Below are positions 1 through 64,000 of a DNA stretch of 64,000 nt, piece by piece. Each line of letters begins with the position of its first letter. Positions within the stretch are counted from its first letter, which is position 1. The notes under the pieces were generated by a model. It was not told where the DNA came from. It ran no database searches and saw only the letters and a program-made list of their open reading frames with translations. This DNA comes from Xanthobacter sp. NM-59 (GTDB lineage: Bacteria; Pseudomonadota; Alphaproteobacteria; Rhizobiales; Xanthobacteraceae). The stretch spans positions 186,001-250,000 of the forward strand of contig NZ_JACBFQ010000007.1 of NCBI RefSeq assembly GCF_021401125.1. Direction: 5' to 3'. The position numbers and the translations under genes were made by a program.

Positions 1-543
1 GGGCCCGATGGCCGCGAGATCCGCAGCGCCACGGGCGACCAGCCCAGCGTCGATTCCACCAGCGCCCCGGTGGTGGTGAGCGGCAACACGGTCGCCACCG
101 TGGAGGTCGCGACCAATCCGGTGGCCCTCACCGACCAGTTCGGCGGCGTGGGCGTTCAGGCGGCGCTGGCGGTGTTCATCTTCGCGGCGCTGGCGGCGCT
201 GGCGGCTGGCGTCACCGCCGGCCTCACCCTGGACCGCAGCGAGGCACGCCTCACGGCGGCGCTGGCGCGGGCCGCCGCGGGCGATTTCGAGCCCGAGCCG
301 GGCAGCTCCGGCCGCCCTGAGCGCGCACGCGGGGCCATCGGCCGCGCCTTCCGCGCCCTGGCCCAGGGCAACCGGCACATCCGCGAACGCCGCGCCGTGT
401 TTGACGCCTATGCGGAGGAACTGCTGGCGGTGGATTTCGACGGCAGCATCCGGCCCGACGTGGAACGCCTGCGGCGCGAGGTGCTTCAAACACCTCCGGC
501 CGCCGACAAGGACGGGGCCCGCCATCAGGAGCGGGGCGAGTGA
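1..543 (+). CDS. C-terminal part of an unidentified membrane protein (5' end outside window)
   Basis: The frame is open from the first base, so the gene begins upstream; 180 residues are visible. One strong hydrophobic segment rich in Ala/Leu lies at about residues 47-68 and is followed by a charged, helical, HAMP-like cytoplasmic tail. The stop codon overlaps the ATG of the SpoIIE-type phosphatase (TGATG), so the two are probably translated together and this protein may be a sensor or partner of the phosphatase. No catalytic motif is visible in the part present, and I do not recognise the family. Confidence 0.7.
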   Translation, partial: GPDGREIRSATGDQPSVDSTSAPVVVSGNTVATVEVATNPVALTDQFGGVGVQAALAVFIFAALAALAAGVTAGLTLDRSEARLTAALARAAAGDFEPEPGSSGRPERARGAIGRAFRALAQGNRHIRERRAVFDAYAEELLAVDFDGSIRPDVERLRREVLQTPPAADKDGARHQERGE

Positions 544-2597
544 TGCTTCTGCGCACCCGGATCACCCTCATCGTCGCCCTCGGCTTCAGCGTTCTCATGC
601 TCGGCATCTGGGGTGCCACCGTGCTGCGTGACCGCGTGGCGGAAGCGCGCGAAGGCGAAGTCGCCATTGCCGGCCAGAGCGTGCTGTGGCGCGAGATCGT
701 GGCGTTCCAGACCTCGAACCTCTCGCGCATCCTGGAGCGGGTGGACCGCTCGGCCCCCTTCCGCACAGCCCTCGTCGCCGCCGACCGCCCCGGCATCGCC
801 TCCGCATTGAGTGACCTGGGCGTGGATGTTTCCGACCCGGACACCGCGCTTGAAGTGGTGGGCGCCGACCGCGAGCTGATCTACAGCGCCGGCGGCGCGA
901 GCCCCACCCGCAGCGTGCTCGACGCCGGCAGCCTCGACCGGGCCCTGAAGGGAGAGGCCATCCTCGGCCTGCGGCAGGTGGCGGGCAATCGCATCCTGGT
1001 GCTCGCCACCCGCACCATCGAGCTGCCGGGCAAGGGCACCGTGGTGATCGTGCTCGGGCGTGACGCCAGCATCGGCATGGACCGCTTCGCCCGCGGCATC
1101 GGCGCCTCCACCACCCTCGTCACCGTGCGCGGGCGGGTGGTGGCCTCCACCGACATGCGCCTGTGGGAGCGGGCCAAGCTCGACATCGCCCCGCGCCATG
1201 CCCTGTCCCGGCGCATCGAGCTCGACGGGCATGATTGCAGCGTCACCTCCATCCCCGTGGAGGACATCAACGGCAGCACCATTGCCGCGCTGGTGAGCCT
1301 CATCGACAATACCGAGACCCTCCAGGCCACCAGCCTCATTCGCCGGTCCGCCATCATCGGCGCCATCCTGATGGCTGTGCTGGGCGTGATCGGCCTCAAC
1401 ATGTTCCTCTGGTACAGCTTCCGCCCGCTGGAGGAGGCCATCGACGTGCTGCAGGCCCTGGCGCGCGGCGACACTTCGGTGACCGTGGAGCATACGGGCT
1501 CCGACGAGATCGGGCGCATCGCATCGGCGGTGCTGGCCCTGCGCGGCAATGTCCAGGCCCTGGCCGAGGCCCGCCGCCAGCGCGAGCGGGTGCGCCGCCG
1601 GCAGGGCATCGTGATTTCCGGTGAGCTCAAGTCGCTGGCCGATTCCATCGACCCCACCGACCGCGAGGAGGTGCTGGCGCTGCTGGCCAACAGCTCCCGC
1701 CTGGAGAAGGACGACGAGCTGAAGCGCGTGGCGCGGGTGCTGCACGACCTCTCCCGCCGCATCATCGAGCAGCATACGCGCCTGAGCTCCATGGTGGTGG
1801 AGCTGCGCGAGGCCCTCATCACCAAGACCAAGCTCGCCGGCCTGCAGCAGGAGCTGGAGATTGCCCGCCAGGTGCAGCTCGCCATCCTGCCCAAGGAATT
1901 CCCGCCCGACGCGCGCGTGGCCGTGCACGGCCAGATGACGCCGGCCCGCGAGGTGGGCGGCGACTTCTACGACTACTTCATGATCGACGAGCGCACCCTC
2001 GGCTTCGTGGTGGCGGACGTGTCGGGCAAGGGCGTGCCGGCGGCCCTCTTCATGGCCATTTCGCGCACCCTGCTGCGCTCCACCGCGCTATTCGAACGGT
2101 CCCCCGCCGGCTGCATCCGCCGTCTCAACGACCTTCTGGCCGTGGAAAACGAGCAGATGCTGTTCGTCACCCTGGTCTATGGCGTGATCAACCTGGATAC
2201 CGGCCAGGTGACCTATGTGAATGCCGGCCACAACCTGCCTTACATTGTCCACCGCGGCGGCGAAGTCATCACCCTGCCCAGCACCAAGGGCATGGCGGTG
2301 GCGGTGATGGATGGCTTCATCTACACCGAAGGCACCTTCAAGCTGGAACCCGGCGACACGCTCTTCCTCTATACGGACGGCGTGACCGAGGCCTTCGACG
2401 TGGACGAGAACGCCTATGGCGAACGCCGGCTGGAAACGCTGCTGGCCACCGGCGCGGCGGACTGGTCGGTACCGGAGCTTTCGGAACGGGTGCTGGCCTC
2501 GGTCCACATCTTCGAGCGCGGCGCTCCCCAGGCGGACGACATCACCTGCCTGACCCTGCGCTATTTTGGCAGCAAGAGCGCCCGCCACAGCACCTGA
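543..2597 (+). CDS. SpoIIE/RsbU-type protein serine phosphatase with sensor and HAMP domains
   Basis: 684 residues. A transmembrane helix near residues 5-25, a periplasmic sensor region of about 245 residues, a second helix near 270-292, a HAMP domain (RPLEEAIDVLQ...SDEIGRIASAV), a coiled linker, then a PP2C/SpoIIE phosphatase domain from about 440. That domain keeps the signatures REVGGDFYDYF, VVADVSGKGVPAALFM, NAGHNLP, LYTDGVTEA and ADDITCLTL with their metal-binding aspartates. In this family the enzyme dephosphorylates an anti-sigma-factor antagonist (STAS protein). No STAS or anti-sigma gene lies downstream, so the target must be elsewhere. Start: the ATG overlapping the upstream stop; a GTG one codon earlier is possible. 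Confidence 0.9.
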   Translation: MLLRTRITLIVALGFSVLMLGIWGATVLRDRVAEAREGEVAIAGQSVLWREIVAFQTSNLSRILERVDRSAPFRTALVAADRPGIASALSDLGVDVSDPDTALEVVGADRELIYSAGGASPTRSVLDAGSLDRALKGEAILGLRQVAGNRILVLATRTIELPGKGTVVIVLGRDASIGMDRFARGIGASTTLVTVRGRVVASTDMRLWERAKLDIAPRHALSRRIELDGHDCSVTSIPVEDINGSTIAALVSLIDNTETLQATSLIRRSAIIGAILMAVLGVIGLNMFLWYSFRPLEEAIDVLQALARGDTSVTVEHTGSDEIGRIASAVLALRGNVQALAEARRQRERVRRRQGIVISGELKSLADSIDPTDREEVLALLANSSRLEKDDELKRVARVLHDLSRRIIEQHTRLSSMVVELREALITKTKLAGLQQELEIARQVQLAILPKEFPPDARVAVHGQMTPAREVGGDFYDYFMIDERTLGFVVADVSGKGVPAALFMAISRTLLRSTALFERSPAGCIRRLNDLLAVENEQMLFVTLVYGVINLDTGQVTYVNAGHNLPYIVHRGGEVITLPSTKGMAVAVMDGFIYTEGTFKLEPGDTLFLYTDGVTEAFDVDENAYGERRLETLLATGAADWSVPELSERVLASVHIFERGAPQADDITCLTLRYFGSKSARHST

Positions 2598-3042
2598 GCA
2601 TGCGCCGCGGAACGCCCGGCGCCGGGGCGAACATGCGGAGAGCGCGCGGAGATAGAGTCCACGCAAGTCTTTTCGCGCATCGCGGGCACCCGCTTATGCA
2701 AAAAAGATGCGCCAATTCAATGAATAAGGCCACTTCTGCGAGGCGATGACGCACACAGAGACACGGGGAGGCCTCCGAGCAAGGCGGGACCGGGCCGACC
2801 TAAACTAAACGAATGGGAACAAAGGATAGAGTGCGTCGCAGTTTCCAAGACGCGCCGCGGCAGCCCAACTCAATCCGAAAGAGCCTTGCTCCGTCGCCGT
2901 GGAACGGGACCGGACCGGGCGGCGCCCTTCGCAACAACTCAAAAGCACCACGCCACATCCGGCGCCCATAAGGCCTGGAAATGCGAAACGGCGAGCCGAG
3001 GCCCGCCGCTATCGCTTTTCATCCTGCCGACCGCTGCGCCCC
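2598..3042. other. Intergenic gap between convergent genes
   Basis: 445 bases between the phosphatase gene and the convergent FAD oxidase. A GC-rich palindromic stretch at about 2615-2633 just after the phosphatase stop could help termination but lacks a T run. The remainder has no reading frame with a ribosome-binding site or plausible composition, and I see nothing else in it. Confidence 0.5.
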
Positions 3043-4494
3043 TCACTCCGGAGGCAGCACCTTGCCGGGGTTCATGAGGTCGGCCGGATCCAGCGCCTTC
3101 TTCAGGGCGGCCATCAGCTCGATGGCGACCGGATCCTTGTAGAGCCGCAGTTCCTCGCGCTTCAACAGGCCGATGCCATGCTCCGCCGAGATGGAACCGC
3201 CCATGCTCGCCACCAGATCGTGGACGAGGCGGTTGAACTCCTCCCAGGTGTCGAGATAGGCCTGCTTGTCCATCCCCACGGGCTGGCTGATGTTGAAGTG
3301 GATGTTGCCGTCGCCCATATGGCCGAACGGACAGGGGCGCAGGCCCGGCATGTGGTCCACGCACAGGCGGCTCGCCTCCTCCACGAATTTCGGCACCAGC
3401 GACACCGGCACTGAGACGTCGTGCTTGATGGAGCCGCCCTCGAACTTCTGCGCCTCCGAAAGGGACTCGCGCAGCTTCCACAGGGCCTGGGACTGTGCCT
3501 CGCTGGAGGCGATCACCGCATCCTCGATCTCGCCGGCCTCGAACGCCTCGCCCAGCACGCCTTCCGCCAAGGCCGCCAGGTCGTCGTCACGGCGGGTGGA
3601 GGTCAGCTCTGCCAGCACATAGAAAGCGTGCTCGCCGGCGAACGGGCGCGTGGTGCCGGGCACATGCTTCAGCACCGTGGCCAGCCCGAACTCGGAGAGG
3701 AACTCGAAGCCGGTGAGCGCGTCCCCGGCCACGTTCCGCAACCGGTTGAGCAGCGCCAGCGCCATATGGACATCGGCCAGGCCCACGAAGGTGGTGGTGC
3801 GCTGGCGCGGCGCCGGGAAAAGGCGCAGCGAGGCGGCGGTGATGATGCCCAGCGTGCCCTCGGCGCCGATGAACACGTCCTTCAGGTCGTAGCCCGTATT
3901 GTCCTTCCTCAGGCGGGAAAGGCCGTTCCAGATCCGCCCGTCGGGCAGCACCACTTCCAGGCCGAAGGCCAATTCGCGCATGTTGCCATAGCGCAGCACG
4001 GCAGTGCCGCCGGCATTGCTGGAGAGGTTGCCGCCAATCTGGCAGGTGCCCTCCGAGGCGATGGAGAGCGGGAACAGGCAGCCCTTTTCGGCCGCAGCCT
4101 GCTGCACCTGAAACAGGGTGCAGCCCGCCTCCGCCACCACGGTGAGGTCGGTGGCATCCAGGCTGCGGATACGGTTGAGCCGCGCCAGAGACAGCAGCAC
4201 CGCGCCGAACGGGGTCTGACCACCGACGAGCCCGGTATTGCCGCCCTGCGGCACCAGGGCCACGCCCGCCGCCGCGCATTCGGAAACGATGAAGGCCACC
4301 TCCGCCGTATCCGCCGGCTTCAGCATGGCGGGCGTGGTGCCGTGATAGAGGCCTCGCCCCTCCACCAGATGGGGGGCGAGCTCGGCGGCGTCGGTCACGA
4401 CATTGCGCGCGCCGATGCGGGCGGCGATACGATCGAGCAGCGCCTCGAGGCGGCTGGCATCGAAGAGAAGGGGTGCGGGAGCAGCGGTAGACAT
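3043..4494 (-). CDS. FAD-linked oxidase, D-2-hydroxyacid dehydrogenase type (GlcD / D-lactate dehydrogenase family)
   Basis: 483 residues. The N-terminal half has the PCMH-type FAD-binding fold with VPQGGNTGLVGGQ, GGNLSSNAGGT, ALRYGN-like and GAEGTLGIIT motifs. The C-terminal half has the FAD-oxidase cap with the FGHMGDGNIHFN signature and the SAEHGIGLLK ending. These enzymes oxidise D-lactate, glycolate or D-2-hydroxyglutarate and pass electrons to a flavoprotein, cytochrome or quinone; the D-2-hydroxyglutarate branch fits length and motifs best, but the substrate cannot be fixed from sequence. The open frame extends to 4620, but the Arg-rich extension is unlike the family, so the ATG at 4494 was chosen. 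Divergent from rimM with 196 bp between starts. Confidence 0.9.
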   Translation of the reverse strand: MSTAAPAPLLFDASRLEALLDRIAARIGARNVVTDAAELAPHLVEGRGLYHGTTPAMLKPADTAEVAFIVSECAAAGVALVPQGGNTGLVGGQTPFGAVLLSLARLNRIRSLDATDLTVVAEAGCTLFQVQQAAAEKGCLFPLSIASEGTCQIGGNLSSNAGGTAVLRYGNMRELAFGLEVVLPDGRIWNGLSRLRKDNTGYDLKDVFIGAEGTLGIITAASLRLFPAPRQRTTTFVGLADVHMALALLNRLRNVAGDALTGFEFLSEFGLATVLKHVPGTTRPFAGEHAFYVLAELTSTRRDDDLAALAEGVLGEAFEAGEIEDAVIASSEAQSQALWKLRESLSEAQKFEGGSIKHDVSVPVSLVPKFVEEASRLCVDHMPGLRPCPFGHMGDGNIHFNISQPVGMDKQAYLDTWEEFNRLVHDLVASMGGSISAEHGIGLLKREELRLYKDPVAIELMAALKKALDPADLMNPGKVLPPE

Positions 4495-4690
4495 GGCGGC
4501 AAAGTGCCCGAGCCCTCGCGCCTCCGCAAGGGCGGACAATGCCGCGGCGCAAGATCTCTCCCACCGGCGCAACCGGCCCCGCCCCAGCGCGCGGGGGAGC
4601 CGCCGCGGCCGCCCCGCCACACCTGCGGGCTTTCATTTTTCCGCGTGTTGGGGAAGAACAAGCGCCTGTTTCATTGCATCGGAGATCCCC

Positions 4691-5245
4691 GTGACCGAAC
4701 GCATCCTCGTCGCCCGCATTGGCGCTCCCCACGGCGTGAGGGGCGAGGTGCGGCTGTTCATCTTCACCGAGGACCCCGGGGCGGTGCTGGATTACGAGCC
4801 GCTCACCGATGCTGAAGGGCGGCGGAAATTCGCCATCACCACACTACGCCCGGCCAAGGACCACTTCGTGGCGCGGCTGGCCGGCGTGGATGATCGCAAC
4901 GCCGCCGAGGCCCTCACCAATGTGGACCTCTACGTCCCGCGCGATGCCCTGCCCCCCGCCGAGGACGACGACACCTTCTACCATGCCGACCTTCTGGGCC
5001 TGCGGGTGGAGAACGAGGCCGGCGAGCCCATCGGCACCGTCATGGCCCTGCATGATTTCGGCGCGGGCGACGTGCTGGAATATGCACCCGCCGGCACCGG
5101 GCGCGGGCGCACGCTGATGGTGCCCTTCACCCGCCTCGCCGTGCCGGTGGTGGACGTGCCCGGCGGCCGGGTGGTGCTGGCGGCGGACTTCATCGACAAG
5201 GGCAACGAGCAGCCCGAGCCCGGCGAAGATACCGCCGACGGCTGA
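4691..5245 (+). CDS. rimM: Ribosome maturation factor RimM
   Basis: 184 residues. The N-terminal RimM beta-barrel carries VARIGAPHGVRGEVRL and the C-terminal PRC-barrel region carries FYHADLLGLRV and a VPFTRLAVPVVDV-like segment, as in RimM proteins that assist maturation of the 30S head domain by binding S19. The start is GTG at 4691, following an Arg-rich non-homologous stretch in the same frame. In most proteobacteria rimM sits in an rpsP-rimM-trmD-rplS operon. Here it stands alone between a FAD oxidase and convergent ahcY. Confidence 0.95.
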   Translation: MTERILVARIGAPHGVRGEVRLFIFTEDPGAVLDYEPLTDAEGRRKFAITTLRPAKDHFVARLAGVDDRNAAEALTNVDLYVPRDALPPAEDDDTFYHADLLGLRVENEAGEPIGTVMALHDFGAGDVLEYAPAGTGRGRTLMVPFTRLAVPVVDVPGGRVVLAADFIDKGNEQPEPGEDTADG

Positions 5246-5305
5246 CGGCGCATGCCGCCCCATCGGGCCGGCACGCCCTGACAGACCAGGAGCGGCCCAA
5301 ATGAA

Positions 5306-5329
5306 AACGCCGGCCCGAAGGCCGGCGTT
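5306..5329 (-). terminator. Rho-independent terminator of ahcY, possibly bidirectional
   Basis: A perfect 10-bp GC-rich stem (AACGCCGGCC / GGCCGGCGTT) closes a four-base loop that reads TTCG on the minus strand, and a TTTT run follows on that strand. It lies 24 bp beyond the ahcY stop and about 60 bp beyond the convergent rimM stop. Confidence 0.85.
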
Positions 5330-5352
5330 CGCATGTCTGGGATCGGGTGCGA

Positions 5353-6750
<1,398 letters not shown>

Positions 6751-7323
6751 GGCTTACTCCGCTGGAAATCGGCCGGGCCGAACGGGCGCGAGGCAAGGAT
6801 CGGTCGCGGCATCAAGTTCGGCCCGCGGGCCATTAGCACGGAGAGAGGACGGCAGCAATCAAGACATAAAGAAATGTTTATATGGCCGACATGAAAAGCC
6901 CTTTCGGGGTCTGAGTTCCGCAGCGCACACAACGCAGGCTGGTCGGAAGCCCGACAAGCGCGCTTTGATTCTTACAAAAATTGTGATATACGGCACTTTA
7001 CAGTCGATTGCTTCCACCAATGCTGCAAGCGCGTACACCTTCGCGCAGTCTGGGAATACCCCTCTTTCGGCACACAGGCTTTTCGAGATCACAGGAGCCT
7101 CTGGAGCACCGAGGTGAGATTTGCGTGTCAACCGCCGCATCGTAGGCGTCGGCGGCGTGACGCGGCAGCTTGTTATGGCCATCGGCTGGCAGAGCGGGTC
7201 GTCGGGCGTCCGGCCGCGACCCATGTCCACAGCGCACGGCGCCCCGCGCCCCGGTGACCGGACCGGGACGTGACACGCGCCAACAGATCCGGCCTCCGGG
7301 GCGGATCGGGAGTGGTCAAGAGC
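6751..7323. other. Long divergent intergenic region between ahcY and carD
   Basis: 573 bases holding the promoter regions of ahcY (left) and carD (right). Apart from the AT-rich palindrome at 6866-6881 and a second AT-rich stretch near 6965-7000, I see no convincing gene; the open frames here lack ribosome-binding sites and overlap one another. Confidence 0.5.
6866..6881 (-). promoter_or_regulatory. Candidate operator of the methionine/SAH-cycle regulator upstream of ahcY
   Basis: An inverted repeat ATAAA-N6-TTTAT lies in an AT-rich patch about 115 bp upstream of the ahcY start. AT-rich palindromes of this type upstream of ahcY are described for ArsR-family SahR-type regulators in alphaproteobacteria. 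The match is from memory and the regulator itself is not in the window. Confidence 0.4.
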
Positions 7324-7911
7324 ATGTCGACCAAGAAGAACGCGCAGACCCGTCTCGGCTTCAAGACGGGTGAGCACATTGTCTACCCGTCGCATGGCGT
7401 CGGCCGAATCATGGCCATTGAGGAACAGGAAGTCGCCGGTTTCAAGCTCGAACTTTTCGTGATCTCGTTCGAGAAGGATAAAATGACGCTGCGGGTGCCC
7501 GTGCCCAAGATCGCCAGCGTCGGCATGCGCAAGCTTTCCGAGACCAATATCGTCGAAAAGTCGCTCGAGACCCTGCAGGGCCGCGCCCGCATCAAGCGCA
7601 CCATGTGGAGCCGCCGCGCCCAGGAATACGAAGCCAAGATCAATTCCGGTGATCTTGTCGCCATCTCCGAGGTGGTCCGCGACCTCTACCGCTCCGACAC
7701 CCAGCCCGAGCAGTCCTATTCGGAGCGCCAGCTCTATGAGGCCGCTCTCGACCGCATGGCCCGTGAGCTCTCGGCGGTGCAGAACATCACCGAGACCGAA
7801 TCGGTGAAGCTCATCGAGCAGAACCTGCTCAAGGGTCCGCGCCGCGGTGCCGCCAAGGCCGCCGACGAAGCGGAAGTCGACACCGACATGGACGCCGAAG
7901 AGGCGGCCTGA
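7324..7911 (+). CDS. carD: CarD/CdnL-family transcriptional regulator
   Basis: 195 residues. The N-terminal RNA-polymerase interaction (Tudor-like) domain is recognisable from FKTGEHIVYPSHGVGRI and the C-terminal helical DNA-binding domain from WSRRAQEYEAKINSGDL and SERQLYEAALDRMA. CarD/CdnL proteins bind the RNA polymerase beta subunit and stabilise open complexes at rRNA and other promoters. An acidic tail (AEVDTDMDAEEAA) ends the protein. Start chosen at the MSTKKN methionine because it begins the conserved region; an upstream in-frame ATG gives 18 unconserved residues. Followed by a strong terminator. Confidence 0.93.
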   Translation: MSTKKNAQTRLGFKTGEHIVYPSHGVGRIMAIEEQEVAGFKLELFVISFEKDKMTLRVPVPKIASVGMRKLSETNIVEKSLETLQGRARIKRTMWSRRAQEYEAKINSGDLVAISEVVRDLYRSDTQPEQSYSERQLYEAALDRMARELSAVQNITETESVKLIEQNLLKGPRRGAAKAADEAEVDTDMDAEEAA

Positions 7912-7940
7912 TCTCGGCCCGGTTGCTTCACGTGTGCTGC

Positions 7941-7965
7941 AAGGCCCGGCAATGCCGGGCCTTTT
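7941..7965 (+). terminator. Rho-independent terminator of carD
   Basis: Perfect 10-bp stem AAGGCCCGGC / GCCGGGCCTT with a three-base loop, running into TTTT, 29 bp after the carD stop. Confidence 0.9.
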
Positions 7966-8061
7966 GGCGTTCTACCCCCTTCCGGCGCCGGATCTGACCG
8001 GAAGGGGAACCCGCCCGCCCCACCGGCGTTGTGGCGTGGGGCTCGAGCGGGAGAAGTGAAG

Positions 8062-8256
8062 ATGACCAGCCGCGATCAGGACCAGCGCGCGTCGCAGTCC
8101 AACCCCAACCAGAAGTCCCAGCCGCAGGGCGGACAACGGGGTGCCGAGCGCCAGCAGCAGCAGGCGCAGATGCCTGGCCAGAAGGGCGGGCAACCTCAGC
8201 AGGGCGGGCAACAGACCCCCCAGCGCAAGAATGAGGAACACCGCGGCCAGCGCTGA
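8062..8256 (+). CDS. Small Gln/Gly-rich hydrophilic protein of unknown function
   Basis: 64 residues, almost entirely Gln, Gly, Asn, Lys, Arg, Glu and Pro with no hydrophobic core, so probably intrinsically disordered. It has a good ribosome-binding site (GGGAGAAG ending 7 bp before the ATG) and its composition is unlike that of a random GC-rich frame, which supports its being real. It stands alone after the carD terminator. Similar low-complexity proteins in alphaproteobacteria are sometimes stress-induced, but no function can be assigned. Confidence 0.6.
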   Translation: MTSRDQDQRASQSNPNQKSQPQGGQRGAERQQQQAQMPGQKGGQPQQGGQQTPQRKNEEHRGQR

Positions 8257-8461
8257 CGCACCGCTCTTCACGGGCAAAGTGCGCGCGGGGCCGCAAAGCG
8301 CCGTTACATGCGCATCGCCCGCGCACCTTGAATTCAGCGTGCGCCTTGCATGAGACGCCCCGGCGGCGGCGCCGGAGACCCGGCGCCGCCGCCAACGTGG
8401 GAAAACCCGCAGCGCGGCAACCCGCGTCGTTTCTGAGCGGAAGCGCCGAACGGAGCCGACA

Positions 8462-10069
8462 TCAGATGCCCGCAGCGCCACCATCGGCACGCGGGTCGTG
8501 CGCGCCCTCAAGTCCACCGCGAGCATGCAGCACCACGGCGCCCGCATGGCCCATGGTGTCCGAATACGCCTCCGGCAGCACCACCAGATCGTGCCCCGCC
8601 GCCTCCAGGCGTTCCACGAGTCCCTCTTCGAACCGCGATTCGAGGCGCAGCCGCGTTTCGGGCGCGCCCCAGGTGCGCCCCAGCAGCCAGCGTGGCCGAG
8701 CGATGGCTTCTCCCAGCGGAACCCCGAACTGGACATGGCGCGTGAACACCGCGGCCTGGGTCTGTGGCTGCCCTTCCCCGCCCATGGTGCCGTAGCCGAT
8801 GACACGCCCGTCCTTCAGCACCGCCAGCGCCGGATTGAGAGTGTGGAACGGGCGCCGCCCCGGCGCCAGCGCGTTGAGTGCCCGGGAATCCAGAGAGAAG
8901 CTGGCTCCGCGATTCTGCATGAGCACCCCGGTGGAGGGCAGCACGCAGCCCGAGCCGAACTCGAAGAAGATGGATTGGATGTAGGACACCACCAGCCCCG
9001 AGGCATCCGCCGCGCCCAGCCAGATCGTGTCTCCGGCCTGAGAGGGATGCGGCCAGCGCAGGGCGCGCCGGGGGTCGATCCGCGCGGCACGCGCCTCCAG
9101 ATCCGCGTCCGAGAGCAGCCGCCCCAGGTCCATGGTGACCCGCTCCGGGTCGCACACCACCTTGTCGCGCACCAGGAAGGCCTGCTTGGTGGCTTCCACC
9201 AGTCCGTGCACATGGCTGAATGTTTCCGCCCCCTCGCTCTGCAGACGCGAGAACAGGCCAAGGATCATCAGCGACGCCAGCCCCTGGGTGGGGGGCGGGG
9301 CGTTGAACACATCGCCCTGGGGCAGTTTCACCCGCAGGGGCTCACGCTCGCGGGCGGAGAAGGCGGCCAGATCCTCCCGTCGCACGGGGCTGCCCATGTG
9401 CTCCAGATCGGCGGCCATCTCCCGCGCCACGTCGCCCTGATAGAAGTCGCCGAGCCCGGCGCGCGAGAGGTGCTCCAGCGTGTCGGCCAGGCGCTCCTGG
9501 CGCAGCGTTTCCCCCGCCTGCGGCGCTTGGCCGCCCGGCAGGAACACCGCCGCAAAGCCCGGCAGGCCCTTCAGCTCATCCAGCTTCTCCTGCGTCAGCC
9601 GCGCCTGGGAGGCGGTGACGGGCATTCCCTGGCGCGCATAACGGATCGCTTCTTCCATCAGGCGCGAGAGCGGCATGCGACCGCCATGGCCGCGCGCAGC
9701 CTCAAGCGCCAGGCGCCAGCCCCCGACGGCGCCGGGAACCGTCAGCGCCGCCAGCGGGCCGCGCGGTGGAATGCTCTCCAGGCCCAGATCGCGGTAATGG
9801 GCAATGGTGGCCTCACGGCCCGCAAAGCCGCAGGCTTCCAGGTAACGCACACGGCCGGAAGGCTCCCGCACCAGCCAGAATCCATCGCCCCCAACATGGT
9901 TCATATGGGGGTAGACCACCGCGATGGTGGCAGCCGCGGCCACCGCCGCCTCGATGGCATTTCCCCCCTCCGCCAGCACCTGGCGTCCCGCTTCCACCGC
10001 CAAGCGATGGGGCGCGGCGACGATGCCGCTGCGGGCGTGGACACTCTCATGGGCGGCGGCGGGCAGCAT
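8462..10069 (-). CDS. ggt: Gamma-glutamyltransferase family protein (YwrD-like)
   Basis: 535 residues with no signal peptide evident, suggesting a cytoplasmic member. Family signatures in order: GGNAIEAAVAAAATIAVVYP, MNHVGGDGFWLV, NAPPPTQGLASLMILGL, the autoprocessing threonine in the GDTIWLGAADASG segment, VVSYIQSIFFEFGSG, LMQNRGASFSLD, RPFHTLNPAL and GTMGGEGQPQTQ. The precursor normally cleaves itself before that threonine to give two subunits that move or hydrolyse gamma-glutamyl groups of glutathione-like substrates. The usual TTH around the nucleophile is replaced, as in the YwrD branch, so the substrate is uncertain. ATG at 10069 chosen because upstream sequence is not family-like. Confidence 0.9.
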   Translation of the reverse strand: MLPAAAHESVHARSGIVAAPHRLAVEAGRQVLAEGGNAIEAAVAAAATIAVVYPHMNHVGGDGFWLVREPSGRVRYLEACGFAGREATIAHYRDLGLESIPPRGPLAALTVPGAVGGWRLALEAARGHGGRMPLSRLMEEAIRYARQGMPVTASQARLTQEKLDELKGLPGFAAVFLPGGQAPQAGETLRQERLADTLEHLSRAGLGDFYQGDVAREMAADLEHMGSPVRREDLAAFSAREREPLRVKLPQGDVFNAPPPTQGLASLMILGLFSRLQSEGAETFSHVHGLVEATKQAFLVRDKVVCDPERVTMDLGRLLSDADLEARAARIDPRRALRWPHPSQAGDTIWLGAADASGLVVSYIQSIFFEFGSGCVLPSTGVLMQNRGASFSLDSRALNALAPGRRPFHTLNPALAVLKDGRVIGYGTMGGEGQPQTQAAVFTRHVQFGVPLGEAIARPRWLLGRTWGAPETRLRLESRFEEGLVERLEAAGHDLVVLPEAYSDTMGHAGAVVLHARGGLEGAHDPRADGGAAGI

Positions 10070-10277
10070 GGAACACACTCCACGGAAGGGAAGGACCGGG
10101 AAACGCCGGGCGCAAGCCTTGACCCCGCCCCCCCGGTCGGGCCAAGGTCCGCCCCCCATAAAGCGTTTTCGCAGGGTTTGGGTAGCGCTCGCGCGAAAGT
10201 GCCTGATCGCGCCGCCCCACAGCGAAAGGCGGATCCATGGCGCGCAAGCATTCGCCAGGGATGACGAGGAGAGAGTG

Positions 10278-10523
10278 ATGACGCAGCCGGCGGTTCCTGG
10301 CTCGGTGAATTGGACCAACGTGCTCACCGTGGGCAGCGCGGCGATTCTCATCGCCACCCAGGCCATCGCCACCGCCATCGCGGCCGGCTGGGCGGTCGCC
10401 GGCCTGTTCTCTTTGGGTGATGTCGGCGAATACGCCCTCATGGGCCTGTTCGCCCTTTTGGGCATCTATGTCTCGGTGCTCTATTTCCGCCGGGCCGCCA
10501 AAGCGGAACCCCTGCGCCACTGA
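10278..10523 (+). CDS. Small membrane protein, two transmembrane segments
   Basis: 81 residues. Two hydrophobic helices (about residues 15-42 and 50-68) separated by a short loop, ending in a basic tail (FRRAAKAEPLRH). A purine-rich ribosome-binding site (GAGGAGAGAG) sits just before the ATG. Divergent from the gamma-glutamyltransferase and convergent with the nitroreductase, whose stop lies only 15 bp away. I do not recognise the family. Confidence 0.7.
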   Translation: MTQPAVPGSVNWTNVLTVGSAAILIATQAIATAIAAGWAVAGLFSLGDVGEYALMGLFALLGIYVSVLYFRRAAKAEPLRH

Positions 10524-10538
10524 GCGTTCCGCCGCCGG

Positions 10539-11186
10539 CTAGGGCGCAAAACGCGTCACGATTTGGTCAAGGGCCGGGCGTGGACGATCCGCAACGCGCT
10601 CCGCCGGACGCCCGATGTGGAAGAAGCCGGCCACCTGTTCACCGGCGCCCACGCCCAGCAGCGCGGCGGCATCGGCATCCCGCCCCGGCCACTTCAGCAG
10701 CCACAGCGCCGAGAATCCCAGCGCCTCCGCCGCCAGCATAAGATTCATGCCGGCCGCGCCGACGGACAGCAGCTGGTTGAACACCGGAATTTTCGCCTGC
10801 GGATCAGGCCGGCTCACCAGCACCACCGTCACCGGCGCCCGCAGGAGATAGTCCCGCCACATGTGCCCCTTCTCCGCCGGAAGCTCTCCCATCTGCCGCA
10901 CATAAAGCGCATCCAGCCGATCACCGGCGACGGCCCGCGCCTCGCCCTCGAGCACGATGAACCGCCACGGCACGAGGCGGCCATGGTCCGGCACCCGCGC
11001 AGCAATGGTCAGCATGCGGTCCAGCGTCCCCCCATCGGGCCCCGGCCCCACCAGAGACCGCAACGGTAATGAGCGCCGATGCTCCAGGAGTCCAAGGGCC
11101 TCCGGGAGGGGCTCCGTCGGCAGCGGCGTGCCATCATGGCTGGGCGCCGAACCGTGATGGCCCTTCGGCTGTTGCTGTGTATTCAT
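10539..11186 (-). CDS. Nitroreductase family protein (YdjA-like)
   Basis: 215 residues, the size of minimal nitroreductases. The FMN-binding N-terminal motif appears as EHRRSLPLRSL, followed by ARVPDHGRLVPWRFIV, and the C-terminal half has MNLMLAAEALGFSALWLL and GFFHIGRPAE. Such FMN enzymes use NAD(P)H to reduce nitro-compounds, quinones or similar electrophiles; the YdjA type is the closest by length and by the PDHGRL motif. Start ATG 11186 chosen over an upstream in-frame ATG that gives an Arg-rich extension. Confidence 0.88.
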   Translation of the reverse strand: MNTQQQPKGHHGSAPSHDGTPLPTEPLPEALGLLEHRRSLPLRSLVGPGPDGGTLDRMLTIAARVPDHGRLVPWRFIVLEGEARAVAGDRLDALYVRQMGELPAEKGHMWRDYLLRAPVTVVLVSRPDPQAKIPVFNQLLSVGAAGMNLMLAAEALGFSALWLLKWPGRDADAAALLGVGAGEQVAGFFHIGRPAERVADRPRPALDQIVTRFAP

Positions 11187-11911
11187 AACGATACCTCTCA
11201 AGCGTCCCGCACCCCGGACCGGGCGCCGCCGAGCGGACCGCCCTCCGGCGCGCCTCACCCGTGTTCAACTTTTTGTGATCAGATGAACACGAGTATCTCC
11301 CAGCCTATCCTTCGCTGCGCTGTGGCCCGACATGATTACCGCCAGCAGTCCGGGCTATGCCCCCTGCCCCCGACGCGGACGCCTGCCTTGCCGCAGCGCC
11401 CCCACCACCGCGCCGCCCGCGCGCGAGTGCGACCAGAGCGCGAAACGAAGCGGCCCCGCACCGTATTTTTCTGCCGGATCATCGTCTTGCATGAGCGTGC
11501 CCAGCGTAAAGCCCATCCGGCATGCGGCGAAACGACCGCGCGCGCTCCCGCACTGCGGGGCGTTCGCGCGATATCCTTCGCCGGTGCAGAAATCCTGACG
11601 CGGCAGCGCGCGGCGCGCTGCCCATGGGGCGTGCAAGACTTCAACATTCATGTACCAAATGGAACCAAATGTGTGTTAGTGTCCTTCTTGGCCGGCAAGC
11701 GCGTGCTCCGCAGAATTGTTTGGACGCGATTTTTCGGCCTTGTCCATTAGGCTACGAGGCAAGAAGCGGGTGGCTGGGTTGAACGTCGTGCGAAGGCGGA
11801 GGTCAAATCGCCCGGGACGTGCAAGTTAATCTGCACATGAGACGCGTTTGAATTCAGCAGTGGTGGATGGCCCTAAGCCCAAATTGGCGACTGACCTCAA
11901 CGGAAATACAC
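11187..11911. other. Long gene-free region upstream of the cold-shock gene
   Basis: 725 bases. Overlapping open frames on both strands are Arg/Pro-rich and have no ribosome-binding site, so none is called. The last ~250 bases (from about 11645) are less GC-rich and probably hold the promoter and a long untranslated leader of the cold-shock gene, as is common for csp mRNAs. No terminator-like hairpin was found. Confidence 0.4.
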
Positions 11912-12571
11912 ATGAGCCGTAACCGAGACTTCCGAGAGCCGCGCCGCCGTGGCTTTGACGACGACTTTGCGCCGCCGCGTGATCGCGGCTTCGGAGGGGA
12001 CCGTCCGTTTTCATCGCCGAGCAGCTTCAGCGCCCCCGCTCCCTCCGGCCCGCCCATCGACGCGACCGTGAAGTGGTTCAACCCTGAAAAGGGTTTCGGC
12101 TTCGTGGAGCTGTCCGACGGTTCGGGCGACGTCTTCCTGCACGCCCGCGCCCTTGAGGCCGCCGGCCAGGAGAGCGTGCCTCCCGGCTCCAAGCTCTCCG
12201 TCCGCGTGGGCCAGGGCCAGAAGGGCCGCCAGGTGACCGAGGTGCTCGAAGTCGACACCTCGACCGCTGAGGCCGCTCCCCCGCGTCGCACCAGCTTCGG
12301 CGGCGCTGCCCCGCGCATGGGCGGTGGCGCCGGCGGGCCGCGCGCTGCGTCCGGCCCCACCGAGGAGCGCGTGGGCACCGTGAAGTGGTACAACCCCGAC
12401 AAGGGGTTTGGCTTCATCGCGGTGGAAGGTGGCGGCAAGGACGTGTTCGTGCACGTCACCGTGATCTCCCGCTCGGGCCTCACCGACCTTGCCGAAGGGC
12501 AGCGGGTCGTGGTGCAGGTGGGCCAGGGTCCGAAGGGCCCCGAGGCTCGCGGCATCGAGCTGGCCGACTGA
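11912..12571 (+). CDS. Double cold-shock-domain protein
   Basis: 219 residues: a charged Arg/Asp-rich N-terminal tail (about 1-45), a first cold-shock domain (ATVKWFNPEKGFGFVEL...DVFLHARAL, about 50-115), a Gly/Ala/Pro linker, and a second domain (GTVKWYNPDKGFGFIAV...DVFVHVTVI, about 152-219). Both keep the RNP1-like KGFGF and RNP2-like VFxH aromatic patches that bind single-stranded RNA or DNA. Two-domain CspA-family proteins occur widely in alphaproteobacteria and act as RNA chaperones. Followed by a very strong terminator, so monocistronic. Confidence 0.93.
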   Translation: MSRNRDFREPRRRGFDDDFAPPRDRGFGGDRPFSSPSSFSAPAPSGPPIDATVKWFNPEKGFGFVELSDGSGDVFLHARALEAAGQESVPPGSKLSVRVGQGQKGRQVTEVLEVDTSTAEAAPPRRTSFGGAAPRMGGGAGGPRAASGPTEERVGTVKWYNPDKGFGFIAVEGGGKDVFVHVTVISRSGLTDLAEGQRVVVQVGQGPKGPEARGIELAD

Positions 12572-12979
12572 TCCTGGATCAAGTTTTGCGCGCACCATCG
12601 GAAACGGTGGTGCGCGCAAGCGTTTTAAGGTCTCGTCAGCGCCGGGCGCCACGCGGGTGAAACCCTGCTTCCCCCAAGTGGGCGGCGCCCGTTTGCCCCG
12701 CCATGAGCCCCATCAGATCGGGTTATGCGCCATGCGGCCGATCCAGGTCCTGAACCGAGATCCCCCATGCCAGACTTGGTCGCTCGCGGCGTTTGGCGAG
12801 AGAACCGGCGATTGCTGAGCAGGGTGCGCACGGGCGTTCTCTCCCTGCCCGGCTCGTGTCGCCCATGAGCCAGATTCGCGACGTGGATCGACGCGTTAGA
12901 GTGACAGATTTCCTGGCGACACCGACAGCGGGCGGCTGAAACGGGCGCCTTATTCAGTTCTTTGGAGTACCAGAATAAA
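12572..12979. other. Intergenic gap after the cold-shock gene
   Basis: 408 bases. The first 55 contain the terminator at 12586-12626. The rest is featureless to me: the minus-strand frame covering it has no ribosome-binding site and poor composition. The promoter of the following small gene must lie near its end. Confidence 0.4.
12586..12626 (+). terminator. Strong Rho-independent terminator of the cold-shock gene
   Basis: A 15-bp stem (12586-12600 with 12605-12619, one G-U pair) capped by a GAAA tetraloop, then GCG and TTTT. It starts 15 bp after the stop codon. Confidence 0.92.
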
Positions 12980-13171
12980 ATGACGCAAACGGTAGAGGCC
13001 GACCTCTCGAGCCTCCTCGAACGTCTCAAAACGGCCCAGCGTGACCTCCTGCTGACCGCCGCCAAGGGCACGACCCTTCCGTCGGATGGAATGCTGCGCA
13101 AGATCTCGGAGCTGGAAGGCGCCATCGCCGCCACCGAAGCGCTCATTCAAGAGGAGCGCGACGGGCACTGA
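12980..13171 (+). CDS. Small helical protein of unknown function
   Basis: 63 residues, no Cys or Trp, with heptad-like spacing of Leu, Ile and Ala consistent with a two-helix coiled coil (DLSSLLERLKTAQRDLLL and ISELEGAIAATEALIQE). GGAG lies 12 bp before the ATG. A TTG six codons earlier would remove that spacing and is less likely. Single gene with no obvious partner, family not recognised. Confidence 0.6.
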   Translation: MTQTVEADLSSLLERLKTAQRDLLLTAAKGTTLPSDGMLRKISELEGAIAATEALIQEERDGH

Positions 13172-13485
13172 GCCGGGAGACGGCTGGGCATGCGGCAGTA
13201 TGATCCGCAATCCCAGCCTTCCCGATTAGAAGTCCGCAGCCGACGTGCTCGCCCGTTCCGATTTCTGCAGGCTGCCCAGTTTCACTCGACAGCGCTCGCG
13301 CCATGGCCGCGATGCCGGGCGACACCCATTCCCCGGAACCGAAGCGCACCCGGCCTCATCTGACAGCGACACCGTCACGCGCCCTCCGGGGAGTGGATGC
13401 GGGCTCAAAGGCCCGCCCCCTTGCGAGGCTGCGCTGCGCTCGGCTTAGGCCTGCGCAGAACCGGTTGAGTCTTCGCCCCAGCGCC
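13172..13485. other. Intergenic gap between convergent genes
   Basis: 314 bases between the small helical protein and engB. Frames on both strands are short, Arg/Pro-rich and without ribosome-binding sites. I see no clear terminator, repeat or RNA. Confidence 0.4.
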
Positions 13486-14145
13486 TCAGCTGCGTTCAGC
13501 CACAAGCCTCGCAATTGCGGCGCGGAGCTCGGCGAAGCCCTCACCCGTATTGCTGGACGTGGGAAAAACCTCCGGATACGCCGCCGGCCGCTTGCGGATC
13601 TGCTCCTGAACCGCTGCGATCACATGGGGACGCGCGGTGGGCTTCACCTGGTCAATCTTGGTGAGCACCAGGGCGTAGGACACCGCGGCCTTGTCCAGCA
13701 GGTCCAGAATCTCCTCGTCCACCGGCTTGATACCGTGGCGCGAGTCGATGAGCACGAACACACGGCCGAGATTGACCCGCCCCCGCAGATACGCACGGAT
13801 GGTGCGCGTCCAGGCATCCACCTTGTCCTTCGGCGCCTTGGCGAAACCATAGCCGGGCATGTCCACCAGCGTCAGCTCGGGCTCCGCGCGAAAGAAGATG
13901 AGCTCCTGCGTGCGGCCTGGGGTGACCGAGGTGCGCGCCAAGGCCTTGCGCCCGGTCAAGGCATTCACCAGAGAGGATTTGCCGACATTGGAGCGCCCCG
14001 CCAGCGCCACCTCCACCCCCAGCATGGGCGGCAGAACCTCGATGGTGGGCGCGGCGGCAATGAACTGCCAGTCGGCGGCGAACATGAGTCGCCCCGTTTC
14101 CAGGAAGGGGTCGGCTGCGGGCGTATTGGAAGCGCGTTCGGTCAT
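13486..14145 (-). CDS. engB: Ribosome biogenesis GTPase EngB (YsxC/YihA)
   Basis: 219 residues, usual family length. GTPase motifs in order: G1 [11 protein letters not shown]2 region SVTPGRTQ, G3 DMPGYGFA, G4 TKID, and a G5-like TSSNTGEG. EngB acts late in 50S subunit assembly and is usually essential. In many relatives it follows yidC; here it stands alone beside the chemoreceptor gene. The start ATG at 14145 gives the standard N-terminal extension with [11 protein letters not shown]. Confidence 0.95.
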
Positions 14146-14280
14146 GCAGCCTTATCTCCAAGGCGGCCCTTCGGCGCAAGCGCTCGCCGACAGACGGAGC
14201 AAAACGTCCCGCTCTTCGCGTCTGAGCGCGGCGGTCTGAACCCAAACCGCCGCAGCTCCGTGACAGGGTGAGCGCTCCGC

Positions 14281-15567
14281 TCAGGCCACCTTCAGATCGG
14301 CGATGAAGCGGCGCACCTTGTCCTGCAGGGTGGCCGATTCAGAGCCGATGGTGGTGGAAGACGTCAGCAGGCTGCGCGCCACGCTCTCCGTTTCGCCGGC
14401 AGCCTGGGACACATTCGAGATGTTCTCGGTCACCACATGGGTGCCATCGGACACCTGGCTGATGGAGCGCACGATCTCGCGGGTCGCGGTGCCCTGCTCT
14501 TCCACCGCCGAGGCGATGGAGGTGATGGCGTCGTTGACCTGTCCGATGGTCTTCAGAATCCCCTCGATGGCGGCGGCTGCGCGGGTGGTGGAATTCTGGA
14601 TGGCCGTGACCTTGGTGGAAATCTCGGAGGTGGCCGAGGCCGTCTGGGAGGCGAGCTGCTTCACCTCGCTCGCCACCACGGCGAAGCCCTTGCCGCTTTC
14701 CCCCGCCCGGGCCGCCTCAATGGTGGCGTTAAGAGCGAGGAGGTTGGTCTGCCCGGCAAGGCCGGAGATCAGCTCGACCACGTTGCCGATGCCGGCGGCA
14801 ACGGTGCTCAGCTCAGCCATGATGCTGGCGGTGGCCTTCGCCTCCGTCACCGATCCCTTGGACAGTTCCGCGGAAAGCTCTACCTGGCGGCCGATCTCGT
14901 CCACCGAGGCGCCCAGCTCCTCGGACGACGAGGCGACGGCGGAGATGTTGGCCGCCGACTCCTCCACGGTGGACACCACGACCACCGATTCGTCGGACGT
15001 CTTCTTGGCCGCGCCGGCGAGCTGCTTGGCGGCGGCCTGCAGATCCTGCGAGGTGGTCTGGAAGGTGTTGATGAGCGAGAAAACCTCAGTCTCGAAGCGG
15101 GCGGTGAGCTGCTCGATCATCTGCACGCGCTTGGTGGCCGCCTGCTCGGCTAGAACGCTCTCATGGATATCCACCAGCGAGCCGCAGGCGCGCACGGCCT
15201 TGCCGCTCGCATCATGCACCACGCCGCCGGTGGCGCGGAACCAGCGATAGGCGCCGTCCTTCATCTTGAGGCGGTAGGTGATGTTGTAGGCGGAGCCCTT
15301 GCCCGACTTCTTCAGCGCGGCGCCAAAGGCGGCAAAGGTCGGTCCGGCATCCTCGGGGTGCAGCTTGTCGGCCCAGGAACCGACCACGTTTGGAAAGTCG
15401 TATTCCCCGTTGTAGCCCAGGAGACGACGAAACTCGTTGGTCCAGGTCCACTTGCTCTGCGGGTTCATGGCGTCCTCATTGACGAGGACGGCATCCCACA
15501 GGCCAACACCGCAGTGATTGCCCAGGACCGAAATCAGTTCATCGCTCTTCGTCTTCTGCCCGAACAT
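14281..15567 (-). CDS. Soluble methyl-accepting chemotaxis protein with N-terminal PAS domain
   Basis: 428 residues and no transmembrane helix. A PAS/PAC sensor (about 20-135; [36 protein letters not shown]) is followed by a coiled region and an MCP signalling domain with the conserved hairpin tip [26 protein letters not shown] in its usual form (here beginning [16 protein letters not shown]). This would signal to CheA/CheW from the cytoplasm; a PAS sensor suggests redox, oxygen or small-ligand sensing, but the cofactor is unknown. No che genes are nearby. Confidence 0.93.
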
Positions 15568-15862
15568 GGTGTGTTTCCCAGATATGGAAAGCTACGCGAC
15601 AGGGGGAGTTGTCTGGAAAAGGCCGAATGCCGGGTCTCATGCGGGCTCATCGGATGCGCCGCCTCATCCCTGGAAATCACCGCTTCAATCCCGCCACCGG
15701 CGGGTAGCATATTCATGGGGCATTTGAACGCGAAGCGAATTTTCGGCGACAGAACCGGCGCGGAGGGGCTGTATCCACAGCTGTCCACAGGGCCGGCGCC
15801 GCTGCGAAATCTGACGGAGCGTCACCGACAGCCCCCATGCCCGCAGCCCTCCCGCCGCCGTT

Positions 15863-16777
15863 CTATGCGGCCAGGAACATCGCACGCGCCTTGTGCACCT
15901 CGGCGGCGATGAAGTCCGCCGCAACGCGGATGCGCGCAAGGTCGCGCATGTCAGTGTGGCTGATGAGCCAAAAGGTGCGGGTGATGCTCACCTCGTGTTG
16001 CAGCACCGGCATCAGTGCATCCGCGCCCTCCCCCGCGAAAAGGTCACCCATGAAGCACGGCAGCACGCACACGCCCGCCCCGCCCCGGGTGGCCGTGAGC
16101 TGGGCCACCAGGCTGGAACTTTTCACCTTCACGCGTAGGTCCTTCCCCACCAGGGGCGCATAGTCCAGCTCCGGCGTGTAGATCAGATCGTCGACATAGC
16201 CCACGAAAGCGTGCCGGGAGAGGGCCGAGCGGCTCTCGATGGGCCCGTGCCGATCGAGATAGGCGCGCGCGGCGTAAAGGCGAAGGCGGTAGTCCGTGAG
16301 CTTGCGGGCCGCCAGCCGCCCCTCCTTCGGCCGGCTGAGGGAGATGGCAATATCCGCCTCCCGCTTTGAGAGCGAGAACACACGCGGCATGGCCAGAAGC
16401 TGAATGTCGAGATCCGGGTGCATCTGCGCCAGCGCGGCGATGCGCGGGGCGAGGAAAAAGGTGCCGAACCCGTCGGGCGCGCCGATGCGCACCGTGCCGG
16501 CCACGCCCAGGTCCGCCCCCGCAATGGTGCCCTGGGCCGAGAGGGCGAGGCTCTCCATGCCCTCCGCCGCCACCATCAGCCGCTCGCCGGCGGCCGTGAG
16601 CGCATAGCCCTGGGGCTGCCGATCGAACAGCTTGGCCCCGAGCGTCGCCTCCAGCGCGCCGAGCCGGCGACTGACCGTGGAATGCTCCACCCCCAGCCGC
16701 GCCGCCGCCGCCGTGAGCCGGCCCGCCCGGGCCACGGCCAGGAAAAAGCGTAGGTCCGACCACTCGAAATCCGCCAT
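15863..16777 (-). CDS. LysR-family transcriptional regulator, probably of the valine-degradation operon
   Basis: 304 residues. The N-terminal winged helix-turn-helix (WSDLRFFLAVARAGRLTAAA, then STVSRRLGALEATLG) is followed by a periplasmic-binding-protein-like effector domain starting at VRIGAPDGFGTFF. It is divergent from mmsA with 157 bp between starts and a good dyad between them, the usual arrangement for a LysR regulator and its target. That it responds to a valine or branched-chain intermediate is inference. The open frame extends to 17116 into mmsA, but conserved sequence begins at the ATG at 16777. Confidence 0.9.
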   Translation of the reverse strand: MADFEWSDLRFFLAVARAGRLTAAAARLGVEHSTVSRRLGALEATLGAKLFDRQPQGYALTAAGERLMVAAEGMESLALSAQGTIAGADLGVAGTVRIGAPDGFGTFFLAPRIAALAQMHPDLDIQLLAMPRVFSLSKREADIAISLSRPKEGRLAARKLTDYRLRLYAARAYLDRHGPIESRSALSRHAFVGYVDDLIYTPELDYAPLVGKDLRVKVKSSSLVAQLTATRGGAGVCVLPCFMGDLFAGEGADALMPVLQHEVSITRTFWLISHTDMRDLARIRVAADFIAAEVHKARAMFLAA

Positions 16778-16802
16778 CGGCCGCTTTGCTTTCTTATCGA
16801 TT

Positions 16803-16823
16803 TTCGCACATTGAGCGTGCGAA
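16803..16823. promoter_or_regulatory. Candidate LysR operator between the regulator and mmsA
   Basis: Perfect dyad TTCGCAC-N7-GTGCGAA located 25 bp upstream of the lysR start and 110 bp upstream of mmsA. Length and T-N11-A character fit LysR-type recognition sites. Confidence 0.6.
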
Positions 16824-16934
16824 GATTGCCCTTTATGTGCACAAAAGGATAGGGCATTGTGCCGGCCAACAAAGGCTGGACACGCCGGCCGCAAGATTTT
16901 TTGGAAACGCATCCACCCGGGAAGGACACGCACC

Positions 16935-18431
16935 ATGCGCGATATTGGCCATTTCATCGGCGGCAAGCACGTGCCGGGCACTTCGGGCCGCAAGGCTGAC
17001 GTGTTCCAGCCCATGACCGGCGAGGTCATCGCCTCCGTCGCCCTCGCCAGCAAGGCCGAGATGCGCGCGGCGGTGGAGAATGCCAAGGCGGCGCAGCCGG
17101 CCTGGGCCGCCACCAATCCGCAGCGCCGCGCCCGCGTGATGATGAAGTTCCTGGAACTGGTGCAGCGCGATTACGATTCCCTGGCCGAGCTGCTCGCCCG
17201 CGAGCATGGCAAGACCATTCCCGACGCCCGCGGCGACATCCAGCGCGGCCTTGAGGTGATCGAGTTTTCCTGCGGCGTCCCGCACCTCATGAAGGGCGAG
17301 TATACGGACGGCGCCGGCCCGGGCATCGACCTTTATTCCATGCGCCAGCCTTTGGGCGTGGTGGCGGGCATCACCCCGTTCAACTTCCCCGCCATGATCC
17401 CCATGTGGAAGTTCGGCCCCGCCATCGCCTGCGGCAACGCCTTCATCCTGAAGCCGTCCGAGCGCGACCCCGGCGTGCCCATGCACCTGGCCGAGCTGAT
17501 GCTGGAAGCGGGCCTGCCGGCCGGCATCCTCAATGTGGTGAACGGCGACAAGGAAGCCGTGGACGCCATTCTGGATGATCCGGACATCCACGCCATCGGC
17601 TTCGTGGGCTCATCCTCCATCGCCCAGTACATCTATTCGCGCGGTGCGGCCAACGGGAAGCGCGTGCAGGGCTTCGGCGGCGCCAAGAACCACATGATCA
17701 TCATGCCGGATGCCGATCTCGACCAGGCGGTCGACGCGCTGATCGGCGCCGGCTACGGCTCGGCCGGCGAGCGCTGCATGGCGATTTCCGTGGCGGTGCC
17801 GGTGGGCGAAGCCACCGCTGACCGGCTCATCGAGAAGCTGGTGCCGCGCGTGGAGAGCCTGAAGATCGGCCCCTCCACCGACCCCACCGCCGATTTCGGC
17901 CCCCTCGTCACGCGCGAGGCCGTGGAGCGGGTGAAGGGCTATGTGGACATCGGCGTGCAGGAAGGCGCCAAGCTGCTGGTGGACGGGCGCGACTTTTCCC
18001 TCCAGGGCTATGAGAACGGCTTCTATATGGGCGGCTGCCTGTTCGACAATGTGACGCCCGACATGCGCATCTATAAGGAAGAGATCTTCGGGCCCGTCCT
18101 CTGTGTGGTGCGCGCGCCGGATTATCACGAGGCCCTGCGCCTGCCGACCGAGCACGAATATGGCAATGGCGTCGCCATCTATACCCGCGACGGCGACGCG
18201 GCCCGCGACTTCGCCTCCAAGGTGAATGTGGGCATGGTGGGCATCAACGTGCCGATCCCGGTGCCGCTCGCCTACCACACCTTCGGCGGCTGGAAGCGTT
18301 CGGGCTTCGGCGATCTCAACCAGCACGGGCCGGATTCCATCCGCTTCTACACCAAGACCAAGACGGTCACCTCCCGCTGGCCCTCGGGCATCAAGGACGG
18401 CGCCGACTTCGTCATCCCCACCATGGGCTGA
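16935..18431 (+). CDS. mmsA: CoA-acylating methylmalonate-semialdehyde dehydrogenase
   Basis: 498 residues. Aldehyde dehydrogenase fold with the MmsA-specific [46 protein letters not shown] and [15 protein letters not shown] segments, the catalytic cysteine being residue 281. The enzyme oxidises methylmalonate semialdehyde or malonate semialdehyde with NAD and CoA to propionyl-CoA or acetyl-CoA, the last step of valine degradation. First gene of a three-gene run with an acyl-CoA dehydrogenase and mmsB, all in the same pathway. ATG at 16935 follows GGAAGGACACG. Confidence 0.96.
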
Positions 18432-18546
18432 GGCGGTCACCCGCCCATCGAGCCGGCCGCCGCGCGCGGCCGGCATCGCCGGCTCTTCCGCCAACGCGAC
18501 GGGGGCGGCCGCCCCCGCTTACCCCACGACCCCGGGCGCGAGCGAC

Positions 18547-19680
18547 ATGTTCACCCTTTCCGACGACCAGATCGCCATTCGCGACATGGCCCGCGACTTC
18601 GCGGAAGCCGAGATCGCCCCCCATGCGGTGGAGTGGGACGAGAAGAAGTTCTTCCCCATGGAGACCCTGCGGGCCGCCGCGGCGCTGGGCATGGGCGGCA
18701 TCTACGTGCGGGAGGATGTGGGCGGCTCCGGCCTCTCGCGGCTCGACGCCGCGCTCATCTTCGAGGCGCTGGCCACGGGTTGCCCCGGCACCGCCGCCTA
18801 TCTCTCCATTCACAACATGGCCACCTGGATGATCGACCGCTTCGGCGATGACGATCAGCGCGCCAAATGGGTGCCCAGGCTCGCCAGCATGGAGCATTTC
18901 GCCTCCTACTGCCTCACCGAGCCCGGTGCCGGCTCCGACGCCGCGGCGCTGAAGACGCGCGCGGTGCGCGACGGCGATTATTATGTGCTCGACGGGCAGA
19001 AGCAGTTCATCTCCGGCGCCGGCGCCTCCGACATCTATGTGGTGATGGTGCGCACCGGCGGCGATGGGCCCAAGGGCATCTCGACCCTGGTGGTGCCCGC
19101 CGACACCGCCGGCCTCTCCTTCGGCGCCAATGAGAAGAAGATGGGCTGGAACGTGCAGCCCACCCGCGCCGTCATCTTCGAGGGCGCGCGCGTGCCCGTG
19201 GCCAATCGCCTGGGAGCGGAGGGCGAGGGCTTCAAGATCGCCATGGCCGGGCTCGATGGCGGGCGGCTGAATATCGGCGCGTGCTCCCTGGGCGGCGCCC
19301 AGGCGGCGCTCGACAAAACCCTGGCCTACATGCGAGAGCGCAAGGCCTTCGGCAAACGGCTGGACGAATTCCAGGCGCTGCAATTCCGCCTCGCCGACAT
19401 GGCTACCGAGCTGGAGGTGGCGCGCACCTTCCTGTGGCGCGCGGCGGCGGCGCTCGACGCCAAGACGCCGGACGCTACCAAGCTGTGCGCCATGGCCAAG
19501 CGCTTTGCCACCGATGGCGGCTTCAACGTGGCCAATGAAGCCCTGCAGCTCCATGGCGGCTACGGCTATCTGGCTGATTACGGCATCGAGAAGATCGTGC
19601 GCGACCTGCGGGTGCACCAGATCCTGGAAGGCACCAACGAGATCATGCGGCTCATCGTGGCCCGCACGCTGATGGGCTGA
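18547..19680 (+). CDS. Acyl-CoA dehydrogenase, probably isobutyryl-CoA dehydrogenase
   Basis: 377 residues. Acyl-CoA dehydrogenase motifs: [27 protein letters not shown], the C-terminal [14 protein letters not shown] and [10 protein letters not shown]. This FAD enzyme makes an alpha,beta-unsaturated acyl-CoA and passes electrons to ETF. Its place between mmsA and mmsB points to isobutyryl-CoA as substrate (valine pathway); a 2-methylbutyryl-CoA role is possible. The enoyl-CoA hydratase and 3-hydroxyisobutyryl-CoA hydrolase of the pathway are not in this run. Start ATG 18547, 115 bp after mmsA. Confidence 0.93.
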
Positions 19681-19835
19681 GGCCGGAGCGCGGAGTGCGA
19701 CCGCCCCCCGCCTCGAAACGCTCCGCAGCGGCGCAGGCGTGCGACCGCTGGCGCATGAACGCGCTCCGATCAACAGGACGCGCGCACCACCGAAATCGGG
19801 AACGCCGCAACGAGCGTTCAGCAGGGAGGAACCAC

Positions 19836-20732
19836 ATGGCCAGCATTGCATTCATCGGCCTCGGCAATATGGGCGTGCCCATGGCCGCCAATCTCGTCAA
19901 GGCGGGCCACACCGTCACCGGCTTCGACCTGGTGCCGGCCGCGCTCGAAGCCGCCAAGGCGCGAGGCATCGCCGTGGCCGACAGCGCCAAGGCCGCCGTG
20001 GCCGGGGCCGAGGTGGTGGTGACCATGCTGCCGTCCGGCAAGCATGTGGTGGGTGCCACCACCGGTGCCGACGGGCTGTTCGCGGCGGCCAAGCCCGGCA
20101 CGCTCTTCATCGATTCGTCCACCATCGACGTCGCCTCCGCCCGCGCCTTCCATGAGGCAGCCAAGGCGGCGGGCCACGAGAGCGTGGATGCGCCCGTCTC
20201 CGGCGGCGTGGGTGGCGCGGAAGGCGCGACCCTCACCTTCATGGTGGGCGGCACCGACGGCGCCTTCGCCCATGCCCGGCCCTATCTGGAGGCCATGGGC
20301 AAGAAGATCGTCCATTGCGGTGGCGCCGGCGCGGGACAGGCGGCGAAGATCTGCAACAACATGATCCTCGGCATCTCCATGATCGCCGTTTCGGAAGCCT
20401 TCGTGCTGGGCGAGAAGCTTGGCCTCTCCCATGAAGCGCTCTACGAGGTGGCCTCCACCTCCTCCGGCCAGTGCTGGTCACTCAACACTTATTGCCCGGT
20501 GCCGGGCCCGGTGCCCACCAGCCCCGCCAATCGCGGCTACCAGCCGGGCTTCGCCGCCGCTCTGATGCTGAAGGATCTGCGCCTGTCGCAGGAAGCCGCC
20601 GGCACGGCCGGCGCGGCCACCGCCCTGGGCGCCGCCGCCACCGCCCTCTATACGGCGTTCGCGGAAGCCGGGAACGAAGGCAAGGACTTCTCCGGCATCG
20701 TGGAATGGATCCGCGAGCGCGACGACACCTGA
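19836..20732 (+). CDS. mmsB: 3-hydroxyisobutyrate dehydrogenase
   Basis: 298 residues. N-terminal Rossmann motif FIGLGNMGVPMAANL, the substrate motif DAPVSGGVGGAEGATLTFMV, and the catalytic lysine in GAGQAAKICNNM, all typical of the beta-hydroxyacid dehydrogenase family. It oxidises 3-hydroxyisobutyrate to methylmalonate semialdehyde, the substrate of MmsA two genes upstream. A strong ribosome-binding site (AGGGAGGA) precedes the ATG. The operon ends here at a bidirectional terminator. Confidence 0.95.
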   Translation: MASIAFIGLGNMGVPMAANLVKAGHTVTGFDLVPAALEAAKARGIAVADSAKAAVAGAEVVVTMLPSGKHVVGATTGADGLFAAAKPGTLFIDSSTIDVASARAFHEAAKAAGHESVDAPVSGGVGGAEGATLTFMVGGTDGAFAHARPYLEAMGKKIVHCGGAGAGQAAKICNNMILGISMIAVSEAFVLGEKLGLSHEALYEVASTSSGQCWSLNTYCPVPGPVPTSPANRGYQPGFAAALMLKDLRLSQEAAGTAGAATALGAAATALYTAFAEAGNEGKDFSGIVEWIRERDDT

Positions 20733-20758
20733 GGGCGCGGACCTTCGCTGACCCATAA

Positions 20759-20794
20759 AAAAGGGGCGGACGACCACGGTCGTCCGCCCCTTTT
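20759..20794. terminator. Bidirectional Rho-independent terminator
   Basis: A perfect 16-bp stem (20759-20774 with 20779-20794) with a CACG loop. It is A-rich at the left foot and T-rich at the right, so it serves both mmsB and the convergent DUF805 gene. Confidence 0.93.
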
Positions 20795-20816
20795 CTATTC
20801 CCTCGGCCTGCCGATC

Positions 20817-21266
20817 TCAGACCGGCGGCAGCAGCGGGTAAGGCGCGGAGCCAAAGGCATTGTCACGCGGCTCGGACGGCTGCACCCACCAGAACAGCAG
20901 CACGAGGAAGCCAATCAGCGGAATGAACATGATGAGCAGCCACCAGCCGCTGCGCCCCACATCATGCAACCGCCGCACGCCCACGGCCAGATTCGGCAGG
21001 AACAGAGCGAGGGACACGAGGTGCGGCAGGAAGCCGAAGCCATAGCTGCCCCACATGGCCATGCCCCAGCCATGGCCCATAGGCCCGAACGTCTCGGTCT
21101 GCATGCCCCCCACCATCGGCCCCATGAACAGGGCGACAATGATGGAGACCGCAATGGGCAGCAGCAGGACGAACAGCTCAAACCACCAGAACTCGCTCCG
21201 CGTGGCGCGGCCGTCGAACGCCACATATTTCGACAGGCAGGTTTTGACCGCAGTCGAGAAATTCAT
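20817..21266 (-). CDS. DUF805-family inner-membrane protein
   Basis: 149 residues. Opens with the family hallmark KYVAFDGRATRSEFWWF, then hydrophobic helices at about 28-48, 80-95 and 115-128, with the conserved VRRLHDVGRSGWWLL between the last two. YhaH/YhaI-like membrane proteins of unknown role. A Gly/Met-rich loop (GPMGHGWGMAMWG) fills the middle. Single gene sharing the bidirectional terminator with mmsB. Confidence 0.88.
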   Translation of the reverse strand: MNFSTAVKTCLSKYVAFDGRATRSEFWWFELFVLLLPIAVSIIVALFMGPMVGGMQTETFGPMGHGWGMAMWGSYGFGFLPHLVSLALFLPNLAVGVRRLHDVGRSGWWLLIMFIPLIGFLVLLFWWVQPSEPRDNAFGSAPYPLLPPV

Positions 21267-21396
21267 TGCCCCATCTCCATTTCCGCTGCGACGGTAAAGG
21301 TTCCAAGCGCAGGCGGAAAGGGCCTTTGTCGGCTGCGAGTGCCGTCATGCGCCCGGACGCGACAATGCAGGGGCCGAGCCGGCCGACGCTCTCGCC

Positions 21397-22374
21397 TTAG
21401 TCCTGGCGCTCGACTTGGCGCTCCACTTGGCGCTCCACTTGGCGCTCCACTTGGCGCTCGACCTCGAGATCGAGCCACCGGGAGATAGGCCTCGGCAGAA
21501 GGGTGTGGTTTTCTCGCGCGAAGGCGATCAGGGCATCCTTCTCGATGATGGTCACGTTACCGGGGCGCGCCTCGCCATAATTTCCGCTCGCCGCGAAGAG
21601 AAACACGGTGTCCACCTGTCCGTCGCCCGCATAGATGGCCGGATCCAGGACGCGCCATCCGATCTGCTTGACTTGAACTCCAGCGGTGCGCCCGTCCGCC
21701 CGCACCAGCGTGCATTCATAGCGCGGCGTGCTGCGAGCGTGGCTGCTCAGCACCACGCGCCATCCCTGCTCCTGCAGAAAAAGCGCAACCAGATCCTCAA
21801 GCTCGGATGAGCTCAAAGCCGAGATGAAGCACCCCAGCGGCGGCAATTCGGCGGCCTCACCGCATTTCGTTTTGAACAGCCACGGCGTATAGGCACCCAC
21901 GAACGGATCCGGAATCCTTTGGATCGCGCCACCACGCCCTGCAAAGCTGGCCTTTACGGCGCCCGGCACCTCCACGTCCGCGATATCAACTCCGCTGTCA
22001 CCGCCGATGATGTGGGCCGGCACCACATGAAACAGGTCCTGCAACTCGATCCAGCGTTCCTGGTCCGTCGCGCCCGTGCCATATCGGCGATAGCCGCGCC
22101 CCGTCACCTTCCCCAGCAGGTAACGGCCAAGCTGATCCCTGGACCAGATGAAGTCTCCTGGCGCCACGTTCAGCATGATGGCGCGAACAGCGCGCTCTCG
22201 ATACCCGATGTTGTCGCAATGTCGCTCGAGGTATTGCTCCGCCGGCTCATTCTCAATTTTAAGCAAATTACTGCCAGGCCAGCCCAGGCCGAGCACTTTA
22301 TGCTCAAGACAATGTGCCACCACCTCTCCCGCATCGAGGACAGTGGGACGCAGGTGGAGACGCCAGACCGTCAT
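21397..22374 (-). CDS. Putative modification-dependent restriction endonuclease (Mrr-like PD-(D/E)XK with EVE/PUA-like N-terminal domain)
   Basis: 325 residues. The N-terminal ~150 residues carry PGDFIWSRDQLGRYLLGKV, a pattern I associate with EVE/PUA-like modules that read modified bases. The second part has SSSELEDLVALFLQEQGWRVV followed by YECTLV and GVQVKQIGW, matching the helix and the (D/E)...QxK core of Mrr-type nucleases. The combination suggests a type IV-like enzyme that cuts foreign modified DNA. The C terminus is a run of ERQV repeats coded by a 12-bp tandem repeat. It ends the host sequence just left of attL. Assignment is by motif recollection only. Confidence 0.6.
   Translation of the reverse strand: MTVWRLHLRPTVLDAGEVVAHCLEHKVLGLGWPGSNLLKIENEPAEQYLERHCDNIGYRERAVRAIMLNVAPGDFIWSRDQLGRYLLGKVTGRGYRRYGTGATDQERWIELQDLFHVVPAHIIGGDSGVDIADVEVPGAVKASFAGRGGAIQRIPDPFVGAYTPWLFKTKCGEAAELPPLGCFISALSSSELEDLVALFLQEQGWRVVLSSHARSTPRYECTLVRADGRTAGVQVKQIGWRVLDPAIYAGDGQVDTVFLFAASGNYGEARPGNVTIIEKDALIAFARENHTLLPRPISRWLDLEVERQVERQVERQVERQVERQD
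21404..21463. repeat. Five 12-bp tandem repeats inside the 3' end of the restriction-like gene
   Basis: Five consecutive units of TGGCGCTC(C/G)AC(T/C), reading RQVE on the minus strand. The unit is a multiple of three, so copy-number change keeps the frame and only alters the length of the charged tail. Confidence 0.9.
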
Positions 22375-22546
22375 GCGGGCTCCCTAACGCTCAAGGCACC
22401 ACTCGCGCGAAGCATCCACAGTGGCACGATGCCTCAACACACTGCGTAGCCCTAGCGAAAGCGTGGCGCGCGCACGACGTGCGGGACCCGGAAAGCACCG
22501 CGCAGGCGGGCCAGATCACTCTGACAAAGTTCAGGGTTCGGGGAAA

Positions 22547-22600
22547 TGGTAGCAGCGGGCGGACTTGAACCGCCGACCTCCGGGTTATGAATCCGGCGCT
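22547..22600. repeat. attL: 54-bp duplicate of the 3' part of tRNA-Met
   Basis: Identical over 54 bp to 38419-38472, the 3' portion (CCA end, T arm, anticodon arm) of the complete tRNA-Met gene. It diverges immediately after, so this copy lacks the D arm and 5' acceptor strand and cannot make a tRNA. With the integrase 159 bp away it marks the left end of the element. Confidence 0.95.
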
Positions 22601-22721
22601 TCACTGTTTTCCGGGATTGGATCGGGTTAGATCGGATTGGCTAGAGCGTTTACTTTCAATGGCTTATTGTTTGTCCGGATTGGATCAGCGTGGATCCGGT
22701 TTGCCTCAATTTCCCGACTCG

Positions 22722-22746
22722 TGCTGACTTGCTGCTGACTTGGGAT
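22722..22746. promoter_or_regulatory. Integrase arm-type repeats, left end
   Basis: Two direct copies of TGCTGACTTG (22722-22731 and 22733-22742), the second extended by GGAT. The same words in the same orientation occur at the right end (38352-38390). They lie just upstream of int, so integrase binding could also repress its own gene. Confidence 0.6.
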
Positions 22747-22758
22747 GGAGAAGTCAGC

Positions 22759-24066
22759 ATGCCGAAGCTCACGAAGAGGGTGGTGGACGCCACCGAGCCG
22801 GACCCCGCCCGCAAGGTGATGGTGTGGGATGCGGAGATGAAAGGCTTCGGCCTGCGGGTGACGCCAGCCGGGGTGAAGTCCTACGTGGTGAGCTATCGGA
22901 CACCGGAGGGTCGCCAGCGCGAATTCACCATCGGCAAGCACGGTTCGCCCTGGACCTGCGAGATGGCACGGGAGAAGGCGCGCGAGGTGCTACACGGGCT
23001 CACCCAAGGGGTGGACCCGCTGGAAGCCAAGATCGCCGCGCGCGCGGTGCTCACGGTGAAGGCATTGGCCGACCTCTACATTGAGGAAGGCCCTGCCGAA
23101 CGCCCATCAAAGAAGCCGCGCGGCTGGAAGGATGACCGATCCCTCTTTGACCGGCATATCATTCCGCTCATCGGCGCGAAGCCCATAACCGGCCTAAAGC
23201 CATCCGACATCGCAAAGATGCAGGCCGACATTGCTGCGGGTAAGACGGCCGCCGACATCAAGACGGGCTTCCGGGGCCGCGCCATTGTCACAGGGGGTGA
23301 GGGCAGCGCCTCCCATGCAGTGGTGTGCCTGAAAGCGGCCCTGCAATTCGCGGTGCGACGTGAGCTGATCGAGAAAAACCCGGCGGCGGGCGTGCAGCTC
23401 TACAAGGGCAAGAAGATGGAACGCTTCCTGAGCTTAGAGGAAGCCGGCCTGATCGGAGAAGCTGCGCAGGCCCTCTTGGACGATGGCACCATCAACGAAG
23501 CGTGGGTGTCCGCTGTTCGCCTGCTGATGCTCACCGCATGCCGCAAGAGCGAAGTCCTTGGCCTCGAATGGTCAAGGATCGACATGCAGCGTGGCCTCAT
23601 CAACTTTCCCGATTCGAAGACGGGCGCCAAGGCAACGCCGCTGCCCCCGGCCGCAATCGAGACGCTCCGCGGACTGCCACGCAAGCCCGGCTCACCCCAC
23701 GTGTTCCCCGCCCTACGAGGCGACAACGGGCACATGGTCGCTTTGCAAAAGCCCTGGACCGCCGTCCGGGTGAAGGCGACAGCGCTGGCGCGCGAGCGTG
23801 CCGTGAAGGCGGGGACTGATCCTGACGCGGCCCCCAACCTGACGGCCGTTCGCCTTCACGATCTGCGGCACAGCTTCGCTTCGTTCGCCGTGGAGGCCGG
23901 CGCTTCCCTATTCATGGTGGGCAAGGTGCTCGGGCATCGGCAGGCAGCCACGACCGAACGCTATGCCCATTTGCGGGACGACCCCCTCAAGGCGCTGTCG
24001 AACAGCACCGCCTCGATGATCGACGCGGCCATGAAGGGCGGGAAGAAGCGCGAGCCTGAAGGCTGA
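22759..24066 (+). CDS. int: Site-specific tyrosine recombinase (integrase)
   Basis: 435 residues. An N-terminal arm-binding DUF4102-type domain (about 1-90; KLTKRVVDATEP, DAEMKGFGLRVTPAGVKSY), a SAM-like core-binding domain, and a C-terminal catalytic domain with Arg in TACRKSEVLGLEW, the HxxR box LHDLRHSF, the LGHRQAATTERYAHL segment and its nucleophilic Tyr. P4-type integrases of this layout insert at tRNA 3' ends. It lies beside attL and reads into the element. ATG 22759 follows GGATGGAG; an upstream ATG at 22690 would run through the arm repeats. Confidence 0.96.
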   Translation: MPKLTKRVVDATEPDPARKVMVWDAEMKGFGLRVTPAGVKSYVVSYRTPEGRQREFTIGKHGSPWTCEMAREKAREVLHGLTQGVDPLEAKIAARAVLTVKALADLYIEEGPAERPSKKPRGWKDDRSLFDRHIIPLIGAKPITGLKPSDIAKMQADIAAGKTAADIKTGFRGRAIVTGGEGSASHAVVCLKAALQFAVRRELIEKNPAAGVQLYKGKKMERFLSLEEAGLIGEAAQALLDDGTINEAWVSAVRLLMLTACRKSEVLGLEWSRIDMQRGLINFPDSKTGAKATPLPPAAIETLRGLPRKPGSPHVFPALRGDNGHMVALQKPWTAVRVKATALARERAVKAGTDPDAAPNLTAVRLHDLRHSFASFAVEAGASLFMVGKVLGHRQAATTERYAHLRDDPLKALSNSTASMIDAAMKGGKKREPEG

Positions 24067-24093
24067 TTTCATCTCCGGCATCGTTGTTTTCGC

Positions 24094-24185
24094 GGGGAAC
24101 ATGGGGAACAAGGGGTACAGCGTTGATTTCTCAGGGGCTATTCCTGTTCCCCAGCTTGGGGAACAGTGGGGAACAGTGGGGAACA
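24094..24185 (-). repeat. GTTCCCC module copy A
   Basis: 92 nt, read on the minus strand. Three TGTTCCCC octamers 10 nt apart, an inverted GGGGAACA, a 25-nt spacer ending TCAACGC, then TGTACCCC, TGTTCCCC, TGTTCCCC at a 9-nt period. It begins 8 nt after the stop of the RHH gene and fills the gap to the convergent integrase stop. The same architecture recurs at 31863, 35183 and 38078. Confidence 0.9.
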
Positions 24186-24192
24186 GGCCCCC

Positions 24193-24639
24193 TCAGCACA
24201 CCAGCGTTCCGCCGTTGTCCTGCACCTGGGCTTTCAGCTTATCCTTGATGGCCCCATCCACCGCGCCGGCAAACACCCGGTTTGCATAGGTGAGCCCCAA
24301 GGCATGGAGCTTCTTGCGGACGGCCCCGCTCGCGCTCTGCGAGAGGCGCACAGCGATGTTCACCTTGCCTGTGGGCGCCGGCGGAAGGCTCTCCAAGGCG
24401 GCATGAAGGGCTTCGGCCTTCGCCTCCACCTTGAACAGGGAGGCACCCGCCGTGCGCTGCGCCACGCTCACCAGCACGTCGGCAAGGCTTTCCCCAACGC
24501 GCGTGCGGCTGGCGATTTCCTTCAGCACCGCATGCACGGGCTCGGGCGCCGTGACGTTCAGTTGCTTCAGGCCAGCATCCGCGAGCTTGGCCTTATGGCG
24601 GGCCTGACGGGTAGCGTTGGCGTTTTCTGCAGTGGGCAT
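24193..24639 (-). CDS. Ribbon-helix-helix-like DNA-binding protein
   Basis: 148 residues. A basic N terminus (RQARHKAKLADAGLKQLNV) leads into a beta strand followed by two helices (VHAVLKEIASRTRVGESLADVLVS), the arrangement of Arc/CopG-type ribbon-helix-helix proteins; the C-terminal half is helical and unrecognised. Leftmost gene of the leftward block, immediately preceded by paired GCGTTACTAG repeats that look like its own operator. It may control integration or excision, or copy number of the excised element; that is inference. Confidence 0.6.
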   Translation of the reverse strand: MPTAENANATRQARHKAKLADAGLKQLNVTAPEPVHAVLKEIASRTRVGESLADVLVSVAQRTAGASLFKVEAKAEALHAALESLPPAPTGKVNIAVRLSQSASGAVRKKLHALGLTYANRVFAGAVDGAIKDKLKAQVQDNGGTLVC

Positions 24640-24651
24640 GGCGTCTCCCTG

Positions 24652-24674
24652 GCGTTACTAGAACGCGTTACTAG
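24652..24674 (-). promoter_or_regulatory. Candidate autoregulatory operator of the RHH gene
   Basis: Two direct GCGTTACTAG repeats (24652-24661 and 24665-24674), 13 bp apart, which also form an imperfect palindrome around AACGCGTT (CTAG at both sides). It ends 13 bp from the gene's start, well placed for repression, and closely spaced direct repeats suit ribbon-helix-helix dimers. Confidence 0.55.
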
Positions 24675-24737
24675 AGACGGACATAGGGAGAGGTGAGCCC
24701 TGCGCAAGGCCAGCGGGAGATTGCCCGCCGCCGATAT

Positions 24738-25280
24738 CTATCGTCGCCGCATCACCCAAATGGGCAAGATCAGCTCCATCCGCCCAGATTCCGCAAGATA
24801 CGAAGCTATTTCGAAGCGTTTATGTCCTTCCACAAGAAGGAACGCTGCTGGATAGAAACCGTCTGGCATATTATCGCGAACATGCAGATCGAAATTATCT
24901 ACTACAATTGGAGGAGTAGGGAACGTCTTGTATTTCAGCATATATTCAGTAAGCCATAGGCCCCACATAGGGTGATGCTCTTCTACAAGATACCGGCCCT
25001 GCGCGATGACATCCGATCGATCTGGAGAAAAATTATTTCCATTCCATCTGATCCGGGCAATCTCTGAAAGGCTCCATCTTTCCAGCGCAAATGTGTGCTC
25101 TCCGGACTTTAGGAAAGCAAACGGCGAGTGTCGCCAGTGGCGGTGTAGCCATTCTCGCGCGACCTCTTCCGGGACACTTGGAAACGCGTACCGAACTCGA
25201 CCCCACCATTCATTGAACGGTGTAACAACGCCGCCGCCTTCATCGAATTCCGGTGCCAAGTGATCCGGATAATCATCCAT
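24738..25280 (-). CDS. Accessory protein of unknown function, ParB-like C-terminal motif
   Basis: 180 residues, Trp- and His-rich. The C-terminal segment (FYPAAFLLVEGHKRFEIASYL in part, ending PIWVMRRR) resembles the ParB/sulfiredoxin fold's (I/V)EGHKR motif, which in ParB binds CTP, but the rest does not match a family I know. Start ATG 25280 follows AGGAGGGTCGTC, a good ribosome-binding site; the frame extends 11 codons further. Base composition is clearly less GC-rich than the core genes, so it looks like recent cargo of the element. Confidence 0.55.
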   Translation of the reverse strand: MDDYPDHLAPEFDEGGGVVTPFNEWWGRVRYAFPSVPEEVAREWLHRHWRHSPFAFLKSGEHTFALERWSLSEIARIRWNGNNFSPDRSDVIAQGRYLVEEHHPMWGLWLTEYMLKYKTFPTPPIVVDNFDLHVRDNMPDGFYPAAFLLVEGHKRFEIASYLAESGRMELILPIWVMRRR

Positions 25281-25357
25281 GACGACCCTCCTCTGCGGCT
25301 GTCTGTTCTGCAAGCAACAACTTGTCGCTTGCGCCCCCTAGCGCCCTTGTCCGAGTT

Positions 25358-25897
25358 TCACCGCTTACGGACTGCCTTGTAGGGGTTCATCCCTGACAAG
25401 AGGCGCTGCCTGAGAACCTCAAGTTCAGCAATTGTCGCCGCCGCATCTGTGCGCACGCCACGCCCAACCTCCACTCCATCTCTGAAGGGCGCCATGTGTT
25501 CTCCATCCACCCGCCATTCGATCTTGTCGTCGGGGATGAAGTCGAACGTCTTCTCAACATAAGCTGGAGCAGGCGTGACACAGAAAAAATGGCCATCCTT
25601 CTCGACAACCGAATGTAGAACGTAATTGCCGTCCTGCACCCACCAGCCGGTGACGTGCCGCATGAGCCCCTCTGGATCATGAACCTGCAAGAAGTGCGCA
25701 TTCTCGTGGCATTGCTTCGCAGGCATACGCATATACTCAAGATCGCGATCGGGTCGGCGCGTGACAATAACGACCGGCAGCGCCTGGATTTCCGCGACGG
25801 TGCGCGTCTCCCAATCCGACGGCGGAAACATCCACTCGCCCAGGTCTGCGAGAAATGTGTGGCGCACCTGCTCCAATTTGCGCTTCGCCTCTCCCAT
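25358..25897 (-). CDS. Accessory protein of unknown function (MGEAKRK N terminus)
   Basis: 179 residues, soluble. Begins MGEAKRKLEQV, an N terminus seen in several unrelated small mobile-element proteins. The middle contains CHENAHFLQVHDPEG and HVTGWWVQDGNYVLHSVV, with conserved-looking Cys, His and Trp residues that might be catalytic or metal-binding. Start ATG 25897 follows GAGGAGACAAGG. Same orientation and lower GC as its neighbours. No function can be given. Confidence 0.55.
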   Translation of the reverse strand: MGEAKRKLEQVRHTFLADLGEWMFPPSDWETRTVAEIQALPVVIVTRRPDRDLEYMRMPAKQCHENAHFLQVHDPEGLMRHVTGWWVQDGNYVLHSVVEKDGHFFCVTPAPAYVEKTFDFIPDDKIEWRVDGEHMAPFRDGVEVGRGVRTDAAATIAELEVLRQRLLSGMNPYKAVRKR

Positions 25898-26039
25898 CCT
25901 TGTCTCCTCAGTTTGAAGCCGCGGAAGCACGCTGCAAACGCCAGCCCCTTAGCGTTGCCCCCGCATCTTCAGCCTCACCCCGGCCCCTCGCTGTTCTCCA
26001 GGGTTCGGGCCACGGCCTTCGCATCACCGCTGGACCGCG

Positions 26040-26705
26040 CTAATTCTCGTCAGGCACATTCCGGTCACCACGAACGACTGATGGGATATCGATAAGCTCG
26101 CGAATCTCTGCCAACCACGGGCTAGGTGCATGTACTGCGGGACCAAAGGACCCTATGGGCACGAGCAATCCGGTGCGCGCTAAGCTAGCACAGATCGCAT
26201 GAAGGTCACCCAGGGCAAACCCTGCCTTTCCCGCCATCGTGTTTAGTCGCCGCCAAAACTCCGCGGCACGCTCTTCGTCCCCTTGAGCAGATACATCGGC
26301 TTCACATAAACAGGAAAATCCAAGTATAAGTAATTCATCGCGCGTTAAATCCTCTAGTATTTTAGCCCACTTCAAAAATGCGTCTTCCGATAATGCCCTT
26401 TTCGTTTTAAGTCCGGCTATAACTTGTGAAAGGAGGCGGATATTTTGAATTGATGTTCCATCTGAAATCGCGCGCGATATGCGCAGAACCATTGCAACAA
26501 CAGGTTCTACATCCGTATCCTCAAATTTAATTTGGCCATGAATGCCATGCGACAACTCGTCAATTAGAATTTCTACACTCTTTCTTCTTCGATCATCAAT
26601 TACTTTTTGAAAAATATGGCTAATTGTACCGCTTCCTGGCAGTATCAATGCGCACAAATCGCTGGCAATTACCGCGCCAAGCCTGGCTAGCTCAAAGTCA
26701 CTCAT
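26040..26705 (-). CDS. Unknown protein translationally coupled to the XRE repressor
   Basis: 221 residues, mostly helical, no membrane segment; opens with FELARLGAVIASDLCALILPGSG. Its ATG overlaps the stop region of the upstream XRE repressor gene by 4 bp, so the two are translated together and it may modulate the repressor or provide immunity. It is the most AT-rich gene of the element (roughly 26300-26650), pointing to a different origin from the packaging genes. Family not recognised. Confidence 0.6.
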   Translation of the reverse strand: MSDFELARLGAVIASDLCALILPGSGTISHIFQKVIDDRRRKSVEILIDELSHGIHGQIKFEDTDVEPVVAMVLRISRAISDGTSIQNIRLLSQVIAGLKTKRALSEDAFLKWAKILEDLTRDELLILGFSCLCEADVSAQGDEERAAEFWRRLNTMAGKAGFALGDLHAICASLARTGLLVPIGSFGPAVHAPSPWLAEIRELIDIPSVVRGDRNVPDEN

Positions 26706-26941
26706 GCCCGGCCCCTCAGCCTCACGCCCGGCCCGTTGCCATTCTGCTCAATGAATAGCACGCCGGCAGCTTCAAGGGCGGCTACGATCTTAGACACCGT
26801 GTCAGCCCGCCCGCCAAGGGGGCCATCCACGGACTCCAAACGCGCTATTGTCGGTTCGGAAACCCCTGATGCCTTAGCGAGATCGCCCTGCGACCATGCG
26901 AGCATTGCCCGCGCCGCCTTCACCTGCCGAACGGAGATCAC
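26702..26941 (-). CDS. XRE-family helix-turn-helix repressor
   Basis: 79 residues from a GTG at 26941. Classical helix-turn-helix: ISVRQVKAARAMLAWSQGDLAKASGVSEPTIARLE, then a short C-terminal helix-strand (IVAALEAAGVLFIEQNGNG). That ending is typical of small XRE regulators of alphaproteobacterial mobile elements. GTG was chosen over the ATG at 27007 because homologous sequence starts at ISVRQ, GAGG sits 8 bp upstream, and the two operator-like dyads would otherwise be coding. Divergent from the rightward block, as expected for the master repressor. Confidence 0.8.
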   Translation of the reverse strand: MISVRQVKAARAMLAWSQGDLAKASGVSEPTIARLESVDGPLGGRADTVSKIVAALEAAGVLFIEQNGNGPGVRLRGRA

Positions 26942-26954
26942 TGGAGCCTCATTG

Positions 26955-27004
26955 ATAGAATTTCTATTGACCGATCCAATGTGGCGGATTAATAGTTTTT
27001 CTAT
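26955..27004. promoter_or_regulatory. Paired operators between the divergent repressor and early genes
   Basis: Two 13-bp dyads with the same arms and spacing, ATAG-N5-CTAT, at 26955-26967 and 26992-27004, centres 37 bp apart, in an AT-rich gap between the XRE gene and the rightward gene at 27031. Probable binding sites of the XRE repressor. Confidence 0.65.
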
Positions 27005-27030
27005 CATTAACGCGCTCCCGGAGCAACCTA

Positions 27031-27351
27031 ATGCCCAAGCCCACCGCTGCGGCAAACGTAACCCCCATGCCTGAAGCCCGCCTGCTCACCGACGCGGAGA
27101 AGCTCGCCCGTCTCCACGACCTGGAGAGCGAAGCCTATGAGGTCGCCAATATGGCCGGTGTCGTCTGGGACTTGATGGAGAGCCTGTTCGACGGGAGCCA
27201 GAGCCCCGGCGTGACTGGTGACCGGACCGACCTGCACTCGCTCGACCCTGGCAAAGTGGAGCGTCTGCACTTCGCTGCGGCGCACTCCATGGAACTCACT
27301 GGCCGGTTCAAGGACCGGTTCATGGAGGGCCTGGGCTACGGCGGCTCCTGA
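27031..27351 (+). CDS. First gene of the rightward block, unknown small protein
   Basis: 106 residues, acidic and helical (LTDAEKLARLHDLESEAYEVANMAGVVWDLMES). GGAG lies 7 bp before the ATG, and the repressor's operators lie directly upstream, so this would be the first protein made on derepression. A C-terminal segment ending FMEGLGYGGS is unremarkable. Function unknown. Confidence 0.65.
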   Translation: MPKPTAAANVTPMPEARLLTDAEKLARLHDLESEAYEVANMAGVVWDLMESLFDGSQSPGVTGDRTDLHSLDPGKVERLHFAAAHSMELTGRFKDRFMEGLGYGGS

Positions 27352-27368
27352 TCTTCCAGGCTTTTTCG

Positions 27369-27397
27369 CCATAACCTGTTCCACAGTCAGGTTATGG
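27369..27397. repeat. Inverted repeat between early genes
   Basis: Perfect 10-bp arms CCATAACCTG / CAGGTTATGG around a 9-nt centre. No T run follows on either strand, so a protein-binding site or an mRNA hairpin is more likely than a terminator. It lies 168 bp upstream of the MerR-like gene. Confidence 0.6.
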
Positions 27398-27564
27398 GCC
27401 TGCTCCCCTGGGCTTCGTTCGTTTGGCGAAATGGGCGGTGCGGATGGCGCGGAGTGGATAGCTGGAAATGTCTGGCGTTAGTTGGCGGATGAAAACTTGC
27501 GCTTGCCAACTCATCCCATCTTAGGATACATCGAAGTAGGCACCCGCACACTTCGGATGACAAT

Positions 27565-28077
27565 ATGAGCATTTTCAATGCCGAATTCACAACCGGACAG
27601 GTGATCGCCGCCGCCGACGTGACCAACTCCGCCCTTCAGACGTGGATCAAGCGCGGCCTGATTGTCGGACACAAGAACCACCAAATCGACATGCCAGGAA
27701 CCCCTGGCATCAAGCGCAAATTCTCTTTTTTCAACGTCATGGAAATCGCCATCGCCAAGGGGCTCATTGACCTGGGCGTAGAACTCACCGACGCGTTCCG
27801 CCACGCATCGCTGTTTGCGCACACGGGTGACGAAGAGCGGCATCCGTCTCTGCTGTTCCGCGATCCGGGCTTCACTCTTCTTTGTGTCGCCGGTCCGAAA
27901 GCAACGGAAGTCCTTTGGATGCCGGGCACAGATGTTACCGCAACGATCCGAACGAACCTTCATCATCCGCTTGGGTGGGTCACTCTTGAGGTGAACAATG
28001 TATTCGACCGGGTGACCACCTCCCTGGGGTATCACCCGGAAGCCGTCCTTACTGAGTGTTATGGGGAGAACAACTGA
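27565..28077 (+). CDS. MerR-like helix-turn-helix protein
   Basis: 170 residues. The N terminus (FTTGQVIAAADVTNSALQTWIKRGLIVG) matches the winged helix of MerR-type regulators, followed by FFNVMEIAIAKGLIDLGVEL, the second helix pair. The C-terminal ~90 residues lack the cysteines of metal-sensing MerR proteins. Related proteins are common at the start of phage and satellite early operons and may act as activators or excisionase-like architectural factors. Confidence 0.7.
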   Translation: MSIFNAEFTTGQVIAAADVTNSALQTWIKRGLIVGHKNHQIDMPGTPGIKRKFSFFNVMEIAIAKGLIDLGVELTDAFRHASLFAHTGDEERHPSLLFRDPGFTLLCVAGPKATEVLWMPGTDVTATIRTNLHHPLGWVTLEVNNVFDRVTTSLGYHPEAVLTECYGENN

Positions 28078-28080
28078 TCC

Positions 28081-28332
28081 ATGGACGCGATCAACCTTCC
28101 GCCTCGCCTCCGCAAGCCCCGTCTCAGCCGCAAGGAAGCCTGCGAATACCTTGAGATGGTTCACGGCATCACCCGCGCCGTGAGCACCCTCGCGAAGCTG
28201 GCTCACACGGGCGGTGGCCCTGCCATCGAATATGTCGGCAAGCGTGATCTGCGCTACCCGCGCACGGGCCTCGATGCGTGGGCCGAACGCCTCATCTCCC
28301 CTCCCGTCTACTCCACCGCAGAAAGGAAGTGA
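28081..28332 (+). CDS. AlpA/excisionase-like helix-turn-helix protein
   Basis: 83 residues. LSRKEACEYLEMVHGITRAVSTLAKLA, then GGPAIEYVGKRDLRYPRTGLDAWAERL, gives the short winged helix of AlpA/Xis-type proteins (HTH then the strand-turn that ends DLxxWxxxR). AlpA activates integrase or excision in P4 and in PICIs. It starts 3 bp after the stop of the MerR-like gene, so they are co-expressed. Confidence 0.7.
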   Translation: MDAINLPPRLRKPRLSRKEACEYLEMVHGITRAVSTLAKLAHTGGGPAIEYVGKRDLRYPRTGLDAWAERLISPPVYSTAERK

Positions 28333-28336
28333 TCCT

Positions 28337-28549
28337 ATGGCCAAAAAGAGAACCGCCGCGTCGGGTGTAGGACCCCGGCACGGCGGCAAAAGCACTCAGA
28401 AAAAGTCAACGAGCACTTTCAACCACGCGACGGCCTCGGCCGCAAGCCTTTTCGTCCCGTTCTTTGACGACGGCCGATACATGGGCATGCGCTACTTCGA
28501 GAACCGTGCCGCTGCCCGTGCTGCCATGCGCCAGGGAGCACTTGGATGA
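28337..28549 (+). CDS. Small basic protein of unknown function
   Basis: 70 residues, Lys/Arg/Ser-rich N terminus (AKKRTAASGVGPRHGGKSTQKK) and an aromatic middle (FVPFFDDGRYMGMRYFENR). AAAGGAAG lies 7 bp before the ATG. The stop overlaps the next gene's ATG, so it is part of the same tightly packed operon. Possibly nucleic-acid binding; no family recognised. Confidence 0.6.
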   Translation: MAKKRTAASGVGPRHGGKSTQKKSTSTFNHATASAASLFVPFFDDGRYMGMRYFENRAAARAAMRQGALG

Positions 28550-28923
28550 ACCTCACTCGGGATGCCATGCACACCTCGACGGTGCGCACCGTCGCGGCGG
28601 ACTTCGCCTTCTTCGACCGTCGTCCGGATCGCACGTTCCGCGTGCGCCTCGCCTCCGCTGCGGAGAGCGCCTTGATCCGTCGCAAGGCCGGAACGTCGTT
28701 CCAGCCAGCGCCCAGCCGGCGATTGATCGTTGGCGTTCATATCGTGCGCGATTGGCTTTTCGTCGCCTGGGGCACTGCGGACGCGGATGCCGCGGCCGAT
28801 CTGGACGCCCTCGACGAGGCTAGCGCCGGCGCGATGGCGGATGCGATGTTGGGTCAGGGGCGCATGCTCTGGGCCCGGTGCTTCGGTGTCCCGCCGGACG
28901 CAAGGCGAGGCCTCGCCGGATGA
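28546..28923 (+). CDS. Unknown protein of the early operon
   Basis: 125 residues, Ala/Asp-rich in its second half (ADADAAADLDALDEASAGAMADAM). Overlaps both neighbours by 4 bp (ATGA), so it is translationally coupled between the small basic protein and the primase N-terminal domain protein. No motif recognised. Confidence 0.6.
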   Translation: MNLTRDAMHTSTVRTVAADFAFFDRRPDRTFRVRLASAAESALIRRKAGTSFQPAPSRRLIVGVHIVRDWLFVAWGTADADAAADLDALDEASAGAMADAMLGQGRMLWARCFGVPPDARRGLAG

Positions 28924-29216
28924 TCGACTTCGCCGCCATCAACGGGGCCGCTCTGGCGGCCCTGCCTTCCATCCTCGCCCGCTGGCTCCCTGGAGGCCGG
29001 CGGCAGGGGGCTGAATACGTGGTGCGCAACCCGAAGCGCGCGGACGGGCGGCCCGGCTCCTTCTCCATCAACCTGCGCTCGGGCCGGTGGAGCGACTTCG
29101 CAACCGGCGATGCGGGCGGCGATCCCGTGTCCCTTGCCGCTTACCTCTTCGACCTCACCCAGGCGGACGCCGCGCGCCGTCTCGCTGCCATGCTCAACGT
29201 GAAAGGGGGGGCTTGA
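28920..29216 (+). CDS. Primase N-terminal-like protein
   Basis: 98 residues. RPGSFSINLRSGRWSDFATGDAGGDPVSLAAYLF resembles the segment after the zinc ribbon in phage primases (the RWxDFATGDxGGD signature), without the zinc cysteines. It overlaps the next gene, which begins at the TOPRIM half, by 3 bp. Together the two probably make a bipartite primase-helicase. Confidence 0.7.
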   Translation: MIDFAAINGAALAALPSILARWLPGGRRQGAEYVVRNPKRADGRPGSFSINLRSGRWSDFATGDAGGDPVSLAAYLFDLTQADAARRLAAMLNVKGGA

Positions 29217-31816
29217 TGCACGCTGCCCTTGATGACGCTTTCGCCCCCCTCTCGCCGGAAGAGGCGTCCGCCTCCGAGCGGGCGGCTCCGAAGCGCGAGG
29301 AAGAGACACCCATTGTTCCGGTTCCTGCCGATGCGCCGGCCATGTCGTTCAAGCTCTCGAAGCATGGGGCGCCGTCCCGCGTGTGGCCCTATCACGACGC
29401 CGAAGGTCGGCTCATGGGCTATGTCTGCCGCTGGGACTTCACTGATGCCGAGGGCAACCCGGCAAAGCAGGTGCGCCCCGTCACCTATTGCGACCTGGGA
29501 AACGACAAGAGAGCCTGGCGCGCGAAGGGCATCCCCTCTCCTCGTCCGCTTTTCGGCTTGCCGGACATTCTAGCCAGCACTGACGCCATGGTGATCGTGA
29601 CGGAAGGCGAGAAGGCACGCGATGCCGCCGCCGCGCTGTTCCCCGACATGGTTGCGACAACGCCCGCCCATGGTGCCAAGAGCCCGCACCTCACGGACTT
29701 CAGCCCGCTCGCCGGCCGAACGGTGGTGATCGCGACTGACAATGACGACGCCGGCCAAGCCTATGGCGACAAGGTGTGCGAGCTGGCGCGCGCTGCTGGC
29801 GCTGCGCAAGTGCTCCATTTGCCGCCGGATCGCCTGGGCGCCTGGCTCTGGCAGGGCGAAGAGAAGACGTTGCGCGGCGAAACCTTGCCGGCCGGGTGGG
29901 ACATTGCCGACGCACTCGAAGAGGGATGGACGGCGGAACGCGTTGCCGAGATGCGCGGCGATCCCGCTTTCCTGCCTCTCTATCGCGATGCCGAAGAGCG
30001 CGAGACGCTGCGGCGGATCGAGGCCGGCGAGCCCGAGGAACTCACCAAGTGGCCGTTCCGCGTCGTCTCCAATGGAGTCGAAAAGCGGATCGAGAAGGCC
30101 GACAAGGAAACCGGGATCGTCACCATCGAATGGCGGTGGTTCTGTTCGCTCCTTGAGGTGTCGGCGAAAACGCGAAGCGCGGACGGCGAGGAATGGGGCC
30201 GGCTGCTGAAGATCACAGACGACGACAAGCGCGTGAAGTATTGGGCCATGCCCATGGAGATGCTGGCTGGCGACGGCATCGACTATCGCAAACGGCTGAA
30301 TTCCCTCGGGCTCACCATGGCACCGAGCACCTTCGCTCGAAACGCCCTGCACGAATACATTTCGACCGCACGCCCCGATACCAAGGCCCGATGCGTCGGG
30401 CGGATCGGCTGGCATGGCAAGGTCTATGTCCTGCCATCTGATACCATCACCGCCGTCGAATCAGAAGAGAGGACCCTTCTCCAGACTGTCGGCGAGGCCG
30501 ATCATGCCTTCCGAGAGGCTGGCACCCTGGAAGGCTGGCAGAATGGCATTGCGCGCCTTGCGGTGGGCAATTCCCGGCTGGCCTTTGCCATGTCCGTTGC
30601 CTTCGCGGCGCCGCTGCTCTATCCGGCCGGCGCGGAGGGCGGAGGCTTTCACTTCCGGGGCGCCTCTTCCACGGGGAAAAGCACGGCGCTGGTGGTGGCG
30701 GGTTCGGCTTGGGGCGGCGGTGACATCCGGGGCTATGTGCGCACCTGGCGCGCCACCTCCAACGGGCTCGAAGGCGTAGCGGCCATGCACTGCGATGCCC
30801 CCATGCTTCTAGACGAAATGGGGGAGGTTGACGGACGGGAAGCCGGTGCGGTCGCGTACATGTTGGCCAATGGCGTGGGCAAGTCGCGGGCCGGTCGCAG
30901 CGGCGAAGCGCGCAAGGCGGCGGAATGGCGGCTACTGTTCCTTTCAAGTGGCGAATTGAGTCTTGATGCCAAGGTCGCGGAGGGTGGCCGGAAGGTCGCC
31001 GCCGGGCAACAGGTGCGGATCGTGGACATTCCGGCCGATGCCGGTGCGGGCCTTGGCCTGTTCGAGAACCTGCACGGCTTTCCTTCCGCCGATGCCTTCG
31101 CCCGGCACCTGAAGATGGCGGCCGGCGAGCACTACGGCACGCCCACCCGCGCCTTCCTGCAAACGCTGGTGGACAATTTCGACGCCATCGCGCCCACGGT
31201 GAAGGGCTATGTGGACGAGTTCATTGCCGAGAACTGCCCCAAGACCGCCGATGGGCAAGTGAGCCGCGTTGCCGCCCGCTTCGGACTGGTCGCCGCTGGC
31301 GGGGAGATGGCGACCGCTGCCGGTGTCCTGCCCTGGACCGAGGGTGAGGCGACACGCGCCGCTGCCCGGTGCTTCCGGGACTGGCTCGCTGCGCGCGGCG
31401 GCATCGAACCGGCGGAGGAGACGGAAGCCATCGCGGCCGTGCGCCGCTTCATTGAGCTTCACGGAAACTCGCGCTTCGAGGCCATGGGCGAACTGGCGCC
31501 GCGCGACGGCATCGGGGCGCCCATTGACCAGCGCATCACAAACCGCGTGGGCTTCCGGCGCCGGGCCGAAGGCGGCGGCATCGAATATCTAGTGCTGCCG
31601 GAATCGTGGAAAAGCGAGGTGTGCGCCGGTCTGGACGCGGGAGCGGTGGCGAAAGTGCTGAACGGGCGCGGGCTGCTGGTGGCGGGTGGGGATGGAAAGC
31701 CGCAGGTGAAGACGAGGCTTCCAAACTTCGCGAGCCCCGTCCGCTGCTACGTCATCGCGGCCGGCATTCTTGGCGATGCCGAGCCCGCGACCTATGCTGA
31801 GCGGGATTTTGGCTGA
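29216..31816 (+). CDS. TOPRIM primase / DUF927 helicase-like replication protein
   Basis: 866 residues. An N-terminal TOPRIM domain (MVIVTEGEKARDAA with the catalytic Glu, then VVIATDNDDAGQ with the paired Asp, about 115-200) and a DUF927 ATPase core with Walker A FRGASSTGKSTAL at about residue 480 and a Walker B-like MLLDEMGEVDG. This is the usual primase-helicase of alphaproteobacterial phages and satellites and would start replication of the excised element. ATG 29216 overlaps the stop of the preceding primase-domain gene. No separate replication-origin signal was found. Confidence 0.9.
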   Translation: MHAALDDAFAPLSPEEASASERAAPKREEETPIVPVPADAPAMSFKLSKHGAPSRVWPYHDAEGRLMGYVCRWDFTDAEGNPAKQVRPVTYCDLGNDKRAWRAKGIPSPRPLFGLPDILASTDAMVIVTEGEKARDAAAALFPDMVATTPAHGAKSPHLTDFSPLAGRTVVIATDNDDAGQAYGDKVCELARAAGAAQVLHLPPDRLGAWLWQGEEKTLRGETLPAGWDIADALEEGWTAERVAEMRGDPAFLPLYRDAEERETLRRIEAGEPEELTKWPFRVVSNGVEKRIEKADKETGIVTIEWRWFCSLLEVSAKTRSADGEEWGRLLKITDDDKRVKYWAMPMEMLAGDGIDYRKRLNSLGLTMAPSTFARNALHEYISTARPDTKARCVGRIGWHGKVYVLPSDTITAVESEERTLLQTVGEADHAFREAGTLEGWQNGIARLAVGNSRLAFAMSVAFAAPLLYPAGAEGGGFHFRGASSTGKSTALVVAGSAWGGGDIRGYVRTWRATSNGLEGVAAMHCDAPMLLDEMGEVDGREAGAVAYMLANGVGKSRAGRSGEARKAAEWRLLFLSSGELSLDAKVAEGGRKVAAGQQVRIVDIPADAGAGLGLFENLHGFPSADAFARHLKMAAGEHYGTPTRAFLQTLVDNFDAIAPTVKGYVDEFIAENCPKTADGQVSRVAARFGLVAAGGEMATAAGVLPWTEGEATRAAARCFRDWLAARGGIEPAEETEAIAAVRRFIELHGNSRFEAMGELAPRDGIGAPIDQRITNRVGFRRRAEGGGIEYLVLPESWKSEVCAGLDAGAVAKVLNGRGLLVAGGDGKPQVKTRLPNFASPVRCYVIAAGILGDAEPATYAERDFG

Positions 31817-32109
31817 TGCCCGACTTCAGCCGCTTCGCCGTCTTCGCGCGGAAAGGCAGCGCTGTTCCCCACTGTTCCCCACGTAGGGAACGGATTGGGG
31901 AACAGAAAAAGTCTATTACTCTCAACGCTGTACCCCATGTTCCCCTTGTTCCCCAGGAAAACGACATAGGTGTGGACAAAGCGAGGTGGCGCGACGCCTT
32001 CGAGGAGCGCGCGGCCATCCTCGAATATGACGGTGGCTTTTCGCGCTCCGAAGCCGAGCGGCTGGCGCGGATCGAGATTGAGGCGCTGCGCAAGACGAGC
32101 GGCATCTAA
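31816..32109 (+). CDS. Small protein with a GTTCCCC module inside its reading frame
   Basis: 97 residues. ATG overlaps the primase stop (TGATG). The first 12 residues are followed by about 35 residues coded by module copy B (the repeats read as VPHC and VPHVPLVPQ). The C-terminal 45 residues are a charged helical domain (WRDAFEERAAILEYDGG, SEAERLARIEIEAL) that I recall in small proteins following phage primases or terminases. If translated as drawn, the module is an in-frame insertion; alternatively translation starts at the GTG near 31972 and only the helical part is made. Confidence 0.6.
   Translation: MPDFSRFAVFARKGSAVPHCSPRRERIGEQKKSITLNAVPHVPLVPQENDIGVDKARWRDAFEERAAILEYDGGFSRSEAERLARIEIEALRKTSGI
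31863..31954 (+). repeat. GTTCCCC module copy B
   Basis: 92 nt: two TGTTCCCC octamers, a partial and a full inverted copy (GGGAAC, then GGGGAACA at 31897-31904), a 24-nt spacer ending TCAACGC, then TGTACCCC, TGTTCCCC, TGTTCCCC at a 9-nt period. It lies between the replication block and the portal gene, overlapping the reading frame of the small protein at 31816. Confidence 0.9.
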
Positions 32110-32202
32110 GCCAGTCCAATCAAAGCAAATCCAATCAAATTTACTTCGATCATCTTGACATTCTTGAGTTGACGAGACCCGCGCGCGTGCAATCCTCGCC
32201 GC

Positions 32203-33387
32203 ATGTTCTCTCGCCTCCGCCACCTCTTCACGCCCGAGCGTAAATCCCTCGCCACGCCTGATGCGGCATTGCTGGCGCTTCTTGGCGCGGGCGGCCCGAC
32301 TGCTGCGGGGGTGAATGTCGGATCTTCCAGCGCCCTCACGGTTCCGGCGGTGGCCTGCGCGGTGCGCGCCATCTCGGAAGCCCCCGCTACCCTCGACGTG
32401 AAGGTGATGCGCGGCACCGAAGAGGTGAGCGACCATCCCGTGGCGGGCCTGCTGCGCGGCGACGTGAACGACTGGACGGACGGCTTCAGCTTTCTCCGCG
32501 ATCTGGTTGCCCAGGCTCTCACCCATGACGAAGGCGGGCTCGCGTGGGTGAACCGCGTGGCCGGCGCTCCGGTGGAGATCATCCACTATGAGGCCGGCGC
32601 GCTCACCGTCGAACGCGACATGAACGGCACGCGCGAGCCGAGCTATCGCCTGCACGGCGCACCCATCGATGCCCGCGACGTGATCCACCTTCAAAGCCCG
32701 TTCGGCCGCTCCCCCGTCTCCCTGGCGCGGGAGAGCATCGGCCTTGCCCTCACCCTCGACGCCCATGCGGCGCGGCTGTTCGGCAACGGTGCCCGCCCGT
32801 CCGGGATGATCACGCTGAAGGACAAGACCACCCCCGAGGCCCTGCGGCGGATCAAGGAAGCGTGGCAGCTTGCCCTCGGTGGCGGCAAGAGCGGCGGCAC
32901 GGCCATTCTGGAAGGTGGAGCCGAATACGCACAGCTCGCCCTGTCGAGCGTGGATGCGCAATTCGTTGAGCTGCGGCAAGGGGTGATCCTCGACATTGCC
33001 CGCGCCTTCCGGGTGCCGCCGCAAATGCTCTACGACCTCACGCGCGCCACGTGGTCGAACGCGGAACAGATGGGGCGCGAGTTCCTCACCTACACGCTGG
33101 AACCGTGGCTGCGTGCGCTGGAAGGTGCCCTGCGCCGCGCCCTGTTCACGCCTGAGGAACGCGCCGCCGGCCTGCGCATCACCTTCGACCGGGACGACCT
33201 CACCCGCGCCGACATCGGCGCCCGGGCCACGGCCTATTCGTCGCTCATCGCCTCCCGCGTGCTCTCCCCCAACGAAGCGCGCGGCTGGGAGGGCCTGCCG
33301 CCCTATGCCGGCGGCGATGCCTTCGCCAATCCCAACACCGGCGCCAACCAGGCCGGCGCCCCCGCGCCGCAGGATGGAGCCGCCTGA
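32203..33387 (+). CDS. HK97-family phage portal protein
   Basis: 394 residues, normal for HK97-type portals. Recognisable segments: VPAVACAVRAISEAPATLDVKV, the HDEGGLAWVNRV strand, FGRSPVSLARESIGLALTLDAHAARLFGNGARPSG, and QLALSSVDAQFVELRQGVILDIARAFRVPP. The portal forms the dodecameric DNA entry ring at one capsid vertex. Its stop overlaps the protease-capsid ATG (TGATG), so stoichiometry of the head proteins is translationally coupled. Two CCAATCAAA direct repeats (32116-32124 and 32131-32139) precede it. Confidence 0.93.
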   Translation: MFSRLRHLFTPERKSLATPDAALLALLGAGGPTAAGVNVGSSSALTVPAVACAVRAISEAPATLDVKVMRGTEEVSDHPVAGLLRGDVNDWTDGFSFLRDLVAQALTHDEGGLAWVNRVAGAPVEIIHYEAGALTVERDMNGTREPSYRLHGAPIDARDVIHLQSPFGRSPVSLARESIGLALTLDAHAARLFGNGARPSGMITLKDKTTPEALRRIKEAWQLALGGGKSGGTAILEGGAEYAQLALSSVDAQFVELRQGVILDIARAFRVPPQMLYDLTRATWSNAEQMGREFLTYTLEPWLRALEGALRRALFTPEERAAGLRITFDRDDLTRADIGARATAYSSLIASRVLSPNEARGWEGLPPYAGGDAFANPNTGANQAGAPAPQDGAA

Positions 33388-34988
33388 TGGAACACCTCAC
33401 CCTTGAAGTGAAATTCGCCAGCGGAGAGGCCGGGCTCGTGTCGGGCTATGCCTCGCTGTTCGGTGGCCCGGCCGACCTGGTGCGCGACGTGGTGGCCCCC
33501 GGCGCCTTCGGCCGCGACCTTGCCGCCCATGCCGCCCTCGAAACCATGCCCGCCATGCTGTTCGAGCACAAAGGTGCGCCCATCGGCGCTTGGCTGGAGA
33601 TCGAGGAAGACGAGCTGGGCCTGAAGGTCAAAGGCCAGATCGACCTTGCCACCCCCGCCGGACGGGACGCTTACGAGCTGGTGCGCAGCGGGGCGGTGGA
33701 TGGGCTTTCCATCGGCTATCTGGCTGTGAAGTCCGAGCGCGCGCCGGACGGCATCCGCACCCTTCAGCACATCGAATTGCACGAGATCAGCCTCGTTCGG
33801 CGCCCTGCGTCGAGCCGGGCCCGCGTGCTCAGCGTGAAATCGGCCGCAGGCGCGGCGAGCAACGGGAAGACCCCCATGGAAAACGATACCAACACCGCCG
33901 ACGCCCCCACCATCGACACCCGCGTGGCGGGCCTTGAAGAGAGCGTGGCCGGCATCGACAGCCGGCTGAAGGCCGTGGAAGACAAGGTGGGCAGCGTGAA
34001 GAGCGTGGCCGACCGGATCGAGGCCAAGCTGAACCGGCCGGGCATCGCCACCAAGAGCGAGGAAGGAGCGCTGGAGACGAAGGCGTTCACCTCCTATGTG
34101 CGCCGGGGCGATGCGGCCACCGGCCTGGAGATGAAGAACCTCACCCAGGCCAGCAATGGCGGCGGCTATCTCGCGCCCACCGAGTTCATCAAGGAGATTG
34201 TGAAGGGGCTGGTGGAGGTGTCGCCCATCCGTTCCTATGCCCGCATTCTCTCCATCTCTGCGGCCGAGGCCAAGATGCCCAAGCGCACCGGCACCATGAC
34301 GGCCGCGTGGGTGTCCGAAACCGGCGCCCGCCCCTCGACCGAACCGACCTATGGCGAGGTGACGCTGACCCCGCACGAAGCAGCCTGTTATGTGGACGTG
34401 TCCAACGCCCTGCTGGAAGACAACGCCTACAACCTTGTCGGGGAGCTGTCGGCGGACTTCGCGGAGGAGTTCGGCCGGCTGGAAGGCGCGGCCTTCGTCT
34501 CCGGTGACGGTACAGGCAAGCCGGCGGGCATCCTGGCTGACACCACCATCACGAAGGTGACCAGCGCGGCCACGGCCCTCACGGCTGACGACCTCATCGA
34601 CCTGTTCCACGCGCTGCCGGGCTTCTATGCGGCGAACGGCGTGTGGGGCATGAACCGCACGACCATCGGCGCGGTGCGCAAGATGAAGACCACGGTCGGC
34701 GACTACCTGTGGCGCGACGCCATGTCGGAGGGCAACCCGGCCACCATTCTCGGGCGCCCGGTGGTGGAACTGCCGGACATGCCGGACGTGGCGGCCGATG
34801 CCCTGCCCATCCTCTTCGGTGACCTGAAGCAGGGCTACCGGATCGTTGACCGCCTCTCCCTGTCGGTGCTGCGCGATCCCTACACCCAGGCCCCCAATGG
34901 CCAGACCCGCTTCCATGCCCGGCGCCGCGTCGGCGGTGGCGTGGTGAAGGCGGAGGCCCTGCGCCTGCTGAAGGTGAAGGCGGCCTGA
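33387..34988 (+). CDS. Prohead protease - major capsid protein fusion (HK97 type)
   Basis: 533 residues. Residues 1-155 are the HK97 prohead protease (LVSGYASLFGG, the catalytic His in MLFEHKGAPIG and Ser in GAVDGLSIGYLAV). A helical delta-like scaffold (about 165-240, GLEESVAGIDSRLKAVEDKV) follows, and residues ~245-533 are the capsid fold (NGGGYLAPTEFIKEIVKGL, ARILSISAAEAKMPKR, RLEGAAFVSGDGTGKPAGIL, and a C-terminal ARRRVGGGVVKAEAL). In phage HK97 these are separate genes. An in-frame ATG at 33876 with its own GGGAAG ribosome-binding site would give a 370-residue capsid-only product. Confidence 0.93.
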   Translation: MEHLTLEVKFASGEAGLVSGYASLFGGPADLVRDVVAPGAFGRDLAAHAALETMPAMLFEHKGAPIGAWLEIEEDELGLKVKGQIDLATPAGRDAYELVRSGAVDGLSIGYLAVKSERAPDGIRTLQHIELHEISLVRRPASSRARVLSVKSAAGAASNGKTPMENDTNTADAPTIDTRVAGLEESVAGIDSRLKAVEDKVGSVKSVADRIEAKLNRPGIATKSEEGALETKAFTSYVRRGDAATGLEMKNLTQASNGGGYLAPTEFIKEIVKGLVEVSPIRSYARILSISAAEAKMPKRTGTMTAAWVSETGARPSTEPTYGEVTLTPHEAACYVDVSNALLEDNAYNLVGELSADFAEEFGRLEGAAFVSGDGTGKPAGILADTTITKVTSAATALTADDLIDLFHALPGFYAANGVWGMNRTTIGAVRKMKTTVGDYLWRDAMSEGNPATILGRPVVELPDMPDVAADALPILFGDLKQGYRIVDRLSLSVLRDPYTQAPNGQTRFHARRRVGGGVVKAEALRLLKVKAA

Positions 34989-35307
34989 TCCCCTTAGGGG
35001 CGCCGTTCATTGAGGGCCTGTAGCGGCCGGCCCGACAACGAAAAGCCCACCTCCCTGGCGCCCCCCCGGTTTCGGCCGGCAAATTCAAGGGTCAAGGCGG
35101 GCAAGGTCGCGAGTACCGGCGGTGCGTCCTACGCCGCGAAGGGCTCACCGGGAGGGGCGCGCGCGATGCAGCCCCTCCCACCTGTTCCCCGTGTTCCCCA
35201 AGCGAGGGAACGGTGGGGAACAGAAATATGCCAAGTGAAATCAAGCCTGTACCCCACGTTCCCCGTGTTCCCCTCAGAGACGAGGCACCTGCACTCGGAA
35301 AGACACC
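34989..35307. other. Gap between capsid and head-tail connector genes
   Basis: 319 bases. A short CCCC-TTA-GGGG palindrome lies directly after the capsid stop (34991-35000), followed by about 170 bases without visible signal or credible reading frame, then module copy C at 35183-35273 and 34 bases to the next ATG. Confidence 0.5.
35183..35273 (+). repeat. GTTCCCC module copy C
   Basis: 91 nt: two TGTTCCCC octamers, GGGAAC, GGGGAACA (35215-35222), a 25-nt spacer ending TCAAGCC, then TGTACCCC, CGTTCCCC, TGTTCCCC. It separates the portal-capsid pair from the connector-HNH-terminase block. Confidence 0.9.
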
Positions 35308-35607
35308 ATGGCCGACACCCTCGATATTCTCCCCCTTGCCGACCTCAAGGCCCATCTGCGGATCGACCATGCCGACGAAGACGTCAGTCTTTCCGACCTG
35401 ATCGAGACGGCGCGGGGCGTCGTGGAAGGCTGGTGCGGCCCGCTGGACGATTTCACCGGTGACGTTCCCGCGCCCCTGGTGCACGCCATGAAGCTCTATG
35501 CCGGGCACCTCTATGAGAACCGCGAGGCGACCATGGCGGGCGACCTCGCTGAAGCGCCCCTGGGCTTCTTCGACCTGATCGACCCGTTTCGCCTGAGGGC
35601 CTGCTGA
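35308..35607 (+). CDS. Phage head-tail connector protein (gp6-like)
   Basis: 99 residues. PLADLKAHLRIDHADEDVSLSDLIETARGVVEGWCG and VHAMKLYAGHLYENRE are the helix pattern of HK97 gp6-type connectors, which form a ring under the portal. It is the only neck or tail-proximal protein in the element. Its stop overlaps the HNH start (TGATG). Confidence 0.85.
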   Translation: MADTLDILPLADLKAHLRIDHADEDVSLSDLIETARGVVEGWCGPLDDFTGDVPAPLVHAMKLYAGHLYENREATMAGDLAEAPLGFFDLIDPFRLRAC

Positions 35608-35963
35608 TGCCCTGGGCACCGCCGAAGCACTGCCCGCGCGGCCACCCCTCCTTCACCGGCTCGCAATGCCCAGTGTGTGCTGCCGAGCGGAAGAAGGCGG
35701 CCGATGCCCGGCGCCCCTCCGCGTCCGCCCGTGGCTACTCAGAGAAGTGGCGCAAGGCGTCCCGCTCCTGGCTCGCCAGCCCCGGCCGTGAGCGCTGCGT
35801 GCACTGTGGTGGGCCTGCCGAGATGGTGGATCACCGCATCGCCCCCAAGGGCGACATGAAGCTGTTCTGGGACGTGAGCAACTGGCAGCCATCCTGCCGG
35901 GCCTGCAACACCCGCAAGGCGATCCGCGAGGAAGGCGGGTTCGGCAATGCGGTGTCGAGGTAG
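35607..35963 (+). CDS. HNH endonuclease of the packaging module
   Basis: 118 residues. Two zinc-binding CxxC pairs (CPVCAA near the N terminus, CVHCGG and CRACNTR around the core) and the HNH catalytic segment VDHRIAPKGDMKLFWDVSNWQPSC. HNH proteins next to terminases of HK97-like phages assist the large terminase in cutting DNA at packaging, and cf-PICIs carry such a gene as well. Overlaps the connector gene by 1 bp. Confidence 0.92.
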   Translation: MPWAPPKHCPRGHPSFTGSQCPVCAAERKKAADARRPSASARGYSEKWRKASRSWLASPGRERCVHCGGPAEMVDHRIAPKGDMKLFWDVSNWQPSCRACNTRKAIREEGGFGNAVSR

Positions 35964-36068
35964 GGGGGGGGTGGATCGAGACTTGCGCCCCTGAGCTCGG
36001 GACCGGCGGGGTCGTCTTGCGCGCACTCTCGAGACAAATGGGGTTTTTGGAAAAGGAGTTTCCTCACC

Positions 36069-36476
36069 ATGAAGGGCCGTAAGCCGAAGCTCCAGATCGT
36101 GGATGGCAGCAAGGGGGCTGGGCGCTGCCCGCCGCCTCCCGGATCGCTCTGCGCCCACGGGGCCGCGGAATGGAAGCGCACCGCACCGCTCCTTCATGAG
36201 CGCGGGCATCTCACCGACGACACCCTGGCGACGCTGGAAGGCTACTGCCGCGCTGTGGGCCTCTCGCGCACCTATACCGAGATGATGAACGCCGAAGGCC
36301 ATGTGCTCCAGACCGACAAGGGGCCTGTGACGCACCCCGCCTTCAAGATGCTCATGGGCGCCATGCGGGAAGCGCGCCTGCTCGCGGCCGAACTCGCGCT
36401 GACGCCCCATCGGCGCGGCACCGCCGCCAAGGAAGGGGAAGCCGCCAATGGCTGGGACACCGATCTTCTCGCCTGA
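36069..36476 (+). CDS. Terminase small subunit, P27 family
   Basis: 135 residues. Opens MKGRKPKLQIVDGSKGAGRCP, the characteristic P27 N terminus, and has the helical AAEWKRTAPLLHERGHLT and ATLEGYCRAVGLSRTYTEMM segments. TerS recognises the packaging site and recruits the large subunit. AAAAGGAG precedes the ATG. It overlaps the TerL gene by 29 bp in another frame. Confidence 0.9.
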   Translation: MKGRKPKLQIVDGSKGAGRCPPPPGSLCAHGAAEWKRTAPLLHERGHLTDDTLATLEGYCRAVGLSRTYTEMMNAEGHVLQTDKGPVTHPAFKMLMGAMREARLLAAELALTPHRRGTAAKEGEAANGWDTDLLA

Positions 36477-38073
36477 GCCTGGGCTCTATCCCGACCCCAC
36501 CGGCCGGGCGGATCGCATGTGCCGCTTCGTGCGCCGTCTCCGGCTGTGGGAGGGACGCTTCGCGGGGCAGCCCTTCACCCTGCATCCGTTTCAGGAAGCC
36601 ATCATCCGCCGCATCTATGGCCCCTCGACGGACACCGGGGCGCGGCTGGTGCGCACCGCCTGCATCTGGATTCCACGCGGCAACGCAAAGACCACGCTTG
36701 CTTCCGCCCTGGCGCTCGCGCACTTCATGGGGCCGGAGGCGGAGGCCGGCGGACAGGTGATCCAGGCGGCGGCCGACCGGGAGAATGCCGGCATCGCCTT
36801 CAAGCACTCGTTCGAGATGGTGAAGCAGGACGGCGCCTTGCTCTCCCGCGTCGCACCCATCGAAAGCCGCAAGACCCTCAACCATCCCGGCACTGCGAGC
36901 GTGCTGAAGGCCATCTCGACCGAGGCCTATTCCAAGCACGGCCTAAACGTCTCCTTCTTCCTGGCGGACGAGGTGCATGCGTGGCCGGCCTCGGAGGCGC
37001 GCAAGCTGTTCAAGGTGGTGACCGATTCCATGGTGAAGCGCGACCAGCCCTTGACCATCGTCATCTCGACGGCCGGCGAGGGCACGGGCGGGCTTGCCTC
37101 CGATTTGTGGGAGTACAGCCACAAGGTGGCCTCCGGCGAGATCGAAGACTCGACCTTCGCCCCCATCATCTTCGCCGCGCCAGCCGGTGCCGACTGGCGG
37201 GATGAAAGCGCCTGGCACAGCGCAAACCCCGCCATTGCCGCCGGCTTCTGCTCGCTGGAGGAACTGCGCATCAAGGCCCGGCGGATCGAGCATTTTCCGG
37301 CTGAGATTGCCGACTTCAAGCGCTTCCACCTCAATCTGTGGCAGGAGGGCGCGGCCGAACCCTGGCTTGCCCTGGAGGTGTACGACGCGGCCGAACCCAT
37401 GGCGCCGGCGGAAGAGCTGGAAGGGCGCCCCTGTTGGGTGGGCGTGGACCTCTCCAGCGTGGAAGACCTCACCGCCGTGGTGGCCGTGTTCCCCTTCGCA
37501 GGCGAGGACGGGCACGCCCGCTATGACGTGCTGCCCATGTTCTTCCTGCCCGAGGCCGGCCTTGCCCGCAAAGCCGAGCGGGACCGGGCGGATTATCTGA
37601 AGTGGAAGGACGCGGGCTTTCTCACCGTGACCGCCGGCAACGTGGTGGATCACAGCGCCATCATTGAACACGTGGTGGCCTTGGGCGAACGCTACGGGGT
37701 GCAGGAAGTGGCCATCGACCGATGGAACTCCACCGCCGTGAACACGGCCCTTCAGGAGGAGGGCTTCACCATCAACCAGTTTGGCCAGGGCTTCGCCAGC
37801 ATGGCCGCACCGGTCAAGGAGCTGAAGCGGGCCATCCTCGCCGGGCACTTCCGGCACGGCGGCAATCCCCTCCTGCGCATGTGCTTCGGCAATGTGGTGG
37901 CGGAGCGGGACGCGGCCGAGAACGAGAAGTTCACCAAGGAGAAGGCCCGCGAACGCGGTCGCATCGACGGCGCGGTTGCCGCCGCCATGGCCATCGGCCG
38001 CATCCTGGCAACTGACACCGGCACCAGCATCTACGACAGCGACGAGTGGACCCCCGACATGATGGTCATGTGA
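36448..38073 (+). CDS. Terminase large subunit
   Basis: 541 residues. An N-terminal ATPase with Walker A-like IPRGNAKTTLAS and Walker B FFLADEVHAW, the coupling motif VISTAGEG, then an RNase-H-like nuclease domain with acidic residues in VGVDLSSVEDLTA, IDRWNST and the C-terminal GRIDGAVAAAMAIG. It translocates DNA into the prohead and cuts it. YmfN/HK97-type terminases of this sort pair with the HNH, P27 TerS and HK97 portal found here. Last gene of the rightward block; module copy D starts 5 bp after the stop. Confidence 0.94.
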   Translation: MAGTPIFSPEPGLYPDPTGRADRMCRFVRRLRLWEGRFAGQPFTLHPFQEAIIRRIYGPSTDTGARLVRTACIWIPRGNAKTTLASALALAHFMGPEAEAGGQVIQAAADRENAGIAFKHSFEMVKQDGALLSRVAPIESRKTLNHPGTASVLKAISTEAYSKHGLNVSFFLADEVHAWPASEARKLFKVVTDSMVKRDQPLTIVISTAGEGTGGLASDLWEYSHKVASGEIEDSTFAPIIFAAPAGADWRDESAWHSANPAIAAGFCSLEELRIKARRIEHFPAEIADFKRFHLNLWQEGAAEPWLALEVYDAAEPMAPAEELEGRPCWVGVDLSSVEDLTAVVAVFPFAGEDGHARYDVLPMFFLPEAGLARKAERDRADYLKWKDAGFLTVTAGNVVDHSAIIEHVVALGERYGVQEVAIDRWNSTAVNTALQEEGFTINQFGQGFASMAAPVKELKRAILAGHFRHGGNPLLRMCFGNVVAERDAAENEKFTKEKARERGRIDGAVAAAMAIGRILATDTGTSIYDSDEWTPDMMVM

Positions 38074-38077
38074 GGCG

Positions 38078-38189
38078 TGTTCCCCTTGTTCCCCAAGCCC
38101 GCAGGATGTGGGGAACACGACCACGACGCCGCAAACCATTGATATTACAGCACGATCTGAGCGCGTTCCCCTTGTTCCCCGCGTTCCCC
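38078..38189 (+). repeat. GTTCCCC module copy D
   Basis: 112 nt: two TGTTCCCC octamers, GGGGAACA (38110-38117), a longer 46-nt spacer, then CGTTCCCC, TGTTCCCC, CGTTCCCC. It is the most diverged copy: TGTACCCC is replaced and the spacer is about 20 nt longer. It lies directly after TerL. Confidence 0.85.
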
Positions 38190-38418
38190 TCGAAAACGAT
38201 CAAGGTCGGGAACGAAATCGCTCCCCGCTGCGGTCCCCCTCAAGGAGGGAATCATAAGGGATAACTGGAACAAAACATGAACATACATAGAAAAGCAAAA
38301 GAGAGGGGCGATCCCGGCGGCAAGCTACGGCATTCGCTGCGGCTTCCCCGCTGCTGACTTCTTGCTGACTTGGGATTTTGCGCTGACTTGGCTTAAGGCT
38401 CTAAGTCTTTGATTTTAT
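38190..38418. other. Right-end non-coding region of the element
   Basis: 229 bases between module D and attR. There is no credible gene; a 26-codon frame from 38278 has no support. It contains an AT-rich stretch (about 38250-38310) and the right-hand integrase arm repeats. Confidence 0.5.
38352..38390. promoter_or_regulatory. Integrase arm-type repeats, right end
   Basis: Three direct copies: TGCTGACTT (38352), TGCTGACTTGGGAT (38363-38376) and GCTGACTTG (38382-38390), same orientation as at the left end. The 14-nt word TGCTGACTTGGGAT is identical at the two ends of the element. Confidence 0.65.
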
Positions 38419-38472
38419 TGGTAGCAGCGGGCGGACTTGAACCGCCGACCTCCGGGTTATGAATCCGGCGCT
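38419..38472. repeat. attR: 54-bp direct repeat within tRNA-Met
   Basis: Identical to 22547-22600. It marks the right end of the integrated element. Confidence 0.95.
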
Positions 38473-38495
38473 CTCACCAACTGAGCTACGCTGCC
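38419..38495 (-). tRNA. tRNA-Met (anticodon CAU), elongator type
   Basis: 77 nt on the minus strand. A 7-bp acceptor stem (GGCAGCG with CGCTGCT, first pair G-U), a D arm GCTCAGTTGGTGAGAGC, anticodon loop TTCATAA, a T arm with GGTTCAAGTCC, and an encoded CCA end. The normal Watson-Crick arms and A-type D loop favour elongator rather than initiator. Its last 54 bp form attR, so the element rebuilds an intact gene on insertion. Confidence 0.96.
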
Positions 38496-38606
38496 ACGGC
38501 CGATTCAACGCATCGGCTAGAGGCGGGGATATAGGGGCGCCGATACGCCCCTGTCAAGAAAGCCGAAGGAGTCTTGCACATCCCCGTGCCCCCCTTCGCA
38601 CAGCCC

Positions 38607-39254
38607 TCAGGCGCGCGCGCGCTTCTTGATGCGCACCAGCTTGAAGAAGCCCACCGGGAACACCGGCGAAATTTCCACCACTTCCATGTCGGGATAGCGT
38701 GCGGCCCAGTTGCGCAGGCGCGAGGCCTTGAAGGCGATGGACCAGCCCACCTTTTTCACCAATGGGGCCAGCGCCTGCTCGATGTGCATCACCGGGCCCT
38801 CGTCGGCGCCCAGCTTGGAGGCCACCACGATCTCGCCGCCGGGCTTCAGCACCCGATACATCTCGTCGAGCGCCCCTTCCGGGTCCGGCACCAGAGTGAT
38901 GACGAAGGGCACCGTGACGGCATCGAAGGTGTGGTCGGCAAAGCCGAGGTTGCAGGCATCCATGGCCGCGAGCAGGCCCACCTGGGTAAGGCCGCGCCCC
39001 ACCTTCTTTTCCACCGCCTTGCCCAGCATTTCGGGCGAAAGGTCGATGCCGGTGACATTCACCGTCTTGGGGTAATAGGGCAGCACCAGTCCTGTGCCCA
39101 CGCCCACTTCCAGAATGCGCGGGCCGCAGGCGGCGGCGGTGGTGGCCGCCTTGCGCTGCGCATCGGCCAGCAGCTTCACATAGACCTTGTCGTAGATCGG
39201 CGCCCACTTGGCATAGGCGCGCTTCTGACCCTCGAGATCGTATTGAACCGCCAT
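38607..39254 (-). CDS. pmtA: Class I SAM methyltransferase, probable phosphatidylethanolamine N-methyltransferase
   Basis: 215 residues. RAYAKWAPIYDKVYVKLL near the N terminus is the signature of the Rhodobacter/Sinorhizobium-type soluble PmtA. SAM motif I is ILEVGVGTGLVLPYYP, followed by GIDLSPEML and DAVTVPFVITLVPDP. It would methylate phosphatidylethanolamine towards phosphatidylcholine at the membrane. Other UbiE-like methyltransferases share the fold. ATG 39254 chosen because the upstream frame is Arg-rich and unconserved. Confidence 0.8.
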   Translation of the reverse strand: MAVQYDLEGQKRAYAKWAPIYDKVYVKLLADAQRKAATTAAACGPRILEVGVGTGLVLPYYPKTVNVTGIDLSPEMLGKAVEKKVGRGLTQVGLLAAMDACNLGFADHTFDAVTVPFVITLVPDPEGALDEMYRVLKPGGEIVVASKLGADEGPVMHIEQALAPLVKKVGWSIAFKASRLRNWAARYPDMEVVEISPVFPVGFFKLVRIKKRARA

Positions 39255-39344
39255 CCTGGCCTTCTCCCAGCCTCGTCCCTCGGCCGCGCCGCCCGGCATC
39301 CCGGCGGGGCGGCGACAAACCCTTCGCCTCAAGCCACCATCGGC

Positions 39345-40517
39345 TCACGCCACCTGCGCCATGCTGCGCACGTCGCTCTGCGCCTTCACGATGGTGCCCC
39401 CGCCGAGCAAGCGCGCCCGGCTGTCCGCGCTATCGTAGAGCACGCAAGCCTGCCCCGGTGCAACGCCTTCCTCGCCGAGAGCGAGATGAACCAGCGGCGT
39501 TCCGTCCGCGGCGGTATCCAGATGGCCGGGAGCGGGCGCGCGCGTGGAGCGCACCTTCACCTGCACCTCGGCGCGACGGGCGCAGGCATCCTCGAACGAT
39601 CCCTCGCCCAGCCAGTTCACATCGGCCATCTCCACGGTGCGCACCATCAGCGCCTCGCGCGGGCCAACCTTCACCTCCCGGCGCGCGGCGTCGATGCCCA
39701 CCACATAGAGGGGCTCCGGGCTGGCAATGCCCAGCCCCTTGCGCTGGCCGATGGTGTAATGCATCACCCCGCGATGGCGCCCGAGAATGCGGCCATCCAG
39801 ATGCACAATGTCGCCGGGCTCGGCGGCCTCGGGGCGCAGGCGCTCCACCACCTCGGCATAATTGCCGCCGGGCACGAAGCAGATGTCCTGGCTGTCGGGC
39901 TTGTCAGCCACCTGAAGGCCGAAGCGGTTGGCCAGGGCCCGCACCTCGCTCTTCATCATGTCACCCAGGGGGAAGCGCAGGCGCTGCAGCTGCGCGGCCG
40001 TGGTGGCATAGAGGAAATAGCTCTGGTCCCGCCCTTCCTCCGCCGCCCGGTAAAGGGCGCGGCGGCCGTCGGGCAGCCCGCGGCTGGACACATAATGGCC
40101 GGTGGCGAGCACCTGGGCGCCCAGCTCCTCCGCGGTGGCGAGCAGGTCCCGGAACTTGACGGTGCGGTTGCAGTCCACACACGGAATGGGCGTGACGCCG
40201 GAAGCGTAGCTCGCCGCGAAGCGGTCGATCACCTCTTCACGGAAGCGGCTTTCATAGTCGAGCACATAATGGGGGATGCCCAGGGTGCGGGCCACCTCGC
40301 TCGCATCATAGATGTCCTGCCCCGCGCAGCAGGCGCCGCGACGATGGGCCGCTTCCCCATGATCGTAAAGCTGAAGGGTGACACCCACCACATCATAGCC
40401 GGCATGGGCGAGAAGCGCCGCCGTCACCGACGAATCAACGCCGCCCGACATGGCCACCACCACGCGGATGGAAGCCGGGTCGCCCGGAATGTCGAGAAGG
40501 TTCGGACTGCTGTTCAT
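39345..40517 (-). CDS. mnmA: tRNA-specific 2-thiouridylase MnmA
   Basis: 390 residues. PP-loop ATP pyrophosphatase motif [16 protein letters not shown], the first catalytic cysteine in [23 protein letters not shown], the second cysteine in [11 protein letters not shown], and the C-terminal [13 protein letters not shown] and beta-barrel. It makes 2-thiouridine at position 34 of tRNA Lys, Glu and Gln, receiving sulfur through a relay. ATG 40517 chosen; the frame is open a further 29 codons but unconserved. Confidence 0.96.
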
Positions 40518-40719
40518 GCCGGATCTTGATGCCGCAAGAAAATGCCAAGGGCTTTCGGGCGCCCCCGATGGGCCGGCCCGAACCAAGCTGCAACTTGCTC
40601 GCACCTTTCAGGCCATGGGAGCAAGGCGAAAATAGGCCAATGCGCGTGGGGGCCGGATCGCGCCCCCGCCCCGCGCGACCATTCCCCACCAGAAAACGAA
40701 AGCAGCGCCAAAGGGATAG

Positions 40720-40747
40720 ATCCCGCGCGAGGAAGCCGGCGCGGGAT
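40720..40747 (-). terminator. Weak hairpin downstream of glnD
   Basis: Nine-base arms ATCCCGCGC / GCGCGGGAT around 10 nt, located 60 bp past the glnD stop on the minus strand. There is no proper T run, so termination is uncertain. Confidence 0.4.
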
Positions 40748-40806
40748 GAACCGTGATCGCCGCTAAAATGACGAGATGCTTCGTGATCCGGCGGCGCCCC
40801 GCCCGA

Positions 40807-43611
40807 TCACGCCCGCGCCGCCCGGCGCGGGGCCTCCTCGTCGTCGATGGCGCCCTCAAACACCGCCATCAGCGCGCGGCGGATGGCCGACTGGCGGGCC
40901 GCCGCCGTGATCTTCGCGCCCATGAGGTCGGTCACGTAGAACACGTCCACCGCCCGCTCGCCAAAAGTGGCGACGTGGGCGGAGGCGATGTTGAGGTTGA
41001 GCCGCGACAGGGTGTTGGTGAGCGCGAACAGCAGGCCCGGCCGGTCGAGGCCGGAAACCTCCACCACCGTGTGGCGGTTGGACCAGGAATTGTTTACCGT
41101 CACCTCGGGCTCGATCGAGAAGGTGCGGCGGCCCTTGGGCAGCTTCCGGGCCATCACTTCCGGCAGGCGCACCTCGCCCTTCAAGGCCTGTTCCACCGCC
41201 TCGCGGACGCGGCCGGCCCGACGCTCCTCGTCATCGTCGCGCTCGAAGGCACGGCGAATGGCGATGGTGTCCAGCGCCAGCCCGTCGGTGGTGGTGGAAA
41301 TGTGGGCGTCCATGATGTTGGCGCCCGCCGCCGCGCAGGCCCCGGCTACGATGGACAGCAGCTTGGGATGGTCCGGCGCCAGCACGGTCAGCGTCGTCAC
41401 GCCCCGGCCCGGCTCCATGGTGATCTGGGTGGCGATGCTCTCGCCCGCAGCCTCGGTGGCATCGATGAAGCGGGCGTGGCGCAGCTTGGCGTCCAGGTCC
41501 ATGCGCAGCCAGTAGGACGGATAGTGTCGCGCCAGATAGGTTTCCACCTTCTCCGACGGCCAATCGGAAAGCGCATGGCGCAGCTGCGACTGGGCGGCGG
41601 TGACGCGCTTGCCGCGATCCACCTCCGAGAAGCCGCCGGTAAGCACTGGCTCGGTCTCGTAATAGAGGGTGCGCAGCAGCTGCGCCTTCCAGCTGTTCCA
41701 GGTGCCCGGCCCCACCGCGCGGATGTCCGCCGTGGTGAGGATGGTGAGCAGCTTCAGCCGCTCCAGATTCTGCACCACCGCGGCGAAATTCTCGATGGTC
41801 TTGCGATCCGACAGATCACGCGACTGGGCGACGGTGGACATCACCAGATGCTGTTCCACCAGCCACGCCACCGTGTCCGTCTCCATGGGCGTCATGCCGA
41901 GGCGGGGGCACAGGCGCCGGGCAATGCGCGCGCCGGCGGTGGAATGATCCTCCGGACGACCCTTGGCGATGTCGTGCAGCAGCATCGCCACATAGAGCAG
42001 ATTGCGATTCTTCACCGTCGCCATCAGCTCGTTGGCCAGCCCGTTCTCCGGATTGTTCTTGTGCTCGATCTCCGAGATGATGCCAATGCAGCGCAGGAGA
42101 TGCTCGTCCACCGTATAGTGGTGGTACATGTTGAACTGCATCATGGCCACGATCTTCCCGAATTCGGGAAGGAAGCGACCCAGCACCCCGGCCTCGTTCA
42201 TCCGCCGCAGCACGGTTTCCGGCGCGGTCTTGGAGGCGAGGATTTCCAAAAACAGGCGGTTGGCTTCCGGATTGTCGCGCACCTTGGCGTCGATGAGCGG
42301 GAGCGAGCGCGCCATCAGCCGCATGGCGTCGGGATGCAGCGCGAGGTTGCGCTTGTCCGCCACATGGAAGATGCGGATGAGATTGACCGGGTCCCGCTTG
42401 AACGCCTCCGCGTCCGCCACGTTGAGGCGATCGTGGTCGAGGATGAAATCGGGGCTGTCCTTCAGCGCCGCCCGGCGGTGACCGGAGCGGAAGCGCTCCA
42501 CCATGCCGCGCAGGCCGGGCACGGGCTTGGCCTGGTGCTCCTCCAAGGCGGCGGAGAGAATGGCGGTGAGATCCCCCACATCCTTCGCCACCAGGAAGTA
42601 GTGCTTCATGAAGCGTTCCACGTCGCGCTGGCCGGGATGCTCCGTATAGCCCAGGCGCTGGGCCATCTCCCGCTGCACGTCGAAGGAGAGGCGATCCTCG
42701 GCCCGCCCGGTGAGGAAGTGGAGGTGGCAGCGCACCGACCACAGGAAATCCTCGCAGCGGGTGAACAGCCGGGCTTCCTCGCGGGTGAACACTTCCTTGG
42801 CCACGAGCTGGCTGGTGGTCTGAACCCGGTAGACGTATTTGGCGATCCAGAACAGGGTGTGCAGGTCGCGCAGGCCGCCCTTGCTGTCCTTCACATTGGG
42901 CTCGACCAGGTAGCGTGACTGGCCGGCGCGGCGCAGGCGCTCCTCGCGCTCGGCCATCTTGGCGGCCACGAATTCGGCGCCGGTGCCCTCCACCACCTCC
43001 TTGTCGAAGCGCTGCTCCAGATCGTGGAACAGGGCCTTGTCGCCAGCCAGGTAGCGCGCCTCCAGGATGGACGTGCGGATGGTGAAGTCGGCCCGCGCCT
43101 GGCGCAGGCACTCGTCCACCGAGCGGGTGGCGTGGCCCACCTTCAGGCCCAGGTCCCACAAGATATAGAGAATGGCCTCGGCGACGCTCTCACCCCAGGC
43201 GGTCTGCTTGTAGGGCAGCACGAACAGAATGTCGGTGTCCGAGCCCGGCGCCAGCATGCCGCGGCCGTAGCCACCCACCGCCGCGATGGCCATGCGCTCG
43301 GAGCGGGAGGGGTTGTCGGCCGGATAGAGGATGGTGGTGGCCACCTCATAGGCGCTGGAGATCATGGCATCCTGGAAGGCGGACAGGCGCATGGCGCAGC
43401 AGCGCCCGCAGCCGTCTTCCTTCAAAAGGCGCTCGGCCTCGGCGCGAGCCTCCTGCATGGCGGTCTTCAGGTAGCCGACGATGGCGTTGCGCAGCTCCAG
43501 ATCCTTGCCCTGGTGCGCCTTGGCGATCTCAAGGACGTCCGCCCGGAGCTTCTGCCCCTCGAACGGTTCTCCGATGGTGCGCTGGGCTTTGGAATTTCGG
43601 ATGACAGCCAT
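40807..43611 (-). CDS. glnD: Bifunctional PII uridylyltransferase / uridylyl-removing enzyme
   Basis: 934 residues, the usual alphaproteobacterial length. Nucleotidyltransferase domain with GGYGRGMLAPGSDTDILF, a helical linker (FLWSVRCHLHFLTGRAEDRL), an HD domain with AMLLHDIAKGRPEDHS for UMP removal, and two C-terminal ACT domains (LTVLAPDHPKLLSIV and VSGLDRPGLLFALTNTL) that sense glutamine. It sets the uridylylation state of PII proteins and so nitrogen regulation. The frame stays open for another 2.97 kb upstream, but that stretch is antisense to the penicillin-binding protein gene. ATG 43611 begins the conserved protein. Confidence 0.97.
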   Translation of the reverse strand: MAVIRNSKAQRTIGEPFEGQKLRADVLEIAKAHQGKDLELRNAIVGYLKTAMQEARAEAERLLKEDGCGRCCAMRLSAFQDAMISSAYEVATTILYPADNPSRSERMAIAAVGGYGRGMLAPGSDTDILFVLPYKQTAWGESVAEAILYILWDLGLKVGHATRSVDECLRQARADFTIRTSILEARYLAGDKALFHDLEQRFDKEVVEGTGAEFVAAKMAEREERLRRAGQSRYLVEPNVKDSKGGLRDLHTLFWIAKYVYRVQTTSQLVAKEVFTREEARLFTRCEDFLWSVRCHLHFLTGRAEDRLSFDVQREMAQRLGYTEHPGQRDVERFMKHYFLVAKDVGDLTAILSAALEEHQAKPVPGLRGMVERFRSGHRRAALKDSPDFILDHDRLNVADAEAFKRDPVNLIRIFHVADKRNLALHPDAMRLMARSLPLIDAKVRDNPEANRLFLEILASKTAPETVLRRMNEAGVLGRFLPEFGKIVAMMQFNMYHHYTVDEHLLRCIGIISEIEHKNNPENGLANELMATVKNRNLLYVAMLLHDIAKGRPEDHSTAGARIARRLCPRLGMTPMETDTVAWLVEQHLVMSTVAQSRDLSDRKTIENFAAVVQNLERLKLLTILTTADIRAVGPGTWNSWKAQLLRTLYYETEPVLTGGFSEVDRGKRVTAAQSQLRHALSDWPSEKVETYLARHYPSYWLRMDLDAKLRHARFIDATEAAGESIATQITMEPGRGVTTLTVLAPDHPKLLSIVAGACAAAGANIMDAHISTTTDGLALDTIAIRRAFERDDDEERRAGRVREAVEQALKGEVRLPEVMARKLPKGRRTFSIEPEVTVNNSWSNRHTVVEVSGLDRPGLLFALTNTLSRLNLNIASAHVATFGERAVDVFYVTDLMGAKITAAARQSAIRRALMAVFEGAIDDEEAPRRAARA

Positions 43612-43878
43612 TGAATCGATCTGGTGCTGAGGTGCGGAAACGCAGCCCCTACCAATAGCGCAAATGGTCGCTCCCGGCGAGGGCCCCCCGCGGCGCGCGG
43701 CGAGCAACCCGGCCCCTCGCCCGCTGCGGCCCTTAACCCTCCCTTCAGGGGGTGGCCGGCAGAGTTCGCGGTGTGCGATGCGGAAAGAAGCGGGCAACAG
43801 CCCAGCCGCTGCCGTTTTCGCCCCATTTGGGTGGTGGAAGGGGAGTCGAAGCACACAAGGGGAGCGACGGGACAGCCG

Positions 43879-46287
43879 ATGGCGACTCGAGGTTACGGCG
43901 AAGGAACACGGCGCGAGCCGGCCGTGGAGCGCTCGGACACGGGTTTCGACATCCGCCTTTCCCCAGAGGACCGGCCCACGGGCAGCCTGAAGGCGCCGCG
44001 GGCCAAGGGTCCGACGAAGGGGGCTGCAAAGGGGCGGGCCGAGCCGCCGGCCCTCGACCGCTTCGACCGCGTGCCACCCCTGGGCTCCTCGCGACCCGGC
44101 GCGGAGAGCGAGCCGGAAGCCACCGACCAACCAACCGCACGAATGCGCGCGAGCGCCGGTGCGGCCCCCGAAATCCTCGCGCCCGAGCCTGCGGCGCGCC
44201 GCGACAGAGGAGAGGCGGAGCTGGGCGGACGCGACAAGAAACGGGGCAAGGCCAAGCCTGAAAAGCCGGCGCGCCCGCGCCGCCGCCGGCGCTCGCTCGT
44301 CTGGTCCCTGGTGAAGTGGAGCTTCATCCTCGCCATATGGGGCGTCATCGGCATCATCGGCGTCATTGCCTACGAGGCCTCCAAGCTGCCGCCCATGCAG
44401 ACGCTGATGATTCCCAAGCGTCCGCCCACCGTCACCATCCTGGGCGCCGACGGCAAGACGCTGGCGGTGCGCGGCGACATGGGCGGGGTGGCGGTGCCCA
44501 TTCAGGAATTGCCGCCTTATCTGCCCAAGGCTTTCGTGGCCATCGAAGACCAGCGTTTCTACAGCCATTTCGGCCTTGATCCCGAGGGCCTGGCGCGCGC
44601 GCTCGTGACCAATCTCACCTCCCGGCGCCTCCGGCAGGGCGGTTCGACGCTGACCCAGCAGCTCGCCAAGAACCTGTTCCTCACCCAGGAGCGCACCGCT
44701 TCGCGCAAGATTCAGGAGCTGGTGCTGGCCCTGTGGCTGGAGACCAAGTTCACCAAGGACCAGATTCTCGACCTCTATCTCAACCGCGTCTATTTCGGCG
44801 CCGGCGCCTATGGCGTGGAAGCCGCCGCCCAGCGCTATTTCGGCAAGTCCGCGCGGCAGGTGACGCTGGCGGAGGCGGCCATGCTGGCGGGGCTTGTGAA
44901 CTCGCCCTCCCGCCTTGCGCCCACACGCAACCTGAAGGGCGCGCAGGCCCGCGCGACGCTGGTTCTCACGGCCATGAAGCAGCAGGGCATGATCTCGCCG
45001 GAGATGGCGCAGACGGCCATTGCCCACCCGGCCCAGCTCGCCCGGCCCAAGACCCCCGATTCCGCCGGCTATGTGGCCGACTGGGTGATGGACCAGCTCG
45101 ACGCCTATTCCAGCTTCATCACCGGCGACGTGACCGTGCGCACCACCATCGAGCCGAACCTGCAGCAGGCGGCGGAAAAGGCGCTGGACGAGACGCTGGC
45201 CAAGTCCGGCGCCAAATATGGCGTGGGCCAGGGCGCCGTGGTCTCCCTGGATACGGACGGCGCCGTGCGGGCCCTTGTCGGTGGGCGCTCCTACCAGGAG
45301 AGCCAGTATAACCGCGCGGTCACAGCCAAGCGGCAGCCGGGCTCGGCCTTCAAGCCGTTCGTCTATCTCACCGCCCTGGAAGCGGGCCTGACGCCGGAGA
45401 CCGTGCGCGAGGATGGCCCCATCCAGCTCAAGGGCTGGAAGCCGGAGAATGCCAGCCACCAGTATCGCGGGCCGGTGACCCTCACCGAGGCCCTCGCTTT
45501 GTCGCTCAACACCGTGTCCGTGCGGCTCGCTCTGGAGATGGGACCGAAGGCAGTGGTGGCGACCGCCCACCGGCTCGGCATCACCTCGCCGCTCGATCCC
45601 AACCCCTCCATCGCGCTGGGCACCTCGGAAGTCTCGGTGCTGGAGCTGGCGAGCGCCTATGTGCCGTTCGCCAGTGGCGGCATCGGCGTCACGCCCTATG
45701 TCATCGAATCGGTGAGGGACGCCGGCGGACAGGTGATCTTCGAGCGCACCGACCGGGGCCCGGGGCGGGTGATGGACCCCGCTTATGCGGCTGAAATGAA
45801 CCAGATGCTCACCCAGACCCTGGTCATCGGCACCGCCCGGCGGGCCGATCTGCCGGGCTGGGAAGCGGCCGGCAAGACCGGCACCTCGCAGGATTATCGC
45901 GATGCGTGGTTCGTGGGCTACACGGCCAAGTTCGTCACCGCCGTGTGGCTGGGCAATGACGACTCCTCGCCCACCAAGAAGGCTTCGGGCGCCAATCTGC
46001 CAGTGGAGATCTGGAGCCGCTACATGAAGGTGGCGCACCAGGGCATCCCCGTGGCCGAGCTGCCCGGCGGAACGCGCACCGCGGGCTTCGGCGGCTATGG
46101 CTACGGCGCGCCCGGCGGCACCCTCGCGCCCCCCGAATCCGTGCCCGACGACCGTCCGGCGGCCATGATGGGCCAGGCCGGCTTGCCCCCGGCCAATGTG
46201 GGTGGGACCCAGGGCGCCCAAGGCGAGCCGCCCATGACGCTGGAACGCTGGTTCGCGGAAACCTTCCTCGGACAGGGCCGGCGCTGA
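43879..46287 (+). CDS. Class A penicillin-binding protein (PBP1A family)
   Basis: 802 residues. A basic, disordered cytoplasmic N tail of about 138 residues, one membrane anchor (SLVKWSFILAIWGVIGIIGV), a glycosyltransferase GT51 domain (AIEDQRFYSHFGLDPEGLAR, GGSTLTQQLAKNLFL, then KDQILDLYLNRVYFG) and a transpeptidase domain with nucleophile Ser in PGSAFKPFVY, SLNTVS and KTGTSQDYRDAWFVGY. It polymerises and cross-links peptidoglycan in the periplasm. The C terminus is Gly/Pro-rich. Divergent from glnD. Start ATG 43879; the frame is open further upstream but without conserved sequence. Confidence 0.94.
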   Translation: MATRGYGEGTRREPAVERSDTGFDIRLSPEDRPTGSLKAPRAKGPTKGAAKGRAEPPALDRFDRVPPLGSSRPGAESEPEATDQPTARMRASAGAAPEILAPEPAARRDRGEAELGGRDKKRGKAKPEKPARPRRRRRSLVWSLVKWSFILAIWGVIGIIGVIAYEASKLPPMQTLMIPKRPPTVTILGADGKTLAVRGDMGGVAVPIQELPPYLPKAFVAIEDQRFYSHFGLDPEGLARALVTNLTSRRLRQGGSTLTQQLAKNLFLTQERTASRKIQELVLALWLETKFTKDQILDLYLNRVYFGAGAYGVEAAAQRYFGKSARQVTLAEAAMLAGLVNSPSRLAPTRNLKGAQARATLVLTAMKQQGMISPEMAQTAIAHPAQLARPKTPDSAGYVADWVMDQLDAYSSFITGDVTVRTTIEPNLQQAAEKALDETLAKSGAKYGVGQGAVVSLDTDGAVRALVGGRSYQESQYNRAVTAKRQPGSAFKPFVYLTALEAGLTPETVREDGPIQLKGWKPENASHQYRGPVTLTEALALSLNTVSVRLALEMGPKAVVATAHRLGITSPLDPNPSIALGTSEVSVLELASAYVPFASGGIGVTPYVIESVRDAGGQVIFERTDRGPGRVMDPAYAAEMNQMLTQTLVIGTARRADLPGWEAAGKTGTSQDYRDAWFVGYTAKFVTAVWLGNDDSSPTKKASGANLPVEIWSRYMKVAHQGIPVAELPGGTRTAGFGGYGYGAPGGTLAPPESVPDDRPAAMMGQAGLPPANVGGTQGAQGEPPMTLERWFAETFLGQGRR

Positions 46288-46422
46288 CGCCACGCCCCTG
46301 CGCGCCCTGCGAGTCGCCAGGGCGCGCCCCAACCCCTGCGATTCCCGCCCGATTCCCCGCCATGCCCCCGCGGCGCGGGACTGCGGCTGGCGAGGCCGCT
46401 CCCACCGCCGCGCGCGAAGGAC

Positions 46423-46445
46423 CGTGGGAGTCCACGTTTTTTTTT
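46423..46445 (+). terminator. Short hairpin with T9 run downstream of the PBP gene
   Basis: Five-base GC-rich stem CGTGG / CCACG with a GAGT loop directly followed by nine T residues. The stem is short but the T run is the longest in the core sequence; probable terminator 135 bp after the PBP stop. Confidence 0.6.
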
Positions 46446-46498
46446 GCTGGCGCAAGGCCCGCGAGGCGATGTCGGGCCATCGTTTGCCGGCGCCGATC

Positions 46499-46527
46499 TT
46501 GACGGCGGAGCGCCTCCCCCTTATAGG
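46499..46527 (+). promoter_or_regulatory. Predicted promoter of rpmB
   Basis: TTGACG, 17-bp spacer, TATAGG: a close match to the -35/-10 consensus with ideal spacing, giving a leader of roughly 105 nt before the rpmB ATG. Confidence 0.65.
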
Positions 46528-46637
46528 AGCCACTTCCCGTTCCAGCGGGTGAGTGCCGCGGGGCGCGACTCTGAGAAGAGGCAAGCCGCTCCATCTGGCG
46601 CTCCCCGCACCTGAAAAGACGAAGAAGGACTTCTGCC

Positions 46638-46940
46638 ATGTCCCGGCGGTGTGATCTGACCGGTAAGGCGGTGCTGACCGGCAACCTTGTGAGCCACTCG
46701 AACCGCAAGACCAAGCGCCGGTTCCTGCCGAACCTGTGCAATGTGACCCTTGAGAGCGAGTCTCTCAACCGCTCCGTGCGCCTGCGCGTTTCCGCGAATG
46801 CGCTGAAGAGCGTGGACCACCGCGGTGGCCTCGACGCCTTCCTCAAGAAGGCCCGCGACGAGGAGCTGTCTCCGCGCGCGCTGGAGCTGAAGCGCCTCAT
46901 CGTGAAGGCTGCGAACGCAGCGGCTGCTGCCGCCGCCTGA
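46638..46940 (+). CDS. rpmB: 50S ribosomal protein L28
   Basis: 100 residues. [20 protein letters not shown] and [17 protein letters not shown] are the L28 signature; the C terminus is an Ala-rich extension typical of alphaproteobacterial forms. A good promoter lies upstream. The stop overlaps the ATG of the following VUT-family gene (TGATG), coupling a ribosomal protein with a membrane transporter. Confidence 0.97.
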
Positions 46941-47533
46941 TGGCCTCTGCCACATTTGTTGGTGGGTCTGAACCGCGGGCGTTTACGCTCGCGGTTTTTG
47001 CCATGTGCGGGGCGGTTCTGGCCGCCAACGTGCTGGTGCAGTTCCCCTTCACGCCGTTCGGCCTTCAGGACTACCTGACCTACGGCGCCTTCACCTATCC
47101 GCTCACCTTTCTCGTGAACGACCTCACCAATCGCCGGCTGGGGATCGTGCGCACGCGGCAGGTGATCTATGCGGGCTTCGCGCTGGCCCTGGCGCTCTCC
47201 GCGCTGCTGGCCACGCCGCGCATCGCGCTGGCCTCGGGCACCGCCTTCATCGTCGCGCAGCTGCTTGATGCCACAGTGTTCAATGCCCTGCGGCAGAAGG
47301 CCTGGTGGCTGCCGCCGGCGCTGTCGGGCGGCATCTCCTCCGCCATCGACACCGCCGTGTTCTTCACCCTGGCCTTCTCCGGCACGGACCTGCCGTGGAC
47401 CAATTGGGCGGTGGCGGATTATCTGGTGAAGCTGGCCATGGTGGCGCTGTTCCTGGCGCCCTATCGCTACCTCATTGGCCGCATGTCCAGCTGGACCCAG
47501 CAGCCCGAAGACGCAGCGCCCGCGGAAGCCTGA
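46940..47533 (+). CDS. VUT-family membrane transporter (queuosine-precursor transporter-like)
   Basis: 197 residues with about six hydrophobic segments. FPFTPFGLQDYLTYGAFTYPLTFLVNDLTNRRLG is the hallmark of the VUT (DUF165) family, of which YhhQ imports 7-cyano-7-deazaguanine and related queuosine precursors. FIVAQLLDATVFNALR and GISSAIDTAVFFTLAF also fit. The VUT family includes other vitamin carriers, so the substrate is tentative. ATG overlaps the rpmB stop; followed by a terminator-like hairpin. Confidence 0.85.
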   Translation: MASATFVGGSEPRAFTLAVFAMCGAVLAANVLVQFPFTPFGLQDYLTYGAFTYPLTFLVNDLTNRRLGIVRTRQVIYAGFALALALSALLATPRIALASGTAFIVAQLLDATVFNALRQKAWWLPPALSGGISSAIDTAVFFTLAFSGTDLPWTNWAVADYLVKLAMVALFLAPYRYLIGRMSSWTQQPEDAAPAEA

Positions 47534-47537
47534 TCTC

Positions 47538-47577
47538 CCGAAGGCCCGTGAGCTCGACTCATGGGCCTTCGGCATTT
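47538..47577 (+). terminator. Terminator-like hairpin after the VUT gene
   Basis: A 15-bp stem (47538-47552 with 47558-47572, one G-U pair) with a five-base loop, followed by only a weak T tract (CATTTCC). Confidence 0.65.
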
Positions 47578-47823
47578 CCGCAACCTCAGCCCCATAAGCG
47601 AGCCGCCCGGCCCTTTCGGTCGAAATCGCTCCCGGATGTGCGAGGGCCACGTGCCCGGTCGGGTCGCGATGTCATGGCAACATCCAAGCAGTCCATGCTT
47701 TTGCTTTAGCGCGTTCCTGCACGCCGATCCCGGCGCTCGAAGGTGTGCAGGCCCTGAGCGGCTCCGCACGCGGCCCGGTTCAAAGGCGGCGCGAGGCCCA
47801 GGGGCTCGCGCCGGCATCAGCCA

Positions 47824-48585
47824 TCACAGGAATTCGGACACCACCTGGGCCAACCGCTCCAGATCCTCGGGCCGCGACAGGCGGTGGTCGCCGTCCTTGA
47901 TGAGCGAGAACACCACATCGTCCTCGGCCAGGCAGGTCACGAGCCGCATGGCGTGCTCCCACGGCACGTCCTCGTCCTTCGCGCCCTGGAGGATGCGCAC
48001 CGGGCAGCCCACCGCGAAGGGCGCGCCCAAAATAAGGTGGCTGCGCCCGTCCTCGATCAGGGTACGGGTGATGACATACGGCTCGTCGCCATAAGGCGTG
48101 GGCTTGAGAAAGCGGCCGTTGACGGTGATCTCGCTCTGCACCTCGGCCGGGAACCGCGACCACATCAGCGTTTCCGTGAAGTCCGGCGCGGGCGCCACCA
48201 GGACCAGCGCCTTCAGGCGCGTCTCGCCCCTTGCGGCCAGCGCGCGCGCCAGCAGCAGCGCCAGCCAGCCGCCCATGGACGAGCCCACCACCACCTGCTC
48301 GCCCGCGGTGGCCCCATCGAACACCGCCAGCGCCTCTTCGAGCCAGCGCGAGATGGTGCCCTCCTCGAACGCGCCGCCGGAAGCGCCGTGGCCAGAATAG
48401 TCGAACCGCACATAAGCGTGGCTGCGCTCCGCGGCGAGGGCGGCGAGGCGCTCGGCCTTGGTGCCGGTCATGTCCGACTTGAAGCCGCCCAGCCAGAACA
48501 CCCCCGGCGCGTCACCGGGGATTGCACGGACCGCGATGTCGCGGCCGGCCACGTCGAGGCGATAGGCGGTTTCGTCATGACTCAT
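47824..48585 (-). CDS. Alpha/beta hydrolase, ABHD10-like
   Basis: 253 residues. FWLGGFKSDMTGTKAERLAALA gives the oxyanion region with the LGGFxSDMxGxKA pattern of bacterial ABHD10-like esterases, the nucleophile elbow is VVGSSMGGWLAL, the acid lies near QGAKDEDVPWEHA, and the His is in DGDHRLSRPEDL. ABHD10 proteins act as thioesterases or esterases; the bacterial substrate is unknown. Cytoplasmic, single gene. Confidence 0.88.
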   Translation of the reverse strand: MSHDETAYRLDVAGRDIAVRAIPGDAPGVFWLGGFKSDMTGTKAERLAALAAERSHAYVRFDYSGHGASGGAFEEGTISRWLEEALAVFDGATAGEQVVVGSSMGGWLALLLARALAARGETRLKALVLVAPAPDFTETLMWSRFPAEVQSEITVNGRFLKPTPYGDEPYVITRTLIEDGRSHLILGAPFAVGCPVRILQGAKDEDVPWEHAMRLVTCLAEDDVVFSLIKDGDHRLSRPEDLERLAQVVSEFL

Positions 48586-48680
48586 GCGTCAGGTCTCCAT
48601 GGTGTTGGGGCATCGCGCCAGAGGTGAATCCGAATCGCCCAGGACAGCGCGCGAGGACAGCGCGCCGGCTGCAAAAGACT

Positions 48681-49868
48681 CTATGCGAAATGCGCGAAAT
48701 ATCGCGTGATGATCTGCGAATAAATGGCGGTGAGGTCCTCAAGATCGCGCACGCTGGTCGCCTCGTCCACCTTGTGCATGGTCTGGCCCACCAGGCCGAA
48801 TTCCACCACCGGGCACAAATCCTTGATAAAGCGCGCATCGGACGTGCCGCCGGAGGTGGAGGCCTCCGGCCGGCGGCCGGTCACCGCCTCCACCGCGCCG
48901 GCCACGATGTCCACGAACGGCCCGGGCGCGGTGATGAAGCTCTCGCTGGCACCCGGCGGGAAGGCGATGTCGTACGGTTCGCCGGCCGCATCGAGCCGGC
49001 GGCGAATCTCGTCCTTCAGGGTGGCGAGCGAGAAGTGGTCGTTGAAGCGCACATTGAAACGCGCGGTCGCCTCGGCCGGAATGACGTTGAAGGCCGTATT
49101 GCCCACATCCACCGAGACCACTTCCAGGTTGGACGGCGGGAAGAAGTCCGAGCCGGCGTCGAGCGGCGCCGCGATCAGGCTGGAGAGCAGCCGCACCAGG
49201 CGCGGCACCGGATTGTCCGCCAGATGGGGATAGGCCACGTGCCCCTGCACGCCACGCACGGTGACCACGCCCGAGAGGCTGCCGCGCCGGCCGATCTTGA
49301 AGGCGTCGCCTAATGTCGCGGGATTGGTGGGCTCGCCCACCACGCAATGGTCGATGGTCTCGCCCTTGGCCTTCAGCCACTCCACCACCTTCACGGTGCC
49401 GTCGAGGGCGGGCCCCTCCTCGTCGCCGGTGATGAGGAAGGAGAGCGAGCCCTTTTCCGGCCGCCCATAATGCAGGGCCGCGGCGAGGAAGGCGGCCACC
49501 GCCCCCTTCATGTCCACCGCGCCGCGCCCGAACAGGCGGCCGTCGGCGATCTCGCCCGAGAAGGGGCCATGGCTCCAGCGCGCCGCATCGCCCACCGGCA
49601 CCACGTCCACATGGCCGGCGAAGCACAGGTTCGGGCCATCCTCGCCGATGCGGGCGTAGAGATTGACGATGGGCACGCCCGAGGTGTCGAAGGTCAGCCG
49701 CTCCACCTTGTAGCCCGCGCCAGCCAGCAGCTCGGCCACCAGGTCGAGGGCGGCCTTCGCCTCCGGCGTCACGGAAGGCGCCCGGATGAGGGCTGTGGCC
49801 AGGGCCACCGGATCGTGAACATTGGCGGACGAGGAAACGGCGGGCTTGACGGGATCGATGGAGGTCAT
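48681..49868 (-). CDS. dapE: Succinyl-diaminopimelate desuccinylase
   Basis: 395 residues. M20 zinc peptidase with [14 protein letters not shown] (first metal His/Asp), [28 protein letters not shown] with the catalytic Glu, CVVGEPTNP, and a dimerisation domain with [18 protein letters not shown]; the C-terminal GGTSDARFI completes the DapE pattern. It removes succinate from N-succinyl-LL-diaminopimelate in lysine and peptidoglycan synthesis. ATG 49868 preferred to the TTG one codon earlier. Divergent from the MscS gene. Confidence 0.95.
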
Positions 49869-50079
49869 CAAGGAAACCTTCTGACGCGCCGGGCGTGGGG
49901 GCGGGCCCGGTGCACCCCGAATTAGCGGGAACTGCCGTAGCCACGCCAGAGATTTCGTCGCGGGGCCTCGCCTGCGGCAGGCGGGGCCGGGCAGATCCGC
50001 CGCGTGAATCTGCTGCCAGAAGCCATTGCCATGAGTCCGCCGCGTTCACGCGACAGGAACGCCGGCTCGGAGGTGAGGA

Positions 50080-52701
50080 ATGCGTTTTCCGAAGTCGAAG
50101 GAGCTGATCGCGGCGCTCGCACTGTGGGCAGGCGTGCTGGGCGCGAGCGTCGGGGGCGTCGTCGCACCTGCACCGGCCAGCGCGGCCGAGCCCGCCAGCG
50201 GCAACGCGACCAAGGCGGCTGAGACCGCGAAGCCCGAAGCCCCCGCAGCGGGCGCACCGGCCGCTGACGCGCCTGCGGCAGCCCCCGCGACGGAAGCCGC
50301 GCCGGCCCCGAAGGCGCCTCTTCCCCCTGACCCGGTGGTGACCGCCGCGCGCGAGAAGATCGAGTCTAACCGAACCGCCCTCGACGCGCTGGAGGCCGGC
50401 CTTTCCGTGGATGGGCTGCGCGCCAGCGACCTCGACGACCTGCGCGCGCGCCTCGACCCCGTACGCCGCGAGCTGCAGCAGCTGGCTGACGAGATCGGCC
50501 CCCGCCTGGCCGACGCGCGGGCGCGCCTCAAATCCATTCCCGCCAAGCCCGGCGAGGGAGCGCCCGCCGAGGACCCCGGCGTGACCGCCGACCGCGAGCG
50601 GCTGCAGAAGACTACCGCCGACCTCGACGCGGTGCTGGGGCCCGTGCGCACCCTTTCGGACCGCGCCGCCCAAGCCACAGACCGCATCAGCGCCCGCCGC
50701 CGCGCCCTATTCACGAACCAGCTGTTCGAGCGCAGCGATTCCATCCTCGACCCCGGCCTGTGGGCCGCTGCCCTGACGGCGACCGGCGCCGAGCTGCACT
50801 CCACCCAGCTCCTCATCACCGACTGGAGCGCCTATGCCAGCCACCGGCAGGGGCCGCTGGCGCTGACGGGCATCCTGGCGGGCACGTTCGCCGTGGTGGC
50901 GCTGGTGGTGTTCGCCGGCCGCTGGCTGCGCCGGCGCCTGCGCACCCCGCCGCCGCCGGAGGGCGAGAGCTTCACCCGCCTGCGTGCCGCGCGCGAGGCG
51001 CTGAAGGTGTTGCTGCTGGAAGCCACTGTGGCGCCGGTGGCCACCATCCTCGGCGTCTCCCTCATCGATACGTTCGAGATTATCCCGCCGCGCGCGGATG
51101 AGCTGGTGCATGGCATCGCTGTCGCGATCATCATCAAGGCCATCGGCACGGCCGCAGCGCGCGCCATGCTGGCGCCGGGAGAACCCTGGCGGCGGATGCC
51201 GCCGATCTCCGACCGCGCCGCCATGATCACCTTCCGCTACTTCTCGTGGGCGGTGTGGACGCTGGCGGTGGCGGCGGTGCTGAACGCCCTGCACCGGGTG
51301 CTGTTCGCCCCCCTGGGCCTCACGGTGGTGACCAGCGCGGTGATGGCCCTGCTCATCGCCGTCTTCATCGCCCGCTTCCTGCTCCACCTCGCGCGCTCCG
51401 AGGAGGATGACGAGGATTCCGCCGCCCAGGACGGCGGCGAGAAGAGCGGCTCCCACCCCATCGAGGGGCGCCACTGGGTGCGCCTGCTGGTGTGGCTGGT
51501 GGTGGCTCTGGTGATCGGCGCGCTGGTGGTGGGCTATGTGAGCTTTGCCGCCTTCATCGCCAGCCGCGTGGTGGTGGCCAGCGCCATCCTCGGCGTGCTC
51601 TACGTTCTGTACGGCCTCATCGACTCCTTCTTCGGCACCGGCCTTGCGGCCGACACGGCGCGCTCGCGGCACCTCTCCAAGGCGCTGGGCCTGAAGCCCA
51701 CCAGCCTGGAGCTGATCGGGGTGGTCGTGTCTGGCCTGCTGAAGGTGCTACTGTTCGTTGTGGCGGCGGTGCTCATCGTGGGCAGCTGGGGGGCGTCCTC
51801 CGCCGACGTGATGGATACGGTGGAGCGCATCTCCTTCGGCATCCATATCGGCAACATCAACATCACGCTGTCGAGCGTGCTCTATGCCGCCATCTTCCTG
51901 GTGGTGGGCATCGTGGTGGCGCGCGGCCTGCAACGGTGGATCGCCACCGCGCTGCTGCCACGCACGGGGCTCGAACCCTCGCTGCAATCCTCCATCGCCA
52001 CCATCGTCGGCTATGTGGGGTTCATCGTCGTCCTGATGGGCGCCATGAGCGAGCTGGGGCTGAACCTGGAAAACCTCGCATTGGTGGCCGGCGCCCTCTC
52101 GGTGGGTATCGGTTTCGGCCTGCAGTCCATCGTTTCGAACTTCGTGTCGGGCCTGATCCTGCTGGCGGAACGGCCGATCCGGGTGGGCGACACCATCAAT
52201 GTGAAGGGCGAGGAAGGCTATGTGCGGCGCATCTCGGTGCGCTCCACGGAGATCGAAACCTTCGACCGCGCCTCGGTGATCGTGCCCAATTCGGACCTCA
52301 TCACCGGCATGGTGAAGAACTGGACCCACGCCAACACCACCGGTCGCATCATCATCACCGTCAACACCCCCTATGACGCGGACGCGGAGGAGGTGCGCGA
52401 CATTCTGGTGGGCTGCGCCTGCGCCCATCCGCAGGTGCTGCAATCGCCGCCGCCGCGCGTGTTCCTGACCAAGTTCACCGAGATGGGCATGGTGTTCGAG
52501 CTGCGGTGCGTGGTGGCCAATGTCGACTATTCGCTGACCGTGAAGAGCGATCTGCACTTCCAGATCCTGTCGCGCTTCCGCGTGGCGGGGGTCGGCATGG
52601 TCTCGCAGCCCTGGGCCTCGCTGGCGCGCGCGCCGGCCGATCTGGTGCCGCGCCCGGTGCCGCCCCAGCCGGCCCCCGACCCGCTGCCGGACGATGCCTG
52701 A
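50080..52701 (+). CDS. Large MscS-family mechanosensitive channel with DUF3772 domain
   Basis: 873 residues. A signal peptide (about 1-35, ending ASAAEP), an Ala/Pro-rich linker, and a periplasmic coiled DUF3772-like domain (about 85-245; DDLRARLDPVRRELQQLADEIGPRLADARARL). About eight to ten membrane helices follow, then the MscS pore and beta domain near 650-760 (LVAGALSVGIGFGLQSIVSNFVSGLILLAERPIRVGD), and a cytosolic C domain. It releases osmolytes under turgor shock. GGAGGTGAGG directly precedes the ATG. Confidence 0.93.
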   Translation: MRFPKSKELIAALALWAGVLGASVGGVVAPAPASAAEPASGNATKAAETAKPEAPAAGAPAADAPAAAPATEAAPAPKAPLPPDPVVTAAREKIESNRTALDALEAGLSVDGLRASDLDDLRARLDPVRRELQQLADEIGPRLADARARLKSIPAKPGEGAPAEDPGVTADRERLQKTTADLDAVLGPVRTLSDRAAQATDRISARRRALFTNQLFERSDSILDPGLWAAALTATGAELHSTQLLITDWSAYASHRQGPLALTGILAGTFAVVALVVFAGRWLRRRLRTPPPPEGESFTRLRAAREALKVLLLEATVAPVATILGVSLIDTFEIIPPRADELVHGIAVAIIIKAIGTAAARAMLAPGEPWRRMPPISDRAAMITFRYFSWAVWTLAVAAVLNALHRVLFAPLGLTVVTSAVMALLIAVFIARFLLHLARSEEDDEDSAAQDGGEKSGSHPIEGRHWVRLLVWLVVALVIGALVVGYVSFAAFIASRVVVASAILGVLYVLYGLIDSFFGTGLAADTARSRHLSKALGLKPTSLELIGVVVSGLLKVLLFVVAAVLIVGSWGASSADVMDTVERISFGIHIGNINITLSSVLYAAIFLVVGIVVARGLQRWIATALLPRTGLEPSLQSSIATIVGYVGFIVVLMGAMSELGLNLENLALVAGALSVGIGFGLQSIVSNFVSGLILLAERPIRVGDTINVKGEEGYVRRISVRSTEIETFDRASVIVPNSDLITGMVKNWTHANTTGRIIITVNTPYDADAEEVRDILVGCACAHPQVLQSPPPRVFLTKFTEMGMVFELRCVVANVDYSLTVKSDLHFQILSRFRVAGVGMVSQPWASLARAPADLVPRPVPPQPAPDPLPDDA

Positions 52702-52816
52702 GCGGAAGGCCTCACCCAGGGGGATTAACGCCCCCTATACCGGCCCGGGCGCACAAGGTCCGGGCCGTACCGGCGCCCGATGGGGCGCCCCTTTCGCCTT
52801 GTCTGCTGGAGCCGCC

Positions 52817-53362
52817 ATGCGCGCCCTTTTCACCGCTCCCTCGCATTCCCGCTGGAGCAACCGCCGCGCCGGGGTCGGCCTCGTGCTGGCCCTGATGCTC
52901 GCGGGCTGCGGCACCACCGAGACTGTGACCGAGCAGCCGGCCTTCTATACCAACCTCGCCAAGACCGGGAAGCCGGTGGACGCGGAGGCCGCCGCCTCCA
53001 TGATCTCCGACTACCGCACCGCGCGCGGCCTCTCGCCCGTCACCATCGACCCGGCGTTGAACCAGATCGCCCAGAACCAGGCCAACGCCATGGCCAAGGC
53101 CGACAGCCTCTCCCACGAGGTGGGCGGGCGCACCTTCATCCAGCGCATGAAGGCCTCCGGCTACCCTTCCAGGATGGCGGTGGAGAATGTGGGTGCCGGC
53201 TACCACACCCTGGCCGAGGCCTTTTCCGGCTGGCGGGATTCTCCCCCACACAACAAGAACATGCTGACGCCGGGCGTGACCCGCATGGGCATCGCCACCG
53301 CCAACGCGCCCAATTCCAAGTACAAGGTCTACTGGGCCCTCGTCCTCGCCCAGCCGGACTAG
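52817..53362 (+). CDS. CAP-domain (SCP/PR1-like) lipoprotein
   Basis: 181 residues. A lipoprotein signal with lipobox LAGC (Cys near residue 35) is followed by a CAP domain: MISDYRTARGLSPVTIDPAL, MAKADSLSHEV with its His, ENVGAGYHTLAEAFSGWRDSPPHNKNML and MGIATA. The conserved His/Glu cavity residues are present. Bacterial CAP proteins are secreted and of mixed or unknown function. Start chosen to give the signal peptide; the frame is open upstream from 52694. Confidence 0.88.
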   Translation: MRALFTAPSHSRWSNRRAGVGLVLALMLAGCGTTETVTEQPAFYTNLAKTGKPVDAEAAASMISDYRTARGLSPVTIDPALNQIAQNQANAMAKADSLSHEVGGRTFIQRMKASGYPSRMAVENVGAGYHTLAEAFSGWRDSPPHNKNMLTPGVTRMGIATANAPNSKYKVYWALVLAQPD

Positions 53363-53623
53363 GCCGTCTCCGAGCGTAGCGGGAGCCGGTTCTCCGGAAA
53401 GGTGCGCCGGGGCCGATCGGCTGTCGCGCCTTCCGCTGGGGCGCGCTCCCGGAAGGCCGCTGGCCCCATGCCCTGCGCAAGACCCCACGTCCCGGAAGGC
53501 CGCTACCACCGCGTGTGCATCGCGAAGGCGCATTTTGCGTCGCGGCAAATCTTCGTGGACCCGCGGCCTTCGAGCCGTTAGCGTCCCCGCCCGTTTTGAA
53601 CGGCGAGGCAGGGACTTCCACGG

Positions 53624-55237
53624 ATGTTGCCGGATATCTGCGATTATGACGGGCTGATCCGCGCCTTCCGCTGGGCGCTGCCCGCCACCTACAACATGGC
53701 CGCCCACGCCTGCGACCAGTGGGCCGCCCAGGAGCCGGGCCGGCCCGCTTTGTACCTTCCCGCCGATGGCGGCTTCGCGCCTTTCTCCTATGGCGCCCTT
53801 TCCTCCCTCTCCAATCGCCTCGCCCAGGCGCTGCGCGCCAAGGGCGTTGCGGCCGGGGATCGGGTGGGCATCCTGCTGCCGCAATCGGTGGAGGTTCTGG
53901 CCACCCATTTCGCCGTCTACAAGCTGGGCGCCATCGCCGTGCCGCTGGCGGGCGCCTTTGGGGTGGAGGCCCTCGCCTACAGGCTTGAGGATTCCGGGGC
54001 GCGCGCCCTCGTCACCGACGATGCCGGCCTCGCCAAGATCGCCAACCGCCCCGAAGCGCTCGACCTCATCGTGAACGTGGACGGCGCGCGCGACGACGTG
54101 CTGTCGTTCGCGGATCTGGTGGCGGCGGGAGTGGACCGCCCCATGGGGCTCGTCACCACGCCCGACACGCCGGCGCTGATGATCTACACCTCCGGCACCA
54201 CGGGCCAGCCCAAGGGCGCCCTGCATGGCCACCGCGTGCTGCTGCCCCATGTGAGCGGGGTGCGCTTCACCCACGATTTCCTACCCCATCCCGGCGACCG
54301 CATGTGGACCCCCTCGGACTGGGCCTGGGCTGGCGGACTGCTCAACACGGTGCTGCCGGCGCTGGCGCTGGGCGTTCCGGTGGTGGTGCAGCCCAAGGGC
54401 AAGTTCGATCCGGAGGCGGCGTTTGCCCTCATCGCGGCGGCGGGCGTGCGCAACGCCTTCATTCCCCCCACCGCGCTCAAGATGATGCGCGCCGTGCCCT
54501 CGCCCCAGGCCCGCTTCGGCTTTGACCTGCGCACGGTGGGCTCGGCCGGCGAGGCGCTGGGGGCGGAAACCTTCTCCTGGAGCCGGGAGGCGCTGGGGGT
54601 GCAGGTGAACGAGTTCTACGGCCAGACGGAGTGCAACTATGTCATCGGCTCGAACGCGGCGCTGGGCGTCTCGCGCGCCGGGGCCACCGGCAAGGCCCTG
54701 CCCGGCCACGAGGTGGCGGTGCTGAAGGAAGACGGCCAGCCCGCCGCGGCGGGCGAGATGGGGCAGATCGCGGTGCGCGCCGGCGACCCGGTGATGTTCC
54801 TCTCCTACTGGAACCGGCCCGAGGCCACCGCCGCGAAATACACCGAGGCCGACGACCGGGACGGCTGGTTCCTCACCGGCGATCTCGCCCGCCGGGACGA
54901 GGACGGCTATTTCCACTTCCTGGGCCGTGATGACGACATCATCACCTCCGCCGGCTACCGCATCGGCCCGGCGGAGATCGAGGACACCCTGCTGCGCCAT
55001 CCGGCGGTGGCGCTGGCGGCGGCGGTGGGCAAGCCGGACCCGCTGCGCACCGAGATCGTGAAGGCGGTGCTGGTGCTGACACCGGGCTACAGCGCCTCCG
55101 ACAGCTTGGTGGCGGAGATCCAGGATTTCGTCCGCACGCGCCTCGCCGCCTATGAATATCCGCGTGAGATCGTGTTCGCGGACGAGCTGCCGCTCACCAC
55201 CACCGGCAAGGTCATCCGCCGCGCCCTGCGGGGCTGA
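53624..55237 (+). CDS. Acyl-CoA synthetase (AMP-forming), medium-chain type
   Basis: 537 residues. ANL superfamily motifs: P-loop MIYTSGTTGQPKGALHGHR, NEFYGQTECN, GWFLTGDLARRDEDGYFHFLGRDDDII, SAGYRIGPAEIE, and the C-terminal catalytic Lys in TTTGKVIRRALRG. It activates a carboxylic acid as acyl-AMP then acyl-CoA. The N-terminal ATYNMAAHACDQWA resembles medium-chain acyl-CoA or benzoate-type ligases; exact substrate unknown. Single gene. Confidence 0.93.
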   Translation: MLPDICDYDGLIRAFRWALPATYNMAAHACDQWAAQEPGRPALYLPADGGFAPFSYGALSSLSNRLAQALRAKGVAAGDRVGILLPQSVEVLATHFAVYKLGAIAVPLAGAFGVEALAYRLEDSGARALVTDDAGLAKIANRPEALDLIVNVDGARDDVLSFADLVAAGVDRPMGLVTTPDTPALMIYTSGTTGQPKGALHGHRVLLPHVSGVRFTHDFLPHPGDRMWTPSDWAWAGGLLNTVLPALALGVPVVVQPKGKFDPEAAFALIAAAGVRNAFIPPTALKMMRAVPSPQARFGFDLRTVGSAGEALGAETFSWSREALGVQVNEFYGQTECNYVIGSNAALGVSRAGATGKALPGHEVAVLKEDGQPAAAGEMGQIAVRAGDPVMFLSYWNRPEATAAKYTEADDRDGWFLTGDLARRDEDGYFHFLGRDDDIITSAGYRIGPAEIEDTLLRHPAVALAAAVGKPDPLRTEIVKAVLVLTPGYSASDSLVAEIQDFVRTRLAAYEYPREIVFADELPLTTTGKVIRRALRG

Positions 55238-55296
55238 GGACAGGCTCCGCCAGGATCGGCCCGGCGGGACACTCTGCGGTGGGGACGCGGCCGCCG

Positions 55297-56073
55297 CTAT
55301 TCCCGATAGCTGCGCACCAGCTCATCGGCGGCGCGCACCAGCAACATCACGTCGATGCCCACCGCCGTGAACACAGCGCCAGCGGCCATGTAGCGGCGGG
55401 CGAGATCGGGCGTGCTGGTGAGGATGCCCGGCCGATTGCCGGCACTGAGAATGCGCAGCATGGCGGATTCGATCTCCGCCACCACCTTCGGGTGGCTGGT
55501 CTGGTTCAGGTAGCCCATGGACGCGGAGAGGTCCCCGGGCCCGATGAAGACGCCGTCCACGCCCTCGACGGCGGCGATCTCCTCCACCTGCTCCAGCGCC
55601 TCCATGGTCTCCACCTGCACCAGCACGCACATTTCCTGCTCGTGGCGGGTGAAGTAGTCACCCATGCGCCCGAAAGCGGTGGCCCGCACATTGCTGGCAA
55701 AGCCGCGAACGCCATTGGGCGGATAGCGCGTGGCGGCCACCGCCGCGCGCGCCTCCTCGGCATTCTGCACCATGGGCACGAGGATGGTGTCGGCGCCCAG
55801 GTCCAGCACCCGCTTGATCATCACCGGATCATTCCACGGCACCCGCACCACCGGGTGGGCGGTGCCACGCGACGTGGCCTGCAGCAGCGCAAGGATGCTC
55901 GGCACGTCGTTGGGCGCGTGCTCGGCATCGATCAGCAGCCAGTCGAAACCGGAGGCGCCCACCGCCTCCGCCGTGATGGGACTGGGAATGGAGCACCACA
56001 GGCCGAGCTGCTGGCGCCCGGCATGGAGCGCGCGCTTGAAGTGGTTGTCAGGGCGGTGCATGGGCTCCTCCAT
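55297..56073 (-). CDS. HpcH/HpaI-family class II aldolase
   Basis: 258 residues. GLWCSIPSPITAEAVGASGFDWLLIDAEHAPND contains the catalytic His/Asp region, PVVRVPWNDPVMIKRVLDLGADTILVPMVQNAEEA and VLVQVETMEALEQVEEIAAVEGVDGVFIGPGDLSASMG carry the metal-binding Glu and Asp. HpaI-type enzymes cleave 4-hydroxy-2-oxoacids into pyruvate plus an aldehyde. It stands alone, so the pathway is not indicated. The start is uncertain: ATG at 56073, ATG at 56061 or GTG at 56097. Confidence 0.9.
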   Translation of the reverse strand: MEEPMHRPDNHFKRALHAGRQQLGLWCSIPSPITAEAVGASGFDWLLIDAEHAPNDVPSILALLQATSRGTAHPVVRVPWNDPVMIKRVLDLGADTILVPMVQNAEEARAAVAATRYPPNGVRGFASNVRATAFGRMGDYFTRHEQEMCVLVQVETMEALEQVEEIAAVEGVDGVFIGPGDLSASMGYLNQTSHPKVVAEIESAMLRILSAGNRPGILTSTPDLARRYMAAGAVFTAVGIDVMLLVRAADELVRSYRE

Positions 56074-56248
56074 CGCCAGCGGCCGGGGCTCGTCCACCGG
56101 TTCCGGCTCGTCATATCACCATCGCGGCGCCGTGCGCAGGCCGGGCCGCCAGGGCCGCTCCCCGTCGCGCGGAACCGGGGCAGGCTCAAGGCTGTTCGGA
56201 CGGCGCCCGGCCCTGAGGCGAGCCGATGTGCCCCCGCAGGAAGCCGCC

Positions 56249-56944
56249 TTACTCCTCCCTGTCGGCCCCGAACAGCCGCAGCTGCTGCTCGCGGACGGGG
56301 GCGAACGAAAAGCGATGGTGCGGGCAGGGGCCATGCGCCTTCAAGGCCTGCAAATGGGCTTGGCTGCCGTAGCCCTTGTGGCTCTCGAAATGATAGGCCG
56401 GAAAGGCCATGCCGAGCTGCACCATCAGCCGATCGCGCACCACCTTGGCGACGATGGAGGCGGCGGCGATGGAGGCGACGCAGGCATCCCCGCCCACGAT
56501 GGCTTCCACCACGCAGGCCGCCGGCGGCGGATCATTGCCGTCCACCAGCAGCAGCGCGGGATGGCGGGGCAGCCCCGCCGCCGCCTGGGCCAGCGCCCAC
56601 AAGGTGGCCTGGCGGATATTGTCGCGATCGATGCGCGCGGGCGGGGCCAGGCTCACCGCCACTTCGGCCGTGGCGCAGATCTCCGCATAGAGCTTCTCCC
56701 GCCGTGCCGCGGAAAGCTTCTTCGAATCGTTGAGGCCCTGCGGCACGCGCTCGGGATCGAGGATCACCGCCGCAGCCACCACCGGACCGGCCAGCGGCCC
56801 GCGCCCCACCTCGTCGGCGCCCGCCACCGGCAGCAGGCCGGCGGCCATGTGCGCCCGCTCGCGGCTGAAATCGAGCGGCGTGAAGCCATCGATCAGCGGG
56901 CCGAGCCTCGTCTGCCCACCCGTGGTCCCCCGTCCCCTGGGCAT
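56249..56944 (-). CDS. rnhB: Ribonuclease HII
   Basis: 231 residues. VAGADEVGRGPLAGPVVAAAVIL contains the first two catalytic acids, followed by GLNDSKKLSAARRE, LLVDGNDPP, SIAAASIVAKVVRDRLM and HKGYGSQAHLQAL with the remaining acidic and His residues. It removes RNA from RNA-DNA hybrids, including single ribonucleotides. The frame is open far upstream; conserved sequence begins at LIDGFTPLDFSRE, so ATG 56944 or 56971 is plausible. Confidence 0.95.
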   Translation of the reverse strand: MPRGRGTTGGQTRLGPLIDGFTPLDFSRERAHMAAGLLPVAGADEVGRGPLAGPVVAAAVILDPERVPQGLNDSKKLSAARREKLYAEICATAEVAVSLAPPARIDRDNIRQATLWALAQAAAGLPRHPALLLVDGNDPPPAACVVEAIVGGDACVASIAAASIVAKVVRDRLMVQLGMAFPAYHFESHKGYGSQAHLQALKAHGPCPHHRFSFAPVREQQLRLFGADREE

Positions 56945-57172
56945 CCCTCGCCCCCTTCTCGCCTGCGCCATCGCGCGCCCGATCGCCCCGCCGGGAACAG
57001 GCCCTGCCCCTTGAGCGATGTCGCAAGGGTGGTGAGCGCGCGGCGCGCGGTGTAACACAGAACGCAGCGTGGAGCCCGCCAACGGCCGCGGCCGCCACGG
57101 CGGCGGATTGCCGGCCCCGGAGGGAAGAAGCATCGCGGTGCGGCCACCGCGACGCGTGCAGGAGAACAACCG

Positions 57173-58078
57173 ATGCGTTGGGAGGACTATCGCTCCAGCG
57201 ACAATGTGGAGGACCGGCGCGGCCAGGGCGGCGGCGGCTTCCAGATGCCGGGCGGGCGCGGCGGCCTCGGCATCGGCACCATCATCATCGTCGGCCTGAT
57301 CGGCTGGGCGCTGGGCATCAACCCGGCGGTGCTCATCGGCGGGCTCGAGGCCATCAACGGCATGGGCGGCCAGCAGCAGCAAACCCTGCCTCAGCGCCAA
57401 CAGGGCCAGCAGAGCGCCAGCCAAGGCGCGCCCAAGGACCAGCTGGGCCGCTTCGCCGCGGCCGTTCTCGCCCAGACCGAGGATGTGTGGACCGAGATCT
57501 TCCGCGCCGACGGCAAGGCCTATCAGGACCCCAAGCTGGTGCTGTTCTCCGGCGCCACCCGCTCGGCCTGCGGCGGCGCGCAGGCGGCCATGGGGCCGTT
57601 CTACTGCCCGCTGGACCAGAAGGTTTATCTCGATCTCTCCTTCTTCCAGGAGATGAAGAGCCGCTTCAACGCGCCGGGTGACTTCGCCGCCGCCTATGTA
57701 ATCGCCCACGAGGTCGGCCACCATGTGGAGAACCTCGTCGGCATCCTGCCCAAGGTGCAGCAGGCCCAGGCCCGCGCCGGCTCCCGCGCCGAGGCCAACG
57801 CCCTTTCCGTGCGCGTGGAGCTGATGGCCGACTGCCTCGCCGGGGTTTGGGCCTACCACGCCAATGCCCGTTACCGGATCCTGGAGGAAGGCGACGTGGA
57901 AGAGGCGCTCAACGCCGCCAGCGCCATCGGTGACGACAAGCTGCAAAAGCGCTCCCAGGGCTATGCCGTGCCGGACAGTTTTACACACGGCACCTCCCGC
58001 CAGCGGGTCTCCTGGTTCACGCGCGGCCTCAAGAGCGGCTCCATGCAGCAGTGCAATACCTTCAACGGACCGATCTGA
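57173..58078 (+). CDS. ypfJ: YpfJ-type neutral zinc metallopeptidase
   Basis: 301 residues. Starts MRWEDYRSSDNVEDRRG as in the YpfJ/KPN_02809 family, has one membrane segment (IGTIIIVGLIGWALGI), a Gln-rich linker, then LVLFSGATRSACGGAQAAMGPFYCP and the zinc site VIAHEVGHHVENL with RVELMADCLAGVWA. It is predicted to face the periplasm. Physiological substrate unknown in general. Single gene. Confidence 0.93.
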   Translation: MRWEDYRSSDNVEDRRGQGGGGFQMPGGRGGLGIGTIIIVGLIGWALGINPAVLIGGLEAINGMGGQQQQTLPQRQQGQQSASQGAPKDQLGRFAAAVLAQTEDVWTEIFRADGKAYQDPKLVLFSGATRSACGGAQAAMGPFYCPLDQKVYLDLSFFQEMKSRFNAPGDFAAAYVIAHEVGHHVENLVGILPKVQQAQARAGSRAEANALSVRVELMADCLAGVWAYHANARYRILEEGDVEEALNAASAIGDDKLQKRSQGYAVPDSFTHGTSRQRVSWFTRGLKSGSMQQCNTFNGPI

Positions 58079-58180
58079 GGCACAACCGGAAGAGGACCAT
58101 AATAACTCCTTGCACTCTCCCCCTGCTGCCCGCATCCTTTCCGCAAGGGCGCGGCACAAGCGACCAAGTGGGGGAATGCC

Positions 58181-59818
58181 ATGGATCAGCCGCGCTTCAC
58201 CGATGAGGTGTTCAATCAGGCGCCGCCCTTCGGCGACCTGAATCTCGCCGCCCTCGACACGCCACTGATGGAGAGCGTCGAGGCGGCCGGCCACGCGGAG
58301 GCGCTGTGCGCCATCGGGGCCGAGTGGGGCAGCATCGACCGGCTGGCGCTGGGGCGCCTCGCCAACGAGAACCCGCCACTGCTGCACAGCCACGACCCCC
58401 AAGGCCGGCGCTGCGACATGGTGGAGTTCCACCCCGCCTACCACACGCTGATGGCGGCCAGCATGTCCGCCGGCCTGCATTGTTCCAGCTGGGACGTGGC
58501 CGGGCGCCCCCTGCACCGCCGCCGCGCGGCCCTGCTCTATGTGGTCAGCCAGGTGGAGGCAGGCCACGTCTGCCCGCTCACCATGACCCATGCCGCCCCG
58601 GCGGCCCTGGCGGCGGCGCCGCATCTGCTGCGCGCCTGGCTGCCGCGCATCCGCTCGCGCTGCTATGACAGCCGCTTCCTGCCCTTCTGGGAGAAGGCCG
58701 GCGTCACCATCGGCATGGGCATGACGGAAAAGCAGGGCGGCAGCGACGTGCGCGCCAATGTCAGCCGCGCCGTGCCGGTGACCGCCGACGAATATGAGAT
58801 CACCGGCCATAAATGGTTCTTCTCCGCCCCCATGAGCGACGCCTTCCTGGTGCTCGCCCAGGCTCCAGCGGGCCTCACCTGCTTCCTCATTCCCCGCTTC
58901 CGGCTCGATGGCGCCGTCAATGGGCTGCGGCTGATGCGGCTGAAGCGCAAGCTTGGCAACTGCTCCAATGCCTCGTCCGAGGTGGAGTTCGACCGGGCCT
59001 TCGCCTGGCGGGTGGGGGAGGAAGGACGCGGCGTGCGCACCATTCTCCAGATGGTGCAGCTGACGCGGCTGGATTGCGCGGTGTCCTCCGCCGGCCTGAT
59101 GCGGCTGGCGCTCACCCTCGCCCTGCACCATGCGCACAACCGCCGCGCCTTTGGGCGCAGCCTGGTGGATCAGCCCGCCATGGGCATGGTGCTCGCCGAC
59201 CTCGCCCTGGAGGCGGAGGCGAGCACCGCCCTGGCCATGCGCCTAGCCGAGAGCTTCGAGGCCGGCGCCGGCAATGGCGGCCTGAACAGCATGGAGGCGG
59301 CACGCGCGCGGCTGCTGACTCCGGCGGTGAAGTTCGCCATCTGCAAGGCGGCACCCGGCTTCATTTTCGAGACCATGGAGGCGCTGGGCGGCAATGGCTA
59401 TGTCGAGGAGGGCCTGATGCCCCGCCTCTACCGGGAAGCGCCCGTGAACGCCATCTGGGAGGGCTCCGGTAACGTGGTGGCCCTCGACCTGCTGCGCGCG
59501 GCCACGCGCGAGCCCGACGCCCTCCAGACCCTCCTCACCGAGCTGAAGAGCGAGGCCGCCGGCCTGCCGGGCGTGCACGCCGCCGCCGAGGAGCTGACCC
59601 GACTCATCGGCCCCAACACCCCTTCCGAGGCCCATGCCCGGCGCGCGGCCCAGACCCTCGCCAATCTTTCCGCTACGGCCGCGCTCGCCCGCACCGCCCC
59701 GGCTGAGGTTGCGGAGCACTTCGCCGCCACCCGTCTCGCCCAGCCGCGCGGATTGTTCGGTACCAACGAAATTTCCAGCATCTGCGACCTTCTGATCGAG
59801 CGCGCGTTCGCCGCCTGA
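58181..59818 (+). CDS. aidB: AidB-like acyl-CoA dehydrogenase
   Basis: 545 residues. N-terminal FNQAPPFGDLNLAALD and MVEFHPAYHTLMAASM are typical of AidB, followed by GMGMTEKQGGSDVRANVS, GHKWFFSAPMSDAFLVLAQA, and the C-terminal MEALGGNGYVEEGLMPRLYREAPVNAIWEGSGNVVALD. E. coli AidB is an FAD protein induced on alkylation stress that binds DNA; related proteins may act as ordinary acyl-CoA dehydrogenases. No ada operon is nearby, so the alkylation role is not supported by context. Confidence 0.92.
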   Translation: MDQPRFTDEVFNQAPPFGDLNLAALDTPLMESVEAAGHAEALCAIGAEWGSIDRLALGRLANENPPLLHSHDPQGRRCDMVEFHPAYHTLMAASMSAGLHCSSWDVAGRPLHRRRAALLYVVSQVEAGHVCPLTMTHAAPAALAAAPHLLRAWLPRIRSRCYDSRFLPFWEKAGVTIGMGMTEKQGGSDVRANVSRAVPVTADEYEITGHKWFFSAPMSDAFLVLAQAPAGLTCFLIPRFRLDGAVNGLRLMRLKRKLGNCSNASSEVEFDRAFAWRVGEEGRGVRTILQMVQLTRLDCAVSSAGLMRLALTLALHHAHNRRAFGRSLVDQPAMGMVLADLALEAEASTALAMRLAESFEAGAGNGGLNSMEAARARLLTPAVKFAICKAAPGFIFETMEALGGNGYVEEGLMPRLYREAPVNAIWEGSGNVVALDLLRAATREPDALQTLLTELKSEAAGLPGVHAAAEELTRLIGPNTPSEAHARRAAQTLANLSATAALARTAPAEVAEHFAATRLAQPRGLFGTNEISSICDLLIERAFAA

Positions 59819-60057
59819 CGCTTGCGGGGCGCGGTGCGACGTGCGATGAAAAGTCCACGCGGCGGGATCAGTTGACGTAAGGTCGCGCGGGCACCTGCAA
59901 GGCGGGGCCATTGAAACCTCGGCAAGCGTTCGCTATAGGGGCCGTCAACTCATCCTAGGGCCATCCGGCCGCACCTTCGGCCGTGGCCGTCGGCAGCGCG
60001 CCGCCCGCAAGACGCGGGTGCGGCGGGGAACGGCCAGTACACGAGAGGCGTCAGTCC

Positions 60058-60339
60058 ATGTCTTCCACGTTCGACACGGTGGCCAACATCATCGCGGAAA
60101 CGTGCGATATCCCGCGGGACACCATCACGCCGGACAGCCACGCCATCGACGATCTGGGCATCGACAGCCTCGACTTCCTGGACATCGCCTTCGCCATCGA
60201 CAAGGCGTTCGGCATCAAGCTGCCGCTGGAGCAGTGGACCCAGGAAGTGAACGACGGCAAGGCCACCACCGAGCAGTATTTCGTGCTCAAGAACCTCTGC
60301 GCGCGCATCGACGAGCTGGTCGCTGCCAAGGCAGCCTGA
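60058..60339 (+). CDS. acpXL: Acyl carrier protein AcpXL for very-long-chain lipid A acyl chain
   Basis: 93 residues. The phosphopantetheine Ser is in [38 protein letters not shown], which matches rhizobial AcpXL closely, including the extended C terminus [19 protein letters not shown] that ordinary AcpP lacks. AcpXL carries the 27-hydroxyoctacosanoyl-type chain that LpxXL transfers to lipid A. It heads the cluster acpXL-fabZXL-fabF2XL-fabF1XL. A region of 239 bp separates it from aidB and should hold the promoter. Confidence 0.95.
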
Positions 60340-60391
60340 GTCCGGCTTGAGCTCGACTTGAATTTGAACCGCGTGCGACCGGACGGAGCGA

Positions 60392-60865
60392 ATGCGTCCT
60401 GAAGTCTTCAAGATGATCGACCGGGTCGTTTCCATCGACCCGTCGCTCGACAAGATCCATTGCCAGGGCCTGGTGCCGCAGGAAAGCTCCATCTTCGATG
60501 GCCATTTCCCCGGTCACCCCATCATGCCCGGCGTGCTCCTCATCGAAGCCATGGCGCAGACCACAGGATGGCTCATCCTGGCGCGCAACCGATTCGAGAA
60601 GATGCCCTTCCTCGCCACCGTGAAGGAAGGCAAACTGCGCACCTTCGTGGTGCCCGGCCAGAATCTCGACCTTTACTCGGAGATCCTGCACGAAGGCTCC
60701 GGCTTCGTGGTGGCCCGCACCCAGGGCCTCATCGAAGGCAAGCTGATCTGCAACGCCGAGCTTACCTTCCGCGTGCTGCCCTGGCCGGAAGGCAAGATGA
60801 AGGCGGTGGTCCTGAAGGTGGCCGAGCACGTTAACTTCCCCCTGACGGACTTTGCCAATGCCTGA
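60392..60865 (+). CDS. fabZXL: FabZ-like 3-hydroxyacyl-ACP dehydratase of the very-long-chain pathway
   Basis: 157 residues. Hot-dog fold with catalytic His in FDGHFPGHPIMPGVLLIEAMAQTTGW and the Glu of the IEAMAQ helix. The rest matches FabZ-type dehydratases poorly, as expected for the specialised XL branch. It dehydrates 3-hydroxyacyl-AcpXL during chain extension. Starts 52 bp after acpXL and overlaps the next synthase gene by 8 bp. Confidence 0.9.
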   Translation: MRPEVFKMIDRVVSIDPSLDKIHCQGLVPQESSIFDGHFPGHPIMPGVLLIEAMAQTTGWLILARNRFEKMPFLATVKEGKLRTFVVPGQNLDLYSEILHEGSGFVVARTQGLIEGKLICNAELTFRVLPWPEGKMKAVVLKVAEHVNFPLTDFANA

Positions 60866-62045
60866 TGCACGCGCCGCGCGGCGTGAGGTGTGGATTACGG
60901 GCATCGGGCTCGTATCCTCGCTGGGTGAGGGCCTTGAGGCCCATTGGGACGCCCTGACGAAGGGTCAGGCACCCGTCACCGACGCGACCACGTTCGCGCC
61001 GTATGTGGTGCATCCCCTGGTCAAGGTGAACTTCGACACGCAGATCCCCAAGAAGGGCGATCAGCGGCAGATGGAGGCCTGGCAGCGCATCGGCACCTAT
61101 GCCGCCGGCCTCGCTTTGGACTCCGCTGGCGTCGCCAAGAACACCGAGATCCTGTCCAAGACCGACATGATCGTGGCGGCGGGCGGCGGCGAGCGTGACT
61201 TCGCCGTGGATGCCGCCATCCTCAATGACCTGTCCACCTCCAACGATCCCGGCCGGCTGCTCAATGAGCGCCTGCTCTCGGACCTGCGGCCAACCCTGTC
61301 GCTGGCGCAGCTCTCCAACCTGCTCGCCGGCAACATCTCCATCGTGCACGGGGTCACGGGCTCGTCCCGCACCTTCATGGGCGAGGAGAGCGCGGGTGTG
61401 GACGCGGTGCGCATCGCCCATGCCCGCATCGCCGCGGGCCAGAGCGAGATCGGCCTCGTGGGCGGCGCCTACAATGCCGAGCGCGAGGACACCATGCTCC
61501 TCAACGACCTGGACGACTTCTGCCTGAAGGGCGAGTTCCGTCCGGTCTTCTCCAGCCCGGAACCGGGCATCGCGGCAGGCTCCATGGGCGCCTTCCTGGT
61601 GCTCGAATCGCCGGAGCATGCAACCGCGCGCGGCGCCACGCCCATCGCCAAGCTCTCCGGTGTCTGGTCCGAGCGGGCGCGGCGGCAGCTGGACGGCGCG
61701 GTGCGCGACAAGGTGCGCGCGCTGCTCACCACTGCGGGGACCGACGGCGCCAGCGCCATCATCTCCTGCGCCACCGGCGCACGGGCCGCCACGGCGCCCG
61801 AAGCGGAAGCCATCGCCACCACCGGCCTGCCGGTGCGGGCCGTGGCCAATCGCATGGGCCATGGCTTCGAGGCCCAGTTTATCGCCGGCCTCGCCCTCGC
61901 CGCCCTGTGCGTGTCCAAGGGCGCGCTCTATCCGGCCCTCCCGGGGGACCCGGTGGAGAAGGCGGCCGATGGGGTGGACCGCGTCGTGGTCACCTCGGTC
62001 GGTCATTGGCGCGGCGAAGGCGCCGGCGTGGTGGAAAAGATCTGA
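60858..62045 (+). CDS. fabF2XL: FabF2XL, beta-ketoacyl-ACP synthase homologue lacking the catalytic cysteine
   Basis: 395 residues of thiolase/KAS fold: VWITGIGLVSSLGEGLEAHW, then SIVHGVTGSSRTFMGEESAG at the place where active synthases have TACASG, and GHGFEAQFIAGLALAALC near the C terminus. The nucleophilic Cys is absent and the first active-site His (HGTST) is replaced by CATGAR. Position and family match FabF2XL of rhizobia. It probably pairs with FabF1XL as a chain-length-factor-like partner. ATG 60858 overlaps the fabZXL stop; a TTG two codons earlier is less likely. Confidence 0.88.
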   Translation: MPDARAARREVWITGIGLVSSLGEGLEAHWDALTKGQAPVTDATTFAPYVVHPLVKVNFDTQIPKKGDQRQMEAWQRIGTYAAGLALDSAGVAKNTEILSKTDMIVAAGGGERDFAVDAAILNDLSTSNDPGRLLNERLLSDLRPTLSLAQLSNLLAGNISIVHGVTGSSRTFMGEESAGVDAVRIAHARIAAGQSEIGLVGGAYNAEREDTMLLNDLDDFCLKGEFRPVFSSPEPGIAAGSMGAFLVLESPEHATARGATPIAKLSGVWSERARRQLDGAVRDKVRALLTTAGTDGASAIISCATGARAATAPEAEAIATTGLPVRAVANRMGHGFEAQFIAGLALAALCVSKGALYPALPGDPVEKAADGVDRVVVTSVGHWRGEGAGVVEKI

Positions 62046-62357
62046 GGGCGCGCGGCGCCTTCATGTTCCGCGTGGCCCGGGGCATGCCCTTCCGCGCGGA
62101 AGAGTGAGCGACACGCGCCCGGATCGGCCGAGCACCTCGGCCGATCCGGGCGTTTCGCCATTTCAGTACCTTTTGTGAAGATGCGGCTTCGCGAAAGGCG
62201 GACGGTTGGTAAACCGCTCATTTACCTTGTGGGCGGCTTCAGCTTATTTTCCGGCGAGATCGGCCACCGGCCGCGCGCGATGCGGATGCGCGCCGGGCCG
62301 ATCCAGCCATTCACGGGCGCCTCGGGCGGGCGCAGCTCGAATTGGGGGAGCCGCGAC
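62046..62357. other. Gap between the two ketosynthase genes
   Basis: 312 bases. It holds a strong terminator-like hairpin at 62116-62155 and then about 200 bases that are AT-richer around 62160-62260 and may carry a promoter for fabF1XL. No gene is visible. Confidence 0.6.
62116..62155 (+). terminator. Strong terminator-like hairpin inside the acpXL cluster
   Basis: Perfect 17-bp stem (62116-62132 with 62136-62152), CAC loop, then TTT. It lies 70 bp after fabF2XL, upstream of fabF1XL. Confidence 0.85.
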
Positions 62358-63641
62358 ATGACGCAGGCGCATCTGGACAAATTCGGTCGGCCCATCGTGG
62401 TGGTCACCGGCATCGGGCTCGTCACCTCGCTCGGCCAGGGCAAGGAAGACAATTGGCGGCGCCTGACGGCGGGCGAATCGGGCATTCACACCATCACCCG
62501 CTTCCCCATCGAGGGCATGCGCACCACCATCGCCGGCACCGTCGACTTCCTGTTCGAAGGCCGCGTGCCCGCGCCGGATCTTTCCGAGAAGCTCGCCACC
62601 CTGGCGGTGGAGGAAGCCATTGCGGAAGCCGCCATCGGCACGCCGGGTGACTTCCCCGGCCCCCTCTTCGCCGCTGTTCCGCCGGTGGAGCTGGAATGGC
62701 CCGAGCGCCGGCAGATCGCCGATGCGGTGGGCCGTTACCCCATTGTCTATCATGACCTTCTCGCCGCCGCCGATTCGGGCAAGTTCCGCCCCTGGCACGA
62801 GCGCTTCCTGTTCGGCTCCGTGGCTGACCGCCTGGCCGACCGCTTCGGCACCCGCGGCCAGCCCATTTCCCTGTCCACCGCCTGCGCGTCGGGAGCCACT
62901 GCGATCCAGCTGGGCGTGGAAGCCATCCGCCGGGGCGACACGGACGTGGCGCTCTCCCTCGGTACCGACGGCTCCGTGCACCCGGAAGCGCTGATCCGCT
63001 TCTCCCTGCTTTCGGCCCTGACCACCGCCAACGACAAACCTGGGGAGGCCTCCCGCCCCTTCGCCAAGAGCCGCGACGGCTTCGTGATGGCGGAAGGCGC
63101 CGCCGCTCTGGTGCTGGAGAGCTATGAGCATGCCGTGGCGCGTGGCGCCAAGATTCTCGGCGTGCTGGAAGGCTGCGGCGAGATGGCGGACAATTTCCAC
63201 CGCACCCGCTCCAATCCCGATGGGCGCCCCATCATCGGCTGCATGCGCAATGCCTTCGCCGATGCGGGCATCACCGCCGACGACGTGGACTATATCAACG
63301 CCCACGGCACCTCTACCCCCGAGAACGACCGCATGGAATATGTGGGCCTGAAGGGCGTGTTCAGCGAGGAGAAGCTGGCCAAGACCCCCATCTCCTCCAA
63401 CAAGTCCATGATCGGCCACACGTTGACTGCGGCGGGGGCCATCGAGGCGGCAGTGTCGCTGCTCACCATCGCCAATGGCCGCATTCCGCCCACCATCAAT
63501 TACAACATCCCCGATCCGGCCATTCCGCTGGACGTGGTGCCCAACGTGGCGCGCGATGCCGTGGTGAAGCGGGTAATTTCCAACTCGTTCGGCTTCGGCG
63601 GCCAAAATGTGTGTCTGGTGCTGGCGGGCGAGCCGGCGTGA
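62358..63641 (+). CDS. fabF1XL: FabF1XL, beta-ketoacyl-ACP synthase of the very-long-chain pathway
   Basis: 427 residues with a complete active site: Cys in LSTACASGATAIQLG, His in NAHGTSTPENDRMEY, and Lys/His in NKSMIGHTLTAAGAIEA, ending with SNSFGFGGQNVCLVL. It performs the condensation steps extending acyl-AcpXL. In rhizobia it follows fabF2XL as here. ATG 62358 after GGGGGAG; the frame is open upstream from 62175 without conserved sequence. Confidence 0.94.
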   Translation: MTQAHLDKFGRPIVVVTGIGLVTSLGQGKEDNWRRLTAGESGIHTITRFPIEGMRTTIAGTVDFLFEGRVPAPDLSEKLATLAVEEAIAEAAIGTPGDFPGPLFAAVPPVELEWPERRQIADAVGRYPIVYHDLLAAADSGKFRPWHERFLFGSVADRLADRFGTRGQPISLSTACASGATAIQLGVEAIRRGDTDVALSLGTDGSVHPEALIRFSLLSALTTANDKPGEASRPFAKSRDGFVMAEGAAALVLESYEHAVARGAKILGVLEGCGEMADNFHRTRSNPDGRPIIGCMRNAFADAGITADDVDYINAHGTSTPENDRMEYVGLKGVFSEEKLAKTPISSNKSMIGHTLTAAGAIEAAVSLLTIANGRIPPTINYNIPDPAIPLDVVPNVARDAVVKRVISNSFGFGGQNVCLVLAGEPA

Positions 63642-63942
63642 GCCGACCGCGACCGCGCGCCCGCGACGCATCCGGCCTGAACGCCTCCTGCCCGCGCGCC
63701 ATTCATTCGTGCAGCGGCCATTCAGGGGTAACCCGCCCCCTCTCCCATTTGCGGGGGCGGACGATGGCGGGGAAGCGCCACATCCGCCCGACCGTGCCGG
63801 CTCGCGGAACTGTGCTTGTGCCAGCACGCTGCCAGGCCGGCCTGCGCGGGCAGCGGCAATCCCCTGCCCCGCGGTCCCGCGCCGTGAGATACCCCATCCG
63901 CCCCTTCCCTGACGCCCCCGTCCCGGCGTGGGCGGTGAACGC
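63642..63942. other. Gap between fabF1XL and the short-chain dehydrogenase gene
   Basis: 301 bases. An 8-bp inverted repeat CCGCCCCC / GGGGGCGG (63733-63740 and 63753-63760) is the only structure seen; it lacks a T run. Frames here are Arg/Pro-rich and not credible genes. Confidence 0.4.
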
Positions 63943-64000
63943 ATGGTGCCCCAGATGAAACCCATCCTCGTCACCGGCGGCGGCCGGGGCCTCGGCGCCG
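63943..64000 (+). CDS. Start of a short-chain dehydrogenase/reductase (3' end outside window)
   Basis: Only 19 codons are visible: a short N terminus then PILVTGGGRGLGA, the NAD(P)-binding TGxxxGxG motif of short-chain dehydrogenases. Rhizobial acpXL clusters usually continue with a zinc-type alcohol dehydrogenase (adh2XL) and lpxXL, so an SDR here is either a local variation or an unrelated gene. An ATG four codons in could be the true start. Confidence 0.65.
   Translation, partial: MVPQMKPILVTGGGRGLGA

What the first reader, a model, noticed from the sequence alone, without database searches (positions are those of the whole stretch)
33387..34988. Protease-capsid fusion with a likely internal start for capsid-only protein
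The prohead protease and major capsid domains form one 533-residue frame. At codon 164 (33876) an in-frame ATG is preceded by GGGAAG at a good distance, exactly between the protease and the delta/capsid region. This would yield both a fused protease-capsid chain and excess capsid protein (370 residues) from one gene, setting the protease-to-capsid ratio without a separate gene.
Basis: partly seen in the sequence, partly recalled or inferred. Interest (0 to 1): 0.6.

Follow-up and report, generated by a model that had tools for sequence, protein, structure and literature searches.

The report
Nested capsid gene inside protease-capsid fusion
A virus-like DNA island that carries its own capsid genes appears to make two proteins from one gene, a full-length protease-capsid fusion and a capsid-only protein that starts inside it, and the same internal start signal recurs in other phage gene fusions.

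Summary
In detail: one 533-codon frame (33387-34988) joins an HK97-type prohead protease to a major capsid protein, with an in-frame ATG at codon 164 (33876) in a linker predicted to be disordered. Relatives strongly support the internal start. Of 113 distinct fused genes (the window's included), 97 have a start codon at the aligned linker column (81 ATG, 9 GTG, 7 TTG); 15 of the other 16 have an ATG 1-11 codons upstream. Shine-Dalgarno pairing exceeds a synonymous-codon null (0 of 1000); shifted positions show nothing comparable; this holds in 52 genes found without linker-based search patterns. Other protease-capsid fusions (actinophage clusters EE, AN, AM, AU, EL; NCBI family NF045541) also have a well-paired ATG between protease and capsid: 18 of 18 genes that could be scored, of 19 fetched. 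The gene lies in a 15.9-kb tRNA-Met island with the gene set of a capsid-forming phage satellite (cfPICI). The window's own ribosome site is weak (66 of 78 stronger, 3 weaker), pairing strength does not predict an excess of capsid-only protein, and no product has been seen. The paper passages read describe such fusions, not the internal start.

The parts
33387..34988 (+). protease-major capsid protein fusion gene, 533 aa
33435..33845 (+). HK97-type prohead protease domain (residues 17-153, TIGR01543)
33864..33869 (+). GGGAAG, weak Shine-Dalgarno-like site for the internal start (duplex -4.3 kcal/mol)
   Evidence: of 78 family sites 66 are stronger, 9 equal (itself included), 3 weaker
33876..34988 (+). 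nested in-frame capsid-only reading frame from internal ATG at codon 164, 370 aa
33933..34031 (+). predicted long helix (residues 183-215), probable coiled-coil scaffold segment of the capsid protein
   Evidence: DUF7310 coiled-coil match 163-216, below its cut-off
34161..34973 (+). HK97-fold capsid domain (residues 259-529, PF05065)
32203..33387 (+). portal protein; its stop codon shares one base with the fusion gene's ATG
35308..35607 (+). head-tail connector
35607..35963 (+). HNH endonuclease
36069..36476 (+). terminase small subunit (Terminase_4)
36448..38073 (+). terminase large subunit
29087..31816 (+). DUF927 primase/helicase-like protein
28081..28332 (+). HTH_17 DNA-binding protein, match just under the Pfam cut-off (25.3 against 27)
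26702..27055 (-). HTH_3 repressor-like protein, divergent strand
22690..24066 (+). tyrosine integrase of the island
22547..22600 (.). left attachment repeat, 54 bp identical to 38419-38472
38419..38495 (-). tRNA-Met; its 38419-38472 part is the right attachment repeat

Best explanation
The gene is a nested, in-frame two-product gene of a capsid-forming satellite island. Ribosomes starting at 33387 make a 533-residue protease-capsid fusion; ribosomes starting at 33876, in the flexible linker, make the 370-residue capsid protein alone with its helical scaffold segment. Both share the scaffold and capsid domains, so they should co-assemble; the fusion carries the protease covalently into the procapsid, where it would cut the scaffold segment and free itself. 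Shown by sequence: one open frame, two domains, conserved start codon and Shine-Dalgarno site in relatives. Inferred: translation of both products, co-assembly, self-release and any fixed ratio.
For: (1) Conservation: in a protein-only alignment of 113 distinct fused genes one linker column holds M 81, V 11 (9 GTG), L 10 (7 TTG), other 11; pooled usage is GTG 38% of Val and TTG 7% of Leu codons. 97 of 113 have a start codon there; 15 more have an ATG 1-11 codons upstream; one (L032) has a paired ATG 42 codons downstream. (2) Shine-Dalgarno energy at column-defined sites averages -6.13 against -4.61 for synonymous recodings (n=78 at 90% clustering, 0 of 1000 nulls as low; n=27 at 60%: -6.56 against -4.58, 0 of 1000); seven shifted positions gave z from -2.2 to +3.1 against -6.6 at the site. 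(3) Three of the searches used a linker peptide among their six patterns; in the 52 genes from the two searches that did not, 47 have a start codon at the column, the other 5 an ATG 1-11 codons upstream, and pairing is -5.91 against -4.85 (n=40, 0 of 1000). (4) Mean RNA folding energy over 51 nt is weakest at the start: -6.2, against -7.1 to -16.3 at the other 24 positions sampled from -60 to +60 codons (n=78). (5) An ATG with energy -4 or better lies within 30 codons after the protease in 74 of 94 genes, against 407 of 2706 windows (15%) in the capsid domain. (6) Other fusions: 7 of 7 actinophage genes and 11 of 11 NF045541 genes that could be anchored, of 12 fetched. (7) Predicted structure: pLDDT under 50 at residues 145-191, helix 183-215, HK97 fold after. 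(8) In the split relatives looked at, capsid start candidates lie near or overlapping the protease stop, many with similar pairing.
Against: No protein or ribosome data. The window's own site is weak (-4.3; 66 of 78 stronger, 9 equal with itself, 3 weaker) and its local RNA is not open (-12.3 kcal/mol). The GTG/TTG excess is not significant at 60% clustering (p 0.28 and 0.25). The RNA dip is partly due to low GC, and neighbouring positions (+5, -10) keep similar residuals. I had inspected the candidate starts before the column test, though that test uses protein letters only. The host's 16S 3' end was not found in the assembly, so the anti-Shine-Dalgarno sequence is recalled. In the actinophage genes other 60-codon windows hold an equally strong ATG 21% of the time, and some have further strong in-frame ATGs downstream, in Circum (codon 242) even stronger than the linker one; in Gordon the linker ATG is about 100 residues past the protease part. 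Protease limits in these genes were judged by eye.
Confidence: 0.85

Rival explanations
1. Only the full-length fusion is made; every capsid subunit carries a protease, removed later by self-cleavage in the linker. The conserved Met-Glu-Asn motif is a cleavage or folding signal.
For: The frame is continuous, so the fusion must be made if the first start is used. The linker is predicted flexible, as a cleavage site would be. The full-length start pairs at least as well as the internal one.
Against: A protein motif would not require GTG for Val (9 of 11) or TTG for Leu (7 of 10), nor Shine-Dalgarno pairing beyond synonymous expectation, nor the same layout in fusions with other linker sequences.
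Confidence: 0.1
2. The internal start is a recent relic: a separate capsid gene lost the stop codon before it, and the old start has not yet decayed.
For: Relatives with split genes are mixed with fused ones on the capsid tree (at least 29 changes, 122 rows); split capsid genes often have a start candidate at or beside the protease stop.
Against: Fused genes in alignment A1 fall to 38% identity with the window's yet keep the site. Fused linkers are not split genes minus a stop: domain-to-domain distance is 150 nt fused against 307 nt split (medians; the split set includes more distant prophage genes). Fusion state follows the protease tree (10 changes) better than the capsid tree (29).
Confidence: 0.05
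3. The site is a chance ATG with a poor ribosome site in this one gene, even if relatives use theirs.
For: Window energy -4.3 is near the weak end, and its RNA is folded.
Against: It lies at the conserved column, and near relatives (L081, L001, L083, L085) also have a paired ATG there or close by. Five of the ten other island starts scored are weaker (integrase, portal, connector, primase, ORF 31816; starts as listed mechanically).
Confidence: 0.1

Closest known systems
Capsid-forming phage-inducible chromosomal islands (cfPICI; E. coli EcCI2, PDB 9gyi)
   Same: Island encodes integrase, portal, protease, capsid, connector, HNH, TerS and TerL, and no tail family was found among the ORFs scanned; the 9gyi capsid chain is among the best sequence and fold matches.
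   Different: The deposited EcCI2 capsid chain has 385 residues and no protease part was matched in it; here protease and capsid are one frame with a nested start. Helper, induction and tail use are untested.
Actinophage 'major capsid and protease fusion' genes (clusters EE, AN, AM, AU, EL)
   Same: One gene for protease, scaffold segment and capsid (passages of PMC7302621 and PMC5513430); all 7 genes examined have a well-paired internal ATG between protease and capsid.
   Different: Full phages with tails and other capsid sequences (the EE protease part is a distant match to the window's). The passages read do not mention an internal start, and the seven records list only the long product.
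NCBIfam NF045541 prohead protease/major capsid fusion
   Same: Fused architecture and internal ATG in 11 of 11 anchored genes of 12 fetched.
   Different: Window protein scores 29 bits against a cut-off of 525.
Phage lambda C/Nu3 (protease with nested in-frame scaffold gene)
   Same: Works alike: a long protease-bearing product and a short product sharing its C-terminal part (recalled; a PMC5513430 passage mentions lambda's scaffold and protease fusion).
   Different: In lambda the nested product is the scaffold, not the shell protein (recalled); no sequence relation claimed.
HK97 gp4 protease / gp5 capsid and RcGTA capsid
   Same: Same protease and capsid families by model names; RcGTA capsid is the top solved relative.
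   Different: HK97 protease and capsid are separate genes (passages of PMC10275583); for RcGTA the same is recalled.

Membership tests
capsid-forming PICI satellite | own capsid set: capsid, protease, portal, head-tail connector (definition: PMC10690885 passage) | tested here: met
capsid-forming PICI satellite | own packaging set: TerS, TerL, HNH endonuclease | tested here: met
capsid-forming PICI satellite | chromosomal island with integrase and attachment repeats | tested here: met
   integrase; 54-bp perfect repeat at tRNA-Met, 15.9 kb apart
capsid-forming PICI satellite | no tail or lysis genes | tested here: inconclusive
   none among the ORFs scanned; several small ORFs have no family or were not scanned; the second island of this genome carries an HK97-gp10-like gene, named by Pfam a putative tail component
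capsid-forming PICI satellite | induction by a helper phage and use of its tails | not testable with these tools
   needs experiment
HK97 prohead protease (TIGR01543) and HK97 capsid (TIGR01554) | score above curated cut-off | tested here: met
   93.1 bits (cut-off 59) and 368.5 bits (27.5)
NF045541 protease/capsid fusion family | score above 525 bits | tested here: not met
   29 bits
nested in-frame gene pair (lambda C/Nu3 type) | conserved internal in-frame start with ribosome site | tested here: met
nested in-frame gene pair (lambda C/Nu3 type) | both products detected | not testable with these tools
   no proteomic or ribosome-profiling data on hand

The most novel reading that the evidence does not exclude
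A general rule: HK97-type protease-capsid fusion genes, in satellites and in small-genome phages alike, are nested two-product genes in which an internal start makes unfused shell protein and the fusion replaces non-covalent docking of the protease. In the satellite family, fused genes have a shorter stretch between the domains than split relatives, which carry a protease tail of about 25 residues and a longer capsid N-terminus, as if tethering had made docking elements unnecessary.
Probability: 0.6. Interest if true: 0.75.

Novelty: new variant of a known kind. Interest (0 to 1): 0.62.

Why it matters
As far as I know, how a phage sets the number of proteases per capsid, and how a fused protease could be tolerated on every subunit, is not settled. 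If fused genes are nested genes, the difficulty goes away: many subunits can be protease-free, and a single gene both ties the protease to the shell and supplies unfused subunits. The recurrence in other fusions makes this a testable rule. It would also change annotation: the seven annotated actinophage records examined list only the long product, which matters for capsid proteomics. It can be tested in already isolated Microbacterium and Arthrobacter phages.

Tried and rejected
Considered and rejected: ordinary prophage (no tail or lysis match among ORFs scanned; terminase lies after the head genes; attachment repeats bound a 15.9-kb island). Membership in NF045541 (below cut-off). A simple 'lost stop codon' origin (linker lengths differ). 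A claim of fixed excess of capsid-only protein (pairing energies do not show it; the full-length start there was taken as the ATG nearest the protease domain). Docking-tail loss in fused genes is only suggestive: a loose motif occurs in 31 of 76 split tails and 2 of 46 fused linkers, and the MKH-like capsid start in only 8 of 70 split genes. That the other fusions arose independently of the satellites' was not tested; their proteases may share ancestry.

Led nowhere: att repeats not found in L201 and L083 with the same kind of search; Pfam named no integrase in L201; no solved relative of three actinophage fusions or, credibly, of the protease part alone; 16S 3' end of the host not found in the assembly; original cfPICI paper not held. 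Ten literature searches were made: eight on fusions, internal starts or nested starts, two on cfPICIs. They showed fusions described and no internal start in the passages read; this covers only the open-licence library. Passages were seen of PMC11389934, PMC6606914, PMC9671004, PMC13230959, PMC10690885, PMC7302621, PMC5513430, PMC5679792, PMC10275583; the other papers only as search listings. L383 and L384, phages with separate genes, were fetched and not used.

Rows dropped: 129 fused ORFs became 113 distinct and 94 at 90% clustering. L162 (minus strand) was left out of the tally and recovered; five duplicates were dropped. In one search three NF045541 loci were read in the wrong frame; they were redone, where L402 had no anchor and was not scored. 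The 12 NF045541 loci are the best-scoring ones. One search picked sites partly by pairing strength and is superseded. The search patterns each included one peptide over the linker start; therefore repeats the test on the 52 genes only.
Full report
OBSERVATION. The frame 33387-34988 encodes 533 residues. TIGR01543 prohead protease covers residues 17-153 and TIGR01554 capsid 165-530. An in-frame ATG at 33876 is codon 164, with GGGAAG six bases before it. Taken alone the site is unremarkable: its pairing energy with a recalled anti-Shine-Dalgarno sequence is -4.3 kcal/mol, and 23.7% of 920 other in-frame ATGs in fused genes reach -4.

WHERE IT LIES. The gene sits in a 15.9-kb island bounded by a perfect 54-bp repeat at 22547-22600 and 38419-38472, the second inside tRNA-Met. 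Inside lie an integrase, a divergent HTH repressor-like gene, an HTH_17 gene, a DUF927 primase, portal, the fusion, a head-tail connector, HNH, TerS and TerL. No tail or lysis family was found among the ORFs scanned; not every small ORF was scanned. This is the gene set given for capsid-forming PICIs in a passage of PMC10690885. A solved cfPICI capsid (EcCI2, 9gyi) is among the best sequence and fold matches, after the RcGTA capsid. A second island of the same kind, with its own fusion 50% identical to the window's, lies elsewhere in the same genome; it also carries an HK97-gp10-like gene, which Pfam calls a putative tail component.

RELATIVES. Searches of genome and viral collections gave 129 fused frames, 113 distinct with the window's own, 94 at 90% and 34 at 60% clustering. 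In the 94, TerL lies downstream on the same strand in 70, upstream in none, and was not found in 24, of which 22 have under 4 kb of downstream sequence; portal is directly upstream in 92. Of 194 distinct split-gene relatives, 53 have TerL downstream, 28 upstream and 113 no hit. So the fusion goes with the satellite gene order wherever TerL could be placed in this family.

CONSERVATION OF THE START. Linkers vary greatly in length and sequence, but a start codon recurs. In a protein-only alignment one column holds Met in 81 of 113, Val in 11 and Leu in 10; 9 of the 11 Val codons are GTG and 7 of the 10 Leu codons TTG, against pooled usages of 38% and 7%. In all, 97 of 113 have a start codon at that column. 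Of the 16 others, 15 have an ATG 1-11 codons upstream; L032, which groups with a different capsid clade and has a linker of about 160 residues, has ATGs 18, 42, 69 and 100 codons downstream, those at 42 and 69 well paired. The excess of GTG and TTG is significant at 113, 94 and 59 sequences (Leu p 8e-7, 8e-6, 0.006; Val 0.004, 0.004, 0.018) but not at 34 (0.25, 0.28).

RIBOSOME SITE AND RNA STRUCTURE. At the column-defined sites, chosen without regard to pairing, the mean energy is -6.13 against -4.61 for synonymous recodings (n=78; none of 1000 nulls as low); at 60% clustering -6.56 against -4.58 (n=27; none of 1000). Seven positions shifted by -12 to +40 codons gave z between -2.2 and +3.1, against -6.6 at the site. 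Because searches used one linker peptide each among their search patterns, I repeated the test on the 52 genes that came from the two searches without one: 47 have a start codon at the column (38 ATG, 4 of 5 Val GTG, 5 of 5 Leu TTG), the other five have an ATG 1-11 codons upstream, and pairing is -5.91 against -4.85 (n=40, z -3.4) and -6.20 against -4.51 (n=18 at 60%, z -3.5), none of 1000 nulls as low in either; four shifted positions gave z from +0.2 to +2.3. An ATG with energy -4 or better lies within 30 codons after the protease in 74 of 94 genes, against 15% of 2706 capsid-domain windows. Mean RNA folding energy over 51 nt is weakest at the start (-6.2; -7.1 to -16.3 at the 24 other positions), partly because GC is lowest there; after allowing for GC a residual of +1.55 +/- 0.29 remains, and +5 and -10 codons show similar residuals.

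RESULTS AGAINST. The window's own site is weak: of 78 family sites 66 are stronger, 9 equal (itself included) and 3 weaker, and its RNA folds at -12.3 kcal/mol, not open. The full-length start pairs as well or better than the internal one (family -6.6 against -6.0 in 68 genes; window -6.5 against -4.3). So two products are well supported by comparison, but an excess of the short one is not.

OTHER FUSIONS. Actinophage papers describe protease-capsid fusions in clusters AM, AU, AN, EE, EL and others, with little sequence similarity between several of them (passages of PMC5513430 and PMC7302621). I examined seven such genes: YertPhresh, Naby, phiExGM16, Maggie, Circum, Gordon and Camille. All seven have an ATG with energy -5.8 to -11.4 between the protease and capsid parts; in Gordon it lies about 100 residues past the protease part. 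Other 60-codon windows of these genes contain an ATG of -5.5 or better 21% of the time, and Maggie, Circum, Gordon and Camille have further strong ATGs downstream, Circum's at codon 242 being slightly stronger. Of the twelve best NF045541 fusion loci, eleven could be anchored and all eleven have an ATG with energy -5.9 to -9.5, 29-38 codons after the anchor. These are not independent cases: the three EE genes are close relatives, AM, AU and EL are related, and the protease parts belong to one broad family, so independence of the fusions is not shown.

HISTORY OF FUSION. On a capsid-domain tree of 122 rows fused and split states need at least 29 changes (18 forced by well-supported branches); on the protease tree of 121 rows, 10 (4 forced) (FastTree, and the protease alignment is short). 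Fusion therefore travels with the protease and linker, and capsid domains have probably been exchanged at the linker. Split relatives have a protease tail of about 25 residues and a capsid N-terminus of about 64-69 residues before the conserved domain; fused genes have about 37 after the internal start. I infer that tethering replaced docking elements, but the motif evidence is loose and the split set is broader than the fused one.

MECHANISM. The predicted structure has a protease domain, a low-confidence stretch 145-191, a long helix 183-215 and an HK97-type shell domain (mean pLDDT 71.8; fold matches). In HK97 the capsid N-terminus forms trimeric coiled-coil towers around the portal (passages of PMC10275583). 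I infer that the short product supplies unfused shell subunits and the fusion places some proteases at the tips of such towers; proteolysis would then remove scaffold and protease together. Translation of both products, co-assembly and the ratio are not shown.

COMPARISON AND NOVELTY. Protease-capsid fusions are known; nested in-frame starts are known for lambda protease and scaffold (recalled). The combination, a shell protein nested in a protease-capsid fusion, conserved across a large satellite family and recurring in other fusions, was not found in eight searches of the open-licence library aimed at it. I rate it a new variant of a known kind.

Noticed in passing
L403 (G000:C35:34500-54000), fusion at 5250-6815 minus strand: Second cfPICI-like island in the same genome with its own fusion gene and internal ATG (MSETT). 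Its DUF927 primase lies in two overlapping frames (profile 1-129 and 132-282), of unknown meaning; an HK97-gp10-like gene follows TerL.
   Followed up: partly
G000:C31:160121-161916, G000:C3:144280-145235, G000:C11:1116757-1118061: Other HK97-type protease and capsid matches in the genome: one with separate frames (C31), one broken by stops (C3), one with distant, partial matches (C11).
   Followed up: no
L201 14871-14947, L083 14419-14495, L085 14483-14559: Three of seven relatives scanned have a tRNA gene downstream of the fusion; in L201 it is tRNA-Met directly after TerL, as in the window. TerL's place in L083 and L085 was not looked at.
   Followed up: partly
L382, L385-L390 (annotated actinophages) and L391-L401 (NF045541 loci): Internal ATG with strong ribosome-site pairing between protease and capsid in 18 fusion genes; the seven annotated records list only the long product.
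   Followed up: yes
capsid and protease trees of fused and split relatives: Fusion state tracks the protease tree (10 changes) much better than the capsid tree (29), pointing to recombination at the linker.
   Followed up: partly
window 33303-34916 minus strand: A 537-codon open frame runs antisense to the fusion gene; probably a by-product of high GC.
   Followed up: no
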